This document shows, one piece after another, positions 1 through 64,000 of a stretch of DNA of 64,000 nt. The stretch is from Paramagnetospirillum kuznetsovii (GTDB lineage: Bacteria; Pseudomonadota; Alphaproteobacteria; Rhodospirillales; Magnetospirillaceae). The translations under genes were made by a program, and so were the position numbers. Below the pieces are notes generated by a model. That model was not told where the DNA came from and ran no database searches. It was given only the letters and a program-made list of their open reading frames with translations. The stretch covers positions 62,001-126,000 of the forward strand of contig NZ_PGTO01000002.1 of NCBI RefSeq assembly GCF_003284725.1, given 5' to 3'. Positions within the stretch are counted from its first letter, which is position 1. Each line of letters opens with the position of its first letter.

Positions 1-303
1 GGCTGTCGGCGCGATGGCGGCGACTGGGTGGTTTGGGTCCAAGACAACGGCATCGGCATCGATCCGCAGTATTTCGACCGCATCTTCATGATGTTCCAGC
101 GGCTGCACGGCGAGACCGAGTATGAAGGAACCGGTATCGGTCTATCCATCTGTCAAAAGATCGTCCGCACCCATGGCGGCCGCCTCTGGGTGGAATCCGT
201 CGAGGGTGGGGGCGAAGGTGGGGGCGAGGGCAGTCGCTTCCTCATGGCGTTTCCGGCGGTTGACGGCGTCCCCGGATTGCGCGAGCTTGTCGACTTCTCC
301 TGA
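1..303 (+). CDS. Sensor histidine kinase, C-terminal ATPase fragment
   Basis: This is the 3' end of a two-component sensor kinase that continues upstream of the window. The frame is open from base 1. The visible 100 residues hold the end of the HATPase_c domain: a DNGIGI G1 box, an F box (FMMFQRLH) and a G2 box ([12 protein letters not shown]). The [14 protein letters not shown] style is common in bacteriophytochrome-like and PAS-containing kinases, but the sensor part is not visible. An insert rich in Gly and Glu (two GGGEG units from a near-repeat at about 206-231) sits just before the last strand. The gene ends 13 bases before the next small ORF, so the two may be co-transcribed. Confidence 0.85.
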
Positions 304-316
304 AGGAGTTTGGGGC

Positions 317-523
317 ATGAAGCTCGCGGCCATTTCGTTCAACGACAATCACAGCGTCAGCATGGATGTCGAGGGCGTGACCTATATAGGCACCGGCGCA
401 CCGCTCGCCCTGGACGACGGCACCTGGTTCCTGGAACTGCTGATCCGCACCAAGAGCGGCACCGTGGCCTTGCAACTGGTGGCCGACACGCCCGAGGAAC
501 TGGCCATCGGCAGCTATGGCTGA
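317..523 (+). CDS. Small hypothetical protein, 68 aa
   Basis: This short ORF follows the kinase fragment by 13 bases and is preceded by a good ribosome-binding site (GAAGGAG at 302-308). The protein begins MKLAAISFNDNHSV and has no signal peptide or membrane segment. Alternating short hydrophobic stretches suggest a small all-beta fold. No family is recognised. Its last 10 bases overlap the 3' end of the oxyR-like gene on the opposite strand. Spacing and ribosome-binding site make it likely real and co-expressed with the kinase; a role in that signalling system is only a guess. Confidence 0.6.
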   Translation: MKLAAISFNDNHSVSMDVEGVTYIGTGAPLALDDGTWFLELLIRTKSGTVALQLVADTPEELAIGSYG

Positions 524-1407
524 AACAAGGCCTTTCCCAGCAGGGTGAATTCCTTGCCACGGGCGCTGGATTTACGCCAAGCCAGCCCGATCAGCCGGGC
601 GCCGTTCCCCGCCACCGGCCGGGTCACCAGATCGGTCCCGCGCAAGATGCCGCACTCCACCGCCATGCGGGGCAGCAAGGTGACGCCCAATCCCGAGGCC
701 ACCATCTGAACCAGGGTTCCGAGACTGGTCCCCATCACATCCTCGCCGCGGACCGGTCCGGGCAGGGAACACGCCGCCAGGGCGTGTTCACGCAGGCAAT
801 GGCCCTCTTCCAGTAAAAGCAGATGGGCCTGGGCCAAGTCTGGTCCCGATATTTCCGTCCGCGACGCCAGCGGATGGTCGGGCGGACAGGCGAGCACGAA
901 GGGATCTTGCGCCAGAACCACGGTCTCCAACTCCGGCGCGTCATAGGGCAGGGCCAACAGGGCGACATCCAATTCGCCGCGTGACAGCCGGTCCAGCAAT
1001 CGCGCCGTCAGATCCTCGCGCAGCACCAGCTTCAAGTCCGGATAGGCCAGCCGCAGGACCGGCAGCGCCTGGGGCAGCAGGAACGGCGCGATGGTGGGAA
1101 TGACGCCAAGACGCATCTGCCCGCACAACGGCTTACCGGCGGCGCGAACCATGTCGGCGATATCCTCGGCGCCCCGCAACACCTCGCGGGCGCGTTGGAC
1201 GACGGCCTCGCCCAGGGGGGTCATCAGCACCTTGCGCTTGGTGCGCTCCACCAAAACGGCGCCCAGCAGGGATTCCAATTCCTGCAAGCCCGCCGACAAC
1301 GTGCTCTGGGTGGCCAGGCAGGCCTCGGCGGCGCGGCCGAAATGGCGGTGCTCGGCCAGGGCGACCAGATAGCGCAATTGGCGAAGGGTGGGCAGGTGAG
1401 TCTGCAT
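514..1407 (-). CDS. oxyR: OxyR-type hydrogen peroxide-responsive LysR regulator
   Basis: LysR-type transcription factor of 297 aa, the normal length. Residues about 6-65 form the winged helix-turn-helix (LRQLRYLVALAEHRHFGRAA) and about 95-295 the periplasmic-binding-like sensor domain. The diagnostic feature is the EEGHCLREHALAAC stretch, which places Cys204 and Cys213 nine residues apart, matching the redox-active Cys199/Cys208 pair of E. coli OxyR. This supports peroxide sensing by disulfide formation rather than small-ligand binding. The gene is divergent from the M48 protease with about 80 bases between starts, the usual arrangement for a LysR regulator and a possible target. No catalase or peroxiredoxin gene adjoins it. 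Confidence 0.88.
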   Translation of the reverse strand: MQTHLPTLRQLRYLVALAEHRHFGRAAEACLATQSTLSAGLQELESLLGAVLVERTKRKVLMTPLGEAVVQRAREVLRGAEDIADMVRAAGKPLCGQMRLGVIPTIAPFLLPQALPVLRLAYPDLKLVLREDLTARLLDRLSRGELDVALLALPYDAPELETVVLAQDPFVLACPPDHPLASRTEISGPDLAQAHLLLLEEGHCLREHALAACSLPGPVRGEDVMGTSLGTLVQMVASGLGVTLLPRMAVECGILRGTDLVTRPVAGNGARLIGLAWRKSSARGKEFTLLGKALFQP

Positions 1408-1489
1408 GGTTGAAGTCTATCGCCCTCTTGCCCTTGGGACCAGAGTGCCTATCATCAAGAGGAATCACCCATCCGCCACCGAGGCCTTC

Positions 1490-2950
1490 ATGCGCCAACC
1501 CTCCACCGCCCTCGCCGCCCTGCTGTCGCTGTCCTTGCTGACCTCGTGTCAGGTTGCCCCCGGGACAGGCCAGTCCAACTTCAACATCATGTCGGCGGAG
1601 GAAGAGGCCAAGCTGGGTGCCGATGAACACCCCAAGATCCTCGGCCAGTTCGGCGGCGTCTATGACGATCCCAAGGTTCAGGCCTATGTGGCGGGCATCG
1701 GCCAGCGTCTGGTGAAGAACACCGAGACGCCAGGCGCCACCTTCCATTTCACGGTGGTCAACAGCCCCATCGTCAACGCCTTCGCCCTGCCCGGCGGCTA
1801 TGTCTATGTCAGCCGGGGCCTGCTGGCCCTGGCCGATGACGAGGCCGAACTGGCCGGTGTGGTGGGCCACGAGATCGGCCATGTCACCGGCCGCCACACG
1901 GCGCAGCGTTACAGCCAAGCCGTGGCGGCCAATCTGGCCACCGGCATTCTGGGCGCCGTGGTCGGCGTGGTGACCGGCGTCAACGGGCTTGGCGATCTGG
2001 CCGGACTGGGGGCCGCGGCCTATATCCAGGGCTATTCCCGCGATCAGGAAAGCGAGGCCGACGGGCTGGGCATCCGCTACATGAATATCAGCGGCTGGAA
2101 GCCGGACGCCATGGCCACCTTCCTGGGCAAACTGCGCGATCAGTCGCGCCTGGACGCGGTGCTGGCCGGGCGCTCGCCGGATGCGGTGGATGAATATTCC
2201 ATGTTCGCCAGCCACCCCCGCACCCTGGATCGCGTGAAGGACGCGGCGGCGGCGGCCGACAAGGGCGGCAATCATCAGGGCGCCGTGGGACGCGACGGCT
2301 ATCTGGCCCATATGGACGGCTTGCTGATCGGCGACGATCCCGGCGAGGGCGTGGTGCGCGGCCGGGTCTTTTCCCATTCCGGCCTGGGTATCCGCTTCGA
2401 GGTTCCGCAAGGCTATAAGCTGGTCAATGGCGCCAAGGCGGTGACCGCCACCCATTCCGACGGCTCCATCATCCGCTTCGACATGGGGCCGGAAGCCCAT
2501 GGCGACATGACCAATTACCTGCAGAGCCAATGGGCCAAGGGCGCCCGGCTGTCCTCCATGGAGGACATCACCGTCAACGGCATGGCGGCGGCCACCGGGG
2601 TGACCCAGCTGAACACCAACAGCGGCGCCAGGGATGCCCGCCTGCTGGCCATCAAGGACGGCAAGGCGGTCTATCGTATGCTGTTCCTGACCAAGCCCCA
2701 GGCCACCAGCGCCCAGGCGGAGGGTATGAAGAAGGCCGGCTACAGCCTGCGTCGGCTGACCGATACGGAACGGGCCGACATCAAGCCGCTCAAACTCCAC
2801 ATCATCACCGTGAAATCAGGCGATACGGTGGAAGGACTGGCGGAAAAGCTGCCCTATGACGACCACAAGCTGGAACGCTTCCGGGTGCTCAACGGTCTGG
2901 CCGAGGGCGAGGCCCTGAAGCCGGGGCAGAAGATCAAGATGGTGATCTGA
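1490..2950 (+). CDS. M48-family zinc metalloprotease, lipoprotein, with C-terminal LysM-like domain
   Basis: Predicted periplasmic membrane-anchored protease of 486 aa. The chosen ATG gives a clean lipoprotein signal with lipobox LLTSC and Cys20 as the lipidated residue; a longer reading to 1406 would bury it. The M48 motif HEIGH lies at about 127-131 and the third zinc ligand is in SEADGLG near residue 189. This is the BepA/YfgC-like group, which clears misassembled outer-membrane proteins. The last 50 residues (from IITVKSGDTVEGLAEKL) look like a LysM-type peptidoglycan-binding module. The gene is divergent from oxyR and converges on secA across a palindromic repeat. The domain assignment is firm; substrates are inferred from the family. 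Confidence 0.88.
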   Translation: MRQPSTALAALLSLSLLTSCQVAPGTGQSNFNIMSAEEEAKLGADEHPKILGQFGGVYDDPKVQAYVAGIGQRLVKNTETPGATFHFTVVNSPIVNAFALPGGYVYVSRGLLALADDEAELAGVVGHEIGHVTGRHTAQRYSQAVAANLATGILGAVVGVVTGVNGLGDLAGLGAAAYIQGYSRDQESEADGLGIRYMNISGWKPDAMATFLGKLRDQSRLDAVLAGRSPDAVDEYSMFASHPRTLDRVKDAAAAADKGGNHQGAVGRDGYLAHMDGLLIGDDPGEGVVRGRVFSHSGLGIRFEVPQGYKLVNGAKAVTATHSDGSIIRFDMGPEAHGDMTNYLQSQWAKGARLSSMEDITVNGMAAATGVTQLNTNSGARDARLLAIKDGKAVYRMLFLTKPQATSAQAEGMKKAGYSLRRLTDTERADIKPLKLHIITVKSGDTVEGLAEKLPYDDHKLERFRVLNGLAEGEALKPGQKIKMVI

Positions 2951-2954
2951 GTTT

Positions 2955-3012
2955 GCGGGCGGGACGCCCGCGCTCCAAAACAAAGACCGAGGAGCGCGGG
3001 CGTCCCGCCCGC
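2955..3012. repeat. Long perfect palindrome, REP-like family A, copy 1
   Basis: Two 22-base arms (2955-2976 and 2991-3012) are perfect reverse complements, separated by a 14-base loop. The arm begins GCGGGCGGGACGCCCGCG and is itself partly palindromic. The element fills the gap between the converging M48 protease and secA genes, ending 4 bases before the secA stop. The same 22-base arm recurs at 29087-29137 and, degenerate, near 52545-52612. It may act as a bidirectional transcription barrier, though no T-run follows. Confidence 0.9.
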
Positions 3013-3016
3013 AGAT

Positions 3017-5719
<2,703 letters not shown>

Positions 5720-5788
5720 AAGCTTCCTCGACGTGAGTGGCCGGGGCCTCCGGTCAGAAGGCCCTTCGCGACCGGCAAGAGATAGAGC

Positions 5789-5820
5789 CCGGCCCGCCTT
5801 CTGTCAATGTCGCGGGCCGG
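5789..5820 (-). terminator. Hairpin downstream of the chemoreceptor gene
   Basis: A 9-base perfect stem (CCGGCCCGC at 5789-5797 with its complement at 5812-5820) follows the chemoreceptor stop codon on the minus strand by 12 bases. No clear T-run follows, so intrinsic termination is uncertain; it may stabilise the mRNA end or separate this gene from secA. Confidence 0.35.
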
Positions 5821-5832
5821 ATGGGGCGGGAT

Positions 5833-8160
5833 TTAGGCGCTTGCCCTGAGACCTCGCGACATTTCTTCCAGCAGGCCGAGCACCTCGTGCGATGCACTGT
5901 TGAGAAGATCGATCTCGGCCGTCGCGCCTTCGCCGTCGCCGCCAATGAACAGTTCAAGCGCCCGCTTGCCGTGGGCATGGACTCTTTGGTGCGGGTCCAG
6001 CAGTTTGCCGTAGGCGGGAAGCTTGGTAAGGCGTTCATCGGCCAGCGTGTCGTACCACTTGCCCAACCGGCAGCTATGGTGGTTGGACAGGCGGTCCGGC
6101 GTCAGATCGTTCTGGCCCAGGATGCGTTCGACGATGGAGCGCTTGAAGCGGACATGATCGTTCTTCGCCACCTGAAGCAAAGCCTCGGCGCTGCCGGATT
6201 TGGCGAAGTCATCGGCCCGCTTGTCCAGCACCGCCGCCGAGTCGCTCATGGCCTTCAGCACGGCGGCGATCTCGCCCAGATTATGGCCCGACACTTGGGC
6301 GATGTCGGCGGCCGACGACGCCACTTCGCTGGTGGCGGCATTCTGCTGGCCCAAGACGGAGGCGATTTCGTGCATGCGCTGGGTGACGCCGTCGATGCGT
6401 CCGGCAATGGCTTCAAGGCCGTCGGTGACTTGGGTCACGGCGCCGCGTCCGTCCTGGGCGGCGGAGCGCGAGCGGTTCATGGCCAGGGTGGCCTCTGCCA
6501 TCTCGGCGGTCAGCCCTTCGATGCGGCAGCGAATATCCACCGTGGCCTTGGCGGTCTGATTGGCCAGGGTCTTGACCTCGCCCGCCACCACGGCGAAGCC
6601 CTTGCCGGATTCTCCCGCCCTGGCGGCCTCGATGGTGGCGTTGAGCGCAAGCAGATTGGTCTGGCCCGCGATGGCCTCGATCTGATCGATGATGGCGGCG
6701 ATTTGACCGGAGGCCGAGCCCAAGGCCTCGATACGCTGGCCGACCGCGTCCACCGCTTCAAGCAGTCCGTCCATGGCGTTGCGCGCGGCGGCGGTAGCGG
6801 CGACGCCGCCGCGTGCCGAGGATTCGGCGTCCGAGGCCTCGCGCGCGGCGATATCGGAGGACTCGGCGATGGTGTGGACCGAGGCCACCAGTTCCTCGAT
6901 GGCGCTGGCGATGGTCTGGCTCTGCTCCGAGGCGCGGCGCACCGAGCCCACCATCTTGGATAGGACCACGGCGGCCTCGTTGCTTTGGATGGCGGCCTCG
7001 ACGATGCCTTCCAACTGGACCTGCATGCCGTCGCGCAGATTTTTCTGACCCGCCTCCAACTCCGCCATGGTGCGCAGTTGCGCTTCTTCCAGCGCCACGG
7101 TGCGGCGGACCTCCTCCTCCACCACGGCGACGGCGCGGGCCATGCGGCCAAGCTCGTCGTCTCGGTCTTGGCCGGGAACGGTGACGCTGAGGTCGCGTTT
7201 GGCGATTTTGTCCAAGGTGTCGCTCATGGACAGGATCGGCCGGGTGATGCCGCGGCTTAGCACGACGGCGGTTATCAGGGCGATGACCAGAACGACGGCG
7301 ATCAGCGACAACATGTCGTTGCGCGCTTCGGCCAATTGGGTGGCGTAATGGCTGGCGTCCATGGCGATTTCGGCCACTCCCAGCGGCTTGCCGCTGTAAT
7401 CCTTCATGGCGCGTCCCAAGATGGCGACGCGCCCGCCGGCGCCGTCCGCGACGGCTTTCAGCACGTCGCGGCCGTCCATGGCCTCGGCGATTTCCGAAGG
7501 TGACAGATTGGACGCGGCCAAGGTTCCGGCGAATTGCTTGAAGCCGTCCTTGCTCTTGACATGCAGCGCGACGTCGACGCCGAAGGATTTCTTGAAGTCG
7601 GCGAAGAACGGCTGGCCGAAGCTGAGGCCGAATTCCACCGACCCCACATGGGCGCCGCCGTCGAACAGCGGAACCAGGCCGCGCACGCCCAGACCGGCGA
7701 CGCCGTATTCCAATCCCTGGGTCGGCTTCTGGCTGGCGTTGGTCTGCACCACCGTCTGACGGATGGCGGACAGGTCGTCGCCGAACTTTGCGGGCGCGTG
7801 GACCCGCAGGAAGGATGTGGCGGGGGGCAGATGGAACTGGAACTGCTCGATGCCGTATTCGGCGGTCATGGCCTTGAACGCGGGGACCATCTGCGCTGCA
7901 AGGGTGTCCCTCTGCCCGGTGGCGACCAGATGGGGAATGCCCGGCAGATTGGCCACCAGGGCGGCCAGGGCGCGGGCCTCGGAGGCAGAGCCGTCGACAG
8001 AGTCGCTCAATTGCTCGAATCGGCCCAGCAGTTCGCGCTTTTCCGCCTGTTCAATCAAGGTGACGGCATGGCGGTTGGCGAACCATCCCAGCAGGGCGGC
8101 GGTACCCACCGACATGAAGACCAAAGCCGTGCCGAAACGGGCGGCGATACCCATGGACAT
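5833..8160 (-). CDS. Methyl-accepting chemotaxis protein with Cache sensor and C-terminal CZB zinc-binding domain
   Basis: Inner-membrane chemoreceptor of 775 aa. The start was set at the ATG preceded by GAGGGGA, which puts the first transmembrane helix at residues 8-28. A periplasmic Cache-type sensor follows (about 30-280; the [15 protein letters not shown] pattern is typical of the Cache_3 group). A second membrane helix (about 283-303) precedes a HAMP domain, and a long coiled-coil MCP signalling domain spans about 420-660 with the tip around [15 protein letters not shown]. The tail (about 660-745) carries [16 protein letters not shown] and HQRVHAHGK, the His/Cys pattern of the chemoreceptor zinc-binding domain, linked in other bacteria to zinc or hypochlorite sensing. 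No che genes adjoin it, so it feeds an array encoded elsewhere. Confidence 0.92.
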
Positions 8161-8219
8161 GCAATTTCCCCTCTGGAGACGGCGCACCGGATTGCGGCGT
8201 CCTTTGGCTGGCGCGCATG

Positions 8220-8327
8220 GCGACCTCCCCAAGTCGCGGCGCAAATTCGTCAGGATGAAATATGCAATAATACGAATATATATTCAAACTAATTTAATGA
8301 AAGGCGGAGGGGACTTGGGGAGGTCGC
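8220..8327. repeat. 16-bp perfect inverted repeat around an AT-rich spacer
   Basis: GACTTGGGGAGGTCGC at 8312-8327 is the exact reverse complement of 8220-8235. The 76-base spacer is strikingly AT-rich for this genome (around 8255-8300). The right arm contains the likely -35 box of the tRNA-Leu promoter, and the left arm lies 60 bases upstream of the chemoreceptor start. It could be a paired operator between two divergent transcription units, or a small decayed mobile element. Confidence 0.7.
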
Positions 8328-8343
8328 GGGGCTGGGGTATAAG
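8315..8343 (+). promoter_or_regulatory. Predicted sigma-70 promoter for tRNA-Leu
   Basis: TTGGGG at 8315-8320 and TATAAG at 8338-8343 are separated by exactly 17 bases, placing a start near 8350, about 10 bases before the mature tRNA. The -35 box falls in the right arm of the 16-bp inverted repeat. Confidence 0.5.
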
Positions 8344-8359
8344 GAGCGGCTGCTGCCGT

Positions 8360-8444
8360 GGCCCCTTGGCGGAATTGGTAGACGCAAGCGACTTAAAATC
8401 GCTCGCCTTCGGGCGTGCCGGTTCGATTCCGGCAGGGGCCACCA
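8360..8444 (+). tRNA. tRNA-Leu (UAA anticodon)
   Basis: 85-base class II tRNA with encoded CCA. The acceptor stem GGCCCCT pairs with AGGGGCC. The anticodon stem AGCGA/TCGCT holds the loop CTTAAAA, giving anticodon TAA. A long variable arm (CTCGCCTTCGGGCGT region) is typical of leucine tRNA, and the T arm is GCCGG-TTCGATT-CCGGC. It reads UUA, and UUG by wobble. No second copy of its 3' end was noticed downstream, so there is no sign that it serves as an integration site here. Confidence 0.97.
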
Positions 8445-8454
8445 TAGCTGCGCC

Positions 8455-8488
8455 CCGGACCGCCGATCACGCGGAGCCGGGCGTTTTT
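8455..8488 (+). terminator. Terminator of tRNA-Leu
   Basis: A bulged stem (CCGG-A-CCGC at 8455-8463 with GCGG-AG-CCGG at 8471-8480) is followed by GCGTTTTT. It starts about 10 bases after the CCA end. Confidence 0.65.
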
Positions 8489-8574
8489 ATGTCTCAACCC
8501 AGATCAGGAACGCCGCCGGGGCCATCCCCGGTGAACGGTGTTGCGCGCTCCGACGCTCGCAAAGGAGAGGCATC

Positions 8575-8721
8575 ATGAAATATACGTTCACCCTGACCGA
8601 GGCCAACCTGAAGACGGCCATGAATGATCCGCGTGACCTGCCGTGGAACTTTCATCCAGCCATGGGTAGAGTCCCGACCAAAGTTACGCCGTCTGGCGCG
8701 GGTTGGGCCAATCGGGTCTAG
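8575..8721 (+). CDS. Putative small protein, 48 aa
   Basis: A short ORF with an excellent ribosome-binding site (AAAGGAGAGG, 8561-8570) five bases before the ATG. It begins MKYTFTLTEANLKTAM and ends after a Gly/Pro-rich segment. No signal peptide, membrane helix or Cys motif is present, and no family is recognised. The first 25 residues look protein-like while the last 20 look low in structure, so it may be the truncated 5' remnant of a longer gene. The TAG lies 54 bases before cobD. Confidence 0.4.
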   Translation: MKYTFTLTEANLKTAMNDPRDLPWNFHPAMGRVPTKVTPSGAGWANRV

Positions 8722-8774
8722 TCGCTTCGCTCCGGGCCATTGACGCCCCGACATCCTCACTTCATCTTGGCGCC

Positions 8775-9773
8775 ATGTTTCCGCTCTTCACCCATTTCGG
8801 CCATGCCCCCGACGCCTTGTTGCTACTGGTCATGGCCATCGGCCTGGATGCCGCACTGGGCGAGATGGGGCCGCTCTTTCGTCTGATCCCCCATCCGGTG
8901 GTGATGATCGGACGCACCATCGGCGCCCTGGACAAGCGGTTGAACAAGCCCGACCGCTCGGAGACGGATCGGCGCTTTCGCGGTTTTCTGCTGGCCCTGG
9001 GCATGGCGGTGCTGGCCCTGGCGGTGGGCGGCGTGATCAGCTTCCTCGCCCGCGTCCTGCCGCATTTCTGGCTGGCCGAGGTGTTCGTCGCCGCCACCCT
9101 GCTGGCCCAGCGCTCGCTGTTCCAGCATGTGCGCGACGTGGCCAAGGCGCTGGGCGATAATGGGCTGGAAGCGGGGCGCTACGCGGTCTCGCGCATCGTC
9201 GGCCGCGATCCGCAAAGCCTGGACGAATACGGGGTGGCGCGGGCCGCCATCGAAAGCCTCGCCGAGAATTTCGCCGACGGCGTGGTGGCGCCGGTGTTCT
9301 GGTATGTGCTGCTGGGGCTGCCGGGCTTGCTGCTCTACAAGACGGTCAACACCCTGGACAGCATGGTCGGCTATCGCAACGATAAGTACCGCGCTTTCGG
9401 CATGGCCTCGGCCCGGCTCGACGACGTGCTGAACCTGATTCCCGCCCGCATCGCGGCGCTGCTGCTGGCCCTGGCCGCGCCCTTCGTCACCAAGGGCAAG
9501 CCGGTGGCCGCCCTGATCACCATGGTGCGGGATTCCCGCCATCACCGTTCGCCCAATTCCGGCTGGCCCGAGGCGGCCGCCGCCGGGGCGCTGGGCCTTG
9601 CCTTGGGGGGGCCGCGCAAATATCCCGGCCTGACGGTGGACGAGAACTGGATCGGGGCGGGCCGGGCGCGGGCCACCGTGGCCGACATCACCCGGGCGCT
9701 GCACCTGTTCGCCGTGGCCTGCGTCATGGACGCCGGGCTGGTGGTGCTGGTGTTATGGCTGCAAGCCCGCTAG
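8775..9773 (+). CDS. cobD: Adenosylcobinamide-phosphate synthase CobD/CbiB
   Basis: Multi-pass inner-membrane enzyme that attaches the (R)-1-aminopropan-2-ol arm to adenosylcobyric acid in the nucleotide-loop stage of B12 synthesis. It is 332 aa, near the family norm. Family motifs are clear: [18 protein letters not shown] (about 37-54), [17 protein letters not shown] in the middle, and the long conserved block [15 protein letters not shown] followed by [13 protein letters not shown]. The ATG at 8775 places the first helix correctly; its ribosome-binding site is weak. The last 21 bases overlap the 3' end of the converging cobQ gene, which acts one step earlier. Confidence 0.95.
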
Positions 9774-11225
9774 GCGGGCGAGGCGTTCCACATCCAGATG
9801 GGCGTCCAGATGATCGGCGAGGCGGTCCAGCACCGCGTCCACCTGCGCTTCATAGACCAGCCCGCCCGAGCGGCCGGGACGTAATCCGGCCAGCAGCCCG
9901 GCGCGGAATTCATCCGAGGTGAACAACCCGTGCAGATAGCATCCCGCGACCCTTCCGTCCGATGACACCGCCCCGTCCGGCTCTCCCCCCAGGGTGAGAT
10001 AGGGCCGCGCCGCGTCGGGGCCGGTGGTGCGGCCCATATGCATCTCGTAGCCCCGGACCGGCACGCCCGCGGCATCGGTTCCGCCGATCTCGGTCAGAAC
10101 CTTGTCGCCCGCCATGACGGTCTCCACATCCAGCAGTCCCAGACCGGCGGCGACGGAATCTTTGGGGCCTTCCACCCCCAGCGGATCGGCGACGGATTTG
10201 CCCAGCATCTGATAACCGGCGCAGATGCCCAGCACCCGGCCGCCCCGCCGCAGATGGGCCATGATGTCGATGTCCCAGCCCTGGGCGCGGACGAAGTCCA
10301 GGTCGGCGATGGTGGATTTGGAGCCGGGCAGGATCACCAGATCGGCATCGCCGGGCAGCGGCTGGCCGGGGGCGATCATGTCGAGGCGCACATCCTCTTC
10401 CGCCGCCAGCGGGTCGAAATCGTCGAAATTGGCGATGCGCGACAGGCGCGGCACCGCGATGCGGATGCCCTCTCCGGCACTGCTGCTCCCCGACAGCGAG
10501 GCGGCATCCTCGGCGGGCAGGCGGGCAGCGTCGGGGAACCACGGCACGATGCCCAGGCAGTCCAGCCCGGTCCGGGCCTTGATGATGTCGATGGCGGGCA
10601 GGAACAGGGCGGGGTCGCCGCGAAAGCGGTTGATGACATAGCCGACGAGGCGCGCCCGCTCGCTCTCGGGCAGCAGGGCATGGGTGCCCACCACCGAGGC
10701 GATGACGCCGCCGCGGTCGATATCGGCCACCAGCACCACCGGCACGTCGGCGGCCTCGGCGAAGCCCATATTGGCGATGTCGGCGGCGCGCAAGTTAACT
10801 TCGGCGGCGCTGCCCGCACCCTCTATCACCATCAGATCGGCCTCGGCGGCCAAGCGGTGAAAGCTTTCCAGCACCTTGGGCAGCAGGGTCGGCTTCAAGG
10901 CGTAATAGTCCCGCGCCGTGGCGCTGGCCAAGACCTTGCCCTGGACCACCACCTGCGCCCCGGTCTCGCTTTGCGGTTTGAGCAGAACCGGATTCATGTC
11001 CGAGCGCGGCGCCACCCCGCAGGCGCGGGCCTGCAAGGCCTGGGCGCGGCCGATCTCGCCGCCGTCGGCGGTCACGGCGGCATTGTTGGACATGTTCTGC
11101 GGCTTGAACGGCAAGACCTTAAGGCCGCGCCGGGCGAACAACCGGCACAGCCCGGCGGCCAGCAGGGACTTGCCGACATCGGAACCGGTGCCTTGCAGCA
11201 TGAGGGCGGGAGTGGTCCTGGTCAT
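9753..11225 (-). CDS. cobQ: Cobyric acid synthase CobQ
   Basis: Glutamine-dependent amidotransferase that amidates four side chains of adenosylcobyrinic acid a,c-diamide to give adenosylcobyric acid; 490 aa, full length. The N-terminal dethiobiotin-synthetase-like domain has the P-loop GTGSDVGKS and FKPQNMSNN. The C-terminal GATase1-like domain has the nucleophile Cys in [13 protein letters not shown] and the catalytic His in CYLHGLF. The ATG at 11225 is preferred because upstream codons read into the intergenic region before addB. It lies 38 bases downstream of addB on the same strand and may be read through from it, and it converges with overlap on cobD. Confidence 0.95.
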
Positions 11226-11263
11226 GGCGGCGACTGTCGCAGACGGAGCGGCGGCGGGCAACC

Positions 11264-14182
11264 CTACTCCTCTCCATCCTCCCCGCCGCTGGCCCATTCG
11301 CGGACGCGGGCGAGGTGGAGGTAGTCGGAGTATTTGGGCGCGTGCTCCGGGTGGGGGCGCGCCGCATAGGGGGTCTCGGGGTCGTCGAAGGCGGTGATCA
11401 GGGCGCGCAGACCGTCCAGCGCCTCGGTGGCCAGGGTATAGGCGTCGTCACCGGCGCTCTTTTCCTCGCCGCCCGCCTCGCCGCCTTTCAGGCGCCAATA
11501 CAGCAGACGCGAGGGTTCCGCCGCCTTGACGCCGCCAAAGCCGCCGTAGCGGGCCATGGCGCCTTCCAGCGGCAGTTGCGGCGCGTAACCGGCGGCCACT
11601 TCCTTGGCGCTGGGGGGCTGGCCGGTCTTGTAGTCGATCAGGGCCAGGCTGCCGTCCTTCAGCACGTCCACCCGGTCGGCCTTGGCGATCAGGGTGAAGG
11701 GGGCGTAAGGCGCGTCGATCTCCAAGGCGCCCTTGACCTCGGCGTGGATCGCGGCGATGTCGGGGCGGCGCTCGCGCTCCTTGACGGCGACCCAGCGGGC
11801 GATGGACTGGAAGCGCGGCCACCAGAACGCCCAGACGGCGGGCGAGGCCACGGCCTCCGCGAAGACCTCGGCGCCGATCTCCAGCAATTTGGCCTCGGCA
11901 TCATGGGGCAGGGCGGCGGGATAAGCCTTGGCGAAGCGTTCCAGCGCCAGATGGACCATGCTGCCGTAATCGGCCGCCCCCGGATCGGCGTCGATGGGGT
12001 CCAGCGCCTTCAGCCCCAACACATGCTTCGCATAGATGCCATAGGGGTCGCGCATCCAGGTCTCGATCTCGGTGACCGACAGGCGGCGGGGGCGGGCGTC
12101 CAGCGGCGGCCGGGGGGCGGGCGGCTCGGCGCGGGTCCAGCGTTCGGGCCGGTCCAGCATGGCGTGCCAGTCCAGCCATTGGGTGGCGTCCTCCTCGAAT
12201 GTCAGGCCGCAGGCATGCATCACCGCTTCCAGGCGCATCAGCCAGCGCGACGGCACCGTCGGCGTGCCCTCGGCGCGGACCGAGCGGGTCAGCACCACCT
12301 GGGGGGCGGCGAAGCCCTGGGCGAAGTCGTGGGCGGCGAGTCCGATGCGGCGTTCCGGCGGCGCCAGCCCGAAGGCGGCCTGCATGGGGCGGCTCATCCA
12401 GGGATCGGCCTCGGGCGGCGAAGGCCAGGTTCCCTCGTTGAGGCCGCCCAGGATCAACAGGTCGGCGTGCTGCAAGCGGGCCTCCAACGGCCCCCAGATC
12501 TGCAGGCGGGGATGGTGGTCCCAGGCGGAGCGGGCCGCCACCCCGGCCATCAGCTCGTCCAGCAGGGCGGGATAGCAGGCGCCGGGAATTTCGCCCAGGG
12601 CCGGGGCGGCGCGGGCTAGGTCTGCGGCGAAGCGGGCGCAGGCCTCGCCCGCCTCGCCCTTCCACAGCCGGGCCGGGCCGGGCAGGCGGTCGTCGGCGGC
12701 CAGTTTCTCGGCGAATTCCATATGGGCGCGCAACAGATCGGCCAGCGGCACCGAGTCCTTGGCCAGCAGGGCGGCGAAGGGGGCGGCCACGGCCTCCAGA
12801 TCGGCCAAGAGGGCGGCAAGCCGTCTGTCCTTGACCATGACGAGAAGCCCGCCAATGCCGGGGCCGGGGCGGGGGCCGCGCAGGGTGGTGACCTCCAGCC
12901 TTCGGGTCAGGGCGCGGAAGGCGCCTTCGTCCATGCCGCCCGCCGCCAGGGGATGCTTCAGACAAGCCAGCAGGGGATGCGGGGCGAAATGTTCGGCCGT
13001 CATCTCGGCGGTCAGGCGCAGGAAGGCGCCCGGCTCGGTCAGCCCCAGGGGACGTCCGGCGGAATCGTCGATGCGGATGCCCCAGCGCTCCAACTCGCCC
13101 GCCACCCGTCGCGCCAGGGCGCGGTCGGGGGTCACCAGGGCGGCGGTGCGGCCGGGCGAATCCAGGGCATGGCGCAGCATCAGGGCGATGGCGCCCGCCT
13201 CCTCGCGCGGGCCGGGGGCGTCCAGCCGGGTGACGCCGTCCAGGGTATCGGGGGGCAACGGCGTGAGATCGCGCCACGCCTCGCAGGCCCCGGCCGGGCG
13301 CAGCGCCTCGGCCAGCAGGCGGGTTCGGGCGGCGCGGGGATCGGCATCGGCGACCAGCGGCGGCACCGCTTCGCGCTCGATCCCCAGCCGGGCCAGCAGG
13401 GCTTTCAGGCCGAATTGGGGATGGGACGGCTCCAAGACGCGCCATGCGGTGGCATCCATATGGCGGTCCAGGCCGGGCAGCACGACACGGCCCAGGGGCA
13501 GACCGGCGACGCAGGCCAACAGATCGGCGGTGGCGGGGCGCGATCCGGTGGAGCCCGCCGCGATGATGGGATGGGCGGGCGGCTTGGCGGTCCAGGCATT
13601 GATCTGGGCCGCCATCACCCGGTTCAGCCGATCCTCGGAATCCAGGGCGCCGCCCTCTGCCAGAATGGCGGGCCAGGACTGGGTCAGGATTTTCAGGAAA
13701 TCCAGGGTGACCTGCCAGTGCTCGGCATAGTCGGCGGGAACCAGGTGTTCCAGCCGGGCGAAGTCGAGCCGCTCCGACTGCACCGCATCCAACAGCTTGC
13801 CCAGTTCACCGGCCAGCCGCGCCGCCTGGTCGGGCGAGGGCACGTGACCGCCGAGTGCCTTGGCCATGGCGGTGATCAGGCGGGCCAGGATCAGGCGGCG
13901 TTCCAGCGGCGCCATGGCGGGGGAAATGTCCAGCGGGTCGGCGCCGGACAGCTCCAACTCCTCCTCGTCCATGTCGCCCAGCGGTTTCAAGCGGGGCAGC
14001 AGCAGCGGCCGCCCGCCCGACAGCCGCAAAAACGCGTCGGACAAGGCGCGGCAGGCGCGCCGGGTGGGCAGCAGCACCTCCATCTCGGCCAGGGCCAGCG
14101 GATCGTCCTTCGCCTCGGCCAGCAGCCACGCGGCCAGGGTATCGACGAAGGGCAGGCCCGGCGGGATGGTGAAGACGGTCAT
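11264..14182 (-). CDS. addB: Double-strand break repair protein AddB
   Basis: AddB subunit of the AddAB helicase-nuclease, which resects DNA ends to Chi-like sites for RecA loading; about 972 aa. The N-terminus has a degenerate helicase-like region ([17 protein letters not shown]) without a strong Walker A. The C-terminal RecB-family nuclease has [11 protein letters not shown] (His, Glu), the acidic KADRVDVL and the catalytic LIDYKTGQ. The four Cys of the Fe-S cluster of Bacillus AddB are absent: the last 80 residues contain no Cys. AddA normally follows in alphaproteobacteria, but here cobQ follows instead. A GTG 12 bases further upstream is an alternative start. Confidence 0.93.
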
Positions 14183-14211
14183 GTGGGGCACCACGACCAG
14201 ACGAGGTTTTC

Positions 14212-14289
14212 ACCACGAAGGCACGAAGGCGCGAAGGAAAAGGAAAGGGACTTCCTTCGGCCTTCTTCGTGTCTTCGTGCCTTCGTGGT
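14212..14289. repeat. Inverted CACGAAGG repeat, family B
   Basis: The left arm starting at 14212 (ACCACGAAGGCACGAAGG) and the right arm ending at 14289 (CCTTCGTGCCTTCGTGGT on the complementary reading) form a long imperfect hairpin built of the repeated octamer CACGAAGG. It lies between murU and addB in an otherwise tightly packed operon. Confidence 0.85.
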
Positions 14290-14295
14290 CAAATC

Positions 14296-15015
14296 TTACC
14301 TCTCTTCCGCCCGCAGCAGGGCCTCCACCCGGGGCAGCGCCTCCGGGGTTCCCACATGGTACCAGTTTCCGTCGTGAACGAGTCCATGGAGGCGGCCTTT
14401 GGCCAGGGCGCGGTCGTAGAGGACATTCAGCGAGAACTTGCCTTCCGGCGCGCCCTCGAACAGGCGGGGGTGCAGGATCTGGACGCCGGAAAACAGCAGC
14501 GGCGCGGAATCGGCCTCGCCCCGGCGGCGCAAGGTGTCGTTGGCGTTGATGAAGAAATCGCCCTTGCCGTCATAGCCCACCGCCGTCTTGACGGGTTGCA
14601 GCAGCAGCAGGGCGTCCATGTCGGCATCGACCCAGGCATGGGCGAGGCGTTCCAGGGCGGGCGTCGCGCCGTCGGTCCAGATGATGTCGCTGTTGGCGAC
14701 AAAGAAGGGGGCGTGGCCCAGCAGCGGCAGCGCCTTGGCGACACCGCCGCCGGTCTCCAGCAGGACATCCTCGTGGGACAGCCTGACCTCGCCGCGTCCG
14801 GCCAGGTGCTCCTTGATGGCGTCGGGCAGCCAGTGGGTGTTGACCACCAGATTGTCGATGCCCGCCCGGCCGAGATGATCCAGCGCCCGGTCCAGCATGG
14901 TGCGCCCGGCGACGCTGACCAGCGGCTTGGGCGTGGTGAGCGTGATGGGGCGCATGCGCAGGCCCAATCCGGCCGCAAGAACCATGGCATGGGTGATCAT
15001 GGCGCCACCGGTCAT
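14296..15015 (-). CDS. murU: N-acetylmuramate-1-phosphate uridylyltransferase MurU
   Basis: Nucleotidyltransferase of 239 aa that converts MurNAc-1-phosphate and UTP to UDP-MurNAc, bypassing de novo UDP-MurNAc synthesis during wall recycling. The signature VLAAGLGLRMRPITLTTPKPLVSV lies near the N-terminus. FFVANSDIIW supplies the metal-binding Asp in the middle, and NWYHVGTPEAL near the end is typical of this sub-family. Its ATG overlaps the stop of the amgK-like kinase gene (ATGA), and AmgK and MurU catalyse consecutive steps. A second ATG 15 bases downstream is possible. Specificity is inferred from the pairing; the fold alone would allow another sugar. Confidence 0.87.
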   Translation of the reverse strand: MTGGAMITHAMVLAAGLGLRMRPITLTTPKPLVSVAGRTMLDRALDHLGRAGIDNLVVNTHWLPDAIKEHLAGRGEVRLSHEDVLLETGGGVAKALPLLGHAPFFVANSDIIWTDGATPALERLAHAWVDADMDALLLLQPVKTAVGYDGKGDFFINANDTLRRRGEADSAPLLFSGVQILHPRLFEGAPEGKFSLNVLYDRALAKGRLHGLVHDGNWYHVGTPEALPRVEALLRAEER

Positions 15016-16004
15016 GGGCTGGGCACTCCGCGCTTGTCCTTGGGAATGTGGCGGTCAAGCCAACCGGCCAGTTCCTTGGTGACGGGATGGCGCAGCGCGT
15101 TTTCCAGCAGCCGCCAGACACGGGGAACATGGACCAGATAGCCGGGTTTTGCGTCGCGCTTGCACAGCCGGGTGAAGATGCCGATCACCTTGGCGTGGCG
15201 CTGGGCCGCCATCACCGCCCACGAGGCTTCGAACACCGTGCGGTCCAAGCTGGGGAAACGGGAAAGCCAGCGCTGCTTCATGCGCTCGATCATGACCACG
15301 TCGATGTCGCGGCGCGCATCCTCCAACAGGCTCATCAGGTCGTAGGTGGCCGGTCCCGCCACCGCGTCCTGGAAGTCCAGCAAGCCGCAGGCTTTGAGGC
15401 CGGGGCGGTCCAGCAGCATCAGATTGTCCACATGGAAATCGCGCAGCACCAGGGTGTCGGGCACCAGCCGCGCCACCGGGAACAGGCGGCGCCAGATGTC
15501 CTCGTATTCGGCCCGCGCTTCCGGTGCGGTCTCGGTACCCAGCACGGCGGGCATGTACCAGTCGGTCAGCAGGGTCGCCTCGGTCAGCAGCCGGGCATCG
15601 TCATAGGGCGGCAGGCCGTCGGGCATGGCGTCGGGGCGGGCCGCGATCTCGGCCAGCACGTCGGTAGCCAGGGCGTAGAGCGCCTCCTCGTCATGACCAT
15701 TGGTCAGCAGCTTGGTATAGGTGTCGTCGCCCAGGTCTTCCAACAGCAGCAACCCGTTCTCCTCGTCCACCGCCAGCAGCCTGGGCGCCGACAGCCCCAG
15801 CGAGTCGAGATGGCGGGCGATGCGCACGAAGGGCCGCACGTCTTCCTTGGGCGGCGGCGCGTCCATCAGCACGGCGGGCGCGCCGTCGCGGTCCAGGCGG
15901 TCGTAATGGCGAAAGCTGGCGTCGCCCGCCAGCTTTCCGCGCTTGGCGTCGCCCCAGCCCGCCTCGGTCAGAAAAGATTGGATCAGCGCGTCGCGCTGGG
16001 TCAT
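15012..16004 (-). CDS. amgK: Anomeric MurNAc/GlcNAc kinase AmgK (APH fold)
   Basis: Aminoglycoside-phosphotransferase-fold kinase of 330 aa, the expected size for AmgK, which phosphorylates C1 of MurNAc for MurU. Visible features are GDASFRHYDRL near the N-terminus (nucleotide-binding loop), LLLLEDLGDDTY, the catalytic-loop LVLRDFHVDNLML (Asp acting as base and Asn binding metal), and LLDFQDAV as the DFG-like metal site. The ATG at 16004 overlaps the tsaE stop (ATGA), which is why it is chosen over a longer reading. The tsaE-amgK-murU order is standard in alphaproteobacteria. Confidence 0.87.
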   Translation of the reverse strand: MTQRDALIQSFLTEAGWGDAKRGKLAGDASFRHYDRLDRDGAPAVLMDAPPPKEDVRPFVRIARHLDSLGLSAPRLLAVDEENGLLLLEDLGDDTYTKLLTNGHDEEALYALATDVLAEIAARPDAMPDGLPPYDDARLLTEATLLTDWYMPAVLGTETAPEARAEYEDIWRRLFPVARLVPDTLVLRDFHVDNLMLLDRPGLKACGLLDFQDAVAGPATYDLMSLLEDARRDIDVVMIERMKQRWLSRFPSLDRTVFEASWAVMAAQRHAKVIGIFTRLCKRDAKPGYLVHVPRVWRLLENALRHPVTKELAGWLDRHIPKDKRGVPSP

Positions 16005-16450
16005 GGCTGCAAATCTCCCAGTCGATCGGCCCAACTGCCGTGGGCGGTCAGGGTGACGCGCCGCTCGCCTTCGGCATCGCCGGTTTCAAGCCGCAGGTCA
16101 AGTCGCCTCTTGGGCAAATGGCGGCCCAATTGCTCCGGCCATTCGATCAGGCTGATGCCCTCGGCGAAAGCCTCCTCGATGTCCAGTTCCAGGGCGTCGT
16201 CGGGCATTTCCAATCGGTAGAGGTCGAAATGCCAGATCAGCCCCGCCTCGGACTCGTATTGCTGCACCAGGGTGAAGGTGGGGCTCGGCACTTCCTCGTC
16301 GGGACTGGTCAGCGCCCGGATGAAGGCCCGCGCCAGGGTGCTCTTGCCGGTCCCCAGGGTGCCCCACAAGGCGATGACGTCGCCGGGCCGAGCCAGCGCC
16401 GCCAGCTTTTGCCCCAGTTGCTTGGTGGCGGCTTCGTCGGGAAGATTCAT
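16001..16450 (-). CDS. tsaE: tRNA threonylcarbamoyladenosine synthesis ATPase TsaE
   Basis: Small P-loop ATPase of 149 aa that works with TsaB and TsaD to form t6A37 on ANN-decoding tRNAs. The Walker A motif GTLGTGKST lies near residues 31-39 and the family pattern SPTFTLVQQYE at about 57-67, followed by HFDLYRLE and LIEWPEQLG. It overlaps by four bases (ATGA) both xerC upstream and amgK downstream, so translation across the block is probably coupled. Confidence 0.95.
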   Translation of the reverse strand: MNLPDEAATKQLGQKLAALARPGDVIALWGTLGTGKSTLARAFIRALTSPDEEVPSPTFTLVQQYESEAGLIWHFDLYRLEMPDDALELDIEEAFAEGISLIEWPEQLGRHLPKRRLDLRLETGDAEGERRVTLTAHGSWADRLGDLQP

Positions 16451-17391
16451 CCCTTTGCCCTCGGATGCGCGTCGCGGTAGACGGCGGTGAGCCGGGCCGC
16501 GTCCACCTCGGTATAGCGCTGGGTGGTCGACAGCGAGGCATGGCCCAGCAGTTCCTGGATGGTGCGCAGATCGCCGCCGCCCGCCAGCAGATGGGTGGCG
16601 AAGCTGTGGCGCAGCGCATGCGGCGTCGCCGTCTCGGGCAGGCCCAGCAGCAGGCGCAGGCGTCGCATCTGGCGCTGGACCACGCCGGGATTGAGCGGGC
16701 CGCCGCGTGCGCCCAGGAACAGCGGGTCGGTGGGCTCGGATGGGAACGGCAACTGCGCCAGATAGACGGCGATGGCGTCCCTGACCACCGGCAGGATGGG
16801 CACCACCCGCTGCTTGCGGCCCTTGCCGGTGATGACCATGGCCTCGCTCTTGGGCGCCTCGCGCCGGGTCAGCCCCAAGGCCTCGCCCAGGCGCAGCCCG
16901 GCGCCGTAGAGCAGGGTGAACAGGGCGATGTCGCGGGCCGCCAGCCAGGGTTCGTCATGCAACTCGCCCGCACTGGCCAGGGTCTCCATCGCCTCGTCGG
17001 CCGCCAGGGGCTTGGGCACCGATTTGGGCGGACGCGGAGATTTGACCGCCTTCAGGGCCGGGTTGTGCACCATGTCGTGGCGGTCGAGGAAGCGGAAGAA
17101 GCCGCGCAGCGTCGACATGGTCCGGGCCAACGAGGCGCGACCCAGCCCGTCGGAGGCACGCCGGGCCAGGAAGGCACGGAAATCCCCGGTGCCCAATGCG
17201 CCGAGCGCCGCCAGATCGGGCTCGGCGGCCAGATGCTCGGTCAGGAAGGACAAGAAGGCGGCAAGGTCGCGGCCATAGGCGTCCAGGGTATGGGCCGAGG
17301 CCCGCTTCTCGCCCTCCAGCCACTGCCGCCACGACTCCACCGCCCGCGACAGGTCGGCAAGGGCTGCGAAATGGATGGGGGTGGGGGGCAT
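16447..17391 (-). CDS. xerC: Tyrosine site-specific recombinase XerC
   Basis: Tyrosine recombinase of 314 aa that, with XerD, resolves chromosome dimers at dif. The N-terminal SAM-like core-binding domain spans about 15-110. The catalytic domain contains Arg in GAGLRLGEAL, Lys in TGKGRKQRVV, HALRHSFATHLL, a second His in ELLGHASL and the nucleophile Tyr in TQRYTEV, so the set is complete. The gene heads the coupled xerC-tsaE-amgK-murU-addB block. Absence of any cargo and the housekeeping neighbours argue for XerC rather than a mobile integrase. Confidence 0.92.
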   Translation of the reverse strand: MPPTPIHFAALADLSRAVESWRQWLEGEKRASAHTLDAYGRDLAAFLSFLTEHLAAEPDLAALGALGTGDFRAFLARRASDGLGRASLARTMSTLRGFFRFLDRHDMVHNPALKAVKSPRPPKSVPKPLAADEAMETLASAGELHDEPWLAARDIALFTLLYGAGLRLGEALGLTRREAPKSEAMVITGKGRKQRVVPILPVVRDAIAVYLAQLPFPSEPTDPLFLGARGGPLNPGVVQRQMRRLRLLLGLPETATPHALRHSFATHLLAGGGDLRTIQELLGHASLSTTQRYTEVDAARLTAVYRDAHPRAKG

Positions 17392-17425
17392 GGGTTACGC
17401 CATTCCAAACGGACGCGGATTTTTA

Positions 17426-17585
17426 ACCACCAAGGCACCAAGGACACCAAGAGGCCTCCCAGATGGCGCCGTCGTGCCCATCTGCCGCGCAGCGGACATA
17501 ATGATATGAGGGCGTTGACGAGACCCTGAGTGATCCGGCGGCTCCGCTCTCTTGGTGTCCTTGGTGTCCTTGGTGCCTTGGTGGT
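17426..17585. repeat. Inverted CACCAAGG repeat, family C; the 341-base gap between DUF484 and xerC
   Basis: The left arm at 17426-17453 (ACCACCAAGGCACCAAGG, then ACACCAAGAG) is mirrored by a right arm at 17547-17585 that has one extra ACACCAAGG unit. The arms enclose about 93 bases of unique sequence. The whole gap 17392-17732 holds no credible ORF. The element resembles family B in design (octamer-based arms) but with a different octamer. Confidence 0.85.
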
Positions 17586-17732
17586 GAATCACGGCGAAAG
17601 CCCAGTCAATCATGCGTCGCCTCTCTGGTCAGGAGAAACGGCCTTCAGGCCACGGGTAACCCGTGCGGGAAGCGCGAACAGGAATTCCGCCAATGCGAGG
17701 GCAAATCTCTAATTCCAGCGGAAGTAACATTT

Positions 17733-18446
17733 CTACCCCGCGAAGCGCAGGACGCAGCGTTCCACCACGCGGGCGAGGAAGGTGATCAGCTCGGTGGCCT
17801 GACCGGCGTGGAAGGTGCGGCCGTGGCGCGAGCCCAGCGCCATGACGCCGTCCGGGCAGGGGGCGCCGGGGCTGAGGCGCACCACCGCCGAGGACAGCAC
17901 CAGACCGGCGCCGTCGCCGAACAGGGCGGGGTCGCCGGGCATTTCCTCGGTCAGGGCGCAATCGCGGTCGGCGCCGCCCATCATCTTGGCCACGGTGCCG
18001 TTGGGCAGGGTCAGCACGCCGGGCGCCGCCAGCTTGGGCAGCGGTGCCTCGGGGGTCTCGAAGCACAGGGTCGCCACATCCACGTCCAGCAGGGTGGGCA
18101 GGTCGTCGCGCACCGCTTCCACCAGTTCCGCCATGTCGTCGGCCGACAGGATGGCCAGCACCGCCTTGTGGGTGCGGGTCTGGATGGACATGTTGGAGCG
18201 CGAGGTGTGGATCAGATGTTCGGCGGCGCCGCGCACCCGCTCCACCTCGTCGCGCAACCGGTCGATCATGAAGACCTGCATGTCCAGCACGCCGTCGTCC
18301 TCGGACCAGCGCGACGGCGGCGACAGGTTCAGCAGCAGGTCGGGATGGCGCACCAGGAAATCGGAATGGGCCCGCAAGAAGGCTTCCACCTGCTTCTCGT
18401 CGGGCAGGGGCAGTTGCAGGACCGCGTCGTCGCGCTTTCGCGCCAT
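17733..18446 (-). CDS. DUF484 family protein
   Basis: Protein of 237 aa recognised as DUF484, a GAF-like fold family of unknown function often located just before xerC. The N-terminus carries the family pattern VEAFLRAHSDFLVRHPDLL, followed by a predicted helix pair (VFMIDRLRDEVERVRGAAEHLI) and a GAF-like beta-rich region. The ATG at 18446 has AAGGTG six bases upstream, favouring it over a GTG three codons earlier. The gene lies upstream of xerC but is separated from it by the palindromic repeat. It is divergent from priA. Confidence 0.82.
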   Translation of the reverse strand: MARKRDDAVLQLPLPDEKQVEAFLRAHSDFLVRHPDLLLNLSPPSRWSEDDGVLDMQVFMIDRLRDEVERVRGAAEHLIHTSRSNMSIQTRTHKAVLAILSADDMAELVEAVRDDLPTLLDVDVATLCFETPEAPLPKLAAPGVLTLPNGTVAKMMGGADRDCALTEEMPGDPALFGDGAGLVLSSAVVRLSPGAPCPDGVMALGSRHGRTFHAGQATELITFLARVVERCVLRFAG

Positions 18447-18528
18447 GCTTTTCACCTTGATTGAAGGAAAACGGTGCCGGAGGTTCGACGAGAGTTGCGC
18501 CGGAGCTTGGTTCGTTGGAATCTAGCTT

Positions 18529-20730
18529 ATGCCCGCCGAGTCCCCCACTTCAACCCCCCCGTTCTTTTCGCGCGGCGATCGTATCGCCGTTTTGCTGCCG
18601 CTGCCCCTGGCCGGAGCCTATGACTATCTGTGCGGGACGGAGGCGCTGCATCCAGGCGACTTCGTAGCGGTGCCGCTGGGGGCGCGTCAAGCCATTGGCG
18701 TGGTATGGGGCGCCGGGCGGGGTGACGTCGCCGCCGCCAAGCTGAAGCCGGTGGCGGCGCGGCTGGCGGCGCGGCCCATGTCCCGGGTGACGCGCGACTT
18801 CGTGGATTGGGTGGCGTCCTACACCATGGCGCCCGCCGGGGCGGTGCTGAAAATGGCCATGAGCGTGCCTGCGGCGCTGGAACCGGCGGCTGGCCTGACG
18901 GCCTTGCGGCTGGGCGCGGTGCCGCCCGATCTCAAGCTGACCGCCGCCCGGAAAAAGGTGCTCGACCTGATGGCGGGCATGCCGCCGCTGGCCGCCGCCG
19001 ATCTGGCCCGCGAGGCGGGGGTGGGCGTTTCGGTGGTCAAGGGACTGGCGGATCTGGGCGCGCTGGCGACGGTGGAACTGCCGCGTCCCTCCTTGTTCGC
19101 CGTCCCCGATCTGTCGCTGACCCGCGCTGAACTGTCGGACTCGCAACGGCTGGCGGCCGACACGCTGGTCGCTGCCGTGGCGGGCGGCTTCTCCGTCTCG
19201 GTGATCGACGGCGTCACCGGATCGGGCAAGACCGAGGTCTATTTCGAGGCGGTGGCCGCTTGCCTTGCCGCCGGGCGTCAGGTTCTGGTGCTGCTGCCCG
19301 AGATCGCGTTGTCGGCCCAATGGCTGGAACGGTTCAAGCGCCGCTTCGGGGTCGTGCCCGCCGAATGGCATTCCGATCTGGGCGATGCAAGACGGCGCGA
19401 GACATGGCGGGCGGTGGCGTCGGGCGAGGCCCAAGTGGTGGTGGGCGCCCGTTCCGCCCTGTTCCTGCCCTATCGCGAACTGGGCCTGATGGTGGTGGAC
19501 GAGGAGCACGACCAGGCCTTCAAGCAGGAAGAGGGCGTCAGCTACCACGCCCGCGACATGGCGGTGGTGCGCGCCCGATTGGGCGAAATTCCCCTGGTCC
19601 TGGCCTCGGCGACCCCGTCGCTGGAAACCATGGCCAATGTCCAGGGGGGGCGTTATCGCCTGCTGCACCTGCCCGACCGCCATGCCGGGGCAAGCATGCC
19701 CGAGATCGTGGCGGTGGATCTGCGCCGCGATCCGCCGCCGCGTGGCCGCTGGCTCAGCCCCATTCTGGTCGCCGCGTTGGAAGAGACCTTCGCCGCCGGT
19801 GAGCAGGCCATGCTTTATCTCAATCGGCGCGGCTATGCGCCGCTGACCCTGTGCCGGGGCTGCGGCCATCGCCTGCAATGCCCGAACTGCACGGCGTGGC
19901 TGGTGGAACATCGCTCCGCCGGTCGCCTGATCTGCCATCACTGCGGCTATCACATTCGCCAGCCGAGGAAATGCCCCGGCTGCGAGGCCGAGGACAGCTT
20001 CGTCGCCTGCGGTCCCGGCGTCGAGCGGGTGGCCGAGGAGGCCGCCCTGCTGTTCCCCGACATCCGCATGGCGGTCATGACCTCGGACACCTGCGCCGGT
20101 CCCCAGGCGGCGGCGGAATTCGTCCGCGCCGTCTCCGCCCACGAGATCGACCTGCTGGTGGGAACCCAGATCGTCGCCAAGGGCTATCACTTTCCCATGC
20201 TGACGGCGGTCGGCGTGGTGGACGCGGATATGGGATTGGAAGGCGGCGATCTGAGGGCGGGCGAGCGCACCCATCAATTGCTGTCCCAGGTCTCGGGCCG
20301 CGCCGGGCGGGCCGAGCGCCCCGGTCGCGTCTTCCTGCAGACCTATCAGCCCGACCATCCGGTGATGCAGGCCTTGCGCTCGGGCGAGCGCGACGGCTTC
20401 ATCGCCCGCGAGGCGGAGTTGCGCCGCTCCTGCGCCATGCCGCCCTATGGCAGGCTGGCGGCCCTGATCCTGTCGGGGCCGGATGTGGCGCAATTGGAAG
20501 GCTTCGCCGCCAAGCTGTCGCGCGCCGCGCCCCACGGCGGCGGCGTCGAGGTACTGGGACCGGCGCCCGCCCCCATGGCCCTGCTGCGCGGCAAGCATCG
20601 CCGCCGCTTCCTCATCAAGGTGCCCCGCACGGTCAACATCCAGGCGACGCTCCGCCAGTGGCTGACCCGCGTCCCAGCCGTGGCGGGGGTAAGGGTCCAG
20701 GTGGATATCGACCCCTATAGTTTTTTTTAA
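18529..20730 (+). CDS. priA: Primosomal protein N' (replication restart helicase PriA)
   Basis: Superfamily 2 DNA helicase of 733 aa that recognises abandoned forks and reloads the replisome. The 3'-DNA-binding domain covers about residues 15-110, Walker A is [11 protein letters not shown] near 230, and the Walker B motif is VVDEEHD near 325. The zinc-binding insert has eight Cys in pairs ([13 protein letters not shown] ... CHHCGYH ... CPGC) at about 445-485. Helicase motifs V and VI follow ([27 protein letters not shown]). It runs divergently from the DUF484 gene and is followed by the atp operon after 240 bases. Confidence 0.96.
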
Positions 20731-20840
20731 ACCGGGTAGGGTACCTTTGGGGGTGGTTTTGGCCTCATATCGGCTGCCCTGGCCGAGCATAAGGATGTGC
20801 TAATATTGTGCATACCTCCCCCGAATGGGCAGGACTCGGC

Positions 20841-20869
20841 TTGCAACCCAAAACTCGATGTGCTAGTTA
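20841..20869 (+). promoter_or_regulatory. Predicted sigma-70 promoter of the atp operon
   Basis: TTGCAA at 20841-20846 and TAGTTA at 20864-20869 are spaced by exactly 17 bases, about 100 bases upstream of atpH, in a relatively AT-rich 240-base gap after priA. Other weak candidates exist nearby (for example around 20910-20930). Confidence 0.4.
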
Positions 20870-20970
20870 ACCGACGCGCTTGCAGGGGGGTTTCCTGTTC
20901 AGCGCAGGAATAAGTTTGCGTTTCAATAGGTTACGGCCGCCGGTTCGACCCTATCCAAGGACTTGCCCAG

Positions 20971-21524
20971 GTGCCATCCGAGACAATTGGCGTTATCGCC
21001 ACCCGCTATGCCACCGCTCTGTTCGAGTTGGCCGATTCTTCGTCCACCCTCGATCAGGTCGCCGGTGATCTGAAAGCGTTGAAGGCCATGATCCTCGCAA
21101 GCGCGGATCTGCGTCGACTCATCGACAGCCCCGTACTCAGCCGCACGGAGCAGGGGGGCGCTATCGCCGCCCTTGCGACGAAAGCCGGTTTCACGGAGCT
21201 GACCACGAAATTCCTGGGGCTGGCGGCCAAGAACCGCCGGTTGTTCACCCTTCCCGGGGTGATCGACGCCTATCTGAGTCGGCTTGCCGCCCGTCGTGGC
21301 GAGATGTCGGCTTCGGTGGCGTCCGCCGTGGCGCTGACGCCGGCCCAACAAGATGCCCTTGTATCCACCCTCAAGACGGCTTTCGGCGGCAGCGTTGCCG
21401 TCGAGGTCAAGGTCGATCCCAGCTTGCTGGGCGGTCTGGTGGTGCAAGTCGGTTCCCGCATGGTTGACAGCTCGTTGAAGACGAAGCTGCAACATCTCAA
21501 GCTCGCTATGAAAGGGGTTGGATG

Positions 21525-21525
<1 letters not shown>
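20971..21525 (+). CDS. atpH: ATP synthase F1 delta subunit
   Basis: Delta subunit (184 aa), the OSCP-like stalk protein joining the F1 head to the b-subunit stator. The family pattern [12 protein letters not shown] is near the N-terminus and the C-terminal block [25 protein letters not shown] is typical. Translation appears to start at GTG 20971, preceded by AAGGA. It is the first gene of an F1-only operon, as usual in alphaproteobacteria. The stop overlaps the start region of atpA (ATGA), suggesting translational coupling. Confidence 0.95.
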
Positions 21526-23054
<1,529 letters not shown>

Positions 23055-23077
23055 CCGTCCGACACGGAGTGTAGGTT

Positions 23078-23962
23078 ATGGCGAGTCTCAAGGACCTGCG
23101 GATGAAGATCGTGAGCGTCAAATCGACGCGCAAGATCACCTCCGCCATGAAAATGGTCGCAGCCTCCAAGCTCCGCCGCGCGCAAACCGCGGCGGAAGCG
23201 GCCCGGCCCTTCGCCGAGCGCATGGAACGCATGTTGGGAACCCTGGCCGCCAGCCTCGCTGGCCAAAGCGGCGCCCCCAAGATGCTAACCGGCACCGGCG
23301 TCGATAAGGTGCATCTGCTGGTGGCGGTGACCGCCGACCGCGGTCTGTGCGGTGGTTTCAATTCCACCATCGTCCGCGCCACCAAGGCCATGGCCGCCGA
23401 CCTGCTCAAGCAGGGCAAGACGGTCAAGATCATGCCGGTGGGCCGCAAGGCGCGCGAGCAGCTCAAGCGCGATTACGGTCAGTATATGATCGAAGGCTTC
23501 GAACAGCTTGGCCGCAAGGGCATCGTGTTCGGCGAGGCCGATCAGGTGGCCAATACGATCTCCACCATGTTCGACGCCGAGGAATTCGACGTCTGCACGG
23601 TGATCTACAACAAGTTCAAGTCGGCCATCGCCCAGGAAGTGACCCGCCAGCAGGTGATCCCCTTCCCGGTGCCCGCCCAGACCGGCGCCGCCGATGCCGG
23701 CGCGAAGGCCATCTACGAGTTCGAACCCGGCGAGGAAGAAATCCTGGCCGAGATCCTGCCGCGCAATCTGGCCACCCAGATGTTCCGCGCCTTGCTGGAA
23801 AGCCAGGCGTCCGAACAGGGCGCGCGCATGACCGCGATGGATAATGCAACCCGCAACGCGGGCGAAATGATCAATGCCCTGGCGATCAAGTACAACCGGT
23901 CGCGTCAGGCTCAGATCACCAAGGAACTGATCGAAATCATCTCCGGCGCCGAAGCGCTGTGA
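23078..23962 (+). CDS. atpG: ATP synthase F1 gamma subunit
   Basis: Central rotor shaft of F1, 294 aa. The N-terminal helix [21 protein letters not shown] and the segment [10 protein letters not shown] are hallmarks. The C-terminal helix ends [15 protein letters not shown] and forms the coiled coil with the N-terminus inside the alpha/beta hexamer. It starts 23 bases after atpA with an acceptable ribosome-binding site (GGAG). Confidence 0.98.
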
Positions 23963-23973
23963 CGGAAGACTAG

Positions 23974-25407
<1,434 letters not shown>

Positions 25408-25417
25408 TTTGTTCAAT

Positions 25418-25444
25418 ACGGCGGGCTGCCCTGCGGCCCGCCGT
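25418..25444 (+). promoter_or_regulatory. Hairpin between atpD and atpC
   Basis: A perfect 9-base stem (ACGGCGGGC at 25418-25426 with its complement at 25436-25444) with a 9-base loop sits in the 60-base atpD-atpC gap. No T-run follows, so it more likely protects the upstream mRNA end or tunes atpC than terminates. Confidence 0.55.
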
Positions 25445-25467
25445 AAGTTGCCAAAAGGAACTGCGGC

Positions 25468-25869
25468 ATGGCCGACAAGATCCAGTTCGAGTTGGTGTCG
25501 CCGGCGAAGCTTCTGATTTCGTCGCCGGTGGACATGGTGGTGGTGCCGGGCAGCGAAGGTGACTTCGGCGCCCTGGTCCGTCACGCTCCCATGATCACCA
25601 CCGTCCGGCCCGGCGTCATCGTCGTGCATGACGGCGGCAAGGTCTCGAGCAGCATTTTCGTGGCTGGCGGCTTCGCCGAGGTCAACGAAGAGCGCATTAC
25701 CGTGCTGGCGGAAGAGGCTATCCCGGTGGCCGATATCACCGCCGACATGGCCGAGTCCCGTAAGAAGGCCGCCGACGAGGCGCTGAGCGACGCCAAGACC
25801 GACCGCGAAAAGGCCCAGGCCGAGCGTCTGGTGCTGATCGCCGAGGCCCTGGAGGCCGCGCGGCACTAA
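25468..25869 (+). CDS. atpC: ATP synthase F1 epsilon subunit
   Basis: Epsilon subunit (133 aa), part of the rotor and an intrinsic inhibitor of ATP hydrolysis. The N-terminal beta-sandwich has the conserved VPGSEGDFGALVRHAPMITTVRPGV, and the C-terminal two-helix region (DMAESRKKAADEALSDAK...) is complete, so the regulatory arm is present. AAAGGA precedes the ATG. It is the last gene of the operon, followed by a strong terminator. Confidence 0.97.
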   Translation: MADKIQFELVSPAKLLISSPVDMVVVPGSEGDFGALVRHAPMITTVRPGVIVVHDGGKVSSSIFVAGGFAEVNEERITVLAEEAIPVADITADMAESRKKAADEALSDAKTDREKAQAERLVLIAEALEAARH

Positions 25870-25892
25870 GTCGCGGTCCTGAGAGATCAAGC

Positions 25893-25927
25893 AAAGGGCC
25901 GTCCATAAGGGCGGCCCTTTCGCTTTT
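25893..25927 (+). terminator. Rho-independent terminator of the atp operon
   Basis: The 9-base stem AAAGGGCCG (25893-25901) pairs with CGGCCCTTT (25912-25920) and is followed by CGCTTTT, 24 bases after the atpC stop. Confidence 0.85.
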
Positions 25928-25952
25928 GTCGGCGGACGGATAAACTCCCCCC

Positions 25953-26531
25953 ATGCGCATTCAAGCCCTGGCCGTAGCCCTCGCCCTGTCCGCCGTGCCC
26001 TGCCATGCCGCCGAGCCCGCGGTGGATGCCGCCGAGGTGGCGTCAGCCACCTTCGTCAAGGGCTGCGTCGGTTTCATGGGCGACTACGCCAAGTTGCGCG
26101 ATCAGTTGCAGCCCGAGAGGGATCTGTATCTGCCGCAGATCCCACCGTCGGCCGCCAAGCCGTTCCTGCAGGGGCGCGAGGGCGAGGCCTACGCCCGCTT
26201 CGACGCCGGGGTCACCCTGGTGCTGTGGAAGGCCGAGGATCAGTGCGCCGTCTTCATGCAAAAGGGCAATACGGACCGGCTGCGCAAGCAGCTTGATGCC
26301 GATCTGAAAGCCGGATTGTCGCGCTCCTTCACCATCAAATCAGGCGGATGCGAGACCAAGGGCTCCATGCAGTCCTGTTTCACCGACATCACGCCCATGG
26401 GCGAGTACCGGGCCGAGCTGATGAAGAAATACGGCAAGGAGCCCGCCGGTCTGCGGGTTCTGCTGACCACGTCGGAAAGCGCCAATCCCAATCTGAAGGC
26501 CATCATCACCGTCGACTGGAAACTGCCATGA
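25953..26531 (+). CDS. Secreted hypothetical protein, paralogue 1 of a tandem pair
   Basis: Predicted periplasmic protein of 192 aa. Residues 1-20 form a Sec signal peptide ending near CHAAEP. The mature part begins with a helical segment and a Cys (KGCVGFMGDY), then PFLQGREGEAYARFDAGVTLVLWKAEDQCAVF, and later a Cys pair in SGGCETKGSMQSC followed by PMGEYRAELMKKYG. The same succession of blocks occurs in the next gene, so the two are diverged paralogues. No enzyme motif is visible. Its TGA overlaps the ATG of the partner (ATGA), indicating coupled translation. It lies just after the atp terminator. Confidence 0.75.
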   Translation: MRIQALAVALALSAVPCHAAEPAVDAAEVASATFVKGCVGFMGDYAKLRDQLQPERDLYLPQIPPSAAKPFLQGREGEAYARFDAGVTLVLWKAEDQCAVFMQKGNTDRLRKQLDADLKAGLSRSFTIKSGGCETKGSMQSCFTDITPMGEYRAELMKKYGKEPAGLRVLLTTSESANPNLKAIITVDWKLP

Positions 26532-27136
26532 GGATTCTATTCGCCTGCGTTCTCTTCCTGGCGGCCACTCTACCGGCGGCGGCCCAGACCAGCGGCGACT
26601 ACCGGCTCAGGGACGAGACGTCGCGGCTGGCGGTGGCGGTGTTGGGCAAGGTCTGCCTGATGAATCTGGGCGACATCAACGCGGTGATCACGGCGGCTTC
26701 TCCCACCGGGGAATTCGGCTTCGTCGAGGCGCCGGAAGACGTCGCCAAGGGCATATTGCAGGGACGTACCGGCTATGTCCGGGTTCTGCGCCGCCCGGGT
26801 CTGGGGGCGGTGACCCTGATCGTCAGCCATGACGGGATTTGTTCGGTGTGGTCGGAATTCGCCGACATCACCGCCATGCAACGCCATCTCATGGCCATGG
26901 TGGAAAAGGGCGGGCTGAAAGGCGGCGCGCAGTTGCTGGCCCTGGATGCCCGCGACACCGACGGGGTGCGCGTCAACGATTACTATCTGATGCCGTCGGG
27001 GTGGTATGCCGCCCAACTGGGCAAGCGCTACAACGACGACGGCAGCCAGCCCCTGGCGCTGGTGACCTCCATCTCGCCCCCCGGCCGCAGGCCCATGGAA
27101 GGCGCGCTGGTGGTCAGTCGGCCGCTGAAGCAGTAG
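26528..27136 (+). CDS. Secreted hypothetical protein, paralogue 2 of a tandem pair
   Basis: Predicted periplasmic protein of 202 aa with a signal peptide ending at PAAAQT (about residue 20). It parallels the upstream gene block by block: a helix with Cys (LGKVCLMNLG), GILQGRTGYVRVL, GAVTLIVSHDGICSVWSEF, PSGWYAAQLGKRYN and a closing beta strand. It lacks the CETKGSMQSC Cys pair of its neighbour, so only two Cys (in KVCLM and GICSV) are shared. No known domain is recognised. The start at 26528 is set by the ATGA overlap. A methyltransferase gene follows after seven bases. Confidence 0.75.
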   Translation: MRILFACVLFLAATLPAAAQTSGDYRLRDETSRLAVAVLGKVCLMNLGDINAVITAASPTGEFGFVEAPEDVAKGILQGRTGYVRVLRRPGLGAVTLIVSHDGICSVWSEFADITAMQRHLMAMVEKGGLKGGAQLLALDARDTDGVRVNDYYLMPSGWYAAQLGKRYNDDGSQPLALVTSISPPGRRPMEGALVVSRPLKQ

Positions 27137-27143
27137 GACGAGG

Positions 27144-27773
27144 ATGGACGACGCCACCGCCAACGACTATGCCCGCATCCTGGCCCAGGTGGCCACGGTC
27201 TATCATTGCATCCTGGAAGAGCATGGTCCGAGCGCAAGCGGGGTCGGCTGGGCCGATTCCGAGGCGCAAGCCTTTCGCTTCGGTGTCCTGACCTCGCGGA
27301 TCGATCCGGAACTGTCGCTGATCGTCAATGACGTGGGATGTGGCAGCGGAGATTTGTTCCCCTACCTGGATTCCCATTTCCGCCTTGCCGGTTACGTGGG
27401 GCTGGATGTGTGCGAGGCCATGGTGGTGGCGGCCAATGAGCGCATCAAGGATCCTCGGACGGCTTTCATCCAGAACGCGGTCCCGGCGACCCCGGCCCAC
27501 TGGTCGCTGGCCTCGGGGACGTTCAATATCTCGGCCGGGGCCGATGAGGCGGCCTGGCGGGAATTGACGGGCGAGGTTATCCGCCGCATGGCGGGGTTTT
27601 CCCTGCGCGGCTTCGCCTTCAACATGCTGCGCCCCCATCGCCGCGATGCGTTCTTCTGGGGTGACGAGCCGGAACCGTGGGAGGCGTTCTGCCGCGACGG
27701 CCTGGGGGGGCAGGTGGAGCGCATCGAGCATCCCGGCGGCGAGGAATGGAGTCTGATCGTCCGGCGGGTGTGA
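27144..27773 (+). CDS. Class I SAM-dependent methyltransferase
   Basis: Protein of 209 aa with a Rossmann methyltransferase core. Motif I is LIVNDVGCGSGDLFPYL (about residues 59-75), followed by an acidic residue ending strand 2 (YVGLDVCEAM). A conventional motif IV is hard to see; FNISAGADE takes its place. It contains no membrane segment. AGGACGAGG precedes the ATG, and only seven bases separate it from the paired secreted proteins, so the three may form one operon. The substrate is unknown. Confidence 0.75.
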   Translation: MDDATANDYARILAQVATVYHCILEEHGPSASGVGWADSEAQAFRFGVLTSRIDPELSLIVNDVGCGSGDLFPYLDSHFRLAGYVGLDVCEAMVVAANERIKDPRTAFIQNAVPATPAHWSLASGTFNISAGADEAAWRELTGEVIRRMAGFSLRGFAFNMLRPHRRDAFFWGDEPEPWEAFCRDGLGGQVERIEHPGGEEWSLIVRRV

Positions 27774-27834
27774 TTCCTTTCGCTTGCTTACGGTGAAGGC
27801 TTCCGGTAAAGCATGCCGACCGATGGAGGAAGCC

Positions 27835-27939
27835 ATGTTTGGGCGCTTGTTCAGTGCGAACGCTCTCGCCGTCCGGGGTCAAAGCCCGGGGATGGTTCTT
27901 CTCGTCACACCCAAAACCGGCACTACCAAGACCGCTTGA
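27835..27939 (+). CDS. Possible microprotein, 34 aa
   Basis: A 35-codon ORF with a near-consensus ribosome-binding site (GGAGGA, 27825-27830) four bases before ATG. It encodes a protein beginning MFGRLFSANALAV and ending PKTGTTKTA, mildly basic, with no Cys and no clear membrane helix. A strong terminator follows 27 bases after the stop, so an independent short transcript of about 200 bases ending at 28001 is plausible. It could instead be a small RNA. Confidence 0.35.
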   Translation: MFGRLFSANALAVRGQSPGMVLLVTPKTGTTKTA

Positions 27940-27966
27940 GCGGGCCGGTTCGTCGCGACTGTACGA

Positions 27967-28001
27967 AAAAGGCCCGCGGTCAAGCACCTGGCGGGCCTTT
28001 T
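27967..28001 (+). terminator. Rho-independent terminator before asd
   Basis: AAAAGGCCCGC (27967-27977) pairs with GCGGGCCTTTT (27991-28001) to give an 11-base perfect stem with the T-run built into its 3' side. It ends transcription from the methyltransferase/microprotein side and, read on the other strand, is also A/T flanked. Confidence 0.8.
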
Positions 28002-28059
28002 CGCATGAATTAGGTTAATCGCGGGACACCACCAAGGGTTCGCAACGGAGAAAAAGAAC

Positions 28060-29079
28060 ATGGGCTACAAGGTTGCTGTCATCGGCGCCACCGGCAATGT
28101 CGGTCGCGAGATGTTGAAGACTCTGGCGGAACGCAATTTCCCGGTGGACGACATCGTCGCCCTGGCCAGCGCCCGCTCGGTCGGCCGCGAGGTGTCCTTC
28201 GGCGACACCAAGATCCTGAAGGTCAAGGATCTCGCCACCTTCGACTTCAAGGGCTGGGACATCGCCCTGTCGTCGCCCGGCGCCAAGGTCTCGGCCGAGC
28301 ACAGCCCGCGCGCCGCCGCCGCTGGCTGCGTGGTGGTGGACAACACCTCGCATTTCCGCATGGACCCCGACGTGCCGCTGGTGGTGCCGGAAGTGAACCC
28401 GGATGCCATCGCCCAGTACAAGAAGAAGGGCATCATCGCCAATCCCAACTGCTCCACCATTCAGATGGTGGTGGCGTTGAAGCCGCTGCACACCCTGGGC
28501 AAGATCAAGCGCGTCGTCGTCTCCACCTACCAGTCGGTGTCGGGCGCGGGCAAGGAAGGCATGGATGAGCTGTTCGAGCAAAGCCGCGCCGTCTTCGTCA
28601 ACGACGCCATCAAGCCGCAGAAATTCGCCAAGCAGATCGCCTTCAACCTGATCCCCCAGATCGACGTCTTCATGGAAGACGGCTCGACCAAGGAAGAATG
28701 GAAGATGGTGGTGGAGACCAAGAAGATCCTGGACGCCTCCATCGAGGTTCACGCCACCTGCGTGCGCGTGCCGGTCTTCGTCAGCCATTCCGAGACGGTC
28801 AACGTGGAATTCGCCAAGCCGGTCAGCGTGGAAGAGGCCACCCAGGCCTTCCGCGACGCGCCCGGCGTCATCGTCATGGATACGCGTGAACCGGGCGGCT
28901 ATGTCACGCCCTTGGAAACCACCGGCGAGGACGCGGTCTATATCAGCCGTATCCGCAAGGATCCGACCGTGAAGAACGGCATCTCGTTCTGGTGCGTGTC
29001 CGACAACCTGCGCAAGGGCGCGGCGCTCAACGCCGTGCAGATCGCCGAGGTTCTCGCCCGCGATTACCTGAAGAAGTAG
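28060..29079 (+). CDS. asd: Aspartate-semialdehyde dehydrogenase
   Basis: NADP-dependent enzyme of 339 aa that reduces aspartyl phosphate to aspartate semialdehyde, the branch point to lysine/diaminopimelate, threonine and methionine. The N-terminal GATGNVGREML is the NADP-binding loop, the catalytic Cys131 is in NPNCSTIQMV, and the substrate-binding region VSTYQSVSGAGKEGMDEL follows. It is a stand-alone gene with a ribosome-binding site CGGAG. It converges on the cobalamin cluster across a family A palindrome. Confidence 0.97.
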   Translation: MGYKVAVIGATGNVGREMLKTLAERNFPVDDIVALASARSVGREVSFGDTKILKVKDLATFDFKGWDIALSSPGAKVSAEHSPRAAAAGCVVVDNTSHFRMDPDVPLVVPEVNPDAIAQYKKKGIIANPNCSTIQMVVALKPLHTLGKIKRVVVSTYQSVSGAGKEGMDELFEQSRAVFVNDAIKPQKFAKQIAFNLIPQIDVFMEDGSTKEEWKMVVETKKILDASIEVHATCVRVPVFVSHSETVNVEFAKPVSVEEATQAFRDAPGVIVMDTREPGGYVTPLETTGEDAVYISRIRKDPTVKNGISFWCVSDNLRKGAALNAVQIAEVLARDYLKK

Positions 29080-29086
29080 GACGACG

Positions 29087-29137
29087 GCGGGCGGGACGCC
29101 CGCGCTCCTCGACTCGGAGCGCGGGCGTCCCGCCCGC
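29087..29137. repeat. Long perfect palindrome, REP-like family A, copy 2
   Basis: The same 22-base arm as at 2955 (29087-29108) and its perfect complement (29116-29137), with a 7-base loop. It occupies the whole gap between the converging asd and cbiG-cobJ genes, and its last base is the end of the cobJ stop codon. This position parallels copy 1 between the M48 protease and secA. Confidence 0.9.
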
Positions 29138-30936
29138 TATTCCCGCCCATCCATCTTCTTGCCGTAACCCCGGGGCGTATAGGTCCAGGTCCGGCTTGGC
29201 GTGGCGAAGCTGCGGGTCTCGGAACTGCCCACCACCACCATGGTCAGCATGTCCACCTTGTCGGGCGACAACTCGCCCAGCGTGATGACCTCGACGGTCT
29301 CGCCGGGGCGGCCCAACTGGCGGGCCAGGATGACCGGCGTCTCGGGCGGGCGGCCGGTCAGCAGGATGTCGCGCGCCCTCGGCAATTGATCGCGGCGGCG
29401 GTTGGACACCGGGTTGTAGAAGCACACCACGAAATCGGCGCTGGCGGCGGCTTTGAGCCGGGTCTCGATGCTTTCCCACGGGGTCAGCAGGTCCGACAGC
29501 GAGATGGTGCAGAAGTCGTGATTGACCGGCGCTCCGGCGCGGGCGGCGGCGGCTTGCAGGGCCGAGATACCGGGAACCACGGTGATGTCCACCCGGTTCC
29601 AGTCGGCGCGCTTCTCGCGGTCCAGCAGTTCGAACACCAGGGTGGCCAGGGCATAGATGCCGGGATCGCCGGAACAGACCAGTGATACGGCGCGGCCCTC
29701 GGCAGCCAGTTCCAGGGCCTTGCGGGCGCGGGCTTCCTCGGCGCCCAGCGCGCTTTCGTGGCGGGACTTGCCAACCGCGGCGGGGCCCAGCAGGTCGAGA
29801 TACATGCCGTAGCCCACCAGATCCTCGGAGGCGGCGATGGCGGCCGAGGCCTGGGGCGCGCGCCATTCCGGCGTGCCGGGGCCGATGCCGACCACGAAGA
29901 GTCGGCCCCTCGGCCTCCCGATCACCGAAGCATCCAGCGGATGGGGCGAGCGGGCGACGGCGCAGGTGGCGCGGGCGGCTTTGGCCTTGGGCACGATCAG
30001 TGCCCCATGGGCACCGGCTGCGGCCAGGGCGGCCCCCTCGGCGACGCCGTGGCAGCCGGTCTCGGCGAAGACCACGTCGGACGGGGTGGCGAGGCGCGGC
30101 GCTTCCCGCTCCAATTCCTCAGGGGTGAAGAAGCGGGCGGGAACCCCCAATTGGGCGGCCAGGGCGTGGACGGCGGCTTCGTCGGATTTGAGGTCGATGC
30201 TGGCGACGCAGGCCACCGACAGGGGCGACAGCGCCTCGGCAGCCAAGGTGTCCATGGCCAGTTTGATCAGATCCTCGGCGGGGGTATGGCGCTCGCAGCC
30301 GACGCCCAGCACCAGCACCGGCGGATGGAACACCAGTTCGTTATCGTCGGGCGTGATCGCCCTATCGGTGATGCGGACGGCATGATCGCCGGTCTCACCG
30401 AAGTCGATGCTTGCCAGCCAGTCGGCGTCTCCCGCTTCCACTTCCAGGCTGACCGCCTCCTCGGCCAGCAGGGCGGCGGCGACGGATTTGGCGCTGGCCG
30501 GATTGGCGATCGTCCAGCCGGGCGGCGGGTCATCCAGCGCGACGCCCAGGCTCAATTCCCCGGCGGTGGTCAGGGCGGCGGAGATCCCCAGCGTCCGGGC
30601 GATGCTCCGCGCCAGGGCATTGGCGCCGTGATGGCCGCCCAGCAGTGGCGCCACCGAGGATCCGTCCACCGCCACCGCCAGCAGGGGCGGCTCCGACCAT
30701 TTGTCCAGCAACAGCGGCCCGACGGCGCGGATCAGGATCCCGGCGGCGCAGATGCCGATGATGGGGGTTCCGGCGGCGAACAGGGCGCGCAGATGGACCA
30801 CGGTGTCGCTGAAGCTCACCTCGGCCTCTACCCGTCCGGCAAGGCCATGGATGCGCGAACCGGGCAAGGACTGGGCCAGGGTCTTGGCGGTTTCCAGCCC
30901 GGCGGGGCTGACCACCACCAGGGCGATGTCGTTCAT
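29137..30936 (-). CDS. cobJ: CbiG-CobJ fusion: cobalt-precorrin-5A hydrolase / precorrin-3B C17-methyltransferase
   Basis: Fusion of 599 aa. Residues 1 to about 335 match CbiG, including its N-terminal part (GICAAGILIRAVGPLL, LGGHHGANALARSIA) and its C-terminal CobE-like part (LVLGVGCERHTPAEDL, DVVFAETGCHGVAEG). Residues about 345-599 are the CobJ/CbiH SAM methyltransferase (RLFVVGIGPGTPEW, LVCSGDPGIYALA, VPGISALQAAAARAGAP) that contracts the ring at C17. CbiG opens the delta-lactone in the early-cobalt pathway, so the fusion carries two consecutive steps. The ATG at 30936 overlaps the cobI stop (ATGA); another ATG lies two codons upstream. Confidence 0.92.
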   Translation of the reverse strand: MNDIALVVVSPAGLETAKTLAQSLPGSRIHGLAGRVEAEVSFSDTVVHLRALFAAGTPIIGICAAGILIRAVGPLLLDKWSEPPLLAVAVDGSSVAPLLGGHHGANALARSIARTLGISAALTTAGELSLGVALDDPPPGWTIANPASAKSVAAALLAEEAVSLEVEAGDADWLASIDFGETGDHAVRITDRAITPDDNELVFHPPVLVLGVGCERHTPAEDLIKLAMDTLAAEALSPLSVACVASIDLKSDEAAVHALAAQLGVPARFFTPEELEREAPRLATPSDVVFAETGCHGVAEGAALAAAGAHGALIVPKAKAARATCAVARSPHPLDASVIGRPRGRLFVVGIGPGTPEWRAPQASAAIAASEDLVGYGMYLDLLGPAAVGKSRHESALGAEEARARKALELAAEGRAVSLVCSGDPGIYALATLVFELLDREKRADWNRVDITVVPGISALQAAAARAGAPVNHDFCTISLSDLLTPWESIETRLKAAASADFVVCFYNPVSNRRRDQLPRARDILLTGRPPETPVILARQLGRPGETVEVITLGELSPDKVDMLTMVVVGSSETRSFATPSRTWTYTPRGYGKKMDGRE

Positions 30937-31631
30937 AACCATGCGTGTCCTCGCCGATGAACCAGGATGATGGAGAAATAGGGCAGTTCCGCCACCGTGT
31001 CGGGGGCGAGAATGCGCTGATCGGCCAGGCCGATCCTCTCGATGACGCGGGCCTTGTCCCACAGACCCGCGCGCTCCAGCACGCGGCGGATCTTGGGCAG
31101 ATTACGGCCGACCTTCATGAAGACAATGGCGTCGGCGGCACTCACCTGCGCCTCGATCTCCGCCTCGGATCGGGTCGATGGGATGATGGCGACGCCGTCG
31201 TCCCAGGCGCATAGCGGCGCGCGCAAGGCGGCTCCCGCCGCCATGATGGACGAGACGCCGGGTACCACTTCCACCGGGAAGCGGGACGACAGGCGGGCGA
31301 ACAGATAGATGAAGGAGCCGAAGAAGAAGGGATCGCCCTCGCACAGCACGGCGACGTCGCGGCCTTCGGCCAGATGAGCGGCGATGTCATGGGCTGCGCA
31401 GTCATAGGCCGCTTCGGTCCCGGCCCGGTCCAGGGTGAAACCCATGCGGATGGGGATTTCCACCCGGCCGGGCGAAATATGGGCCGCCGCGATCACACGG
31501 GCCATGCCGTCGCCCTCCAGCGGGGCGGGCCAGGCGATGACCGGGGTTGCGGCCAGGATGCGCGCCGCCTTGAGGGTCAGCAGCTCGGGATCGCCGGGGC
31601 CGACACCGATGCCGTAGAGGGTGGCGGTCAT
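30933..31631 (-). CDS. cobI: Precorrin-2 C20-methyltransferase CobI/CbiL
   Basis: SAM-dependent methyltransferase of 232 aa forming precorrin-3A or its cobalt form. TLYGIGVGPGDPELLTLKAARIL begins the protein, with VAVLCEGDPFFFGSF and VEVVPGVSSIMAAGAAL as the conserved tetrapyrrole-methylase loops. The ATG at 31631 opens directly onto the family N-terminus. Upstream codons read into a palindromic repeat and are rejected. The stop overlaps the start of the cbiG-cobJ gene. Whether the natural substrate carries cobalt depends on which cobalt-insertion route feeds it. Confidence 0.94.
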   Translation of the reverse strand: MTATLYGIGVGPGDPELLTLKAARILAATPVIAWPAPLEGDGMARVIAAAHISPGRVEIPIRMGFTLDRAGTEAAYDCAAHDIAAHLAEGRDVAVLCEGDPFFFGSFIYLFARLSSRFPVEVVPGVSSIMAAGAALRAPLCAWDDGVAIIPSTRSEAEIEAQVSAADAIVFMKVGRNLPKIRRVLERAGLWDKARVIERIGLADQRILAPDTVAELPYFSIILVHRRGHAWL

Positions 31632-31640
31632 GGACTTTCC

Positions 31641-31675
31641 CCCTCTCCCTGAGGGAGAGGGATGGGGTGAGGGGG
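31641..31675. repeat. Intergenic palindrome, family D (CCCTCTCCC / GGGAGAGGG)
   Basis: CCCTCTCCC at 31641-31649 and GGGAGAGGG at 31653-31661, then GATGGGGTGAGGGGG. It lies in the only real gap (56 bases) between cobL and cobI. From memory this is a type of palindrome scattered through many proteobacterial genomes. Confidence 0.75.
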
Positions 31676-31687
31676 AATTCGCCTCGC

Positions 31688-32875
31688 TCATCGCTTCCAC
31701 CCCACATACTGGGTGACCGGCATGGCGGAATGCCAGGTGTGGAAGCCGCCCACCGGGGCGAGCCGGGCCACCGACAGGCGGGTCATCTCGCCGCCATGGG
31801 CGGCATGGAAGGCGATCAGGGCGGCTTCGCCCTCCACCGTGACGGCGTTGGCGACCAATCGTCCGCCGGGCGCCAAGGCGGCACGGCAGATATCGAGCAG
31901 GCCCGGCTCGGACACGCCGCCGCCCACGAAGATGGCATCGGGAACCTCGCGGCCCAGGGGCAGCCCGGCGGGGGCGCGGGCGGTGATGATATCCAGCGCG
32001 GGAACTCCCAGCGCGGCGGCATTGCGGGCGATGCGCTCGGCGCGCTCGGCGCGGGGCTCGACGGCCAGGGCGCGCCCACCCAGACGCATCCATTCGATGG
32101 CGATGGAGCCGCATCCGGCCCCCACATCCCACAGCAGCTCGCCCGGCAGCGGCGCCAGGGCGGCCAGGGTGACGGCGCGCACCTCGCGCTTGGTCAGCTG
32201 TCCGTCATGGGAAAAGGCGTCGTCGGGCAGGCCGGGCCCCGGCGGCAGCGGCCGTCGGCCGGGGGTGACGGCGCAATCCACCGCCACCAGATTGAGGTCG
32301 GAGGACGCCATGGCCCCCGGCGCCACCCGCTCGGTGGGGCCGCCGAGATTTTCCAGCACGGTTAGGCTGCTGGCACCATAGCCCTGGTCCGCCAGCAACT
32401 CCGCCAGCCGAGCCGGGGTATTGCGGTCCTCGGACAGGATCAGCAGCCGCCGCTTGGGGGCGAAATGCAAGGCCAGGGCGTCCAACGGGCGGCCATGGGC
32501 GGTCAGGCACAGGCAGTCCTGCAACGGCCACAACAGTCGGGCCGCCGCCAGCGAGAAGGCGCCGGGGTGAGCGATTACCGTCATCTCGGACGGGGCGAAC
32601 CAGCGGGTCAGGGTGGCGGCGGCGCCGAACCACATGGGATCGCCGCTGGCGAGAACCACGACCTTCTTGCCGCGTCTCGCCTCGATCTGGTCCCGGCTGT
32701 CGGCGAAAGGGGTCGACCACATCAGGCGCTCGGCCTTGGCGTCGGGAACCATGGCGAGATGGCGGGCGCCGCCCACCAGCACCTCGGCGCCCGCGATCAG
32801 GGCGCGGGCGGTCGGGTTCAGCCCGTCCAACCCGTCCTCGCCGATGCCGATGATGGTCAGCCAGGGGAAGGTCAT
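31688..32875 (-). CDS. cobL: Precorrin-6Y C5,15-methyltransferase (decarboxylating) CobL (CbiE-CbiT)
   Basis: Bifunctional enzyme of 395 aa that methylates C5 and C15 and decarboxylates the acetate chain at C12. Residues 1-200 are the CbiE tetrapyrrole methylase (PWLTIIGIGEDGLDGL, KKVVVLASGDPMWFG). Residues about 215-395 are the CbiT methyltransferase (LTKREVRAVTLAAL, LLWDVGAGCGSIAIEW, DAIFVGGG). The ATG at 32875 overlaps the cobH stop (ATGA). Confidence 0.95.
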   Translation of the reverse strand: MTFPWLTIIGIGEDGLDGLNPTARALIAGAEVLVGGARHLAMVPDAKAERLMWSTPFADSRDQIEARRGKKVVVLASGDPMWFGAAATLTRWFAPSEMTVIAHPGAFSLAAARLLWPLQDCLCLTAHGRPLDALALHFAPKRRLLILSEDRNTPARLAELLADQGYGASSLTVLENLGGPTERVAPGAMASSDLNLVAVDCAVTPGRRPLPPGPGLPDDAFSHDGQLTKREVRAVTLAALAPLPGELLWDVGAGCGSIAIEWMRLGGRALAVEPRAERAERIARNAAALGVPALDIITARAPAGLPLGREVPDAIFVGGGVSEPGLLDICRAALAPGGRLVANAVTVEGEAALIAFHAAHGGEMTRLSVARLAPVGGFHTWHSAMPVTQYVGWKR

Positions 32876-33489
32876 TCCAGCCCCCGCGCCAGGGCGTTGA
32901 CCGCCGCCGCCGCCATGGCGCTGCCGCCGCGCCGCCCCGTCAGGGCCACATGGGGCAAGCCGGAGGCGATCAATGCATCCTTGCTTTCCACCGCGCCGAC
33001 GAAGCCGACGGCGAAGCCCAGCACCAGGGCCGGTCGGGGGGCGCCCGCCGCCACCAGTTCCAGCAGGCGGAACACGGCGGTGGGCGCGTTGCCGATGGCC
33101 ACCACGGCGCCGTCCAGATGGGGGAGCCATTTGTCCACCGCCAGGGCGGAGCGGGTGGTGGCGGCATCTCGGGCCTCGACGGCGGAGACCTCGCCCAGGG
33201 TGCAGATGACGGAATTGGCGGCGGGGAGATTGCGGCGGATGATGCCGTGGGCGACCATCTCGGCATCCACCAGGATGGGCTTGCCCGCCACGAGTGCGGC
33301 CCGTCCCGCCTGTCCGCCCCCCTCGCTCCACGCCAGATGGGCGACGATGTCGGTCATGCCGCAGGCATGCACCACCCGGATCGCCAGATCGGTCAGATCG
33401 GCGGGAACACGGCCCAACGCGGCCTCGGCCCGGATGGTGGCGAAGCTTTGGGCGTAGATGTCCGCCGGGCTCTTGATCCAGCCGGTCAC
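32872..33489 (-). CDS. cobH: Precorrin-8X methylmutase CobH/CbiC
   Basis: Enzyme of 205 aa that moves a methyl group from C11 to C12 to form hydrogenobyrinate or cobyrinate. The catalytic His is probably His41 in IRVVHACGMTD. Other family blocks are ILVDAEMVAHGI, GNAPTAVFRLLEL and GFAVGFVGAVESK. The start is GTG (33489), with no nearby in-frame ATG. It lies nine bases after the cbiX stop and overlaps cobL. Confidence 0.95.
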   Translation of the reverse strand: MTGWIKSPADIYAQSFATIRAEAALGRVPADLTDLAIRVVHACGMTDIVAHLAWSEGGGQAGRAALVAGKPILVDAEMVAHGIIRRNLPAANSVICTLGEVSAVEARDAATTRSALAVDKWLPHLDGAVVAIGNAPTAVFRLLELVAAGAPRPALVLGFAVGFVGAVESKDALIASGLPHVALTGRRGGSAMAAAAVNALARGLE

Positions 33490-33498
33490 GGACGGGCC

Positions 33499-34449
33499 TC
33501 AGTGATCGTGGTGATGATGGTGGCCATGGCCGTGATGATGGCCGTGATCATGGTCATGATGATGGTCGGCGTCGGTGCCGATGCCGCGCACATGGTGGTG
33601 ATGACCGGCCTGAACCGCGCCGACGCTGGCCTCGTAGCCCACCACCTGTTCGCGATACTTGCACAGCTGGCAATTCATCTGGGGCTGGCCGTCCAGGATC
33701 TCGCCCACCCGCTCGATGAAGCTGTCGATCACCAAAGGGTGATCGTTGAGATAGGGCGCCTTGAGGAACTCGATGCCGGGATTGGCCTGGGCGCAGGCGT
33801 CGGTCCAGTCGTAGATGCGCTTGACCAGGATGCCGGTGAACAGGAAATAGGGGAAGACGACGACCCGCTTGTAGCCCAGCTTGACGCAGCGCTCCAACGC
33901 CTGATCCACCAGGGGATAGGCGACGCCGGAAAAGCCGATCTCGGCCCAGCCGAACCCCATGCCTTCCCACAGCATGCGCGCCACCTTGGCGATATTGGAA
34001 TTGGCGTCGGGGTCGTTGGTGCCGCGCCCCACCACCAGCAGCAAGGTATCCTTGCGCTCGACCGTGTTGGGGCTGGCGGCCTCGGCTTCCTCGATACGGG
34101 CGGTGGCGGCCTTCAGCAGCTTGGGGGCGATAGCCAGTTCGCGGCCATAGCGGACGTCCAGGCCGGGATTGGCGGCGGCGAAGGAGTTGATCTCCCACGG
34201 CAGGTCGTTCTTGACGTGACCGGCGGCGAACAGCATGCCCGGCACCGCCAGGATGCGCGACACGCCCTTGTCGCGCAGCGCGTCGAGACCGGTCTTGATG
34301 ATGGGCTTGGCGAATTCCAGGAAACCGCTTTCCACCTCGTACTGGGGCAGTCTGCGCTTCAAATGGGCAGCCAGGGTGTTGAACTCCCGCACCGCGTCCA
34401 CGTCGCGGCTGCCGTGGCCGCACAGCATCACACCGATCTTTTCCGACAT
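33499..34449 (-). CDS. cbiX: Sirohydrochlorin cobaltochelatase CbiX (long form, His-rich tail)
   Basis: ATP-independent class II chelatase of 316 aa that inserts Co2+ into sirohydrochlorin, the early-cobalt step. The N-terminus has GVMLCGHGSRD with the metal-binding His, then VPGMLFAAGHVKNDLPWEI with the second active-site region; LLLVVGRGTNDPDANSN starts the second half. Near the C-terminus QMNCQLCKYR fits the MxCxxC Fe-S motif described for Bacillus CbiX. The last about 36 residues hold 19 His, likely a metal store. It leads cobH, cobL, cobI and cbiG-cobJ. No cobalamin riboswitch is visible in the 103 bases upstream. Confidence 0.93.
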   Translation of the reverse strand: MSEKIGVMLCGHGSRDVDAVREFNTLAAHLKRRLPQYEVESGFLEFAKPIIKTGLDALRDKGVSRILAVPGMLFAAGHVKNDLPWEINSFAAANPGLDVRYGRELAIAPKLLKAATARIEEAEAASPNTVERKDTLLLVVGRGTNDPDANSNIAKVARMLWEGMGFGWAEIGFSGVAYPLVDQALERCVKLGYKRVVVFPYFLFTGILVKRIYDWTDACAQANPGIEFLKAPYLNDHPLVIDSFIERVGEILDGQPQMNCQLCKYREQVVGYEASVGAVQAGHHHHVRGIGTDADHHHDHDHGHHHGHGHHHHHDH

Positions 34450-34552
34450 CGCGCCTGGTCCTTGCCTCTGAGCGTACCGGCTGGTCCATGCCTCCGGCCG
34501 ATGAGGAGCGGACTATAGGCGGGAGGGCCGCTCCGATGCCAGTCCAAATATC

Positions 34553-36133
34553 TCAGACCGGGAAGGTGACGATGACCACCGTCCCGCCGTCGCGCGACAC
34601 CGCCGACTTACCGTTCAACTGGCGGGTCAGGGCCTTGATCAGGCTGAGGCCGATGCCTTTTTCCGGTCGCTCGGGCAGTCCGATTCCGTCGTCGCGGATC
34701 GAAAAATGCCATTCCGAGTCGTCGCGGGCCAGGGAGATGGAGACCACGCCCGCCCGTCCATCGGGGAAGGCATGCTTCAGGGCGTTGGCCAGGGCTTCAT
34801 TGGCCAACATGCCAAGCGGTACCGCCCGCTCCAACTCCATGGTTCCCGACACATCCACCTGGACGGTGACGCCGCCCTTGCGCGACGAGAAGCCACCGAC
34901 CAAGGCCTCGGCCAGACGGCCGAAATAGACCCCCAAATCGACGTTGGCGGCCATGTTGTTTTCGTAGAGGGTCTGGTGCACCAGGCCCATGGAGGAGATG
35001 CGGTCCAAGGCATCCTTGAGGGTGTCGCGGGCCGCCTTGTCCTTCACATGCAGCAACTGCATGGTCAGCAGGCTGGAAATGACCTGAAGGTTGTTCTTGA
35101 CCCGGTGGTGGACCTCCTGGAACAGGACGTCCTTTTCCTCCAGGGCTTCGGTCAGCTCCACCGCTTTGTGCTCCATGGAGCGCAGCAGGCGGCTTTCGTG
35201 CCGCAGGCTCTCATTGGTGACGGCGGCCAGGGCCAGCAGCAGCAAAATCGCCCCCGCGAACAGGGTGGCATTGCGCTGGGTGCGCGCCGTCCAATCGCGG
35301 AACACCATGGTGGTGGTCATGCCCGCGGCGATCACCATGTCCAGGTCTGGCAGGCCGCGAAAGGAGATGAGCCGTTCCATTCCGTCGACCACCGAAACGG
35401 AGCGGTAACTGCCGTCCAACGACATGCTGAACTCGGTGAACGGCGGCTTGGAGGTGTCGAAGCGGTACAAGGGCGGCGGCGGCATGGGGTGGCGGGCGAC
35501 CACCACTCCGTCGGTGCCGACCACCAGGAAGATGCTGCCCAGATCCGGTTGCTGCATGGAGTGGAACAGATCGTTGAAATAGGCGGCATCGATCAGGATT
35601 TCGGCGATGCCACTCACTTGGCCGGACCCATTGTGCAATGTGCGGCTGAAGACCACCAGATGGTCGGGTTGAAGCCGCTCGTCCAGGATGGCGCTGGTGA
35701 TGGTCTTGCCCGGGTGGTTCAGGGCCTTGGCCGCCCGCTCGCGCAGGCCGAAGACGCAGGCGGGCAGATCGCGGTGCTCGGAACTCGCCGCCAGATTGCC
35801 TTGCGAGTCATGGATGCAGGCCGACATGCCGCGTGGAACGGCGGCGACAATGCCGTCCAGCCAGCGGCGGTTCTGTTCCGACAGCTTCGCCTTCGTCACC
35901 GAGGAGGCGCCGAGCCGGTCTTCGATCCGCAGCAAATGGGCCTCGGCATCGGAATGAATGCCGCGAAGGCTGGATTCCAGCAGGCGCGCCGAGACGGCGA
36001 GATCCTGCCGCCAGTCCTCCAGGGTCGCTTGATGATCATACCAAGTGATGGAGACCAGACCGATACTGCCACCCAGCAGACTCAGCACGCCAACGAGGGC
36101 CAGCAGCAGCTTTGGGCGCGGCAGGCCGACCAC
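34553..36133 (-). CDS. Membrane sensor histidine kinase, HisKA_2 type, in the cobalamin cluster
   Basis: Kinase of 526 aa. A membrane helix at about 9-30 and another at about 288-306 flank a periplasmic sensor with a Cache/PAS-like layout. The phosphoacceptor His is in EVHHRVKNNLQVISSLLTMQ (near 340), the HisKA_2 type. HATPase boxes are NEALANALKHAF and IRDDGIGLP, then GIGLSLIKAL. The start is GTG 36133, three bases after the cobT stop, so it is coupled to cobT. No response regulator is adjacent. Kinases of this group often phosphorylate stand-alone regulators. Its place between cobT and cbiX is unusual. Confidence 0.88.
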   Translation of the reverse strand: MVGLPRPKLLLALVGVLSLLGGSIGLVSITWYDHQATLEDWRQDLAVSARLLESSLRGIHSDAEAHLLRIEDRLGASSVTKAKLSEQNRRWLDGIVAAVPRGMSACIHDSQGNLAASSEHRDLPACVFGLRERAAKALNHPGKTITSAILDERLQPDHLVVFSRTLHNGSGQVSGIAEILIDAAYFNDLFHSMQQPDLGSIFLVVGTDGVVVARHPMPPPPLYRFDTSKPPFTEFSMSLDGSYRSVSVVDGMERLISFRGLPDLDMVIAAGMTTTMVFRDWTARTQRNATLFAGAILLLLALAAVTNESLRHESRLLRSMEHKAVELTEALEEKDVLFQEVHHRVKNNLQVISSLLTMQLLHVKDKAARDTLKDALDRISSMGLVHQTLYENNMAANVDLGVYFGRLAEALVGGFSSRKGGVTVQVDVSGTMELERAVPLGMLANEALANALKHAFPDGRAGVVSISLARDDSEWHFSIRDDGIGLPERPEKGIGLSLIKALTRQLNGKSAVSRDGGTVVIVTFPV

Positions 36134-36135
36134 GC

Positions 36136-38046
36136 TCAGCGCCCCCCTCGGCGGCCGTCCTCGTCGTCGAACAGCGCGGTCAATTGGCGCATCATGGTGC
36201 CGCCCAGATCCTCGGCATCCATGATGGTGACGGCGCGGCGGTAATAGCGGGTGACGTCATGGCCGATGCCGATGGCCACCAGTTCCACCGGCGAGCGGTT
36301 CTCGATGAAGGCGATGACGTCGCGCAGATGCTTTTCCAGGGTATTGCCCGGATTGGCCGACAGGGTGGAATCGTCCACCGGCGCGCCGTCGGAGATGACC
36401 ATCAGGATGCGCCGCTGCTCCGAACGCGCGATCAGCCTCTCATGGGCCCACAGCAACGCCTCGCCGTCGATATTCTCCTTCAGGATTCCTTCGCGCAGCA
36501 TCAGGCCGAGATTGCGCCGCACCCGGCGCCACGGCGCGTCGGCGCCCTTGTAGACGATATGGCGCAGGTCGTTGAGGCGGCCGGGATTGACCGGCTTGCC
36601 CTCGGACTGCCACTTCTCGCGGGCCTGGCCGCCCTTCCAGGCCTTGGTGGTGAAGCCCAGTACCTCGACCTTGACGCCGCAGCGTTCCAGGGTGCGGGCC
36701 AGCAGGTCGGCGCTCATGGCGGCCACCGTGATGGGCCGTCCGCGCATGGAGCCGGAATTGTCGATCAGCAGCGAGACCACGGTATCGCGGAAATTGGTCT
36801 CCTTCTCGATCTTGAAGGACAGCGAATGCATGGGATTGGCGACGATGCGGGCCAGCCGTCCGGCATCCAGGATGCCTTCCTCCAGATCGAAATCCCACGA
36901 CCGCGTCTGCTGCGCCATCAATTTGCGTTGCAGCCGGTTGGCCAGTTTGGAGACCACGCCCTGAAGATGGGCCATCTGGTTGTCCAACTGATGGCGCAGG
37001 CGGGTCAGTTCGTCGGAATCGCACAGATCCTCGGCGGTGACGATCTGGTCGAAAGCGGTGGTATAGGGCTGGTAGGGCCGCTCGAAGGCGGCGGAATTGG
37101 ACAACTGCTCCTGATGCTCGCGCGACGGGCCGCCCGCCTCCTCGGTTCCGGCGCCCAGCAGGGTGATGTCGTCGCCGTCGTCCAGCCCGTCCTGCTCGCC
37201 GCTGGCCTCTGAGGAACCGGGCGCCTGGGTCTCGCCGTCCTGCTGCTGGTCCTGGCCTTCGCCGTCGCCGTCCTGCTGTTCGCCGCTGGAGGCGGAATCC
37301 TGGGCCTGCTGGCCCTCTTCCGAATCCTCGCTGTCCTGGCTGTCGTCGGACGGATCGACGCCCAGGTCCAACTGGTAGAGCAGATCCTGCAACCCCCTGG
37401 AAAAGGCGTCCTGGTCGCCCAGCAGATCCTTCAGGCGATCGAGGGTGGCACCGGCCTTGGCCTCCACCTCGTCGCGCCACAGGTCCACGGCGGCCTTGGC
37501 CGATGGCGGCGGGGCCAGACCGGCGAAGCGCTCCCGCGCGATCAGGCGCATGACCTCGGCCAGCGAGACCTGTTCGCGGCGGACGGCGCGGTCCAGTCCC
37601 TCGGCGCGGGCGCGCTGTTCCAGCACCTCGGCGATATTGGCGGCGACACCGGCCATGCGCCGCGCGCCCAACGCCTCGACCCGGGCCAGTTCCACCATCT
37701 CGTAGACCTTGCGCGCCTCGGGCAATTGCGGCATGCGCCGGGCATGCACGCCGTCGTCGTGATAGCGCAGGCGCAGTCCGATGGCGTCGGCGGTGCCGCG
37801 CAGGCGGGCGAGATCGGCGGCGAGGATGGTGCGCGGCGGCGACGGCAGCCGGATCTCGGCGCCACGCACCGAGCCGTTGCCCGCGGCATAGGCGACGTCG
37901 AGATCCATGCGGCCGGAAATGGCCTTGAGCGCGGCCGCCGTCGTCCGGCGGATCAGATCGCCGGGGGTTTCGTCTCGTTCGGTGCCGTTGCCGGGGGAGT
38001 TCCGGTCCAAGATGAAAGTCCTCTGACGGGGTTCAAAATCAACCAT
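36136..38046 (-). CDS. cobT: Aerobic cobaltochelatase subunit CobT
   Basis: Large subunit (about 636 aa) of the ATP-dependent CobNST chelatase, which inserts cobalt into hydrogenobyrinate a,c-diamide. It has an N-terminal helical region, a long acidic Gln/Asp/Glu/Ser-rich linker (about 230-310) typical of CobT, and a C-terminal von Willebrand A domain with the MIDAS motif [14 protein letters not shown] 38046 is used, but TTG 38010 has the better ribosome-binding site (AGAGGA) and would remove 12 residues. Readings further upstream enter a palindromic repeat. It is downstream of cobS, its AAA+ partner. Confidence 0.94.
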
Positions 38047-38050
38047 CCGC

Positions 38051-38125
38051 TTCGTCATTCCCGCGAAAGCGGGAGTCCATGTGTCCGTCCCCACCATGGA
38101 CCCCCGCCTGCGCGGGGGTGACGAA
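38051..38125. repeat. Intergenic palindrome, family E, between cobS and cobT
   Basis: The left arm (38051-38080, TTCGTCATTCCCGCGAAAGC...) and the right arm (38096-38125, ...GCGCGGGGGTGACGAA) form an imperfect long hairpin. I recognise it as a type common in proteobacterial intergenic DNA, often mistranslated as ...PAFAGMT. It splits cobS from cobT. Confidence 0.8.
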
Positions 38126-38136
38126 TCAAGCTCAAA

Positions 38137-39138
38137 CTACGCCAGCATCCTCGCCGGTCCTTCCGGCAGATCCTCGCCGAAGCAGCGCTGGTAGTATTCC
38201 GCCAGGATGGGGCGTTCGACCTCGTCGCATTTGTTGAGGAAGGTCACCCGGAAGGCATAGGCGCGGTCGTTGAAGATGCGGGTGTTCTCGGCCCAGGTGA
38301 TGACGGTGCGCGGGCTCATGACGGTGGAGATATCGCCATTCATGAAACCGGCCCGGGTCAGATCGGCCAGCATCACCATCTTGGACACGATATCGCGGCC
38401 CTCGGGTGTGTCGTAATCCCTCAGCTTGCCGACCACGATGGAGCACTCGGCCTCGTGCTCCAGATAGTTCAGGGTGGCGACGATGTTCCAGCGGTCCATC
38501 TGGCCCTGGTTGATCTGTTGGGTGCCGTGATACAGGCCGGTGGTGTCGCCCAGCCCCACCGTATTGGCGGTGGCGAACAGGCGGAAGGCGGCGTGGGGCC
38601 GGATCACCCGGTTCTGATCCAGCAGGGTCAGGCGGCCTTCCACTTCCAGCACCCGCTGAATGACGAACATGACGTCGGGGCGGCCGGCGTCGTATTCGTC
38701 GAACACCAGGGCGCAGGGATGCTGCAAGGCCCAGGGCAGGATGCCTTCGCGGAATTCGGTGATCTGCTTGCCGTCCTTCAGGACGATGGCGTCCTTGCCG
38801 ATCAGGTCGATGCGGCTGATATGGCTGTCCAGATTGACGCGGATGCACGGCCAGTTGAGGCGGGACGCCACCTGCTCGATATGGGTCGACTTGCCGGTGC
38901 CGTGATAGCCCTGGACCATGACGCGGCGATTGAAGGCGAAACCGGCCAGGATGGCCCGCGTGGTGTCGGGATCGAAGCGATAGGCCGGGTCGGCGTCGGG
39001 CACATGCTCGCTGCCCAGGCTGAAGGCGGGCACCATCATGTCGGTGTCGAGGCCGAACATCTCGCGGGCGGAGACTTGGGTATCGGGCAGCGCCAGCGGG
39101 TGGTCCGAGGCGAGCGGGGTCGGTGTCTTGGCGGTCAT
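38137..39138 (-). CDS. cobS: Aerobic cobaltochelatase subunit CobS
   Basis: AAA+ ATPase of 333 aa, the small subunit of the CobNST cobaltochelatase. Walker A is [17 protein letters not shown] (near residue 80), Walker B is [13 protein letters not shown], and sensor-1 lies in [11 protein letters not shown]. The N-terminal [18 protein letters not shown] is characteristic of CobS. It follows the J-domain gene by 15 bases and precedes cobT with the family E palindrome between. CobN is not in this window. Confidence 0.97.
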
Positions 39139-39153
39139 TGATTCATTGTCCGG

Positions 39154-39729
39154 TTACCCAGCGGCCATGCTGGCGCGCAGGGTGTTGTAGGCGTGGTTGA
39201 TGCGTTTGAAGCGCTCTTCCGCTTGCTTGTCGCCGTTGTTGGCGTCGGGGTGGTGGCGTTTGACGAGTTCCTTGTAGCGGGCCTTCAGCATGTCGAAGGT
39301 GATGGAGCCCGAAAGCTCCAGCACCTTCATGGCTTCCTCTTCCGGCGTCGGCGGCATGCGGGCCTTGACGTGGCGGTCCTCGGCCTCCTTGTCCATCAGG
39401 TCGAAGGGGTCGTGCACCGTGAAGGTGAAGCGGCGCGAATTACCCTGCATGCCCAGCGGCCAGGTGGGGCGCTGCCAGGTGGTGTCCCTGCGGGTTTCCG
39501 CCTCGATTTCCTCGGGCCCCATGCCCGCGTAGTAGTTCCAGGCGGAATTGTATTCGCGCACATGGTCCAGGCAGAACCAGTAGTAATCGTTCAGCCGGTC
39601 GCGGGCCTGCGGCGCCCGATATTCGGCGCCGTGCGGGCAGCCGGGATGGTCGCATTGCCGCTGGGACGGCTGCGGGTCGGGGGGCGCGAAACGGGGGCGC
39701 CAGGACTTGCGTGTGCTCGAAGACCTCAT
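39154..39729 (-). CDS. J-domain (DnaJ-like) co-chaperone
   Basis: Protein of about 191 aa with a C-terminal J domain (about 130-188) bearing the DnaK-activating HPD motif in KELVKRHHPDANNGDK. The N-terminal half has CDHPGCPHGAEYRAP and a later Cys-His (FCLDHVREYN), a possible zinc site. A dnaJ-like gene next to cobS/cobT is a recurrent alphaproteobacterial arrangement. It may help assemble the chelatase, but that is inference. ATG 39741 is an alternative start. It is divergent from bolA. Confidence 0.85.
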   Translation of the reverse strand: MRSSSTRKSWRPRFAPPDPQPSQRQCDHPGCPHGAEYRAPQARDRLNDYYWFCLDHVREYNSAWNYYAGMGPEEIEAETRRDTTWQRPTWPLGMQGNSRRFTFTVHDPFDLMDKEAEDRHVKARMPPTPEEEAMKVLELSGSITFDMLKARYKELVKRHHPDANNGDKQAEERFKRINHAYNTLRASMAAG

Positions 39730-39869
39730 CACAGCGGCCATAATGAGTGCTGGAACCAATCAAGGCAAGGCGCCAGACCGGAATATGGCTGAGCCGAATA
39801 TCGGGCCTTGACGCCAGACGTCATTCCCCCCAATTGGGGAGAGCCACGGATGTTTGGAAGGGAATTTTC

Positions 39870-40145
39870 ATGCGCGTCGCGCCGGTCATGCAGAAAAAAC
39901 TGGAAGAGGGGCTGAAGCCCACCCGCCTGGAAATCACCGACGATTCCCATCGTCATGCCGGCCATGCCGGTCACAACGTGGACGGCGAAAGCCATTTCAG
40001 CATCGTGGTGGTGTCGGACGCCTTTACCGGCAAGAGCCGGGTCGATCGCCACCGCATGGTCAACGCCCTGCTGGCCGATGAGCTGGCCGGGCGGGTTCAT
40101 GCCATGGCGCTGACGACGCTGACGCCAGCGGAAGAAAAGCGGTAG
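39870..40145 (+). CDS. bolA: BolA family protein
   Basis: Protein of 91 aa with the BolA/IbaG fold: MQKKLEEGLKPTRLEITDDSHRHAGHAG followed by ESHFSIVVVSDAFTGKSRVDRHRMVNALLADEL, including the conserved HRMVN core and the invariant Cys/His region (His-rich here: HRHAGHAGH). BolA proteins bind monothiol glutaredoxins and take part in Fe-S cluster trafficking and stress morphology. AAGGGA precedes the ATG. It is divergent from the J-domain gene and converges on the toxin gene. Confidence 0.92.
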   Translation: MRVAPVMQKKLEEGLKPTRLEITDDSHRHAGHAGHNVDGESHFSIVVVSDAFTGKSRVDRHRMVNALLADELAGRVHAMALTTLTPAEEKR

Positions 40146-40155
40146 CGGTTCGCCG

Positions 40156-40485
40156 TCAGTCCGCGAGACCCATGACGAAGGCGATGGCCATGTCGAGCCG
40201 GACGATTTCATCGGTGGTCAGACGGCCGATGACCTGCCCGATCCTGTCCCGCCGGATGGTGACGGGCTTGTCGGCCATGATCTGGGATCGCTCGCGCAAG
40301 CCGTTGCCCGCGCGCGGCTCGACGGTCACCCGGAAGTCCGGGGCCTCCACCAACTCGGATGTCATCTGACAGACGACCACCGAGGAATGGCGTGGTGGAA
40401 AAGCATCGGTCTGGACGATCACCGCCGGGCGGGGTTTCCCGTAATCTCCCGCCACGGCCACGACGACGACGTCACCGCGACGCAT
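40156..40485 (-). CDS. MazF/PemK-like toxin
   Basis: Protein of 109 aa of the PemK/MazF endoribonuclease toxin family: the opening MRRGDVVVVAVAGDYGKPRPAVIVQ, with the GDxxxxxxxGxxGKxRPA-type loop, then VVCQMTSEL and a C-terminal region ending RLTTDEIVRLDMAIAFVMGL. Its ATG lies inside the antitoxin gene (14-base overlap), as expected for a coupled toxin-antitoxin pair. The role would be sequence-specific mRNA cleavage when the antitoxin is degraded. Confidence 0.85.
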   Translation of the reverse strand: MRRGDVVVVAVAGDYGKPRPAVIVQTDAFPPRHSSVVVCQMTSELVEAPDFRVTVEPRAGNGLRERSQIMADKPVTIRRDRIGQVIGRLTTDEIVRLDMAIAFVMGLAD

Positions 40486-40690
40486 CGTCGGCCGTGTCGA
40501 ATTCGGATACGTGCTCGATCCAGTCCATCGCCTCGCTCTCGGAGGTCGGCGACAACCGCTCGACCTGCTTGGCGATCCGGAGTTTGGTTATCTCCGCCCG
40601 TGCGTCGGGAACCACAAGGCGAACCTCCCGCAGGCCTTCCGCTCGGCGCCGTGCGCGCATCATCCTCATTCGTTCCGCGGTGGTGGCCAT
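40472..40690 (-). CDS. MazE-like antitoxin
   Basis: Protein of 72 aa, basic at the N-terminus (MATTAERMRMMRARRRAEGLREVRLVVPD) and acidic at the C-terminus (ESEAMDWIEHVSEFDTADD), the classic layout of a DNA-binding head and toxin-neutralising tail in an antitoxin. It matches the group annotated as antitoxin MazE family. It precedes and overlaps the toxin gene and presumably autoregulates the pair. Confidence 0.82.
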   Translation of the reverse strand: MATTAERMRMMRARRRAEGLREVRLVVPDARAEITKLRIAKQVERLSPTSESEAMDWIEHVSEFDTADDASR

Positions 40691-40761
40691 GATCGCTCCC
40701 TGGCATGACGCATCATGGGACGAGCGTAACGCGTGACGGGCGGGCGTTTCAAGTGCCTTGG

Positions 40762-42423
40762 CTACCCCATCAGGGCGGCGGCGGCGGCCCTGGCATGGTC
40801 GGTGACGGTCTCGCCCGCCAGCATGCGGGCGATTTCTTCTTGGCGTGCCTCGGCGGGCAACGGTTCGACGGCGGTAAAGACGGCACCGCCCTGTTCATGC
40901 TTGGCGACGCGGTAATGCTGGCTGCCCTTGGCGGCCACCTGGGGCGAATGGGTCACCACCAGCACCTGCAATCCCTGGGACAGGCGGCCGAGGCGCTCGC
41001 CCACGGCGGCGGCCACGGCGCCGCCGATGCCGGAATCCACCTCGTCGAACACGATGGTGGGCGTGCGCGACACCCGCGCCAGCACCACCTTCAAGGCCAG
41101 CATGAAGCGCGACAATTCGCCGCCCGAGGCGATCTTGCCCAGCGGGCCGGGCGGGCTGCCGGGATTGGTGGCCACTTCGAATCCCACGGAATCGAGACCC
41201 GAGGCGGTCCAGCCGGACTCGTCCAATGGGGTGACACGGGTCTGGAAGCGGGCCTTTTCCAGCTTCAGCGGCGGCAGTTCCGCCGCCACGGCGCCATCCA
41301 GCGCCGATGCCGCCTGACAGCGGGATTTGGACAGGGCGCGGGCCTGTTCGGTGTAGGTGGTCCGTGCCGCCTGTTCCTCGCGGGCGAGGCGGGCGAGATC
41401 GCCGCCGCCGCCTTCCAGTTCGGCCAGTTGACGGCCCAGGCGATCCTTCAGCAGCACCAGCTCGTCCACGGTGCAGCCATGCTTGCGCGCCGCCGAGCGC
41501 AGGGCGAACAGCCGTTCCTCCACCTTTTCCAGGTGGCGGGGATCGAGATCGATCTCGGCGGATGCGCGTTCCAGCAGGCTGGTGGCCTCGGCGGCCTCGA
41601 TGGCGGCGCGCTCCAGGGCGGCGATGACGGGGTCCAAGCGGCCTTCCGCCCGTTCCGCCACCCGTTCCAGGGCGCGCTGGGCCGAACGCAGGCTCGCCTC
41701 CACCTCGCCGCGCTGGGTGAGCGCGGTCTGGGCGGCGTTCATGGCTTCCAGCAGCTTCTCGCCATGCATCATGACGGCGCGGGATTGGGCCAGGGTCTCT
41801 TCCTCGCCGGATTTGGGGTCGAGGTCGGACAGATCCTCGAACATCTGACGCAGGGTCTCTTCCTCGGCGCGGGCCTTGGCCAGGGCCGCCTCGGCGGCTT
41901 CGCGGGATTTGGCGGCGGCCCGCCATGACTCCCAGGCGGTCGCCACCGCCGCCTTTTGCCCGGCCAAGACGCCGAAGGCGTCCAGCACGCCGAGATGGGT
42001 GGTGGAATCCAGCAGGCCGTGGCTTTCGAACTGGCCGTGGATTTCCACCAGTTCGTCGCCGATGCGGCGCAGCAGGCCGACGCTGACCGGCTGGTCGTTG
42101 ACATAGGCGCGCGAGCGTCCATCGGCGGTCAGCACCCGGCGCAGCACAAGCGGCGCGTCACCGGCATCCATGTCCTGTTCGGCCAGCAGGGCGCGGGCGG
42201 GATGGTCCAGGGGAGGGTCGAATTCGGCGCTGACCGAGGCCTGGGCAGCGCCATGGCGGACCAGGCCGGATTCGGCGCGTGCTCCGAGGGCGAGTCCAAG
42301 CGAATCCAGCAAGATGGACTTGCCTGCGCCGGTTTCACCGGTAAACACCGATAAGCCGCCCGCGAAGGACAGGTCGAGACGCTCGATCAGGACGACGTCA
42401 CGGATCGACAGCGAGACCAGCAT
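40762..42423 (-). CDS. recN: DNA repair protein RecN
   Basis: SMC-like ATPase of 553 aa acting early in double-strand break repair. Walker A is GETGAGKSILLDSLGLALGAR near residue 35, the signature motif is SGGELSRFMLALK near 440, Walker B is TIVFDEVDSGIGG, and long coiled-coil arms lie between (about 160-340). It begins directly after the bamD stop (TAG then ATG, no gap), so the two are co-transcribed, as in many alphaproteobacteria. Confidence 0.97.
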   Translation of the reverse strand: MLVSLSIRDVVLIERLDLSFAGGLSVFTGETGAGKSILLDSLGLALGARAESGLVRHGAAQASVSAEFDPPLDHPARALLAEQDMDAGDAPLVLRRVLTADGRSRAYVNDQPVSVGLLRRIGDELVEIHGQFESHGLLDSTTHLGVLDAFGVLAGQKAAVATAWESWRAAAKSREAAEAALAKARAEEETLRQMFEDLSDLDPKSGEEETLAQSRAVMMHGEKLLEAMNAAQTALTQRGEVEASLRSAQRALERVAERAEGRLDPVIAALERAAIEAAEATSLLERASAEIDLDPRHLEKVEERLFALRSAARKHGCTVDELVLLKDRLGRQLAELEGGGGDLARLAREEQAARTTYTEQARALSKSRCQAASALDGAVAAELPPLKLEKARFQTRVTPLDESGWTASGLDSVGFEVATNPGSPPGPLGKIASGGELSRFMLALKVVLARVSRTPTIVFDEVDSGIGGAVAAAVGERLGRLSQGLQVLVVTHSPQVAAKGSQHYRVAKHEQGGAVFTAVEPLPAEARQEEIARMLAGETVTDHARAAAAALMG

Positions 42424-43323
42424 CTACCAGAACTTGGCCCAGTTGAACCAACCTCCGCTGGTCTTGGCGGGGTCTTCCTTCTTGGGCTCTTCCGGCTTGG
42501 GTTTGTCGCTGGACCAGAAATTCAGCCAGCTCTTTTCCCGTTCCTTGCGCTTGGCCGGGTCCATGTCGCCATGCTCGACCATCGCATAGGTGTCCTGGTA
42601 CCAGTCGCTGCCGGGGAAATTGTGCCCCAGCACGGCGGCGGTCCTGGCGGCTTCGCCTTCCAGCCCGAGGATGGTGTAGATCTCCACCATGCGATGCAGC
42701 GCCTCGGCCACATGGGTGGTGGTCTGGTACTGTTCGGAGACCGCCTTGAAGCGGTTCAGCGCCGCCAGATATTGCTGGATGGTCAGGTAATAGCGGCCGA
42801 TGGCCATTTCCTTGCCGGCCACATGGTCGCGGGCAAGGTCGATCTTCAGCTTGGCATCGCGGGCATAGGGGCTGGTGGGGAAGCGATCAACCACTTCTTG
42901 CAAGGTCTTCAGGGACTGCTCGGTCATCTTCTGGTCGCGACCCACGTCGGTGATCTGCTCGTAGAAGCACAGACCCTTCAGGTAATAGGCATAAGCGACG
43001 TCGCGATTGCCGGGATGCAACTGGATGAAGCGGTCGAGAGCGATGATGGCGTCGTCGTATTTGTTGCGCTCGTACATCGCATAGGCGCCCATCAGCTGGG
43101 CCTTGGTGGCCCAAACCGAATAGGGATGCTGGCGATCCACCTCATCGAAGGCTTGGGCGGCCTTGTAGTATTCGCCCGCGTCGATGTTGTCCATGGCGGC
43201 GTTGTAAAGCTCTTCGACCGGCCGCTCCACATAGGTGTCCTTCTTGTCGGTGCAGGCGCCGACAAGCAAAAGGACAAAAAGCGCGAAGGCCGGGGCGTGA
43301 TGACGCAACAATGCCAGGATCAT
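42424..43323 (-). CDS. bamD: Outer-membrane assembly lipoprotein BamD
   Basis: Lipoprotein of 299 aa, component of the BAM complex that inserts beta-barrel proteins into the outer membrane. The signal peptide ends at the lipobox LLVGAC (Cys24). About five TPR-like repeats follow (YNAAMDNIDAGEYYKAAQAFDEVDRQHP, DAIIALDRFIQLHPGNRDVAYAYYL and others). A charged Lys/Pro/Glu-rich tail (KPKPEEPKKEDPAK) closes it. It is co-transcribed with recN, which follows without a gap. Confidence 0.94.
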   Translation of the reverse strand: MILALLRHHAPAFALFVLLLVGACTDKKDTYVERPVEELYNAAMDNIDAGEYYKAAQAFDEVDRQHPYSVWATKAQLMGAYAMYERNKYDDAIIALDRFIQLHPGNRDVAYAYYLKGLCFYEQITDVGRDQKMTEQSLKTLQEVVDRFPTSPYARDAKLKIDLARDHVAGKEMAIGRYYLTIQQYLAALNRFKAVSEQYQTTTHVAEALHRMVEIYTILGLEGEAARTAAVLGHNFPGSDWYQDTYAMVEHGDMDPAKRKEREKSWLNFWSSDKPKPEEPKKEDPAKTSGGWFNWAKFW

Positions 43324-43399
43324 GGAGACTCGTCGGAAGAGGGCGAAAGCGAGGACGCCGAACTATAGCACGGGAGCGCCGGAGGGGAAGAGCGAAGCC

Positions 43400-45610
43400 T
43401 CAACCCCGCAAGGCCTGGAGTTCGCTGATGGTGACCCGAAGGCGGGACGACAGCCCCACCGCCACGGCCTCGATGATGGTCAGCGCCAGACGGGGGTGTG
43501 TCTTGGCCAATTCGTCGAAGCCCGCGCGCGGCAGGACGAAGACGTCGGTGTCGGTCAGCGCCAGTCCGTCGGCCACATGGCCGCGATCCTCCACGAAGCC
43601 CATGCCGCCCATGATGTCGCCGGGGCCGCAGGTGGTCATGTGGTAGTTTTCCTTCTTGTGGATCGGCACCAGGATCTTGACGGCGCCGCGCCGCACCAGG
43701 AACAGGCCGTCATCGCCCTCGCCCGCCTTGAAGACCTTCTTGTCGGGCTTGAAGGACTGGGTCTGGATAATGGACTCCAGGGCCGTCATCTCGGCATCGG
43801 AGCATTTGGCGAAGACCCGCATGTCGCGCAGCTCCAGCGGCTTGACCTCGCTTTGATCCACCGGCAGCTGTTCAAGCTTTTGCGCCTCGACCCATTCCAG
43901 CGCCTCGTCCAGCTGGCGGAAGGCGAAGGCCTTGTTGGTGGGGCGCACCACGCCGGTATCCTTGAGGAATCGCTTCATCTTCAAGCCGCTGGGCAGGCCC
44001 TTGGGGATGTCGCAGAACACCAGATAGGCGTCGGTTTCCTCCAGACGATCCTTGATCTGCTCCAGCACATGGGTGGCGGTGATGTCCAGCGACTGGACCC
44101 GGCGCATGCTGAGGATGACGAATTTCCGGTGGCCGACCTCGGGTTCCAGCGCCGTGTGCAACTGACTGGCGGTGCCGAAGAACAGGCTGCCCTGCAACTC
44201 GAACACCACCGTCTCGCTGCCCTCGCGCTCCAGCTTCTCCATGTCCTGGCGCGAGCGCGAGCGCTTGGAGAAGATCTCGTTGCCCTCGATGCGGTGGCGC
44301 ACCACCGAGGAACGGGTCTGCTCGCGGATGAACAACAGGATGGCCAGCGCCACCCCGACCCCTGACGCGGCGATCAGGCTGCCGAAGATGGCCACCAGGA
44401 TGACCGACAGGATCACCAGGAAGTCGAACCGGGTCGAGCGGGTGAAGAAGAACGCCAGGCTGTGGCGATCGATCATGCGAAAGCCGATCACCATCAGGAT
44501 GGCGGCCAGGGCGGCGACCGGCACCCAGGCGATCAGGGGCGACAGCAGCAGGAAGGCCGCCAGCGAGAACAACCCGGCCAGCAGGCCGGAAAATTTGGAA
44601 TTGCCGCCGCTGGAAATGTTGATCAGCGACGCCCCCATGGTGCCTGCACCGGGAATGCCGCCGATCAGCGACGCGGCCATGTTGCCCAATCCCTGACCCA
44701 TCAGCTCGCGATTGGAGTTGTGGTGGGAATTGGTCATGGCATCGATGACGACGCAGGTCTTCAGGGTGTCGATGGACAGCAGCGCCGCCAGGGTCAGCGC
44801 GGGCACCGCCACCTTGACCACCAGACCCAGCCCCAAGCCGCTCATGGCGTGCCAGCGTTGGGTCACCGCGTCGCTCAGATTACTGTCGCCTCCGCCGAGG
44901 CTTCCCACCAGCAACGGGTTGCCGACGGTGTTCAGAAGGGCGGGGTCGCCAAGCGCCAGCAGCAGATAGGCGGCGATACCGGCCAGCAGGGCCAGGATGG
45001 CCGCCGGAACCGCCTTGGTCAGGCGTGGAGTCACCAGCATGGCAATGATGACCACGGTGCCGACCACCACGCTCTGCCAGCGCCATGCCGCGGGCATGGC
45101 CAGCGCGTCCAGCAATCCCGCGCCGCCGGGCGCTCCCAGGAATTTTGGAATCTGACTGCCGATGATGATCAGGCCGACGCCGCTCAGGTAACCGCTGACC
45201 ACCGGGAAGGGGATGAATTTGATCAACTGGCCGACCCGTGCCAGACCGAGGGCGATCTGTATGCCGCCAGCCATGATTCCGATCAGCCCCAGCAACAACA
45301 GCGCCAGACCGGGCGCCATGCCTTCCTTGGCGAAGCCCACCGCCAGGGCGGACAGCACCGCCGCCGCCGGGGCGCAAGGCGCGGTGATCAGCCGGGTGCT
45401 GCCGCCGAACAGCGGCGCCACCAGTCCCAGGGCCATGGCGCCGAGAATACCCGCAAGGGCGCCCTGCGCCGCCAGCGAGCCGCCGAGCGGTGAATATATC
45501 GCCACCCCGAAGGCGATGGCGGAGGGAAGGGCGACAAGCATGGCGGCAAGGCCGCCCCAAAGGTCGCCAACCAAATTCCGATTTGGCAGCTTGATTTCAT
45601 GCGCGGTCAT
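43400..45610 (-). CDS. SulP-family anion transporter with STAS and cyclic-nucleotide-binding-like domains
   Basis: Inner-membrane protein of 736 aa. Residues about 10-420 hold the SulP transport core (multiple hydrophobic helices from LWGGLAAMLVALPSAIAFGVAIYSPLGG), followed by a STAS domain (about 455-570; VFELQGSLFFGTASQLHTAL, VILSMRRVQSLDITA). A C-terminal cyclic-nucleotide-binding-like domain lies at about 600-720 (FKAGEGDDGLFLVRRGAVKILVP, YHMTTCGPGDIMGGMGFVEDR). Substrates of the family are sulfate, bicarbonate or dicarboxylates and cannot be told here. The added regulatory domain suggests control by a nucleotide signal. Confidence 0.9.
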   Translation of the reverse strand: MTAHEIKLPNRNLVGDLWGGLAAMLVALPSAIAFGVAIYSPLGGSLAAQGALAGILGAMALGLVAPLFGGSTRLITAPCAPAAAVLSALAVGFAKEGMAPGLALLLLGLIGIMAGGIQIALGLARVGQLIKFIPFPVVSGYLSGVGLIIIGSQIPKFLGAPGGAGLLDALAMPAAWRWQSVVVGTVVIIAMLVTPRLTKAVPAAILALLAGIAAYLLLALGDPALLNTVGNPLLVGSLGGGDSNLSDAVTQRWHAMSGLGLGLVVKVAVPALTLAALLSIDTLKTCVVIDAMTNSHHNSNRELMGQGLGNMAASLIGGIPGAGTMGASLINISSGGNSKFSGLLAGLFSLAAFLLLSPLIAWVPVAALAAILMVIGFRMIDRHSLAFFFTRSTRFDFLVILSVILVAIFGSLIAASGVGVALAILLFIREQTRSSVVRHRIEGNEIFSKRSRSRQDMEKLEREGSETVVFELQGSLFFGTASQLHTALEPEVGHRKFVILSMRRVQSLDITATHVLEQIKDRLEETDAYLVFCDIPKGLPSGLKMKRFLKDTGVVRPTNKAFAFRQLDEALEWVEAQKLEQLPVDQSEVKPLELRDMRVFAKCSDAEMTALESIIQTQSFKPDKKVFKAGEGDDGLFLVRRGAVKILVPIHKKENYHMTTCGPGDIMGGMGFVEDRGHVADGLALTDTDVFVLPRAGFDELAKTHPRLALTIIEAVAVGLSSRLRVTISELQALRG

Positions 45611-45712
45611 TGTGTCCCGCCCCCGGACAGACCCATTTCATGGAGCAAGTGTCATGCCCAATGTCACAAAACCGCAACAGTTTTCTTGTAGCAGCGGTTG
45701 AATGCACCGGGG

Positions 45713-47005
45713 CTAGTCTTCACCCGTCTTGACGATGGCCTTGCGCAGGCGCCGCACCCCCAGCCAGACGGCACCGGCGACCACCGGCAGGCCGATCAGT
45801 CCGGCGAGGTCGTAATCCACCGGCAGGCCGACGGACTTCAATCCCTTGGCCAGATAACCGATCAGGCCAAGCAGATAATAGCTGATGGCCACCACCGACA
45901 GGCCCTCGACGGTTTCTTGCAGGCGCAACTGTAATTCGGCGCGCCGGTTCATGGATTTGAGCAGGTCGCGGTTCTTTTCCTCCAGCGCGATGTCCACCCG
46001 GGTCCGCAGCAGGTCGCCCGCCCGCGACACCCGTGTCGCCAGCAGTTGCTGGCGCTCGGACACCGATTCGCAGGTCTTCATGGCGGGGCCGAGGCGGCGG
46101 TCGATGAATTCGGCGATGGTCTGCAGGCCGGGGATACGATCTTCCCGAAGCTCGGCGATGCGCTGGTTGACGATGGCGTAATAGGCCTTGGCGGCCGACA
46201 GGCGGAAGCTGGTGGCGGCGTCCAGTTGCTCGGCCTCGGCGGCCAGCCGGGTCAGGTGTTCCAGCAGGTCGCGGTCGTTCTGGGCGATATGGGGATCGGC
46301 CAATTGGGTGACGATGCCCGCCAGATCCCGGTCGATGCGGGCGATCTCGCCCGCCGCGTGGCGGGCCAGCGGAAAGGCCAGCAGCGCCATCATGCGATAG
46401 GTCTCGATCTCCAGCAGCCGCTGCATCAACCGTCCGGTCTGGCCCGCGGTGAGGCCGAGATCGTGCAGCACATAGCGGCCGAAGCCGTCGGCGTGCAGGC
46501 GGAAATCGGTCCAGGCTACTCCGGCGCCCCACAGAACCTTGCTGCCCACCAGGGGGTTGTTGTCGAAGATGGCGCCGAGATCATCGGGCAGGGTCTTGGT
46601 GACCGCCACATGGACGGCGGTGATCATCTCGCCCGGCAGGCTTTCCAGCCAGTCGGCGGGAAGCAGATCCAGCGCTCGGGCGGTGACGGGGAGGTCGAAC
46701 GGGTCGAACCGCATGAAGGTATAGGTGGAGAATTCGCTGTGGCGCTCCCAGCGCAGGCGAAAGCCGCCAAGGTCGCGCAGAAAGTAGCTGGCGCCGTCGC
46801 CCGGCGGTTCGGCGCCGTGGCTGATCAGCAGGCTGGCAAGATGGGCGCGCTCGTCCTCGGGAGAGCCGTGCAACATGGCGATGCGCGACGCCCTGACCGG
46901 AGCGTTCAGCGATTCATAGGGGCGCGCATGGACCTCGCCGGCCAGGATGCGGCGCTGGCTATGTTCGCGAAAGCCGATGGTCCGGATTGGCGCGGCTTCG
47001 GTCAT
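45713..47005 (-). CDS. DUF3422 family membrane-anchored protein
   Basis: Protein of 430 aa of the DUF3422 family, function unknown. The N-terminal family signature is REHSQRRILAGEVHARPYESL. The middle contains a long helical/coiled region (about 220-360), and the C-terminus has two hydrophobic segments (VAISYYLLGLIGYLAKGL and YDLAGLIGLPVVAGAVWLGV) likely anchoring it in the inner membrane. The ATG at 47005 opens directly onto the family N-terminus. It is divergent from tldD. Confidence 0.85.
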   Translation of the reverse strand: MTEAAPIRTIGFREHSQRRILAGEVHARPYESLNAPVRASRIAMLHGSPEDERAHLASLLISHGAEPPGDGASYFLRDLGGFRLRWERHSEFSTYTFMRFDPFDLPVTARALDLLPADWLESLPGEMITAVHVAVTKTLPDDLGAIFDNNPLVGSKVLWGAGVAWTDFRLHADGFGRYVLHDLGLTAGQTGRLMQRLLEIETYRMMALLAFPLARHAAGEIARIDRDLAGIVTQLADPHIAQNDRDLLEHLTRLAAEAEQLDAATSFRLSAAKAYYAIVNQRIAELREDRIPGLQTIAEFIDRRLGPAMKTCESVSERQQLLATRVSRAGDLLRTRVDIALEEKNRDLLKSMNRRAELQLRLQETVEGLSVVAISYYLLGLIGYLAKGLKSVGLPVDYDLAGLIGLPVVAGAVWLGVRRLRKAIVKTGED

Positions 47006-47095
47006 TGCCCATATAGCTCCAATGAGAGATGCTTGAGTCCTTGACAAGGTTTACACCGGACAGCCCCCGGCTGCCAATTTTCATCAGGAGCCGTC

Positions 47096-48529
47096 ATGCC
47101 CCACGCCGCCATGGCCCACGCGTTGTTCTTCGACCGCGCCGGGCTCGACGAGACCCAGCTGCGCCGTCTGGTGGCCGAAGGCCTGGCCGGTGCCGATGAC
47201 GGGGAATTGTTCCTGGAATACCGCCAGTCCGAGACGGTGGTGCTTGACGACGGCCAGATCAAGAGCGCCAGTTTCGACACCGCCCAGGGGTTCGGACTGC
47301 GCGCCGTGGCGGGCGAGGCGCACGGCTATGCCCACGGCACCGAACTCAGCGCCGACGCCATCCGCCGGGCGGGCGTCACCGTCCGCGCCGTCCATGGCGG
47401 TCGGTCGGGCCATATGGCCGAGGGACCGCACCGGCTGGCGCGGCCGCTTTACACCTCGCTCAACCCGCTGTCGCACGTGGTCTTCGAGGACAAGGTCAAG
47501 CTGCTGGAAGAGATCGACGCCTATGCCCGGGGCAAGGACAGCCGCATCCGTCAGGTCTCGGCCTCGCTGTCGGGGTCGTGGCAGGCGGTCTGCATCATCC
47601 GCCCCGACGGCGCCTTGGCCGCCGATATCCGGCCCATGGTGCGCCTCAACGTCAGCGTCGTCCTGGGCGAGGGCGATCGCATGGAGACCGGCGGACACGG
47701 CATCGGCGGCCGCATCGCCTATGGCGGGGTCATGAGCCCGGCCGACTGGCGCCATTGCGTGGACGAGGCGTTGCGCCAGGCCGAGGTTAATCTCGGCTCC
47801 ATTCCGGCCCCGGCCGGGGAAATGAGCGTGGTGCTGGGGCCGGGCTGGCCCGGCGTCATGCTGCACGAGGCGGTGGGTCACGGCTTGGAGGGCGACTTCA
47901 ACCGCAAATCCACCTCCGCCTTCGCGGGCAAGATCGGGCAAAGGGTGGCGTCACCGGGCGTCACCGTCATCGACGACGGCACTATTCCCGACCGCCGCGG
48001 TTCCATTTCCATCGACGACGAGGGCACGCCCTCGGCCCGCAACGTGCTGATCGAGGACGGCATCCTGGTCGGCTATCTGCAAGACCGCCTGAACGCCCGG
48101 CTGATGGGCGTCGCCCCCACCGGCAACGGGCGGCGCCAATCCTATGCCCACGCCCCCATACCGCGCATGACCAACACCTTCATGCTGGCGGGTGACAAGG
48201 AGCCGGGCGAAATCATCGCCTCGGTCAAGAAGGGCCTCTACGCCGTCAATTTCGGCGGCGGCCAGGTGGACATCACCAGCGGAAAATTCGTCTTCTCGGC
48301 CTCCGAGGCCTATCTGATCGAGAACGGCAAGGTCGGCCAAGCGGTCAAGGGCGCCACCCTGATCGGCAACGGCCCCGATGCCCTGACCCGCGTCTCCATG
48401 ATCGGCAATGACCTGATGCTGGATCCCGGCATTGGTACCTGTGGCAAGGACGGCCAGGGCGTGCCGGTAGGGGTCGGGCAGCCGACCCTGAGAATGGACG
48501 GCCTCACCATCGGCGGAACCGCCGTATGA
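47096..48529 (+). CDS. tldD: Metalloprotease TldD
   Basis: Zinc protease of 477 aa, catalytic half of the TldD/TldE complex that degrades unfolded peptides and matures some ribosomally made peptides and antitoxins. The active-site motif HEAVGHGLEGD (HExxxH, His257, Glu258, His262) is intact, and the C-terminal Cys ligand is in GTCGKDGQGVPVGVGQPTLRM. AGGAG precedes the ATG by seven bases. TldE is not in the window. Confidence 0.95.
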   Translation: MPHAAMAHALFFDRAGLDETQLRRLVAEGLAGADDGELFLEYRQSETVVLDDGQIKSASFDTAQGFGLRAVAGEAHGYAHGTELSADAIRRAGVTVRAVHGGRSGHMAEGPHRLARPLYTSLNPLSHVVFEDKVKLLEEIDAYARGKDSRIRQVSASLSGSWQAVCIIRPDGALAADIRPMVRLNVSVVLGEGDRMETGGHGIGGRIAYGGVMSPADWRHCVDEALRQAEVNLGSIPAPAGEMSVVLGPGWPGVMLHEAVGHGLEGDFNRKSTSAFAGKIGQRVASPGVTVIDDGTIPDRRGSISIDDEGTPSARNVLIEDGILVGYLQDRLNARLMGVAPTGNGRRQSYAHAPIPRMTNTFMLAGDKEPGEIIASVKKGLYAVNFGGGQVDITSGKFVFSASEAYLIENGKVGQAVKGATLIGNGPDALTRVSMIGNDLMLDPGIGTCGKDGQGVPVGVGQPTLRMDGLTIGGTAV

Positions 48530-48559
48530 CCTTAGTTTGGGTAGGTATGTTTACTCCCT

Positions 48560-48619
48560 ATGGATGAAGAGGAGTCGTTCGTTTTGCATCGCAATATACC
48601 GATGCACGGATACCCCTAA
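48560..48619 (+). other. Possible 19-codon leader peptide in a structured leader
   Basis: ATG at 48560 opens a 19-codon frame (MDEEESFVLHRNIPMHGYP) ending at TAA 48617-48619, within a stretch that also holds the hairpin TGCATCG/CGATGCA (48585-48591, 48600-48606). A terminator follows 30 bases later. No run of a single amino acid suggests classic attenuation, so this may be chance. Confidence 0.25.
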
Positions 48620-48649
48620 GAAAATTAAGGGACTAGGGTTTGGGCATGG

Positions 48650-48684
48650 AAAGGGCACGCCATTGGCGTCGCCCTTTATTTTTT
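48650..48684 (+). terminator. Terminator-like hairpin between tldD and the small Cys-rich ORF
   Basis: AAAGGGC-ACGCC (48650-48661) pairs with GGCGT-C-GCCCTTT (48665-48677) with one bulged C, followed by ATTTTTT. It ends 19 bases before the ATG of the next ORF, so it either closes the tldD transcript or controls that ORF. Confidence 0.8.
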
Positions 48685-48703
48685 GAAATCAGGACCGATT
48701 GCC

Positions 48704-48949
48704 ATGACCAAATACGGCCCCAAAGAAGGCCCCTGCGGCTGGGAGCAGCGAGTTTCCGATTTGGAACTGGAGGAACTGCACCACGTCTTGAATTGCGCCT
48801 CTGAACGTGGATGCAATCTATGTGTCCGCTGCAGCGAGCGCGCCCTCGAAAACCTCCTGACCATCGCGCGTCGGGAACGCACCTTCGGCTTCCTGGCGCT
48901 GGAGCGCCTTGAGATGGACATGGATATGTCGGGGATGCTGGGCCTCTAA
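48704..48949 (+). CDS. Small Cys-rich hypothetical protein, 81 aa
   Basis: Protein of 81 aa beginning MTKYGPKEGPCGWEQRV. A Cys cluster NCASERGCNLCVRC (spacing C-x5-C-x2-C-x2-C) in the middle could bind zinc or an Fe-S cluster. Two helices flank it (VSDLELEELHHVL; ERALENLLTIARRE). The C-terminus is Met-rich (EMDMDMSGMLGL). No family is recognised. It follows a terminator hairpin by 19 bases and overlaps by four bases the 3' end of cca on the other strand. Confidence 0.55.
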   Translation: MTKYGPKEGPCGWEQRVSDLELEELHHVLNCASERGCNLCVRCSERALENLLTIARRERTFGFLALERLEMDMDMSGMLGL

Positions 48950-50295
48950 CCCGTCACCCCTCCATCAGGCGGCGCAGCCGATCCAGGCAGGCGGCGCAGC
49001 CGATCCAGGCAGGCGTCGCGGTCCGGCCGGAAATCCTGCTCCTCCCACCACTCTTCCACCAGGGACAGAAGACGTCCGATCTCGGGGCCGTGTGGCACGC
49101 CCTGGGCGAGCAGGTCGCGGCCCTTGATGGGCAGTTCCACCGGCCGCCAGTCCAGGGCGATGTCCAGCAAGGCGGTCCAGGCGGCGGTTTCGGCGGCTGA
49201 AAGCCGCGCATCCTCGCTGCGCCGCTCGGCCCAGGCCAATAGGGTCAAATCGCGGAATTCGTCCGCCCCCACCCGATGCAGGGCGCGACGGATATCTTGC
49301 CGCGACAGATCTTGGTGGATCTTCACCCTCGGTTCCGCCATGGCCACCAGACGCTTGGTCTGGATGACCGACAGTTTCAACCGGTCCCCCACCGCCTCGG
49401 CACCGGCCCGGTCGGTGGTCAACATGGCCGCCAGTCGCCGGATGGGGTCCACATGCACGTCGTCGCGCACAAGGCCGCGCTCTTCCAGCCAGGACAGGAT
49501 TCGCAGGCGTCCGAAATTGCGCGCGGCAGGCAGGACATGCCCCAGAATCCCGGTGGTGTGCATGGTCAAAAGCACCGAGGCCGGATCCTCCGCCTGTAAA
49601 AGGCGGAGTATTTCGCCCGCTACCCGTTCGCCCGACAAAGTGTCCAGTCGTGGCGCCAGCTTGCGACAGGCGGCCAAAGCCTGGGAATCCATGTCGGTGC
49701 GGCGGCCGTAATGGGCATGGAAGCGGAAGAAGCGCAGCAGGCGCAGCGCGTCCTCCTCGATCCGCTGGACCGCATTGCCGACGAACTGCACTCGTCCGGC
49801 GCCCAAATCGGCCAGACCGTCGAATGGATCATAGATGCGGCCCAGGGGGTCGGCCGACAGGGCGTTCATGGTGAAGTCGCGCCGCGAGGCGTCCACCAGC
49901 CAGTCATCGGTGTATTCCACGCGGGCGCGGCGGCCGAAATTTTCCACGTCCTTGCGCAGCGTCGTGATCTCGAAATGGGCCTTGCCGATCACGGCGGTGA
50001 CGGTGCCATGCTCGACTCCGGTGGGAATGGCGTGGATTCCGGCGTCGTCCAACAGGGCGAGCACCCGTTGAGGCGGGTCCGGCGTCGCGATGTCGATGTC
50101 CTTGATGGGGCGCTTCAGCACCGAATCGCGGACACAGCCGCCGACAAAGCGAACCTTGGCGCCGTCGACCATCAGCGCTTCGACCACCGCTTGGGTGTCG
50201 GGGTCTTGCATCCAGGCCTGCGGCTCCAACTGTCCGATGGGATCGCCGGGTTTCAAGGATGCGACGGCGCTGCGGCCCAGAGTTCTACTCGTCAC
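48946..50295 (-). CDS. cca: CCA-adding tRNA nucleotidyltransferase / poly(A) polymerase family
   Basis: Class II nucleotidyltransferase of 449 aa that adds or repairs the tRNA 3' CCA. The head domain has VRFVGGCVRDSVLKRPIKDIDIATP with the two catalytic Asp, then ASRRDFTMNAL and YDPFDGLADL, and RIEEDALRLLRFFRFHAHYG with the conserved Arg residues. GTG 50295 is used (overlapping the Nudix gene by 11 bases); ATG 50211 is the next candidate. The last 18 residues are altered by a 22-base tandem duplication at 48967-49010. Confidence 0.92.
   Translation of the reverse strand: MTSRTLGRSAVASLKPGDPIGQLEPQAWMQDPDTQAVVEALMVDGAKVRFVGGCVRDSVLKRPIKDIDIATPDPPQRVLALLDDAGIHAIPTGVEHGTVTAVIGKAHFEITTLRKDVENFGRRARVEYTDDWLVDASRRDFTMNALSADPLGRIYDPFDGLADLGAGRVQFVGNAVQRIEEDALRLLRFFRFHAHYGRRTDMDSQALAACRKLAPRLDTLSGERVAGEILRLLQAEDPASVLLTMHTTGILGHVLPAARNFGRLRILSWLEERGLVRDDVHVDPIRRLAAMLTTDRAGAEAVGDRLKLSVIQTKRLVAMAEPRVKIHQDLSRQDIRRALHRVGADEFRDLTLLAWAERRSEDARLSAAETAAWTALLDIALDWRPVELPIKGRDLLAQGVPHGPEIGRLLSLVEEWWEEQDFRPDRDACLDRLRRLPGSAAPPDGGVTG
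48967..49010. repeat. 22-bp perfect tandem duplication inside the 3' end of cca
   Basis: The 22-base unit beginning AGGCGGCGCAGCCGATCC occurs at 48967-48988 and immediately again at 48989-49010. Because 22 is not a multiple of three, the duplication shifts the reading frame at the end of cca. Confidence 0.93.
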
Positions 50296-50971
50296 GATCC
50301 GCCAGCACGTCGGAGAGATTGATCAGGATACCGGCGGTCGCCCCCCAGATCAGCTTGTCGCCCCAGGTCAGCGCCCAGAACGGCCGCTGGCGTCCCTGCA
50401 CCTCGCGATGCTGGAGTTGATGATTGGCCTGATCCAGCACGAAGGAGAGGGGAACTTCGAAGATTTCGGCCACCTCGAAGGAATCGGGGGCGAGGCTGAA
50501 GGGCGGCTTGATGACGCCCACCACCGGGGTCACCACGAAGCCGGTGCCGGTGACATAGTCGTCAAGGCGGCCCAGAACCTTCACAAGGTCGGGGGAAAGA
50601 CCAACCTCTTCCTCGGTTTCACGCAGCGCGCAGGCGGTGAAATCGCCATGATCGTCGCTTTCCAGGCGGCCGCCGGGAAAGCTGATCTGGCCGGGATGAT
50701 GGGCAAGATGGGCGGTGCGCTTGGTCAGCAGAATGGTCATGCCATCGGGACGGTCCACCAGCGGAACCAGCACGGCGGCGGGCGTCAGACTGGCGGCATC
50801 GTCTTCGATGGGGGCGCCGGGTCGGATGGCGCCGCCATTCACCATGGCTTCCAGCGCCATGTCGGAGCGTCCGCGCGGATCGAGGCCAAGGGCCAGATTC
50901 CGGGCGATGGTGTCTTGCGTCAGTCGGAAAGGTCGAGCCTTCCCAGTGGAAAGAATATTCCGCTGCTCCAT
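50285..50971 (-). CDS. Nudix hydrolase, probable CoA pyrophosphatase
   Basis: Protein of 228 aa with a complete Nudix box, GGRLESDDHGDFTACALRETEEEVGL pattern at about 100-125 (Gly, Glu, REtxEExGL). The segment preceding it, LTKRTAHLAHHPGQISFPGG, is the UPF0035 signature that marks CoA-pyrophosphatases (NudL/YeaB type). Its start overlaps the DUF1285 gene by 52 bases, and its end overlaps the start of cca by 11 bases. The DUF1285-Nudix-cca order is typical of alphaproteobacteria. Confidence 0.9.
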   Translation of the reverse strand: MEQRNILSTGKARPFRLTQDTIARNLALGLDPRGRSDMALEAMVNGGAIRPGAPIEDDAASLTPAAVLVPLVDRPDGMTILLTKRTAHLAHHPGQISFPGGRLESDDHGDFTACALRETEEEVGLSPDLVKVLGRLDDYVTGTGFVVTPVVGVIKPPFSLAPDSFEVAEIFEVPLSFVLDQANHQLQHREVQGRQRPFWALTWGDKLIWGATAGILINLSDVLADRDE

Positions 50972-51453
50972 AGACCGTAGACTTTCTCTCCCCCCAGTTC
51001 TTCCTCCCAGCCCTGGGCCACCAGCTCATAGTACACGGATCGGGTCAGGCGCGCCTCCAATCCTTTCCTAACCAAGAGGTATGGAGACGGTTCGTGGGAA
51101 CCTTCCGCCTCGACCACCCGCAGGGGATGGTCGGCATCCACCGTGACCAGTTCGTCCATGTTGGTGCGAAAACTGATGATCTTGTCGCGACCCGATCCGC
51201 AAGAGAACATCTCCACCGCCAGGAACGGCACGTCCTCGACCTGGATGCAGCCCATCTCCCCCGGCGTGATCAGCAGATAGCGCCCGTCCTTGGCGCGATG
51301 CATCACCGAAGCGAACAGGCAGACCATCTCTTTGCGGTTGATCGGCGAGCCATGGTAAAACCAACGTCCCTGCCGGTCGATGCTGATGCCGAGATCGCCG
51401 CAGTCGTCGGGCAGCTCGCCGTCGAAATTCACGTCAAGGTCAGGCAGTGTCAC
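50920..51453 (-). CDS. DUF1285 family protein
   Basis: Protein of 177 aa of DUF1285, function unknown. The family opening GISIDRQGRWFYHGSPINRKEMVCLFASVM is clear, followed by LLITPGEMGCIQVEDVPFLAVEM and FRTNMDELVTVDADHPLRV. It is predicted cytosolic and mainly beta. Translation starts at GTG 51453. It is co-transcribed with the Nudix and cca genes through overlaps and divergent from moxR. Confidence 0.88.
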   Translation of the reverse strand: MTLPDLDVNFDGELPDDCGDLGISIDRQGRWFYHGSPINRKEMVCLFASVMHRAKDGRYLLITPGEMGCIQVEDVPFLAVEMFSCGSGRDKIISFRTNMDELVTVDADHPLRVVEAEGSHEPSPYLLVRKGLEARLTRSVYYELVAQGWEEELGGEKVYGLWSSGIFFPLGRLDLSD

Positions 51454-51505
51454 CGGCCGCTCCTAAGATTTCGTCCATCCGCTCACTCATCCAGGTGCCC
51501 CTTCC

Positions 51506-52516
51506 ATGACCACCCAATTTCCCATCGCCGCGCCGCCCGCCGCCCCCGTCGCGGACATCGAGGCGCTGGAGGCAAGGCTGGCGCAAGCCCGCGACGGCGT
51601 TGGCCGCGTCATCTTCGGCCAGGAACGCGTGATCGACGAAGCTCTTATCACGCTGCTGGCGGGTGGTCACGCCCTGCTGATCGGCCTGCCGGGCCTCGCC
51701 AAGACCCGGCTGGTGCAGACATTGGGGGTGGTGCTGGGACTGGCCGACAAGCGTGTCCAATTCACCCCCGATCTCATGCCTGCCGATATATTGGGATCGG
51801 AAGTGCTGGAGGAAAGCCCCTCGGGGGAAAGGGCCTTTCGATTTATCAAGGGACCGGTGTTTTGCCAACTGTTGATGGCCGACGAAATCAATCGTGCCAG
51901 CCCGCGCACGCAATCGGCGCTGCTTCAGGCCATGCAGGAGCAGCGCGTCAGCATCGCCGGGCTCTCCCATGATCTGCCGGTACCGTTCCATGTGTTGGCC
52001 ACCCAGAATCCGCTGGAGCAGGAGGGCACCTATCCCCTGCCCGAGGCGCAGTTGGACCGCTTTCTGATGCAGATCGACGTGGGCTATCCCGACGCCGCCT
52101 CGGAACGTCGAATGCTGATGGAAACTACCGGCGCCCAGGTGACACATCCGGTTCAGGTCATGACGGCCGAGGAATTGCTGGCCGCCCAGGGGCTGGTGCG
52201 CCGCATCCCGGTGGGCGAGTCGGTGGTCGATGCCATCCTCGCCTTGGTGCGGGCGGGGCGGCCGGAAAGTTCCGACATGGACTTGATCCGCCGGGCCGTG
52301 GCCTGGGGGCCCGGCCCTCGGGCCGCCCAGGCCTTGATGCTGGCGGTTCGCGCCCGCGCCCTGCTGCAAGGGCGTCTCAGTCCGTCGGTGGAGGATGTGG
52401 CCGCCCTGGCGCCCCCCATCCTGCGGCATCGCATGGCGTTGGGCTTCGCCGCCCGTGCCGACGGCGTGACCATGGATCAAGTGATCGCGGGTCTGGTGGC
52501 CCGGCTGGGGGCGTAA
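51506..52516 (+). CDS. MoxR-family AAA+ ATPase
   Basis: AAA+ ATPase of 336 aa of the MoxR family, chaperone-like proteins that usually mature partners encoded downstream (DUF58 and von Willebrand A proteins). Walker A is GLPGLAKTRLVQTLG near residue 58, followed by VQFTPDLMPADILGSEV, Walker B LLMADEINRASPRTQSALLQAMQE and sensor-1 FHVLATQNPLEQEGTYPLPEAQLDRF. The usual partner genes are absent here: 786 bases of non-coding DNA and an unrelated small gene on the other strand follow. Confidence 0.93.
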   Translation: MTTQFPIAAPPAAPVADIEALEARLAQARDGVGRVIFGQERVIDEALITLLAGGHALLIGLPGLAKTRLVQTLGVVLGLADKRVQFTPDLMPADILGSEVLEESPSGERAFRFIKGPVFCQLLMADEINRASPRTQSALLQAMQEQRVSIAGLSHDLPVPFHVLATQNPLEQEGTYPLPEAQLDRFLMQIDVGYPDAASERRMLMETTGAQVTHPVQVMTAEELLAAQGLVRRIPVGESVVDAILALVRAGRPESSDMDLIRRAVAWGPGPRAAQALMLAVRARALLQGRLSPSVEDVAALAPPILRHRMALGFAARADGVTMDQVIAGLVARLGA

Positions 52517-52544
52517 TACTGCTCGTTGCTTGATGTGAACCGTG

Positions 52545-52612
52545 AAGGCGGGCGAGACGCCCGCGCTCCGACTGGCGCGCTATTTCGGGTGGGCGGCCGT
52601 CCCGGCCGCATT
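52545..52612. repeat. Degenerate copy of palindrome family A, copy 3
   Basis: GGCGGGCGAGACGCCCGCGC at about 52547-52566 matches the family A arm with one or two changes. The right half (52590-52610, GGGCGGCCGTCCCGGCCGC) is strongly diverged. Like the other two copies it follows a plus-strand gene with a minus-strand gene beyond it. Confidence 0.6.
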
Positions 52613-52665
52613 CCACAACGCTCTTTTCATCGGTCGAGCGCTATCAGCCACGGGGCCGCTTCAAC

Positions 52666-52719
52666 AAAACCCAAGCCCCCAATAAAACCGAAGCCCCCAA
52701 CAAAACCGAAGCCCCGCGG
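52666..52719. repeat. 18-bp tandem repeat, three units
   Basis: AAAACCCAAGCCCCCAAT, AAAACCGAAGCCCCCAAC and AAAACCGAAGCCCCGCGG follow one another. In one frame they would encode KPKPP-type repeats, but no supported ORF contains them. The last unit merges into the left arm of the terminator. Confidence 0.8.
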
Positions 52720-52748
52720 GAGACGCAATGCTCGGCGCGGGGCTTTTG
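52709..52748 (+). terminator. Strong hairpin terminator downstream of moxR
   Basis: AAGCCCCGCG (52709-52718) pairs with CGCGGGGCTT (52736-52745), a 10-base GC-rich stem followed by TTGGTTTGG. It lies about 190 bases after the moxR stop. Confidence 0.7.
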
Positions 52749-53302
52749 GTTTGGGGCTCACAGGCCCTTTATGTTCGGCGCAACGGCCGATAACGTGTCG
52801 ATCAATAATGTGAAAGTCAGGGGCACCAAATCAGCGGCACCTCATACTTGACCAGGTGGCGTCGTATCTATTCGAACACCCTCCCATCCCCTACGGCCCG
52901 TCCCAGGTGGGACGCGCGGTCGGCGGATACTGTTGTTACAGCCGTCCAAGCCCTGCACGCCTCCTGCTTTGTTATGGGTTAACTATGGCCCAATTGATAG
53001 CCATTGTCAATAATGATGTGGGGCGGGGCAAATGGGTGAGGGGGGGTAGGGAGGGCGTATTCCATCGCCTGATTGCCCTGTGGGGATTGCGGTTCGATCC
53101 CAAGGCGCCGTGGTCAAGGCGGGCCAACGCCAACGGCCCGGCGCGCCCATGGGGCGGCGGGCATCGTCCTGCTGACCGCCAAAGAATCTTGGCGGCCGAG
53201 GCGGTTCCGGTTCATTCCGACGCTATCGCGCACCCGTCCCGCCGCCAGCCGCGGATACGGCTGGCCGTGGGGTTGTCGCCTGCCCTCTTGCGTCGGAACC
53301 GG

Positions 53303-53749
53303 TCAGTTCTTCACGCCGGTTGCGGCGGCAACCGTGGTGGCCGGATCACCGGTCGCCGGACTGACCGGCGGAGCAGCGACCGCGACGACGGGAACCGGAG
53401 CCGGAGGCACCGTCGCGTCGGCGGCGAGACTGGATCCGTCATCCGTCGGGGCGGCGGCGGCTGGCTTGGAATCCGAGGATCCGGTTTGGACGCGCTGGTA
53501 TTCAGCAACCGCCTTCTTGGACGGATACTGATCCTTCTCCTCGCCCGTGGAACCGTCACGCACCACCAGCAATGCCAAGCCGGTGTTGGTGTCGACCTTG
53601 ATAACGGGAGTGGTGAAGGCGATCGCATCGGTCGCGGAGGGCGCCTCCTTCTTCACTTCCTCATTATGGGGAGTGGGTGAATGGGAGTGCGACGCGGCTT
53701 CTGGACCAAGTGTACGGGGGCCGATATTAGCGGCGATTGAGGTGGACAT
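53303..53749 (-). CDS. Hypothetical protein, 148 aa, with weak FlaG-like segment
   Basis: Protein beginning MSTSIAANIGPRTLGPEA with a Ser/His/Pro-rich head. A central block VIKVDTNTGLALLVVRDGSTGEEKDQYPSKKAVAEYQR resembles the beta-strand segment of FlaG-type flagellar proteins, and a long Ala/Pro/Val-rich low-complexity tail follows (about 90-148). It has no signal peptide. An excellent ribosome-binding site (AGGAGGG) sits five bases before the ATG. A flagellar role is only suggested by the short central match and by the family style. Confidence 0.6.
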   Translation of the reverse strand: MSTSIAANIGPRTLGPEAASHSHSPTPHNEEVKKEAPSATDAIAFTTPVIKVDTNTGLALLVVRDGSTGEEKDQYPSKKAVAEYQRVQTGSSDSKPAAAAPTDDGSSLAADATVPPAPVPVVAVAAPPVSPATGDPATTVAAATGVKN

Positions 53750-53882
53750 TCTGCCCTCCTATCTAGGTGTTTCACTGTGCACGGGGCCAAACACTGCGGC
53801 GTGACCCCTGGCAAATACCTTCTGGCACAGGGTATAGGGTGCTCATAATTGGCGGAAATTTGCAATCATATTTTTACGGGAT

Positions 53883-54224
53883 CTAATGTGTCGCCTCGGG
53901 CTCCACGGCATTGCGCTCCACCTGGGGGCGTTTGGAGATCAGCAGCTCCACCGAGGCTTTGGCGAACAGCTTCAATCGCCGGATGCGATATTCAGGCGAC
54001 AAATCCGCAGCCTTGATAACGCCAAGGAAAAAGCGCGACACCTCGGCCAGGGTTTGGTCGCGCAATGCGACGTCGTCGGCGCGGCGTAGCAAAAGATTGA
54101 CGAAATCCTGGGTGCGATGCATCAGGGCGATACCGTCATCCAGGGCATCGATGGCAAAGCACATCTCGTCGTAGAGTGTCTGCTGGTCCTCGTCGAGGAC
54201 GATATCGCCTTCCGCCGCCGCCAT
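53883..54224 (-). CDS. Hypothetical helical protein, 113 aa
   Basis: Acidic, almost entirely helical protein. It begins MAAAEGDIVLDEDQQTLYDEMCFAIDALDDGIALMHRTQDFVNLLLRRADDVALRDQ and ends in a charged tail. No signal or membrane segment is present, and the family is not recognised. The start at 54224 is preferred because of the preceding GGGGCGG; a longer reading to 54311 would run across the intergenic region. It follows the acyl-CoA synthetase-like gene on the same strand with about 43 bases between. Confidence 0.6.
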   Translation of the reverse strand: MAAAEGDIVLDEDQQTLYDEMCFAIDALDDGIALMHRTQDFVNLLLRRADDVALRDQTLAEVSRFFLGVIKAADLSPEYRIRRLKLFAKASVELLISKRPQVERNAVEPEATH

Positions 54225-54267
54225 CGTTCCGCCCCCATTGGTGGCGCAGTTTATCCGATGAAAAGTT

Positions 54268-55932
54268 TCATTTTCGTTGAGACCGCCAGCGTTCTTCGCT
54301 GGTTGGGGCATCCAGTCGAAGGGGCCTCGCCATCAGTTCGTCGCGCAGGATGCTGCCGTCCACCGCCAGCGGCAGCGAGTCGACCAACTCCACGCGTCGC
54401 GGACACTCCGTCCCCCCGCGCCGTAGGGTGATCCAAGCCTTCAGTTGCTCGGCCAAGTCGCCATCGGCGGCATTCCTTGCCACCACGAAGGCACGCAACT
54501 CGCCGTCGGCCAAGGCGATGACGCCGGATTTTTCCACCAGCGGATGAGCGTCCAGGGCCGCTTCAACCTCGTCCAGGCGCACGGGCAGGCCCCGGATCAT
54601 CACGACGTCGTCCGGCTGGGCCAAGGGTTCGGGCCAGATGTAATTGTCCAGATCCCGGCACCCCAGGCGACCGGTCAGCAGCCAACCGGCGACGCGGCGG
54701 GCGGGGCCTTCCACCCGGTCGCCCCAATAGCCGAGGAAGCTGCCCGGCGCATTGGGGGAAACCGCCAGGATGCCCCGCTCTCCGGCTTTCACGGCCTTGC
54801 CGCGCTCGTCGGTCGCCTCGATGGTCAGTCCAGGCGCGGTGCGGCCGGGCGACGGAGGACGCAACTCCATCAATCCCGCCAGATTGGCGGCCACCGCGCC
54901 GGTTTCCAGCACGCCCCAAGCCTCGTTGGCATGAATGCCGAACACCTTGATCACCCGCTCGTGCAGATCCTCGTCCAGGGGGTCCGGTCCGCTGGCGATG
55001 GCGCGTGGCATGGCGTGGGGGCGATTGGCGGCGGCTTCGCATAGCGCGGCCAGATGGACCGGCGGCAAATAGGCGGCGCGCACGCCGTGGCGCGACATGA
55101 TGTCCAGGGCATGGCCCGGATGGAACCCTCCCATGCTTGCGACCGTCGGGCTGGCCACCACCGGCACGCCGTGATGCCAAGCCGGAAGGACCGCCCGGAA
55201 CAGGGCCTCGCCGGTCATCCAATCGGCCGATGTCCAGGTAATGTCGCCGAACTGGGGGAACAGGCCCATGGACAGTTCCACCGCGGGCAGGCCGCCTACC
55301 ATGGCCCGGTGGGGCAGTACCGCCCCGGGCGGCTTGCCGCTGGCATGGGCAGGATAAAAGATGAAGGCCGGATGACCGGCGGGGGTGACCAGCGGCGCGA
55401 AGCTGTCGGAAGCCTTTTCGACGCTGGCCCACATCTCGGCGATTCCGGGGCCGCCGCCATTGGGCGACAGCACCGGTCCGAGGCCGGTCAGCGACGCGCG
55501 AATCTCCGCCAGGGCCGGAATCACGGTGGGGTCGATCACCGCCGCAATCGCGCCGCTATTGGCCAATCGCCAACCCAGCGGCTCGGCCCCGAGGGCGGTG
55601 GGAATGGGCACCGCCACCGCTCCCATGCGGGTGACCGCCAGCAAGGTGACGGCGGCCTCCAGTCCGGCGGGCAGCGCCAAGGCGACCCGGTCGCCGGGGG
55701 TGACGCCCAGGGCGTCGAGCACATTGGCCAGACGGTTGGCCAATAGCCGCAGCACATGGAAGGTATAGCGCTCCACCTCGCCGTCGGCGCCCTCGACGAT
55801 CAAGGCGGTACGGTGGCCGTCGGCGCTGCCCATGGTCTGGCGGTCGCAGACGTCGAACGCCAGATTATAGCGGTCGGGAATGCGCCACTTGAAGGTTCGA
55901 CAGGCTTCCTCGTAACTGCGGGGATTGTTCAT
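54268..55932 (-). CDS. AMP-dependent ligase (acyl-CoA synthetase)-like protein with degenerate catalytic motifs
   Basis: Protein of 554 aa with the overall ANL-superfamily layout: an N-terminal half resembling acetyl/medium-chain acyl-CoA synthetases (TFKWRIPDRYNLAFDVCD, GDRVALALPAGLEAAVTLLAVTRMGAVAVPI) and a small C-terminal domain. The phosphate-binding loop, normally TSGTTGxPKG, reads YPAHASGKPPGAV. The AMP motif YGxTE is replaced by NEAWGVLETG. The A10 Lys (PRTxxGK) is replaced by LPLAVDGSILRDEL. It is therefore probably not a normal adenylating enzyme. Its ATG overlaps the FkbM stop (ATGA); it is the last gene of a four-gene operon. Confidence 0.8.
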   Translation of the reverse strand: MNNPRSYEEACRTFKWRIPDRYNLAFDVCDRQTMGSADGHRTALIVEGADGEVERYTFHVLRLLANRLANVLDALGVTPGDRVALALPAGLEAAVTLLAVTRMGAVAVPIPTALGAEPLGWRLANSGAIAAVIDPTVIPALAEIRASLTGLGPVLSPNGGGPGIAEMWASVEKASDSFAPLVTPAGHPAFIFYPAHASGKPPGAVLPHRAMVGGLPAVELSMGLFPQFGDITWTSADWMTGEALFRAVLPAWHHGVPVVASPTVASMGGFHPGHALDIMSRHGVRAAYLPPVHLAALCEAAANRPHAMPRAIASGPDPLDEDLHERVIKVFGIHANEAWGVLETGAVAANLAGLMELRPPSPGRTAPGLTIEATDERGKAVKAGERGILAVSPNAPGSFLGYWGDRVEGPARRVAGWLLTGRLGCRDLDNYIWPEPLAQPDDVVMIRGLPVRLDEVEAALDAHPLVEKSGVIALADGELRAFVVARNAADGDLAEQLKAWITLRRGGTECPRRVELVDSLPLAVDGSILRDELMARPLRLDAPTSEERWRSQRK

Positions 55933-56795
55933 TCCAGCGGCACGTCCTGACCCATATAGGTGGAGGCGTATCGAGTCCCCAGGCGACGATCGTGCTCGAT
56001 CAACAGCCGCAGCACCACATCCAGGCTCTGATAGACATCGTGCAAGATGGTCGCCATGCGCAGCAGTTGTCCGGCGTCCAATTGATCGAAGGCCATGAAG
56101 TCGCGCATGAAAATGGCATCGGCGTCCACCACTTGGCTGAGGCCGCGCGCGATATTGCCTTCCACCACCATGGGCTTGAGGGCGCGGGTGAAGGGTTGGG
56201 GCCAGAACCGGTGCAGGATGAAGCCCCGGCCGCGCAGAAACTGCTCCACCTCGGAAAAGAGAGGCTGATTTTCATAAAGCGGCAGGAACTCCACCTCTGT
56301 CTGAATCACCAGGCAATCTTTCAGGCGGTTGGGGGCGTTCTGGAACACCATCAACTCGCCGCCCTGAATGTCGATCTTCAGGAAGTCGAGCCGCTTGACC
56401 TGGGGAACATCATCCAGCCGGATCGTCTTGACCTGTTCGGTGCGCACGATCCTGGCCCAGTCGCTGAAGCCGTGAAAATACTTGTACAGCGCCTGATTGG
56501 GAGTGAGCAGCGAGCTCATGCCGGAGGCCTGGCAAAGATTCAGCGTATGGGTTTGCCCATCGCCCACCGCATGGGGCAGATAGGTTTCGTTCGGGCCTTT
56601 CTTTCGCTTCAACTTGGCGAGCGCGTCCGAATTGGGTTCGAAGCCGATCAGGCGTGCGCCCTTGCGGGCCAGCAGCGCCTTATAGGGCGGGTTGCCGTCG
56701 ATGGGATTGGCTCCCACATCGACGATATTGACGATCACGTCGATGCCAAGAATCTTGGACAGGGGCCGGATAGCGGACTGACTCATGAACGTCAT
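55929..56795 (-). CDS. FkbM-family methyltransferase
   Basis: SAM methyltransferase of 288 aa of the FkbM type, which methylate sugar or polyketide hydroxyls. The SAM motif is NIVDVGANPIDGNPPYKALL near residue 20, then LIGFEPNSDALAKL, and the family motif DFLKIDIQGGELMVFQNAP near 135. The C-terminal 80 residues extend beyond the core and are helical. ATG 56795 overlaps the stop of the upstream TM1410-like gene (ATGA); a second ATG nine bases later is possible. The substrate is unknown; the operon partners suggest an extracellular glycan or surface product. Confidence 0.85.
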   Translation of the reverse strand: MTFMSQSAIRPLSKILGIDVIVNIVDVGANPIDGNPPYKALLARKGARLIGFEPNSDALAKLKRKKGPNETYLPHAVGDGQTHTLNLCQASGMSSLLTPNQALYKYFHGFSDWARIVRTEQVKTIRLDDVPQVKRLDFLKIDIQGGELMVFQNAPNRLKDCLVIQTEVEFLPLYENQPLFSEVEQFLRGRGFILHRFWPQPFTRALKPMVVEGNIARGLSQVVDADAIFMRDFMAFDQLDAGQLLRMATILHDVYQSLDVVLRLLIEHDRRLGTRYASTYMGQDVPLE

Positions 56796-58015
56796 CTTCC
56801 CAAGGGCATCAGGTCTTCGAACCACAGATAGGTGCCGACATCGTCGAACATGACGCCGTCGAAGCCCAGATCCATGATGCCCGCCAGATACTTGCCCAGC
56901 ACGCCGCGCCATTCGCCGCTGCCGGTGTCGGTGATGAACACGCCGGGCGGCTCGTCATGGGCGAAGACGAAGGCGGGATTGCCCACATCCCAGTCGCGCA
57001 GCCAGTACCAGCGCCAGTCATAGGCCCGCCCGATGGGCATCGCCGCCATGACGAGACGCCGCGCCCCCAGCTTCTTGAACTTCAGCTTGGCGATGTCGGA
57101 TTTGACCAGCAGGTCCGACGAGCGATGGGCCACGTCCACCACCACCATGTCGTAATTGGTATTGGCGACGGCGTCCATGAACTTGCCCTTGGTGCCGAAG
57201 CGGTCCGAGCGCAGCACCGGCAGCCAGTTGCGCGCCGTGGCCAGGCTCAGCACCTCGGCGGGGTTCTCATAGGCGGCATGGGCGCGGGGCGTATCGTCCA
57301 ACGGCGTCTCGCCGGTCTTGGCGAAGGTGGGCGTCTTGTCGCGGGCACCCGCCCGGAAGGCGGCCTCGGTCTCCTTGGCGTCGGCGCAGAAATCCACCGA
57401 CAGCACATTGCGGCCCTCGTCGCGCATGGCGGCGATGGCGTAAAGCGCGCGCCGTTGCACCTCGGCACGCTCCTGCTTCACCTTGATCTCGGTGGCCTTG
57501 CGCAGTTCCTCGGTGGGGTCGTTGCTGAACGGCCCCATTTCCACCGGGGTGGGGGTGCGGTGGATGCCGCGCCTGCGTTCGGCGTCCAGCTCGGCGTCCA
57601 GGTCGCGCCGGGCCTTGACCAGTTCGGCCAAGGGCTTGTCGAATTTGTAGGGGCCGCAATACAGGCCATCCACCACGATGGCGTCCAGGGTTTGGACCAA
57701 CTGGCGATAGGTGGCGCGCAACGGCAGGCGCTTGATGAAGTTGGTGCCCTGGGGGTCGCGGATATCTTCCCACTCCACCTCGATCTCGCCCTTGACCAGC
57801 AGCTCCGAGCCGCCGCGCATCATCACCTGGAAATTGGGGCTGCGCTTCTTGGCGTAGCGGGCCAGTTCCAGGATCACGTCGCGGGTCTGGTCGCGGAAAT
57901 TGGGGATGCGCTCCATGGGCGGCGGCACGAAGTCGCGCGGCTTGTCCAGCGCCAGGGCGGGCGAGGCCAGGGCCAGGGTGAGGGCGAGGATTCCCCCCAA
58001 TAGTCCTCTTCTCAT
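56792..58015 (-). CDS. Secreted TM1410/GH114-like (alpha-galactosaminidase-type) protein
   Basis: Protein of 407 aa with a signal peptide of about 22 residues (MRRGLLGGILALTLALASPALAL). It shows the TM1410/COG2342 TIM-barrel pattern related to endo-alpha-1,4-polygalactosaminidases: FQVMMRGGSELLV, DAIVVDGLYCG, VLSVDFCAD, YDMVVVDVAHRSSDLL, VMAAMPIGRAYDWRWYW and the C-terminal LAGIMDLGFDGVMFDDVGTYLWFED, with Asp residues placed as barrel-end catalytic candidates. It contains an insert rich in charged helices (about 120-190). ATG 58015 overlaps the FAD oxidoreductase stop (ATGA). Export and substrate are inferred. Confidence 0.78.
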   Translation of the reverse strand: MRRGLLGGILALTLALASPALALDKPRDFVPPPMERIPNFRDQTRDVILELARYAKKRSPNFQVMMRGGSELLVKGEIEVEWEDIRDPQGTNFIKRLPLRATYRQLVQTLDAIVVDGLYCGPYKFDKPLAELVKARRDLDAELDAERRRGIHRTPTPVEMGPFSNDPTEELRKATEIKVKQERAEVQRRALYAIAAMRDEGRNVLSVDFCADAKETEAAFRAGARDKTPTFAKTGETPLDDTPRAHAAYENPAEVLSLATARNWLPVLRSDRFGTKGKFMDAVANTNYDMVVVDVAHRSSDLLVKSDIAKLKFKKLGARRLVMAAMPIGRAYDWRWYWLRDWDVGNPAFVFAHDEPPGVFITDTGSGEWRGVLGKYLAGIMDLGFDGVMFDDVGTYLWFEDLMPLGR

Positions 58016-59121
58016 GCCAGCAAATCTCCAACGTGGCGGGCGATGGCAAGACAGGATGTCAGCCCAGGGCTTTCGATTCCGTAAAGCGCCGCCACGCCGG
58101 GGGCGCCGGTCTCGGCGGGGCCGTGGAGGACGAAGTCGCGGGCGGGCTCGCCCTCGGCCTGGATCTTGGGACGGATCCCGGCATAGGCGGGTTCCAGCGC
58201 GCCGTCCTTCAGGCCGGGCCAATAGCGGCGGATGGCGGCGTAGAAGGCGTCGCCCCGGCGGGGATCGACCACGTAGTCCTCGCGCGCCACCCATTCCACG
58301 TCGGGGCCGAAGCGGCCGCGACCGGCCAGATCCAGGGTGAAATGCACCCCCAGACCGGCGGCCACCGGCACCGGATAGACCAGATGGGTGAACGGCGTCT
58401 TGCCGGTCAGGCCGAAATAATTGCCCTTGCACAGATAGGCGGGCGGGACATTTTTCAGGCCCAGGGCCTGCCCGAGGCGGGGGCTGGACAGACCGGCGCA
58501 GACCACGACGCGATCGACCAGCAGGGTCATGGGCTCGGCGCCGCCCACCCGGATCAGGGTGCCGGATTCGGTGGCGCGGCCTTCCAGGACCGGCGACTTG
58601 AAGACCACCGACGCCCCCCGGTCCTCCGCCTCGCCCTGCAGGGCCAGCATCAGCCCGTGGGTGTCGATGATGCCGGTGTCGGGCGAGAACAGCGCGGCGA
58701 CGCACTTGACCTTGGGCTCCAGGGCACGGGCCTCGGCGGCGGAAATGGCGGTCAGCCCTTCGACGCCGTTGTCGCGGCCCTTGGCGAGAATGGCGTCCAG
58801 CGCCCTGGCTTCGTCGGCGTCGGTGGCGACAATCAGCTTGCCGGTCATGCGGAAGGTGACGCCCCGGCTGGCGGCATAGTCGCGCAGCATGCGGTTGCCC
58901 GCGACGCAGAGCCGTGCCTTCAGGCTGTCCTTGGGATAATACATGCCGGCGTGGATCACCTCGCTGTTGCGCGACGAGATGCCCGAGCCGATGGCGCCCT
59001 CGGCTTCCAGCACCAGCACCTCGCGTCCGGCCAGCGCCAGCTGGCGGGCGACGGCAAGCCCGACCACGCCTGCGCCGATCACCACGCTGTCGACCCGTTC
59101 CGCCCCGATGTCCGTCAACAC
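58012..59121 (-). CDS. FAD-dependent oxidoreductase, L-2-hydroxyglutarate dehydrogenase-like
   Basis: Flavoprotein of about 369 aa. The FAD-binding motif VIGAGVVGLAVARQLALAGREVLVLEAE is at the N-terminus, followed by GSGISSRNSEVIHAGMYYP, characteristic of the LhgO/L2HGDH group of DAO-fold oxidases. The C-terminus has GIESPGLTSCLAIARHVGDLL. No good ATG precedes the Rossmann fold; GTG 59121 with GGAAGA just upstream is used (TTG 59133 is possible). It is the first gene of the four-gene operon and divergent from the molybdopterin oxidoreductase, with about 125 bases between starts. The substrate is probably a 2-hydroxy acid, inferred from the family. Confidence 0.83.
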   Translation of the reverse strand: MLTDIGAERVDSVVIGAGVVGLAVARQLALAGREVLVLEAEGAIGSGISSRNSEVIHAGMYYPKDSLKARLCVAGNRMLRDYAASRGVTFRMTGKLIVATDADEARALDAILAKGRDNGVEGLTAISAAEARALEPKVKCVAALFSPDTGIIDTHGLMLALQGEAEDRGASVVFKSPVLEGRATESGTLIRVGGAEPMTLLVDRVVVCAGLSSPRLGQALGLKNVPPAYLCKGNYFGLTGKTPFTHLVYPVPVAAGLGVHFTLDLAGRGRFGPDVEWVAREDYVVDPRRGDAFYAAIRRYWPGLKDGALEPAYAGIRPKIQAEGEPARDFVLHGPAETGAPGVAALYGIESPGLTSCLAIARHVGDLLA

Positions 59122-59246
59122 CTTGTCTTCCAATCCCGGATCACCCTCTAGATGTCGCGGAGCATAGCATCGGGGCGGGAAGCGCGGAAGCGTTGCCTCG
59201 GCGGCCCGGCTGCGGCTAGACTTCGCCGCGCCGCACAAAAGGATTG

Positions 59247-61310
59247 ATGCAAGTGACCGCCGAAACCCGCCCCTCCGTCTGCCCCCACGACTGCCCCAGC
59301 GCCTGCGCCTTGGAGGTCGAGGTGCTGCCCGGCGACAGGATCGGCCGGGTGCACGGGGCCGCCATGCCCTATGTGGACGGCGTCATCTGCGCCAAGGTCG
59401 CCCGCTACGCCGAGCGGGTCCATCACCCGGACCGGGTGCTGCATCCCCTCCGTCGTGTCGGCGCCAAGGGCGAGGGGCGTTTCGAACGCATCACCTGGGG
59501 CGAGGCGCTGGACGAGATCGCCGCCCGCTTCAAGGATGCGGCGGAAAGGCTGGGGCCGGAAACCGTGTGGCCCTATTTCTATGCGGGCACCATGGGCCAT
59601 GTGCAGCAATCGGGCATCAACCGGCTGCGCCGCGTCATGGGCTATTCGGGGCAATTGAAGACCATCTGCGCCTCGGCCGCCGGAGCGGGCTGGGCGGGGG
59701 GCGTGGGCTCCAAATGGGGGGTGCCGCCCCAGGAAATCGCCCAGAGCGGGCTGGTGGTGGTGTGGGGCGCCAATCCCGCCGCTACCCAGGTCCAGTTGAT
59801 GGGATTGATCAAGCAGGCCAAGACGGCGAACGGCGCCAAGCTGGTGGTGGTCGATCCCTATCGCACCGCCACGGCGGACAAGGCCGACCTGCATCTGATG
59901 TTGCGTCCCGGCACCGACGGGGCGCTGGCCTCGGCGGTGATGCATGTGCTGTTCAGGGACGATTTGGCCGACCGCGACTATCTGGCCCGCTACACCGATT
60001 GCCCCGAGCGGCTGGAACGTCATCTGGAGAGCCGCACCCCCGCCTGGGCCGCCGCCATCACCGGCCTGACCGAGGCGGAGATCGAGGCTTTCGCCAAGCT
60101 TTACGGCGGCGTGCCCAATTCCTTTCTGCGGGTGGGCTATGGCTTTTCCCGCTCGCGCAACGGCGCCGCCAATCTGCACGCGGTCAGTTGCCTGCCCGCC
60201 GTGACCGGCGCCTGGAAGCACAAGGGCGGCGGCGCGATGCAAAGCACCAGCGGCGTCTTCGATCTGGCGCGAACCCTGCTGGACGGATTGGACGTGCCGC
60301 AACGGCCGGTGCGCAGCCTGGACATGAGCCGCATCGGCCCCATCCTCACCGGCGACGTGGGCAAGGGGCCGCCGGTCACCGCCATGCTGATGCAGAACAC
60401 CAATCCGGCGGTGGTGGCGCCCGACAGTGGCCTGGTGCGGCAGGGTCTGGCCCGCGACGATCTGTTCTTATGCGTCCACGAACAGGTGATGACCGAGACC
60501 GCCCGGTTCGCCGATATGGTGCTGCCCGCCACCACCAGCATGGAACATTCCGACCTCTACACCTCCTACGGCCACACCTTTCTGCAAGTGGCCAAGCCGG
60601 TGATCGCGCCCCAGGGCGAATCCCGTTCCAACCATCGGGTCATCTGCGATCTGGCGGCGCGGCTGGGGGCGGTGCATCCCGGCTTCGAGATGGACGAATG
60701 GGAGATGATGGATCAGGTGCTGGATGCCTCCGACCTGCCCAAGGCGGCGGAGATTCACGCCATGGGCTGGCTGAACTGCGGCAAGGTGTTCGACGACGCC
60801 CATTTCCTGTCGGGCTTCGGCCATCCCGACGGCCGCTTCCGTTTCGCGCCGGAATGGGGCGCGGAGGGGCTGCCCGAACTGCCCGATCATTTCGACGTGA
60901 TCGAGAATGCCGATGCCGCGCACCCCTTCCGCCTGATCACCCCGCCGTCGCGCCACTTCCTCAACTCCACCTTCACCGAGACCCCCACTTCCCTGGCCCA
61001 GGCCAAGGAGCCGACGGCGCTGATCCATGCCGAGGATTGCGCCGCCCTGGGGCTGGAAAGCGGCGGCATGGTCCGTATCGGTAACGCCAAGGGCTCGGTC
61101 TTGGTGCGGGTGGCGGCGACCTCCGGCATCGCCCGTGGCGTGGTGGTGGTGGAAAGCATCTGGCCGGACCGCCATTTCGCCGAGGGGCTCGGCATCAACC
61201 ACCTGACCAGCGCCGACGCGGCGCTTCCCGCCGGAGGCGCGGTCTTTCACGACACCAAGGTTTGGCTGAAGGCGATGCTTCCGGCCGACGACGATGAAAA
61301 TGGAGCGTAG
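59247..61310 (+). CDS. Molybdopterin-dependent oxidoreductase (DMSO-reductase family, formate dehydrogenase-like)
   Basis: Protein of about 687 aa. The N-terminal [4Fe-4S] motif is VCPHDCPSAC (Cys12, Cys16, Cys20) with the fourth Cys48 in GVICAKV and the electron-transfer Lys50. The molybdopterin-guanine dinucleotide domains follow: FYAGTMGHVQQSGINRLRRVMG, VVVWGANPAATQ, MLMQNTNPAVVAPDSG and a C-terminal beta-barrel (LITPPSRHFLNSTF, VRIGNAKGSVLVRVAA). No Tat signal is present, so it is cytosolic. ATG 59247 is used; GTG 59253 has better spacing from AAAAGGA. The substrate cannot be inferred. No partner subunits or cofactor genes adjoin it. Confidence 0.85.
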   Translation: MQVTAETRPSVCPHDCPSACALEVEVLPGDRIGRVHGAAMPYVDGVICAKVARYAERVHHPDRVLHPLRRVGAKGEGRFERITWGEALDEIAARFKDAAERLGPETVWPYFYAGTMGHVQQSGINRLRRVMGYSGQLKTICASAAGAGWAGGVGSKWGVPPQEIAQSGLVVVWGANPAATQVQLMGLIKQAKTANGAKLVVVDPYRTATADKADLHLMLRPGTDGALASAVMHVLFRDDLADRDYLARYTDCPERLERHLESRTPAWAAAITGLTEAEIEAFAKLYGGVPNSFLRVGYGFSRSRNGAANLHAVSCLPAVTGAWKHKGGGAMQSTSGVFDLARTLLDGLDVPQRPVRSLDMSRIGPILTGDVGKGPPVTAMLMQNTNPAVVAPDSGLVRQGLARDDLFLCVHEQVMTETARFADMVLPATTSMEHSDLYTSYGHTFLQVAKPVIAPQGESRSNHRVICDLAARLGAVHPGFEMDEWEMMDQVLDASDLPKAAEIHAMGWLNCGKVFDDAHFLSGFGHPDGRFRFAPEWGAEGLPELPDHFDVIENADAAHPFRLITPPSRHFLNSTFTETPTSLAQAKEPTALIHAEDCAALGLESGGMVRIGNAKGSVLVRVAATSGIARGVVVVESIWPDRHFAEGLGINHLTSADAALPAGGAVFHDTKVWLKAMLPADDDENGA

Positions 61311-61405
61311 CGACTGGCGCATTGCGCGCCCGCCGCTCGTGCGGCGAAAGCCAAGCATCCCGGAGGGATGCGCCCGGCGACTGAGGGACTGAAAGGAATT
61401 TTCCC

Positions 61406-62212
61406 ATGACCAAGCGCGCGCATATCGTGGTGGTCGGCAACGAGAAGGGCGGCACCGGCAAGTCCACCGTCTCCATGCATCTGATCATCAGCCTGCTGGA
61501 ACGCGGCCTGTCGGTGGGCAGCATCGATCTCGACGCCCGCCAGGCCACCCTGACCCGCTATATCCGCAACCGCCAAGCCCGCAAGGATCTGGCCGAGTTG
61601 GGACTGCCGCTGCCCGAGCATGTGGCGCTGCCGCCCACCGACGATCGGGCGGGCGACGAGGCCAAGTTGAACGAGACCTTCGCTCATATGGCGGCCACCC
61701 ATGACGTGGTGGTGATCGACACCCCCGGCTCGGATCACTATCTGTCGCGGCTGGGCCATTCCTTCGCCGATACGCTGGTGACGCCGCTCAACGACTCGCT
61801 GGTGGATCTGGATGTGCTGGCCCTGGTGGAGCCCGGCACCATGAAGATCCAGCGGCCCAGCCATTACTCCGAGATGGTGTGGGAGACCAAGAAGGCCCGC
61901 GCCATTCGCGGCGAAAAGGCGGTGGTGGACTGGATCGTGCTGCGCAACCGGCTGTCCAATCTGGACGCGCGGAACAAGCGCGACATGGAAAAGCTGCTGG
62001 GCGATCTGTCCAAGCGGGTGGGGTTCCGCGTCATTCCCGGCCTGGGCGAGCGGGTGATCTACCGCTCCATGTTCCTGGAAGGCCTGACCCTGCTGGACCT
62101 GCGCCAGAAGATCATGGGCTTCGAATTCTCCATGAGCCATGTGGCCGCCCGCCAGGAATTGCGGACCCTGGTGGATGCCATTGGCCTCAATCATTTGAAG
62201 CCCACCGTTTAG
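61406..62212 (+). CDS. mipZ: Division-plane positioning ATPase MipZ
   Basis: ParA/MinD-type ATPase of 268 aa that forms polar gradients via ParB and inhibits FtsZ away from mid-cell. The deviant Walker A is VVGNEKGGTGKSTVSMHL (near residues 10-27), and IDLDARQATLTRYIRNRQA and VVIDTPGSDHYLSRLGH follow. The regions VVDWIVLRNRLSNLDARN and KRVGFRVIPGLGERVIYR are MipZ-specific rather than ParA. AAAGGA precedes the ATG. Confidence 0.94.
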   Translation: MTKRAHIVVVGNEKGGTGKSTVSMHLIISLLERGLSVGSIDLDARQATLTRYIRNRQARKDLAELGLPLPEHVALPPTDDRAGDEAKLNETFAHMAATHDVVVIDTPGSDHYLSRLGHSFADTLVTPLNDSLVDLDVLALVEPGTMKIQRPSHYSEMVWETKKARAIRGEKAVVDWIVLRNRLSNLDARNKRDMEKLLGDLSKRVGFRVIPGLGERVIYRSMFLEGLTLLDLRQKIMGFEFSMSHVAARQELRTLVDAIGLNHLKPTV

Positions 62213-62322
62213 CGGACTCTCGTTGCGTCCAGGCCGCCGTCGTGGCAAAACAGCCGCCATCGGCCCAGGGCGCTTAAATTGGCGCCGAGCGGCCGCATGG
62301 ATAAAGCTCGAAGGAGTTCCCG

Positions 62323-63198
62323 ATGTCGCGTCGCGTGCGCAAGGCCGTGTTCCCCGTGGGTGGCATGGGCACCCGTTTCCTTCCCGCCACCAAGGCGATG
62401 CCGAAGGAAATGCTGCCGGTGGTGGATAAGCCGCTGATCCAGTACGCGGTGGAAGAAGCCGCCGCCGCCGGATGCGAACACTTCATCTTCGTGACCGGGC
62501 GCGGCAAGAACGCGCTGGAAGACCATTTCGACAACAATCCCGAGCTGGAACGCATCCTCAAGGATCGCGGCAAGTTCGATCTGGTCGAGGCGGTCACCAG
62601 CTGGATGCCCAAGTCGGGCCAGATCTCCTATACCCGCCAGTCCGAGCCGCTGGGCCTGGGCCATGCCGTGTGGTGCGCCCGCGATCTGGTGGCCGACGAG
62701 CCCTTCGCCGTGCTGCTGCCCGACGATCTCATCCTGGCCAAGACCGCCTGCCTGAAGCAGATGGCCGCCGTCCACACCGAGGTGGGCGGCCATGTGGTCG
62801 CCGTCTCCGACGTGCCGCGCGAGCACACCAAGCGCTACGGCATCCTGGACGTTGAATTCGACAACGGCCGCCTCGCCAAGGCCAAGGGCCTGGTGGAAAA
62901 GCCCGATCCGGAAGTGGCGCCCTCGACGCTGTCCATCATCGGCCGCTATATCCTGCATCCGGCCGTCTTCGACGTGCTGGACAAGAAGGAAAAGGGCGCG
63001 GGCGGCGAGATCCAGCTGACCGACGCCATCAGCCAGACCATCGGCATGGTGCCGTTCCACGGCCTGCGCTTCGAGGGCCAGCGCTTCGACTGCGGCGACA
63101 AGGTGGGCTGGCTGGAGGCCAATCTGGCCTTCGCCCTGGCCCGTGACGACACCGCCGAGGCGGCCCGCGACCTGATCCGCCGCTTCCAGCCGCAATAA
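62323..63198 (+). CDS. galU: UTP-glucose-1-phosphate uridylyltransferase GalU
   Basis: Enzyme of 291 aa that makes UDP-glucose from UTP and glucose-1-phosphate. The N-terminal signature is AVFPVGGMGTRFLPATKAMPKEMLPVVDKPLIQ, followed by FAVLLPDDLILA with the catalytic Asp and VEKPDPEVAPSTLSIIGRYIL. AAGGAG lies seven bases upstream. The next gene consumes its product, and the pair is probably an operon. Confidence 0.96.
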   Translation: MSRRVRKAVFPVGGMGTRFLPATKAMPKEMLPVVDKPLIQYAVEEAAAAGCEHFIFVTGRGKNALEDHFDNNPELERILKDRGKFDLVEAVTSWMPKSGQISYTRQSEPLGLGHAVWCARDLVADEPFAVLLPDDLILAKTACLKQMAAVHTEVGGHVVAVSDVPREHTKRYGILDVEFDNGRLAKAKGLVEKPDPEVAPSTLSIIGRYILHPAVFDVLDKKEKGAGGEIQLTDAISQTIGMVPFHGLRFEGQRFDCGDKVGWLEANLAFALARDDTAEAARDLIRRFQPQ

Positions 63199-63216
63199 CA
63201 CAAGGACGCGACAGAC

Positions 63217-64000
63217 ATGCGCATCGCCATGATCGGCACCGGCTATGTGGGCCTGGTGTCCGGAACGTGCTTCTCGGAATTCGGCATCCACGTCACCTGT
63301 GTCGACAAGGATGCCCGCAAGATCGAGCTGTTGGGCGAGAACGTCATGCCCATCTTCGAGCCGGGCCTCGACGACATGGTCGCCGCCAATGTGGATTCCG
63401 GCCGTCTCAGCTTCACCACCGACCTGAAGAGCGCGGTCAAGGACGCCGACGCGGTGTTCATCGCGGTGGGCACGCCGTCGCGGCGCGGCGACGGCCATGC
63501 CGATCTCAGCTATGTCTACGCGGCGGCCGAGGAAATCGCCGACGCCATGGACGGCTATACCGTGGTGGTCACCAAATCCACCGTGCCGGTGGGAACCGGC
63601 GACGAGGTGGAACGCATCATTCGCGCCCGGCGTCCCGATGCCGAATTCGATGTGGTGTCCAACCCGGAATTCCTGCGCGAAGGCTCGGCAATCAACGACT
63701 TCATGCGCCCCGACCGGGTGGTGATCGGCACCGAATCGGCCAAGGCCCAGCGGGTGATGAAGCAGCTCTATCGGGTGCTGTTCCTGATCGAGACGCCCAT
63801 CGTCTTCACCTCGCGGCGCACCTCCGAACTGATCAAATACGCCGGTAACACCTTCCTGGCCACCAAGATCACCTTCATCAACGAGATCGCCGATCTGTGC
63901 GAGAAGGTGGGCGCCGACGTCCACGACGTGGCCAAGGGCATCGGCCTCGACGGCCGCATCGGCAAGAAATTCCTGCATCCCGGTCCCGGCTATGGCGGTT
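63217..64000 (+). CDS. ugd: UDP-glucose 6-dehydrogenase, 5' part
   Basis: The first 261 codons of a UDP-glucose dehydrogenase that oxidises UDP-glucose to UDP-glucuronate with NAD. The N-terminal NAD-binding motif is MIGTGYVGLVSGTCFSEFG, the middle has VFIAVGTPSRRGDGHADLS and VVTKSTVPVGTGDEV, and NPEFLREGSAINDFMRPDR is the substrate-binding block. The window ends at GPGYGG, just before the catalytic Cys (normally GGSCFPKD). It starts 18 bases after galU, so the two are co-transcribed. Confidence 0.96.
   Translation, partial: MRIAMIGTGYVGLVSGTCFSEFGIHVTCVDKDARKIELLGENVMPIFEPGLDDMVAANVDSGRLSFTTDLKSAVKDADAVFIAVGTPSRRGDGHADLSYVYAAAEEIADAMDGYTVVVTKSTVPVGTGDEVERIIRARRPDAEFDVVSNPEFLREGSAINDFMRPDRVVIGTESAKAQRVMKQLYRVLFLIETPIVFTSRRTSELIKYAGNTFLATKITFINEIADLCEKVGADVHDVAKGIGLDGRIGKKFLHPGPGYGG

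Follow-up and report, generated by a model that had tools for sequence, protein, structure and literature searches.

Two GH191 proteins are the closest described relatives of the barrel protein considered here. In the report on them (PMC12054363), an Env-GH191 enzyme cleaves Pel, a galactosamine-containing polymer, and TmGH191 showed no such hydrolysis on the substrate that was tried. The L-2-hydroxyglutarate oxidase LhgO and PDB 3dme, the acyl-/acetyl-CoA synthetases (PRK04319-like; PDB 9g79 and 5u2a) and the FkbM methyltransferases are the nearest counterparts of the other proteins. Four minus-strand genes for such proteins lie together in the window, a stretch of 64,000 nucleotides from Paramagnetospirillum kuznetsovii (Table 1). 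The literature searches made returned no description of the permuted barrel family or of the operon, and no pathway with this combination of genes, as the first-pass annotation had stated. A search by guessed locus tags of strain AMB-1 gave nothing relevant.

Table 1. Features of the locus (window positions).
Feature	Position	Strand	Basis
L-2-hydroxyglutarate-oxidase-like FAD-dependent oxidoreductase (DAO family), opening the trio	58012..59121	-	PF01266, NF008726, PDB 3dme
Circularly permuted GH191/TM1410-like (beta/alpha)8 barrel, probably secreted	56792..58015	-	profiles, Foldseek, signal-peptide-like N-terminus
Insert of the barrel protein, ~65 residues, mostly helical (residues 125-189)	57449..57643	-	alignments, model
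FkbM-family methyltransferase, passenger gene	55929..56795	-	Pfam, NCBIfam, gene order of relatives, GC
Pseudo-ligase with an acyl-CoA synthetase (adenylate-forming) fold that lacks the P-loop, the ribose Asp and the catalytic Lys	54268..55932	-	
Pseudo-ligase residues 538-554, a conserved tail at the C-terminus	54271..54321	-	
Small ORF, 113 aa, next on the same strand	53883..54224	-	relatives in this position in some genomes of the genus

The tight coupling of the four genes by three ATGA overlaps, seen in the first-pass annotation, was confirmed from the open reading frames and the junctions (GGCATGAGA, AAGATGACG and GGAATGAAC), and the family assignments made there (FAD oxidoreductase, TM1410-like, FkbM and AMP-ligase) were upheld by profile matches. 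The frames encode 369 (flavoprotein), 407 (TM1410-like), 288 (FkbM) and 554 (ligase-like) amino acids. The flavoprotein gene has a GTG start as read here, and the FkbM gene contains a second in-frame ATG three codons after its start. With the FkbM gene left out, pairwise dN/dS values lay between 0.10 and 0.39, and the other three are thus real coding genes. The unit may exceed four genes, since the conserved 113-aa frame, on which no Pfam or NCBIfam match was found, begins 43 bases past the ligase stop. Three promoter-like sites were found at the locus against 0.8 expected, none of them upstream of the flavoprotein gene, and terminators were at chance level.

The barrel protein scored 67.3 bits with TIGR01370 (MJ1477/TM1410), below the curated cut-off of 181.25. 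A 32-row profile of its family matched TM1410 with an E-value of 2.8e-30, with three segments in rotated order: profile columns 34-65, 98-181 and 262-341 corresponded to TM1410 residues 151-182, 189-276 and 61-140. Taken singly, only the segment 262-341 was significant (i-E 3e-21; 0.2 and 0.8 for the other two). Against the canonical GH191 proteins L173-L175 the match fell into two pieces with scores of 124.9 and 57.3; one continuous alignment, of 254 columns and a score of 168.7, was obtained only with a doubled GH191 alignment. The predicted model (pLDDT 93.1) was aligned by Foldseek to TM1410 chains over 146-151 columns with an rmsd of 2.3-2.6 A. The window family shares its barrel segments with the GH191 proteins described in PMC12054363, but the canonical strand order was not found, and judged from these alignments and the model the protein is a circularly permuted GH191 relative, in which strands 5-8 would precede strands 1-4. 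This permutation explains why no more than a portion of the barrel domain is picked up by family models. A further difference is a signal-peptide-like N-terminus, recognised by eye, which suggests that the barrel protein is probably secreted.

The catalytic columns were compared across 70 members of the barrel family. The nucleophile Asp of GH191 (D156 of TmGH191) corresponds to D391 of the window protein, and Asp stands there in 51 members, including 15/15 of the pseudo-ligase clade. At the place of the acid/base Glu (E225 of TmGH191) the window protein has D116, and the family has Asp in 41, Asn in 13 and Glu in seven sequences. By this alignment the Asp/Glu pair, retained in 5/70, is mostly lost, but an Asp in the acid/base place could still function. 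Invariant residues of the family that differ from GH191 include N287, D289, K314, R320 and D386. An insert of 65-66 residues was present in all 23 regions with the pseudo-ligase and in none of the 18 without it, one of which (L059) has an insert of 45 residues; in alignment A2 it was found in 15/15 sequences with the pseudo-ligase, and 2/55 others carry inserts that do not resemble it, 45 and 84 residues long. A functional tie between insert and pseudo-ligase is not claimed, as both mark one clade and their compartments look different.

The flavoprotein matched DAO (PF01266) with 213 bits, PDB 3dme with 436 bits and PDB 8w75, which we take to be Drosophila L2HGDH, with 146 bits. It has the DAO fold in common with LhgO, but its score with the LhgO model NF008726 (218 bits) stays under the curated cut-off of 299. 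The protein is encoded by a single-copy gene in the P. kuznetsovii genome.

Conservation was assessed in the genomes of 60 relatives. Flavoprotein and TM1410-like matches were each found in 55/60 genomes; 54 contained both, four neither and two only one. The two genes were adjacent in 43 of the 54. The ligase-like gene was present in 26/60 genomes, beside the TM1410-like gene every time and directly downstream in the window's clade, and at E 1e-40 no ligase match was found in 29/60. The link to the degenerate ligase is confined to one family-level clade, and the flavoprotein/TM1410-like pair is far more widespread, occurring across the order. Laboratory strains with the trio are Magnetospirillum molischianum DSM 120 (L093), M. 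fulvum DSM 13234 (L078) and probably Paramagnetospirillum magneticum AMB-1. On these gene orders, the conserved unit is apparently a three-gene operon with a more widespread two-gene core. The barrel and ligase genes also form a pair without a flavoprotein match in the five loci of group C, so the three genes are not obligatory together. As to the surroundings, galU and its adjoining gene were nearby in 10/41 compared regions, mipZ, the first neighbour, was also often near the operon, and sequences resembling flgI, fliX, dksA and a TPR glycosyltransferase were seen by eye near the trio in some relatives, in too small a number to argue for a flagellar or glycosylation context.

These patterns leave room for a possible, if doubtful, reading as an operon of convenience, in which a promoter is shared but not a process, with the flavoprotein serving metabolite repair and the barrel acting as an envelope protein. 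The likely difference in compartments, the flavoprotein-free group C, the frequent nearness of mipZ and the 12/55 flavoprotein-containing genomes where that gene stands alone or non-adjacent (in some at contig ends) all speak for it. However, presence and absence of flavoprotein and barrel agree in 58/60 genomes, a figure to be read with both genes nearly universal there.

The ligase-like protein matched AMP-binding with 135 bits as well as AMP-binding_C, and shares its two-domain acyl-CoA synthetase fold and its length with acyl-/acetyl-CoA synthetases. The P-loop, the ribose Asp of the TGD motif and the catalytic Lys are the adenylation residues of these enzymes. All three are lost in the window protein, and a new tail is present. 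In group A the P-loop Thr and the ribose Asp were found in 0/26 and the catalytic Lys in 2/24 sequences, Trp replaces Tyr in 26/26, and new invariant residues have appeared, among them a tail Arg (26/26). The 12 intact relatives all kept the canonical residues. The idea of a degenerate, non-catalytic member, put forward in the first-pass annotation, is supported by these motif losses. Among the ligase groups, A+C was recovered at 81/61, with AU p values of 0.40 for A+B and 0.21 for B+C, so that catalysis may have been lost either once or twice in groups A and C. The pseudo-ligase is held by purifying selection (omega 0.15-0.23). Such selection would also suit a working enzyme whose active site is built from unusual residues, as would the whole fold of the predicted model (pLDDT 92.3; best Foldseek hits 5u2a and Acs) and the residues still kept in group A (TE-motif Glu in 24/26, P-loop Lys in 3/26 and the few catalytic Lys). 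Activity is nevertheless unlikely, given the joint loss of the three motifs in the window protein and two copies, L046 and L051, whose C-terminal domain is absent in every frame. The tail is clearly kept in L046 and only weakly similar (E 7.9) in L051.

The FkbM protein passed the family cut-offs with Methyltransf_21 (PF05050; 76.2 against 22.7 bits) and TIGR01444 (54.4 against 37.7 bits), but it sits here as a passenger. It occupies this place in 2/17 genomes of the genus; in the 26 pseudo-ligase genomes the slot holds FkbM in two, DUF3800 in three, an AAA ATPase in one and no recognised gene in 20. From its distribution and its lower GC (0.589), the gene is seen as a recently inserted passenger and not as a defining part of the system. 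The proposed single unit of four genes did not hold: in relatives, the order persists for the flavoprotein/TM1410-like pair and, in one clade, for the ligase, but not for FkbM, which is mostly found apart. A four-gene pathway for a surface glycan or secreted metabolite that includes FkbM is thus improbable, despite the ATGA overlaps on both sides of this gene and the Pel cleavage described for Env-GH191 (PMC12054363). No glycan gene was consistently found in the compared neighbourhoods, and only the GH191-like fold points in that direction.

Decay of the ligase-like gene into a pseudogene is hardly credible and was rejected: lost motifs, the two copies without a C-terminal domain, a TAA within the match of G033 and the split match of G013 would fit it, but it is contradicted by the selection test, by open frames of ~540-560 codons in 24/26 group A sequences and by the new invariant residues and tail.

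The reading that we prefer, at about even confidence, is a trio of an LhgO-like flavoprotein, a permuted GH191-like barrel and a non-catalytic pseudo-ligase in an envelope/housekeeping operon. The barrel, probably exported, may bind an amino-sugar-containing envelope glycan or slowly cleave it via its Asp/Asp pair, and the flavoprotein would oxidise a 2-hydroxy acid in the cytoplasm. There the pseudo-ligase could bind a ligand or serve as a scaffold, in either case without catalysis, and dock a partner through its tail. A single complex of all three is unlikely, since only the barrel has the look of an exported protein. More tentatively, a barrel without hydrolysis and with a new conserved site, and a pseudo-ligase acting as sensor or scaffold via its tail, might form with the flavoprotein an undescribed envelope-linked control module of the Rhodospirillales.

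The natural permutation of a glycoside-hydrolase barrel across an order would be a clean case of catalytic-barrel rewiring. The pseudo-ligase would likewise show, with gene order as an anchor, how an adenylating enzyme lost its catalytic residues under continued selection, and a comparison is available with intact relatives that lie close to this same gene elsewhere. Its new tail may serve as a direct handle for a partner search.

The four minus-strand ORFs that the first-pass annotation had described as one translational unit are indeed joined by three ATGA overlaps in the window sequence. Pfam and NCBIfam confirmed the proposed families for the flavoprotein (DAO), the FkbM methyltransferase and the ligase-like protein (AMP-binding); the TM1410-like protein ("barrel") was named as such with a score below the cut-off. 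The nearest named relatives of the barrel protein, encoded in a genome of 4.4 Mb, are from Magnetospirillum, Phaeospirillum and Paramagnetospirillum. The GC content of the FkbM gene is 0.589 versus 0.66–0.70 in the other three genes, and a small downstream gene is likewise low (0.596). Upstream, a divergent molybdopterin oxidoreductase gene is followed by mipZ (window 59247–62212); the mipZ-containing cluster was observed in 24 of 41 compared regions.

Genes of the operon, small downstream genes and genes in the slot between barrel and ligase genes of relatives
Feature	Sequence	Positions	Strand	Remark
Flavoprotein	window	58012-59121	minus	
TM1410-like barrel	window	56792-58015	minus	
FkbM methyltransferase	window	55929-56795	minus	
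Ligase-like protein (pseudo-ligase)	window	54268-55932	minus	
Small gene downstream of pseudo-ligase	window	53883-54224		relatives in 9 other regions; no Pfam match
Small gene downstream of pseudo-ligase	window	53306-53749		relatives in 9 other regions; no Pfam match
DUF3800-like slot gene	locus L034	7694-8407		Pfam
AAA_16 ATPase slot gene	locus L031	5328-6527		Pfam

The barrel protein is a circular permutation of the GH191/TM1410 fold, as rotated profile segments, a doubled GH191 alignment and a structural model show together. TIGR01370 matched only residues 257–399. TM1410 was matched in three segments of rotated order by phmmer and a 32-row profile, one of the three being significant singly. 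A 70-row barrel profile gave two separate matches on canonical GH191 proteins from genomes of the same phylum (L173–L175), and a single continuous match of 254 columns once their alignment was doubled. AlphaFold2 yielded a confident barrel model for the window protein, of which Foldseek aligned 146–151 columns to TM1410. The new C-terminus lies 16 residues past the nucleophile position. In the accessible parts of the literature searched on TM1410/GH191/GH114, TIM-barrel permutation and pseudoenzyme ligases, no description of this permuted family or its operon was found.

According to the GH191 study, TM1410 was assigned to GH191 in 2025 with Asp156 and Glu225 as putative catalytic residues; no activity was measured for TmGH191, and Pel was cut by an environmental member (PMC12054363). 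With the numbering matched via the 9eux chain, phmmer and profile alignments placed D156 at D391 and E225 at D116 of the window's barrel. Across the 70 members compared, position 116 is occupied by D in 41, N in 13, E in 7 and another residue in 9; at position 391, D occurs in 51 and other residues in 19. The GH191 E/D pair is kept in five. Residues invariant in all 70 include R45, N287, D289, K314, G317, R320, Y337, D386 and G387. In the model, N287/D289, R320 and D386 directly precede strands 290–293, 321–327 and 387–391, respectively, which suggests that they form a conserved cluster opposite the GH191 active-site face. The barrel may bind a glycan. It would probably be exported, the majority of N-termini at 76 loci appearing signal-peptide-like by eye, a proportion biased by the partial selection of starts for hydrophobicity.

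Flavoprotein and barrel were each matched in 55 of 60 relatives, both in 54 and neither in four; G046 has the flavoprotein only and G013 the barrel only, at a contig end. Adjacency was defined as location on one contig with starts less than 3.5 kb from each other; by this measure 43 of these 54 genomes have the two genes side by side and 11 do not, and in G023, one of the 11, a contig end interrupts the region. A barrel match was found in 22 of 385 genomes drawn from the class. The pair is typical of Rhodospirillales; it was also seen on contigs labelled as Candidatus Marinimicrobia MAGs (L103, L104, L107, L108, L110 and L115), possibly through wrong labels or binning.

The flavoprotein is single-copy, with no other match in the window's genome (E 0.001). 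Its best solved relative is 3dme (436 bits), deposited as 'conserved exported protein' and presumably from Bordetella pertussis, followed by 8w75 (146 bits), which we take to be Drosophila L2HGDH. We infer LhgO-like chemistry, and the substrate would belong to the corresponding class.

A ligase-like match was present in 31 of 60 relatives (E 1e-40) and adjoins the barrel gene in 26. All 26 are degenerate as far as readable, 24 in full and those of G013 and G010 in part; 23 of the 24 entered the motif comparison and G023 was read in addition. G028, G036, G038 and G044 carry a closer, intact-type ligase relative (motifs read in the first three), in G044 on a different contig from the flavoprotein/barrel pair, and the G031 match is a distant relative.

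The slot between barrel and ligase genes looks like an insertion hotspot. In the 26 genomes it holds FkbM in two, DUF3800 in three, an AAA_16 ATPase in one and no recognised gene in 20. FkbM lies inside the operon in G000 and G013; some FkbM match occurs in nine of 17 genus genomes (E 1e-10), outside these two at other places. Occupants differ among relatives, with DUF3800-like genes in five distinct genomes (L034, L036, L043, L082 and L083), the ATPase in one and FkbM in two. Pfam was applied to the L034 and L031 genes, and the remaining DUF3800 genes were named by blastp similarity.

The pseudo-ligase has lost its catalytic residues. Group A (26 degenerate sequences including the window's, 23 of them from the 60 relatives) was compared with group B, made up of 12 relatives that are intact and lie close to a barrel gene. 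P-loop Thr194 (0/26), Lys202 (3/26), Asp422 (0/26) and catalytic Lys527 (2/24 having the C-terminal domain) contrast with 12/12 for each in group B. Trp replaces Tyr339 in 26/26 and Glu343 is retained in 24/26 of group A. Group C, four full sequences of altered ligases, kept Lys202 and Asp422, but its P-loop is changed and the catalytic Lys is replaced by Arg. With seven ligases from the window's genome as the sole outgroup, all three groups cluster in a single clade (100/99), and group A is supported with 100/100.

A second group of five loci (L126, L132, L133, L136 and L144) holds, at about 5–12 kb, barrel and altered ligase in tandem with an alignment gap of 41–70 bases; the flavoprotein found no match there. 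On visual inspection, these tandems lie between genes resembling mipZ and cobC as in the window's relatives, and a small membrane protein gene precedes the barrel in L126, L133 and L144.

The C-terminal tail (residues 538–554) carries Arg548 in 26/26 of group A and also in G010 and G023; the position is a gap in 10/12 of group B and 3/4 of group C. L046 and L051 have no C-terminal domain in any frame; L046 retains the tail at its end (best E 7e-5) and the end of L051 resembles it weakly. The pseudo-ligase model has the normal two-domain fold (pLDDT 92.3; Foldseek). These three genes are under purifying selection, with pairwise omega of 0.15–0.23 for the pseudo-ligase, 0.10–0.27 for the flavoprotein and 0.11–0.39 for the barrel in eight listed pairs, two being the same two genomes. 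The pseudo-ligase may serve as a ligand-binding or scaffold protein.
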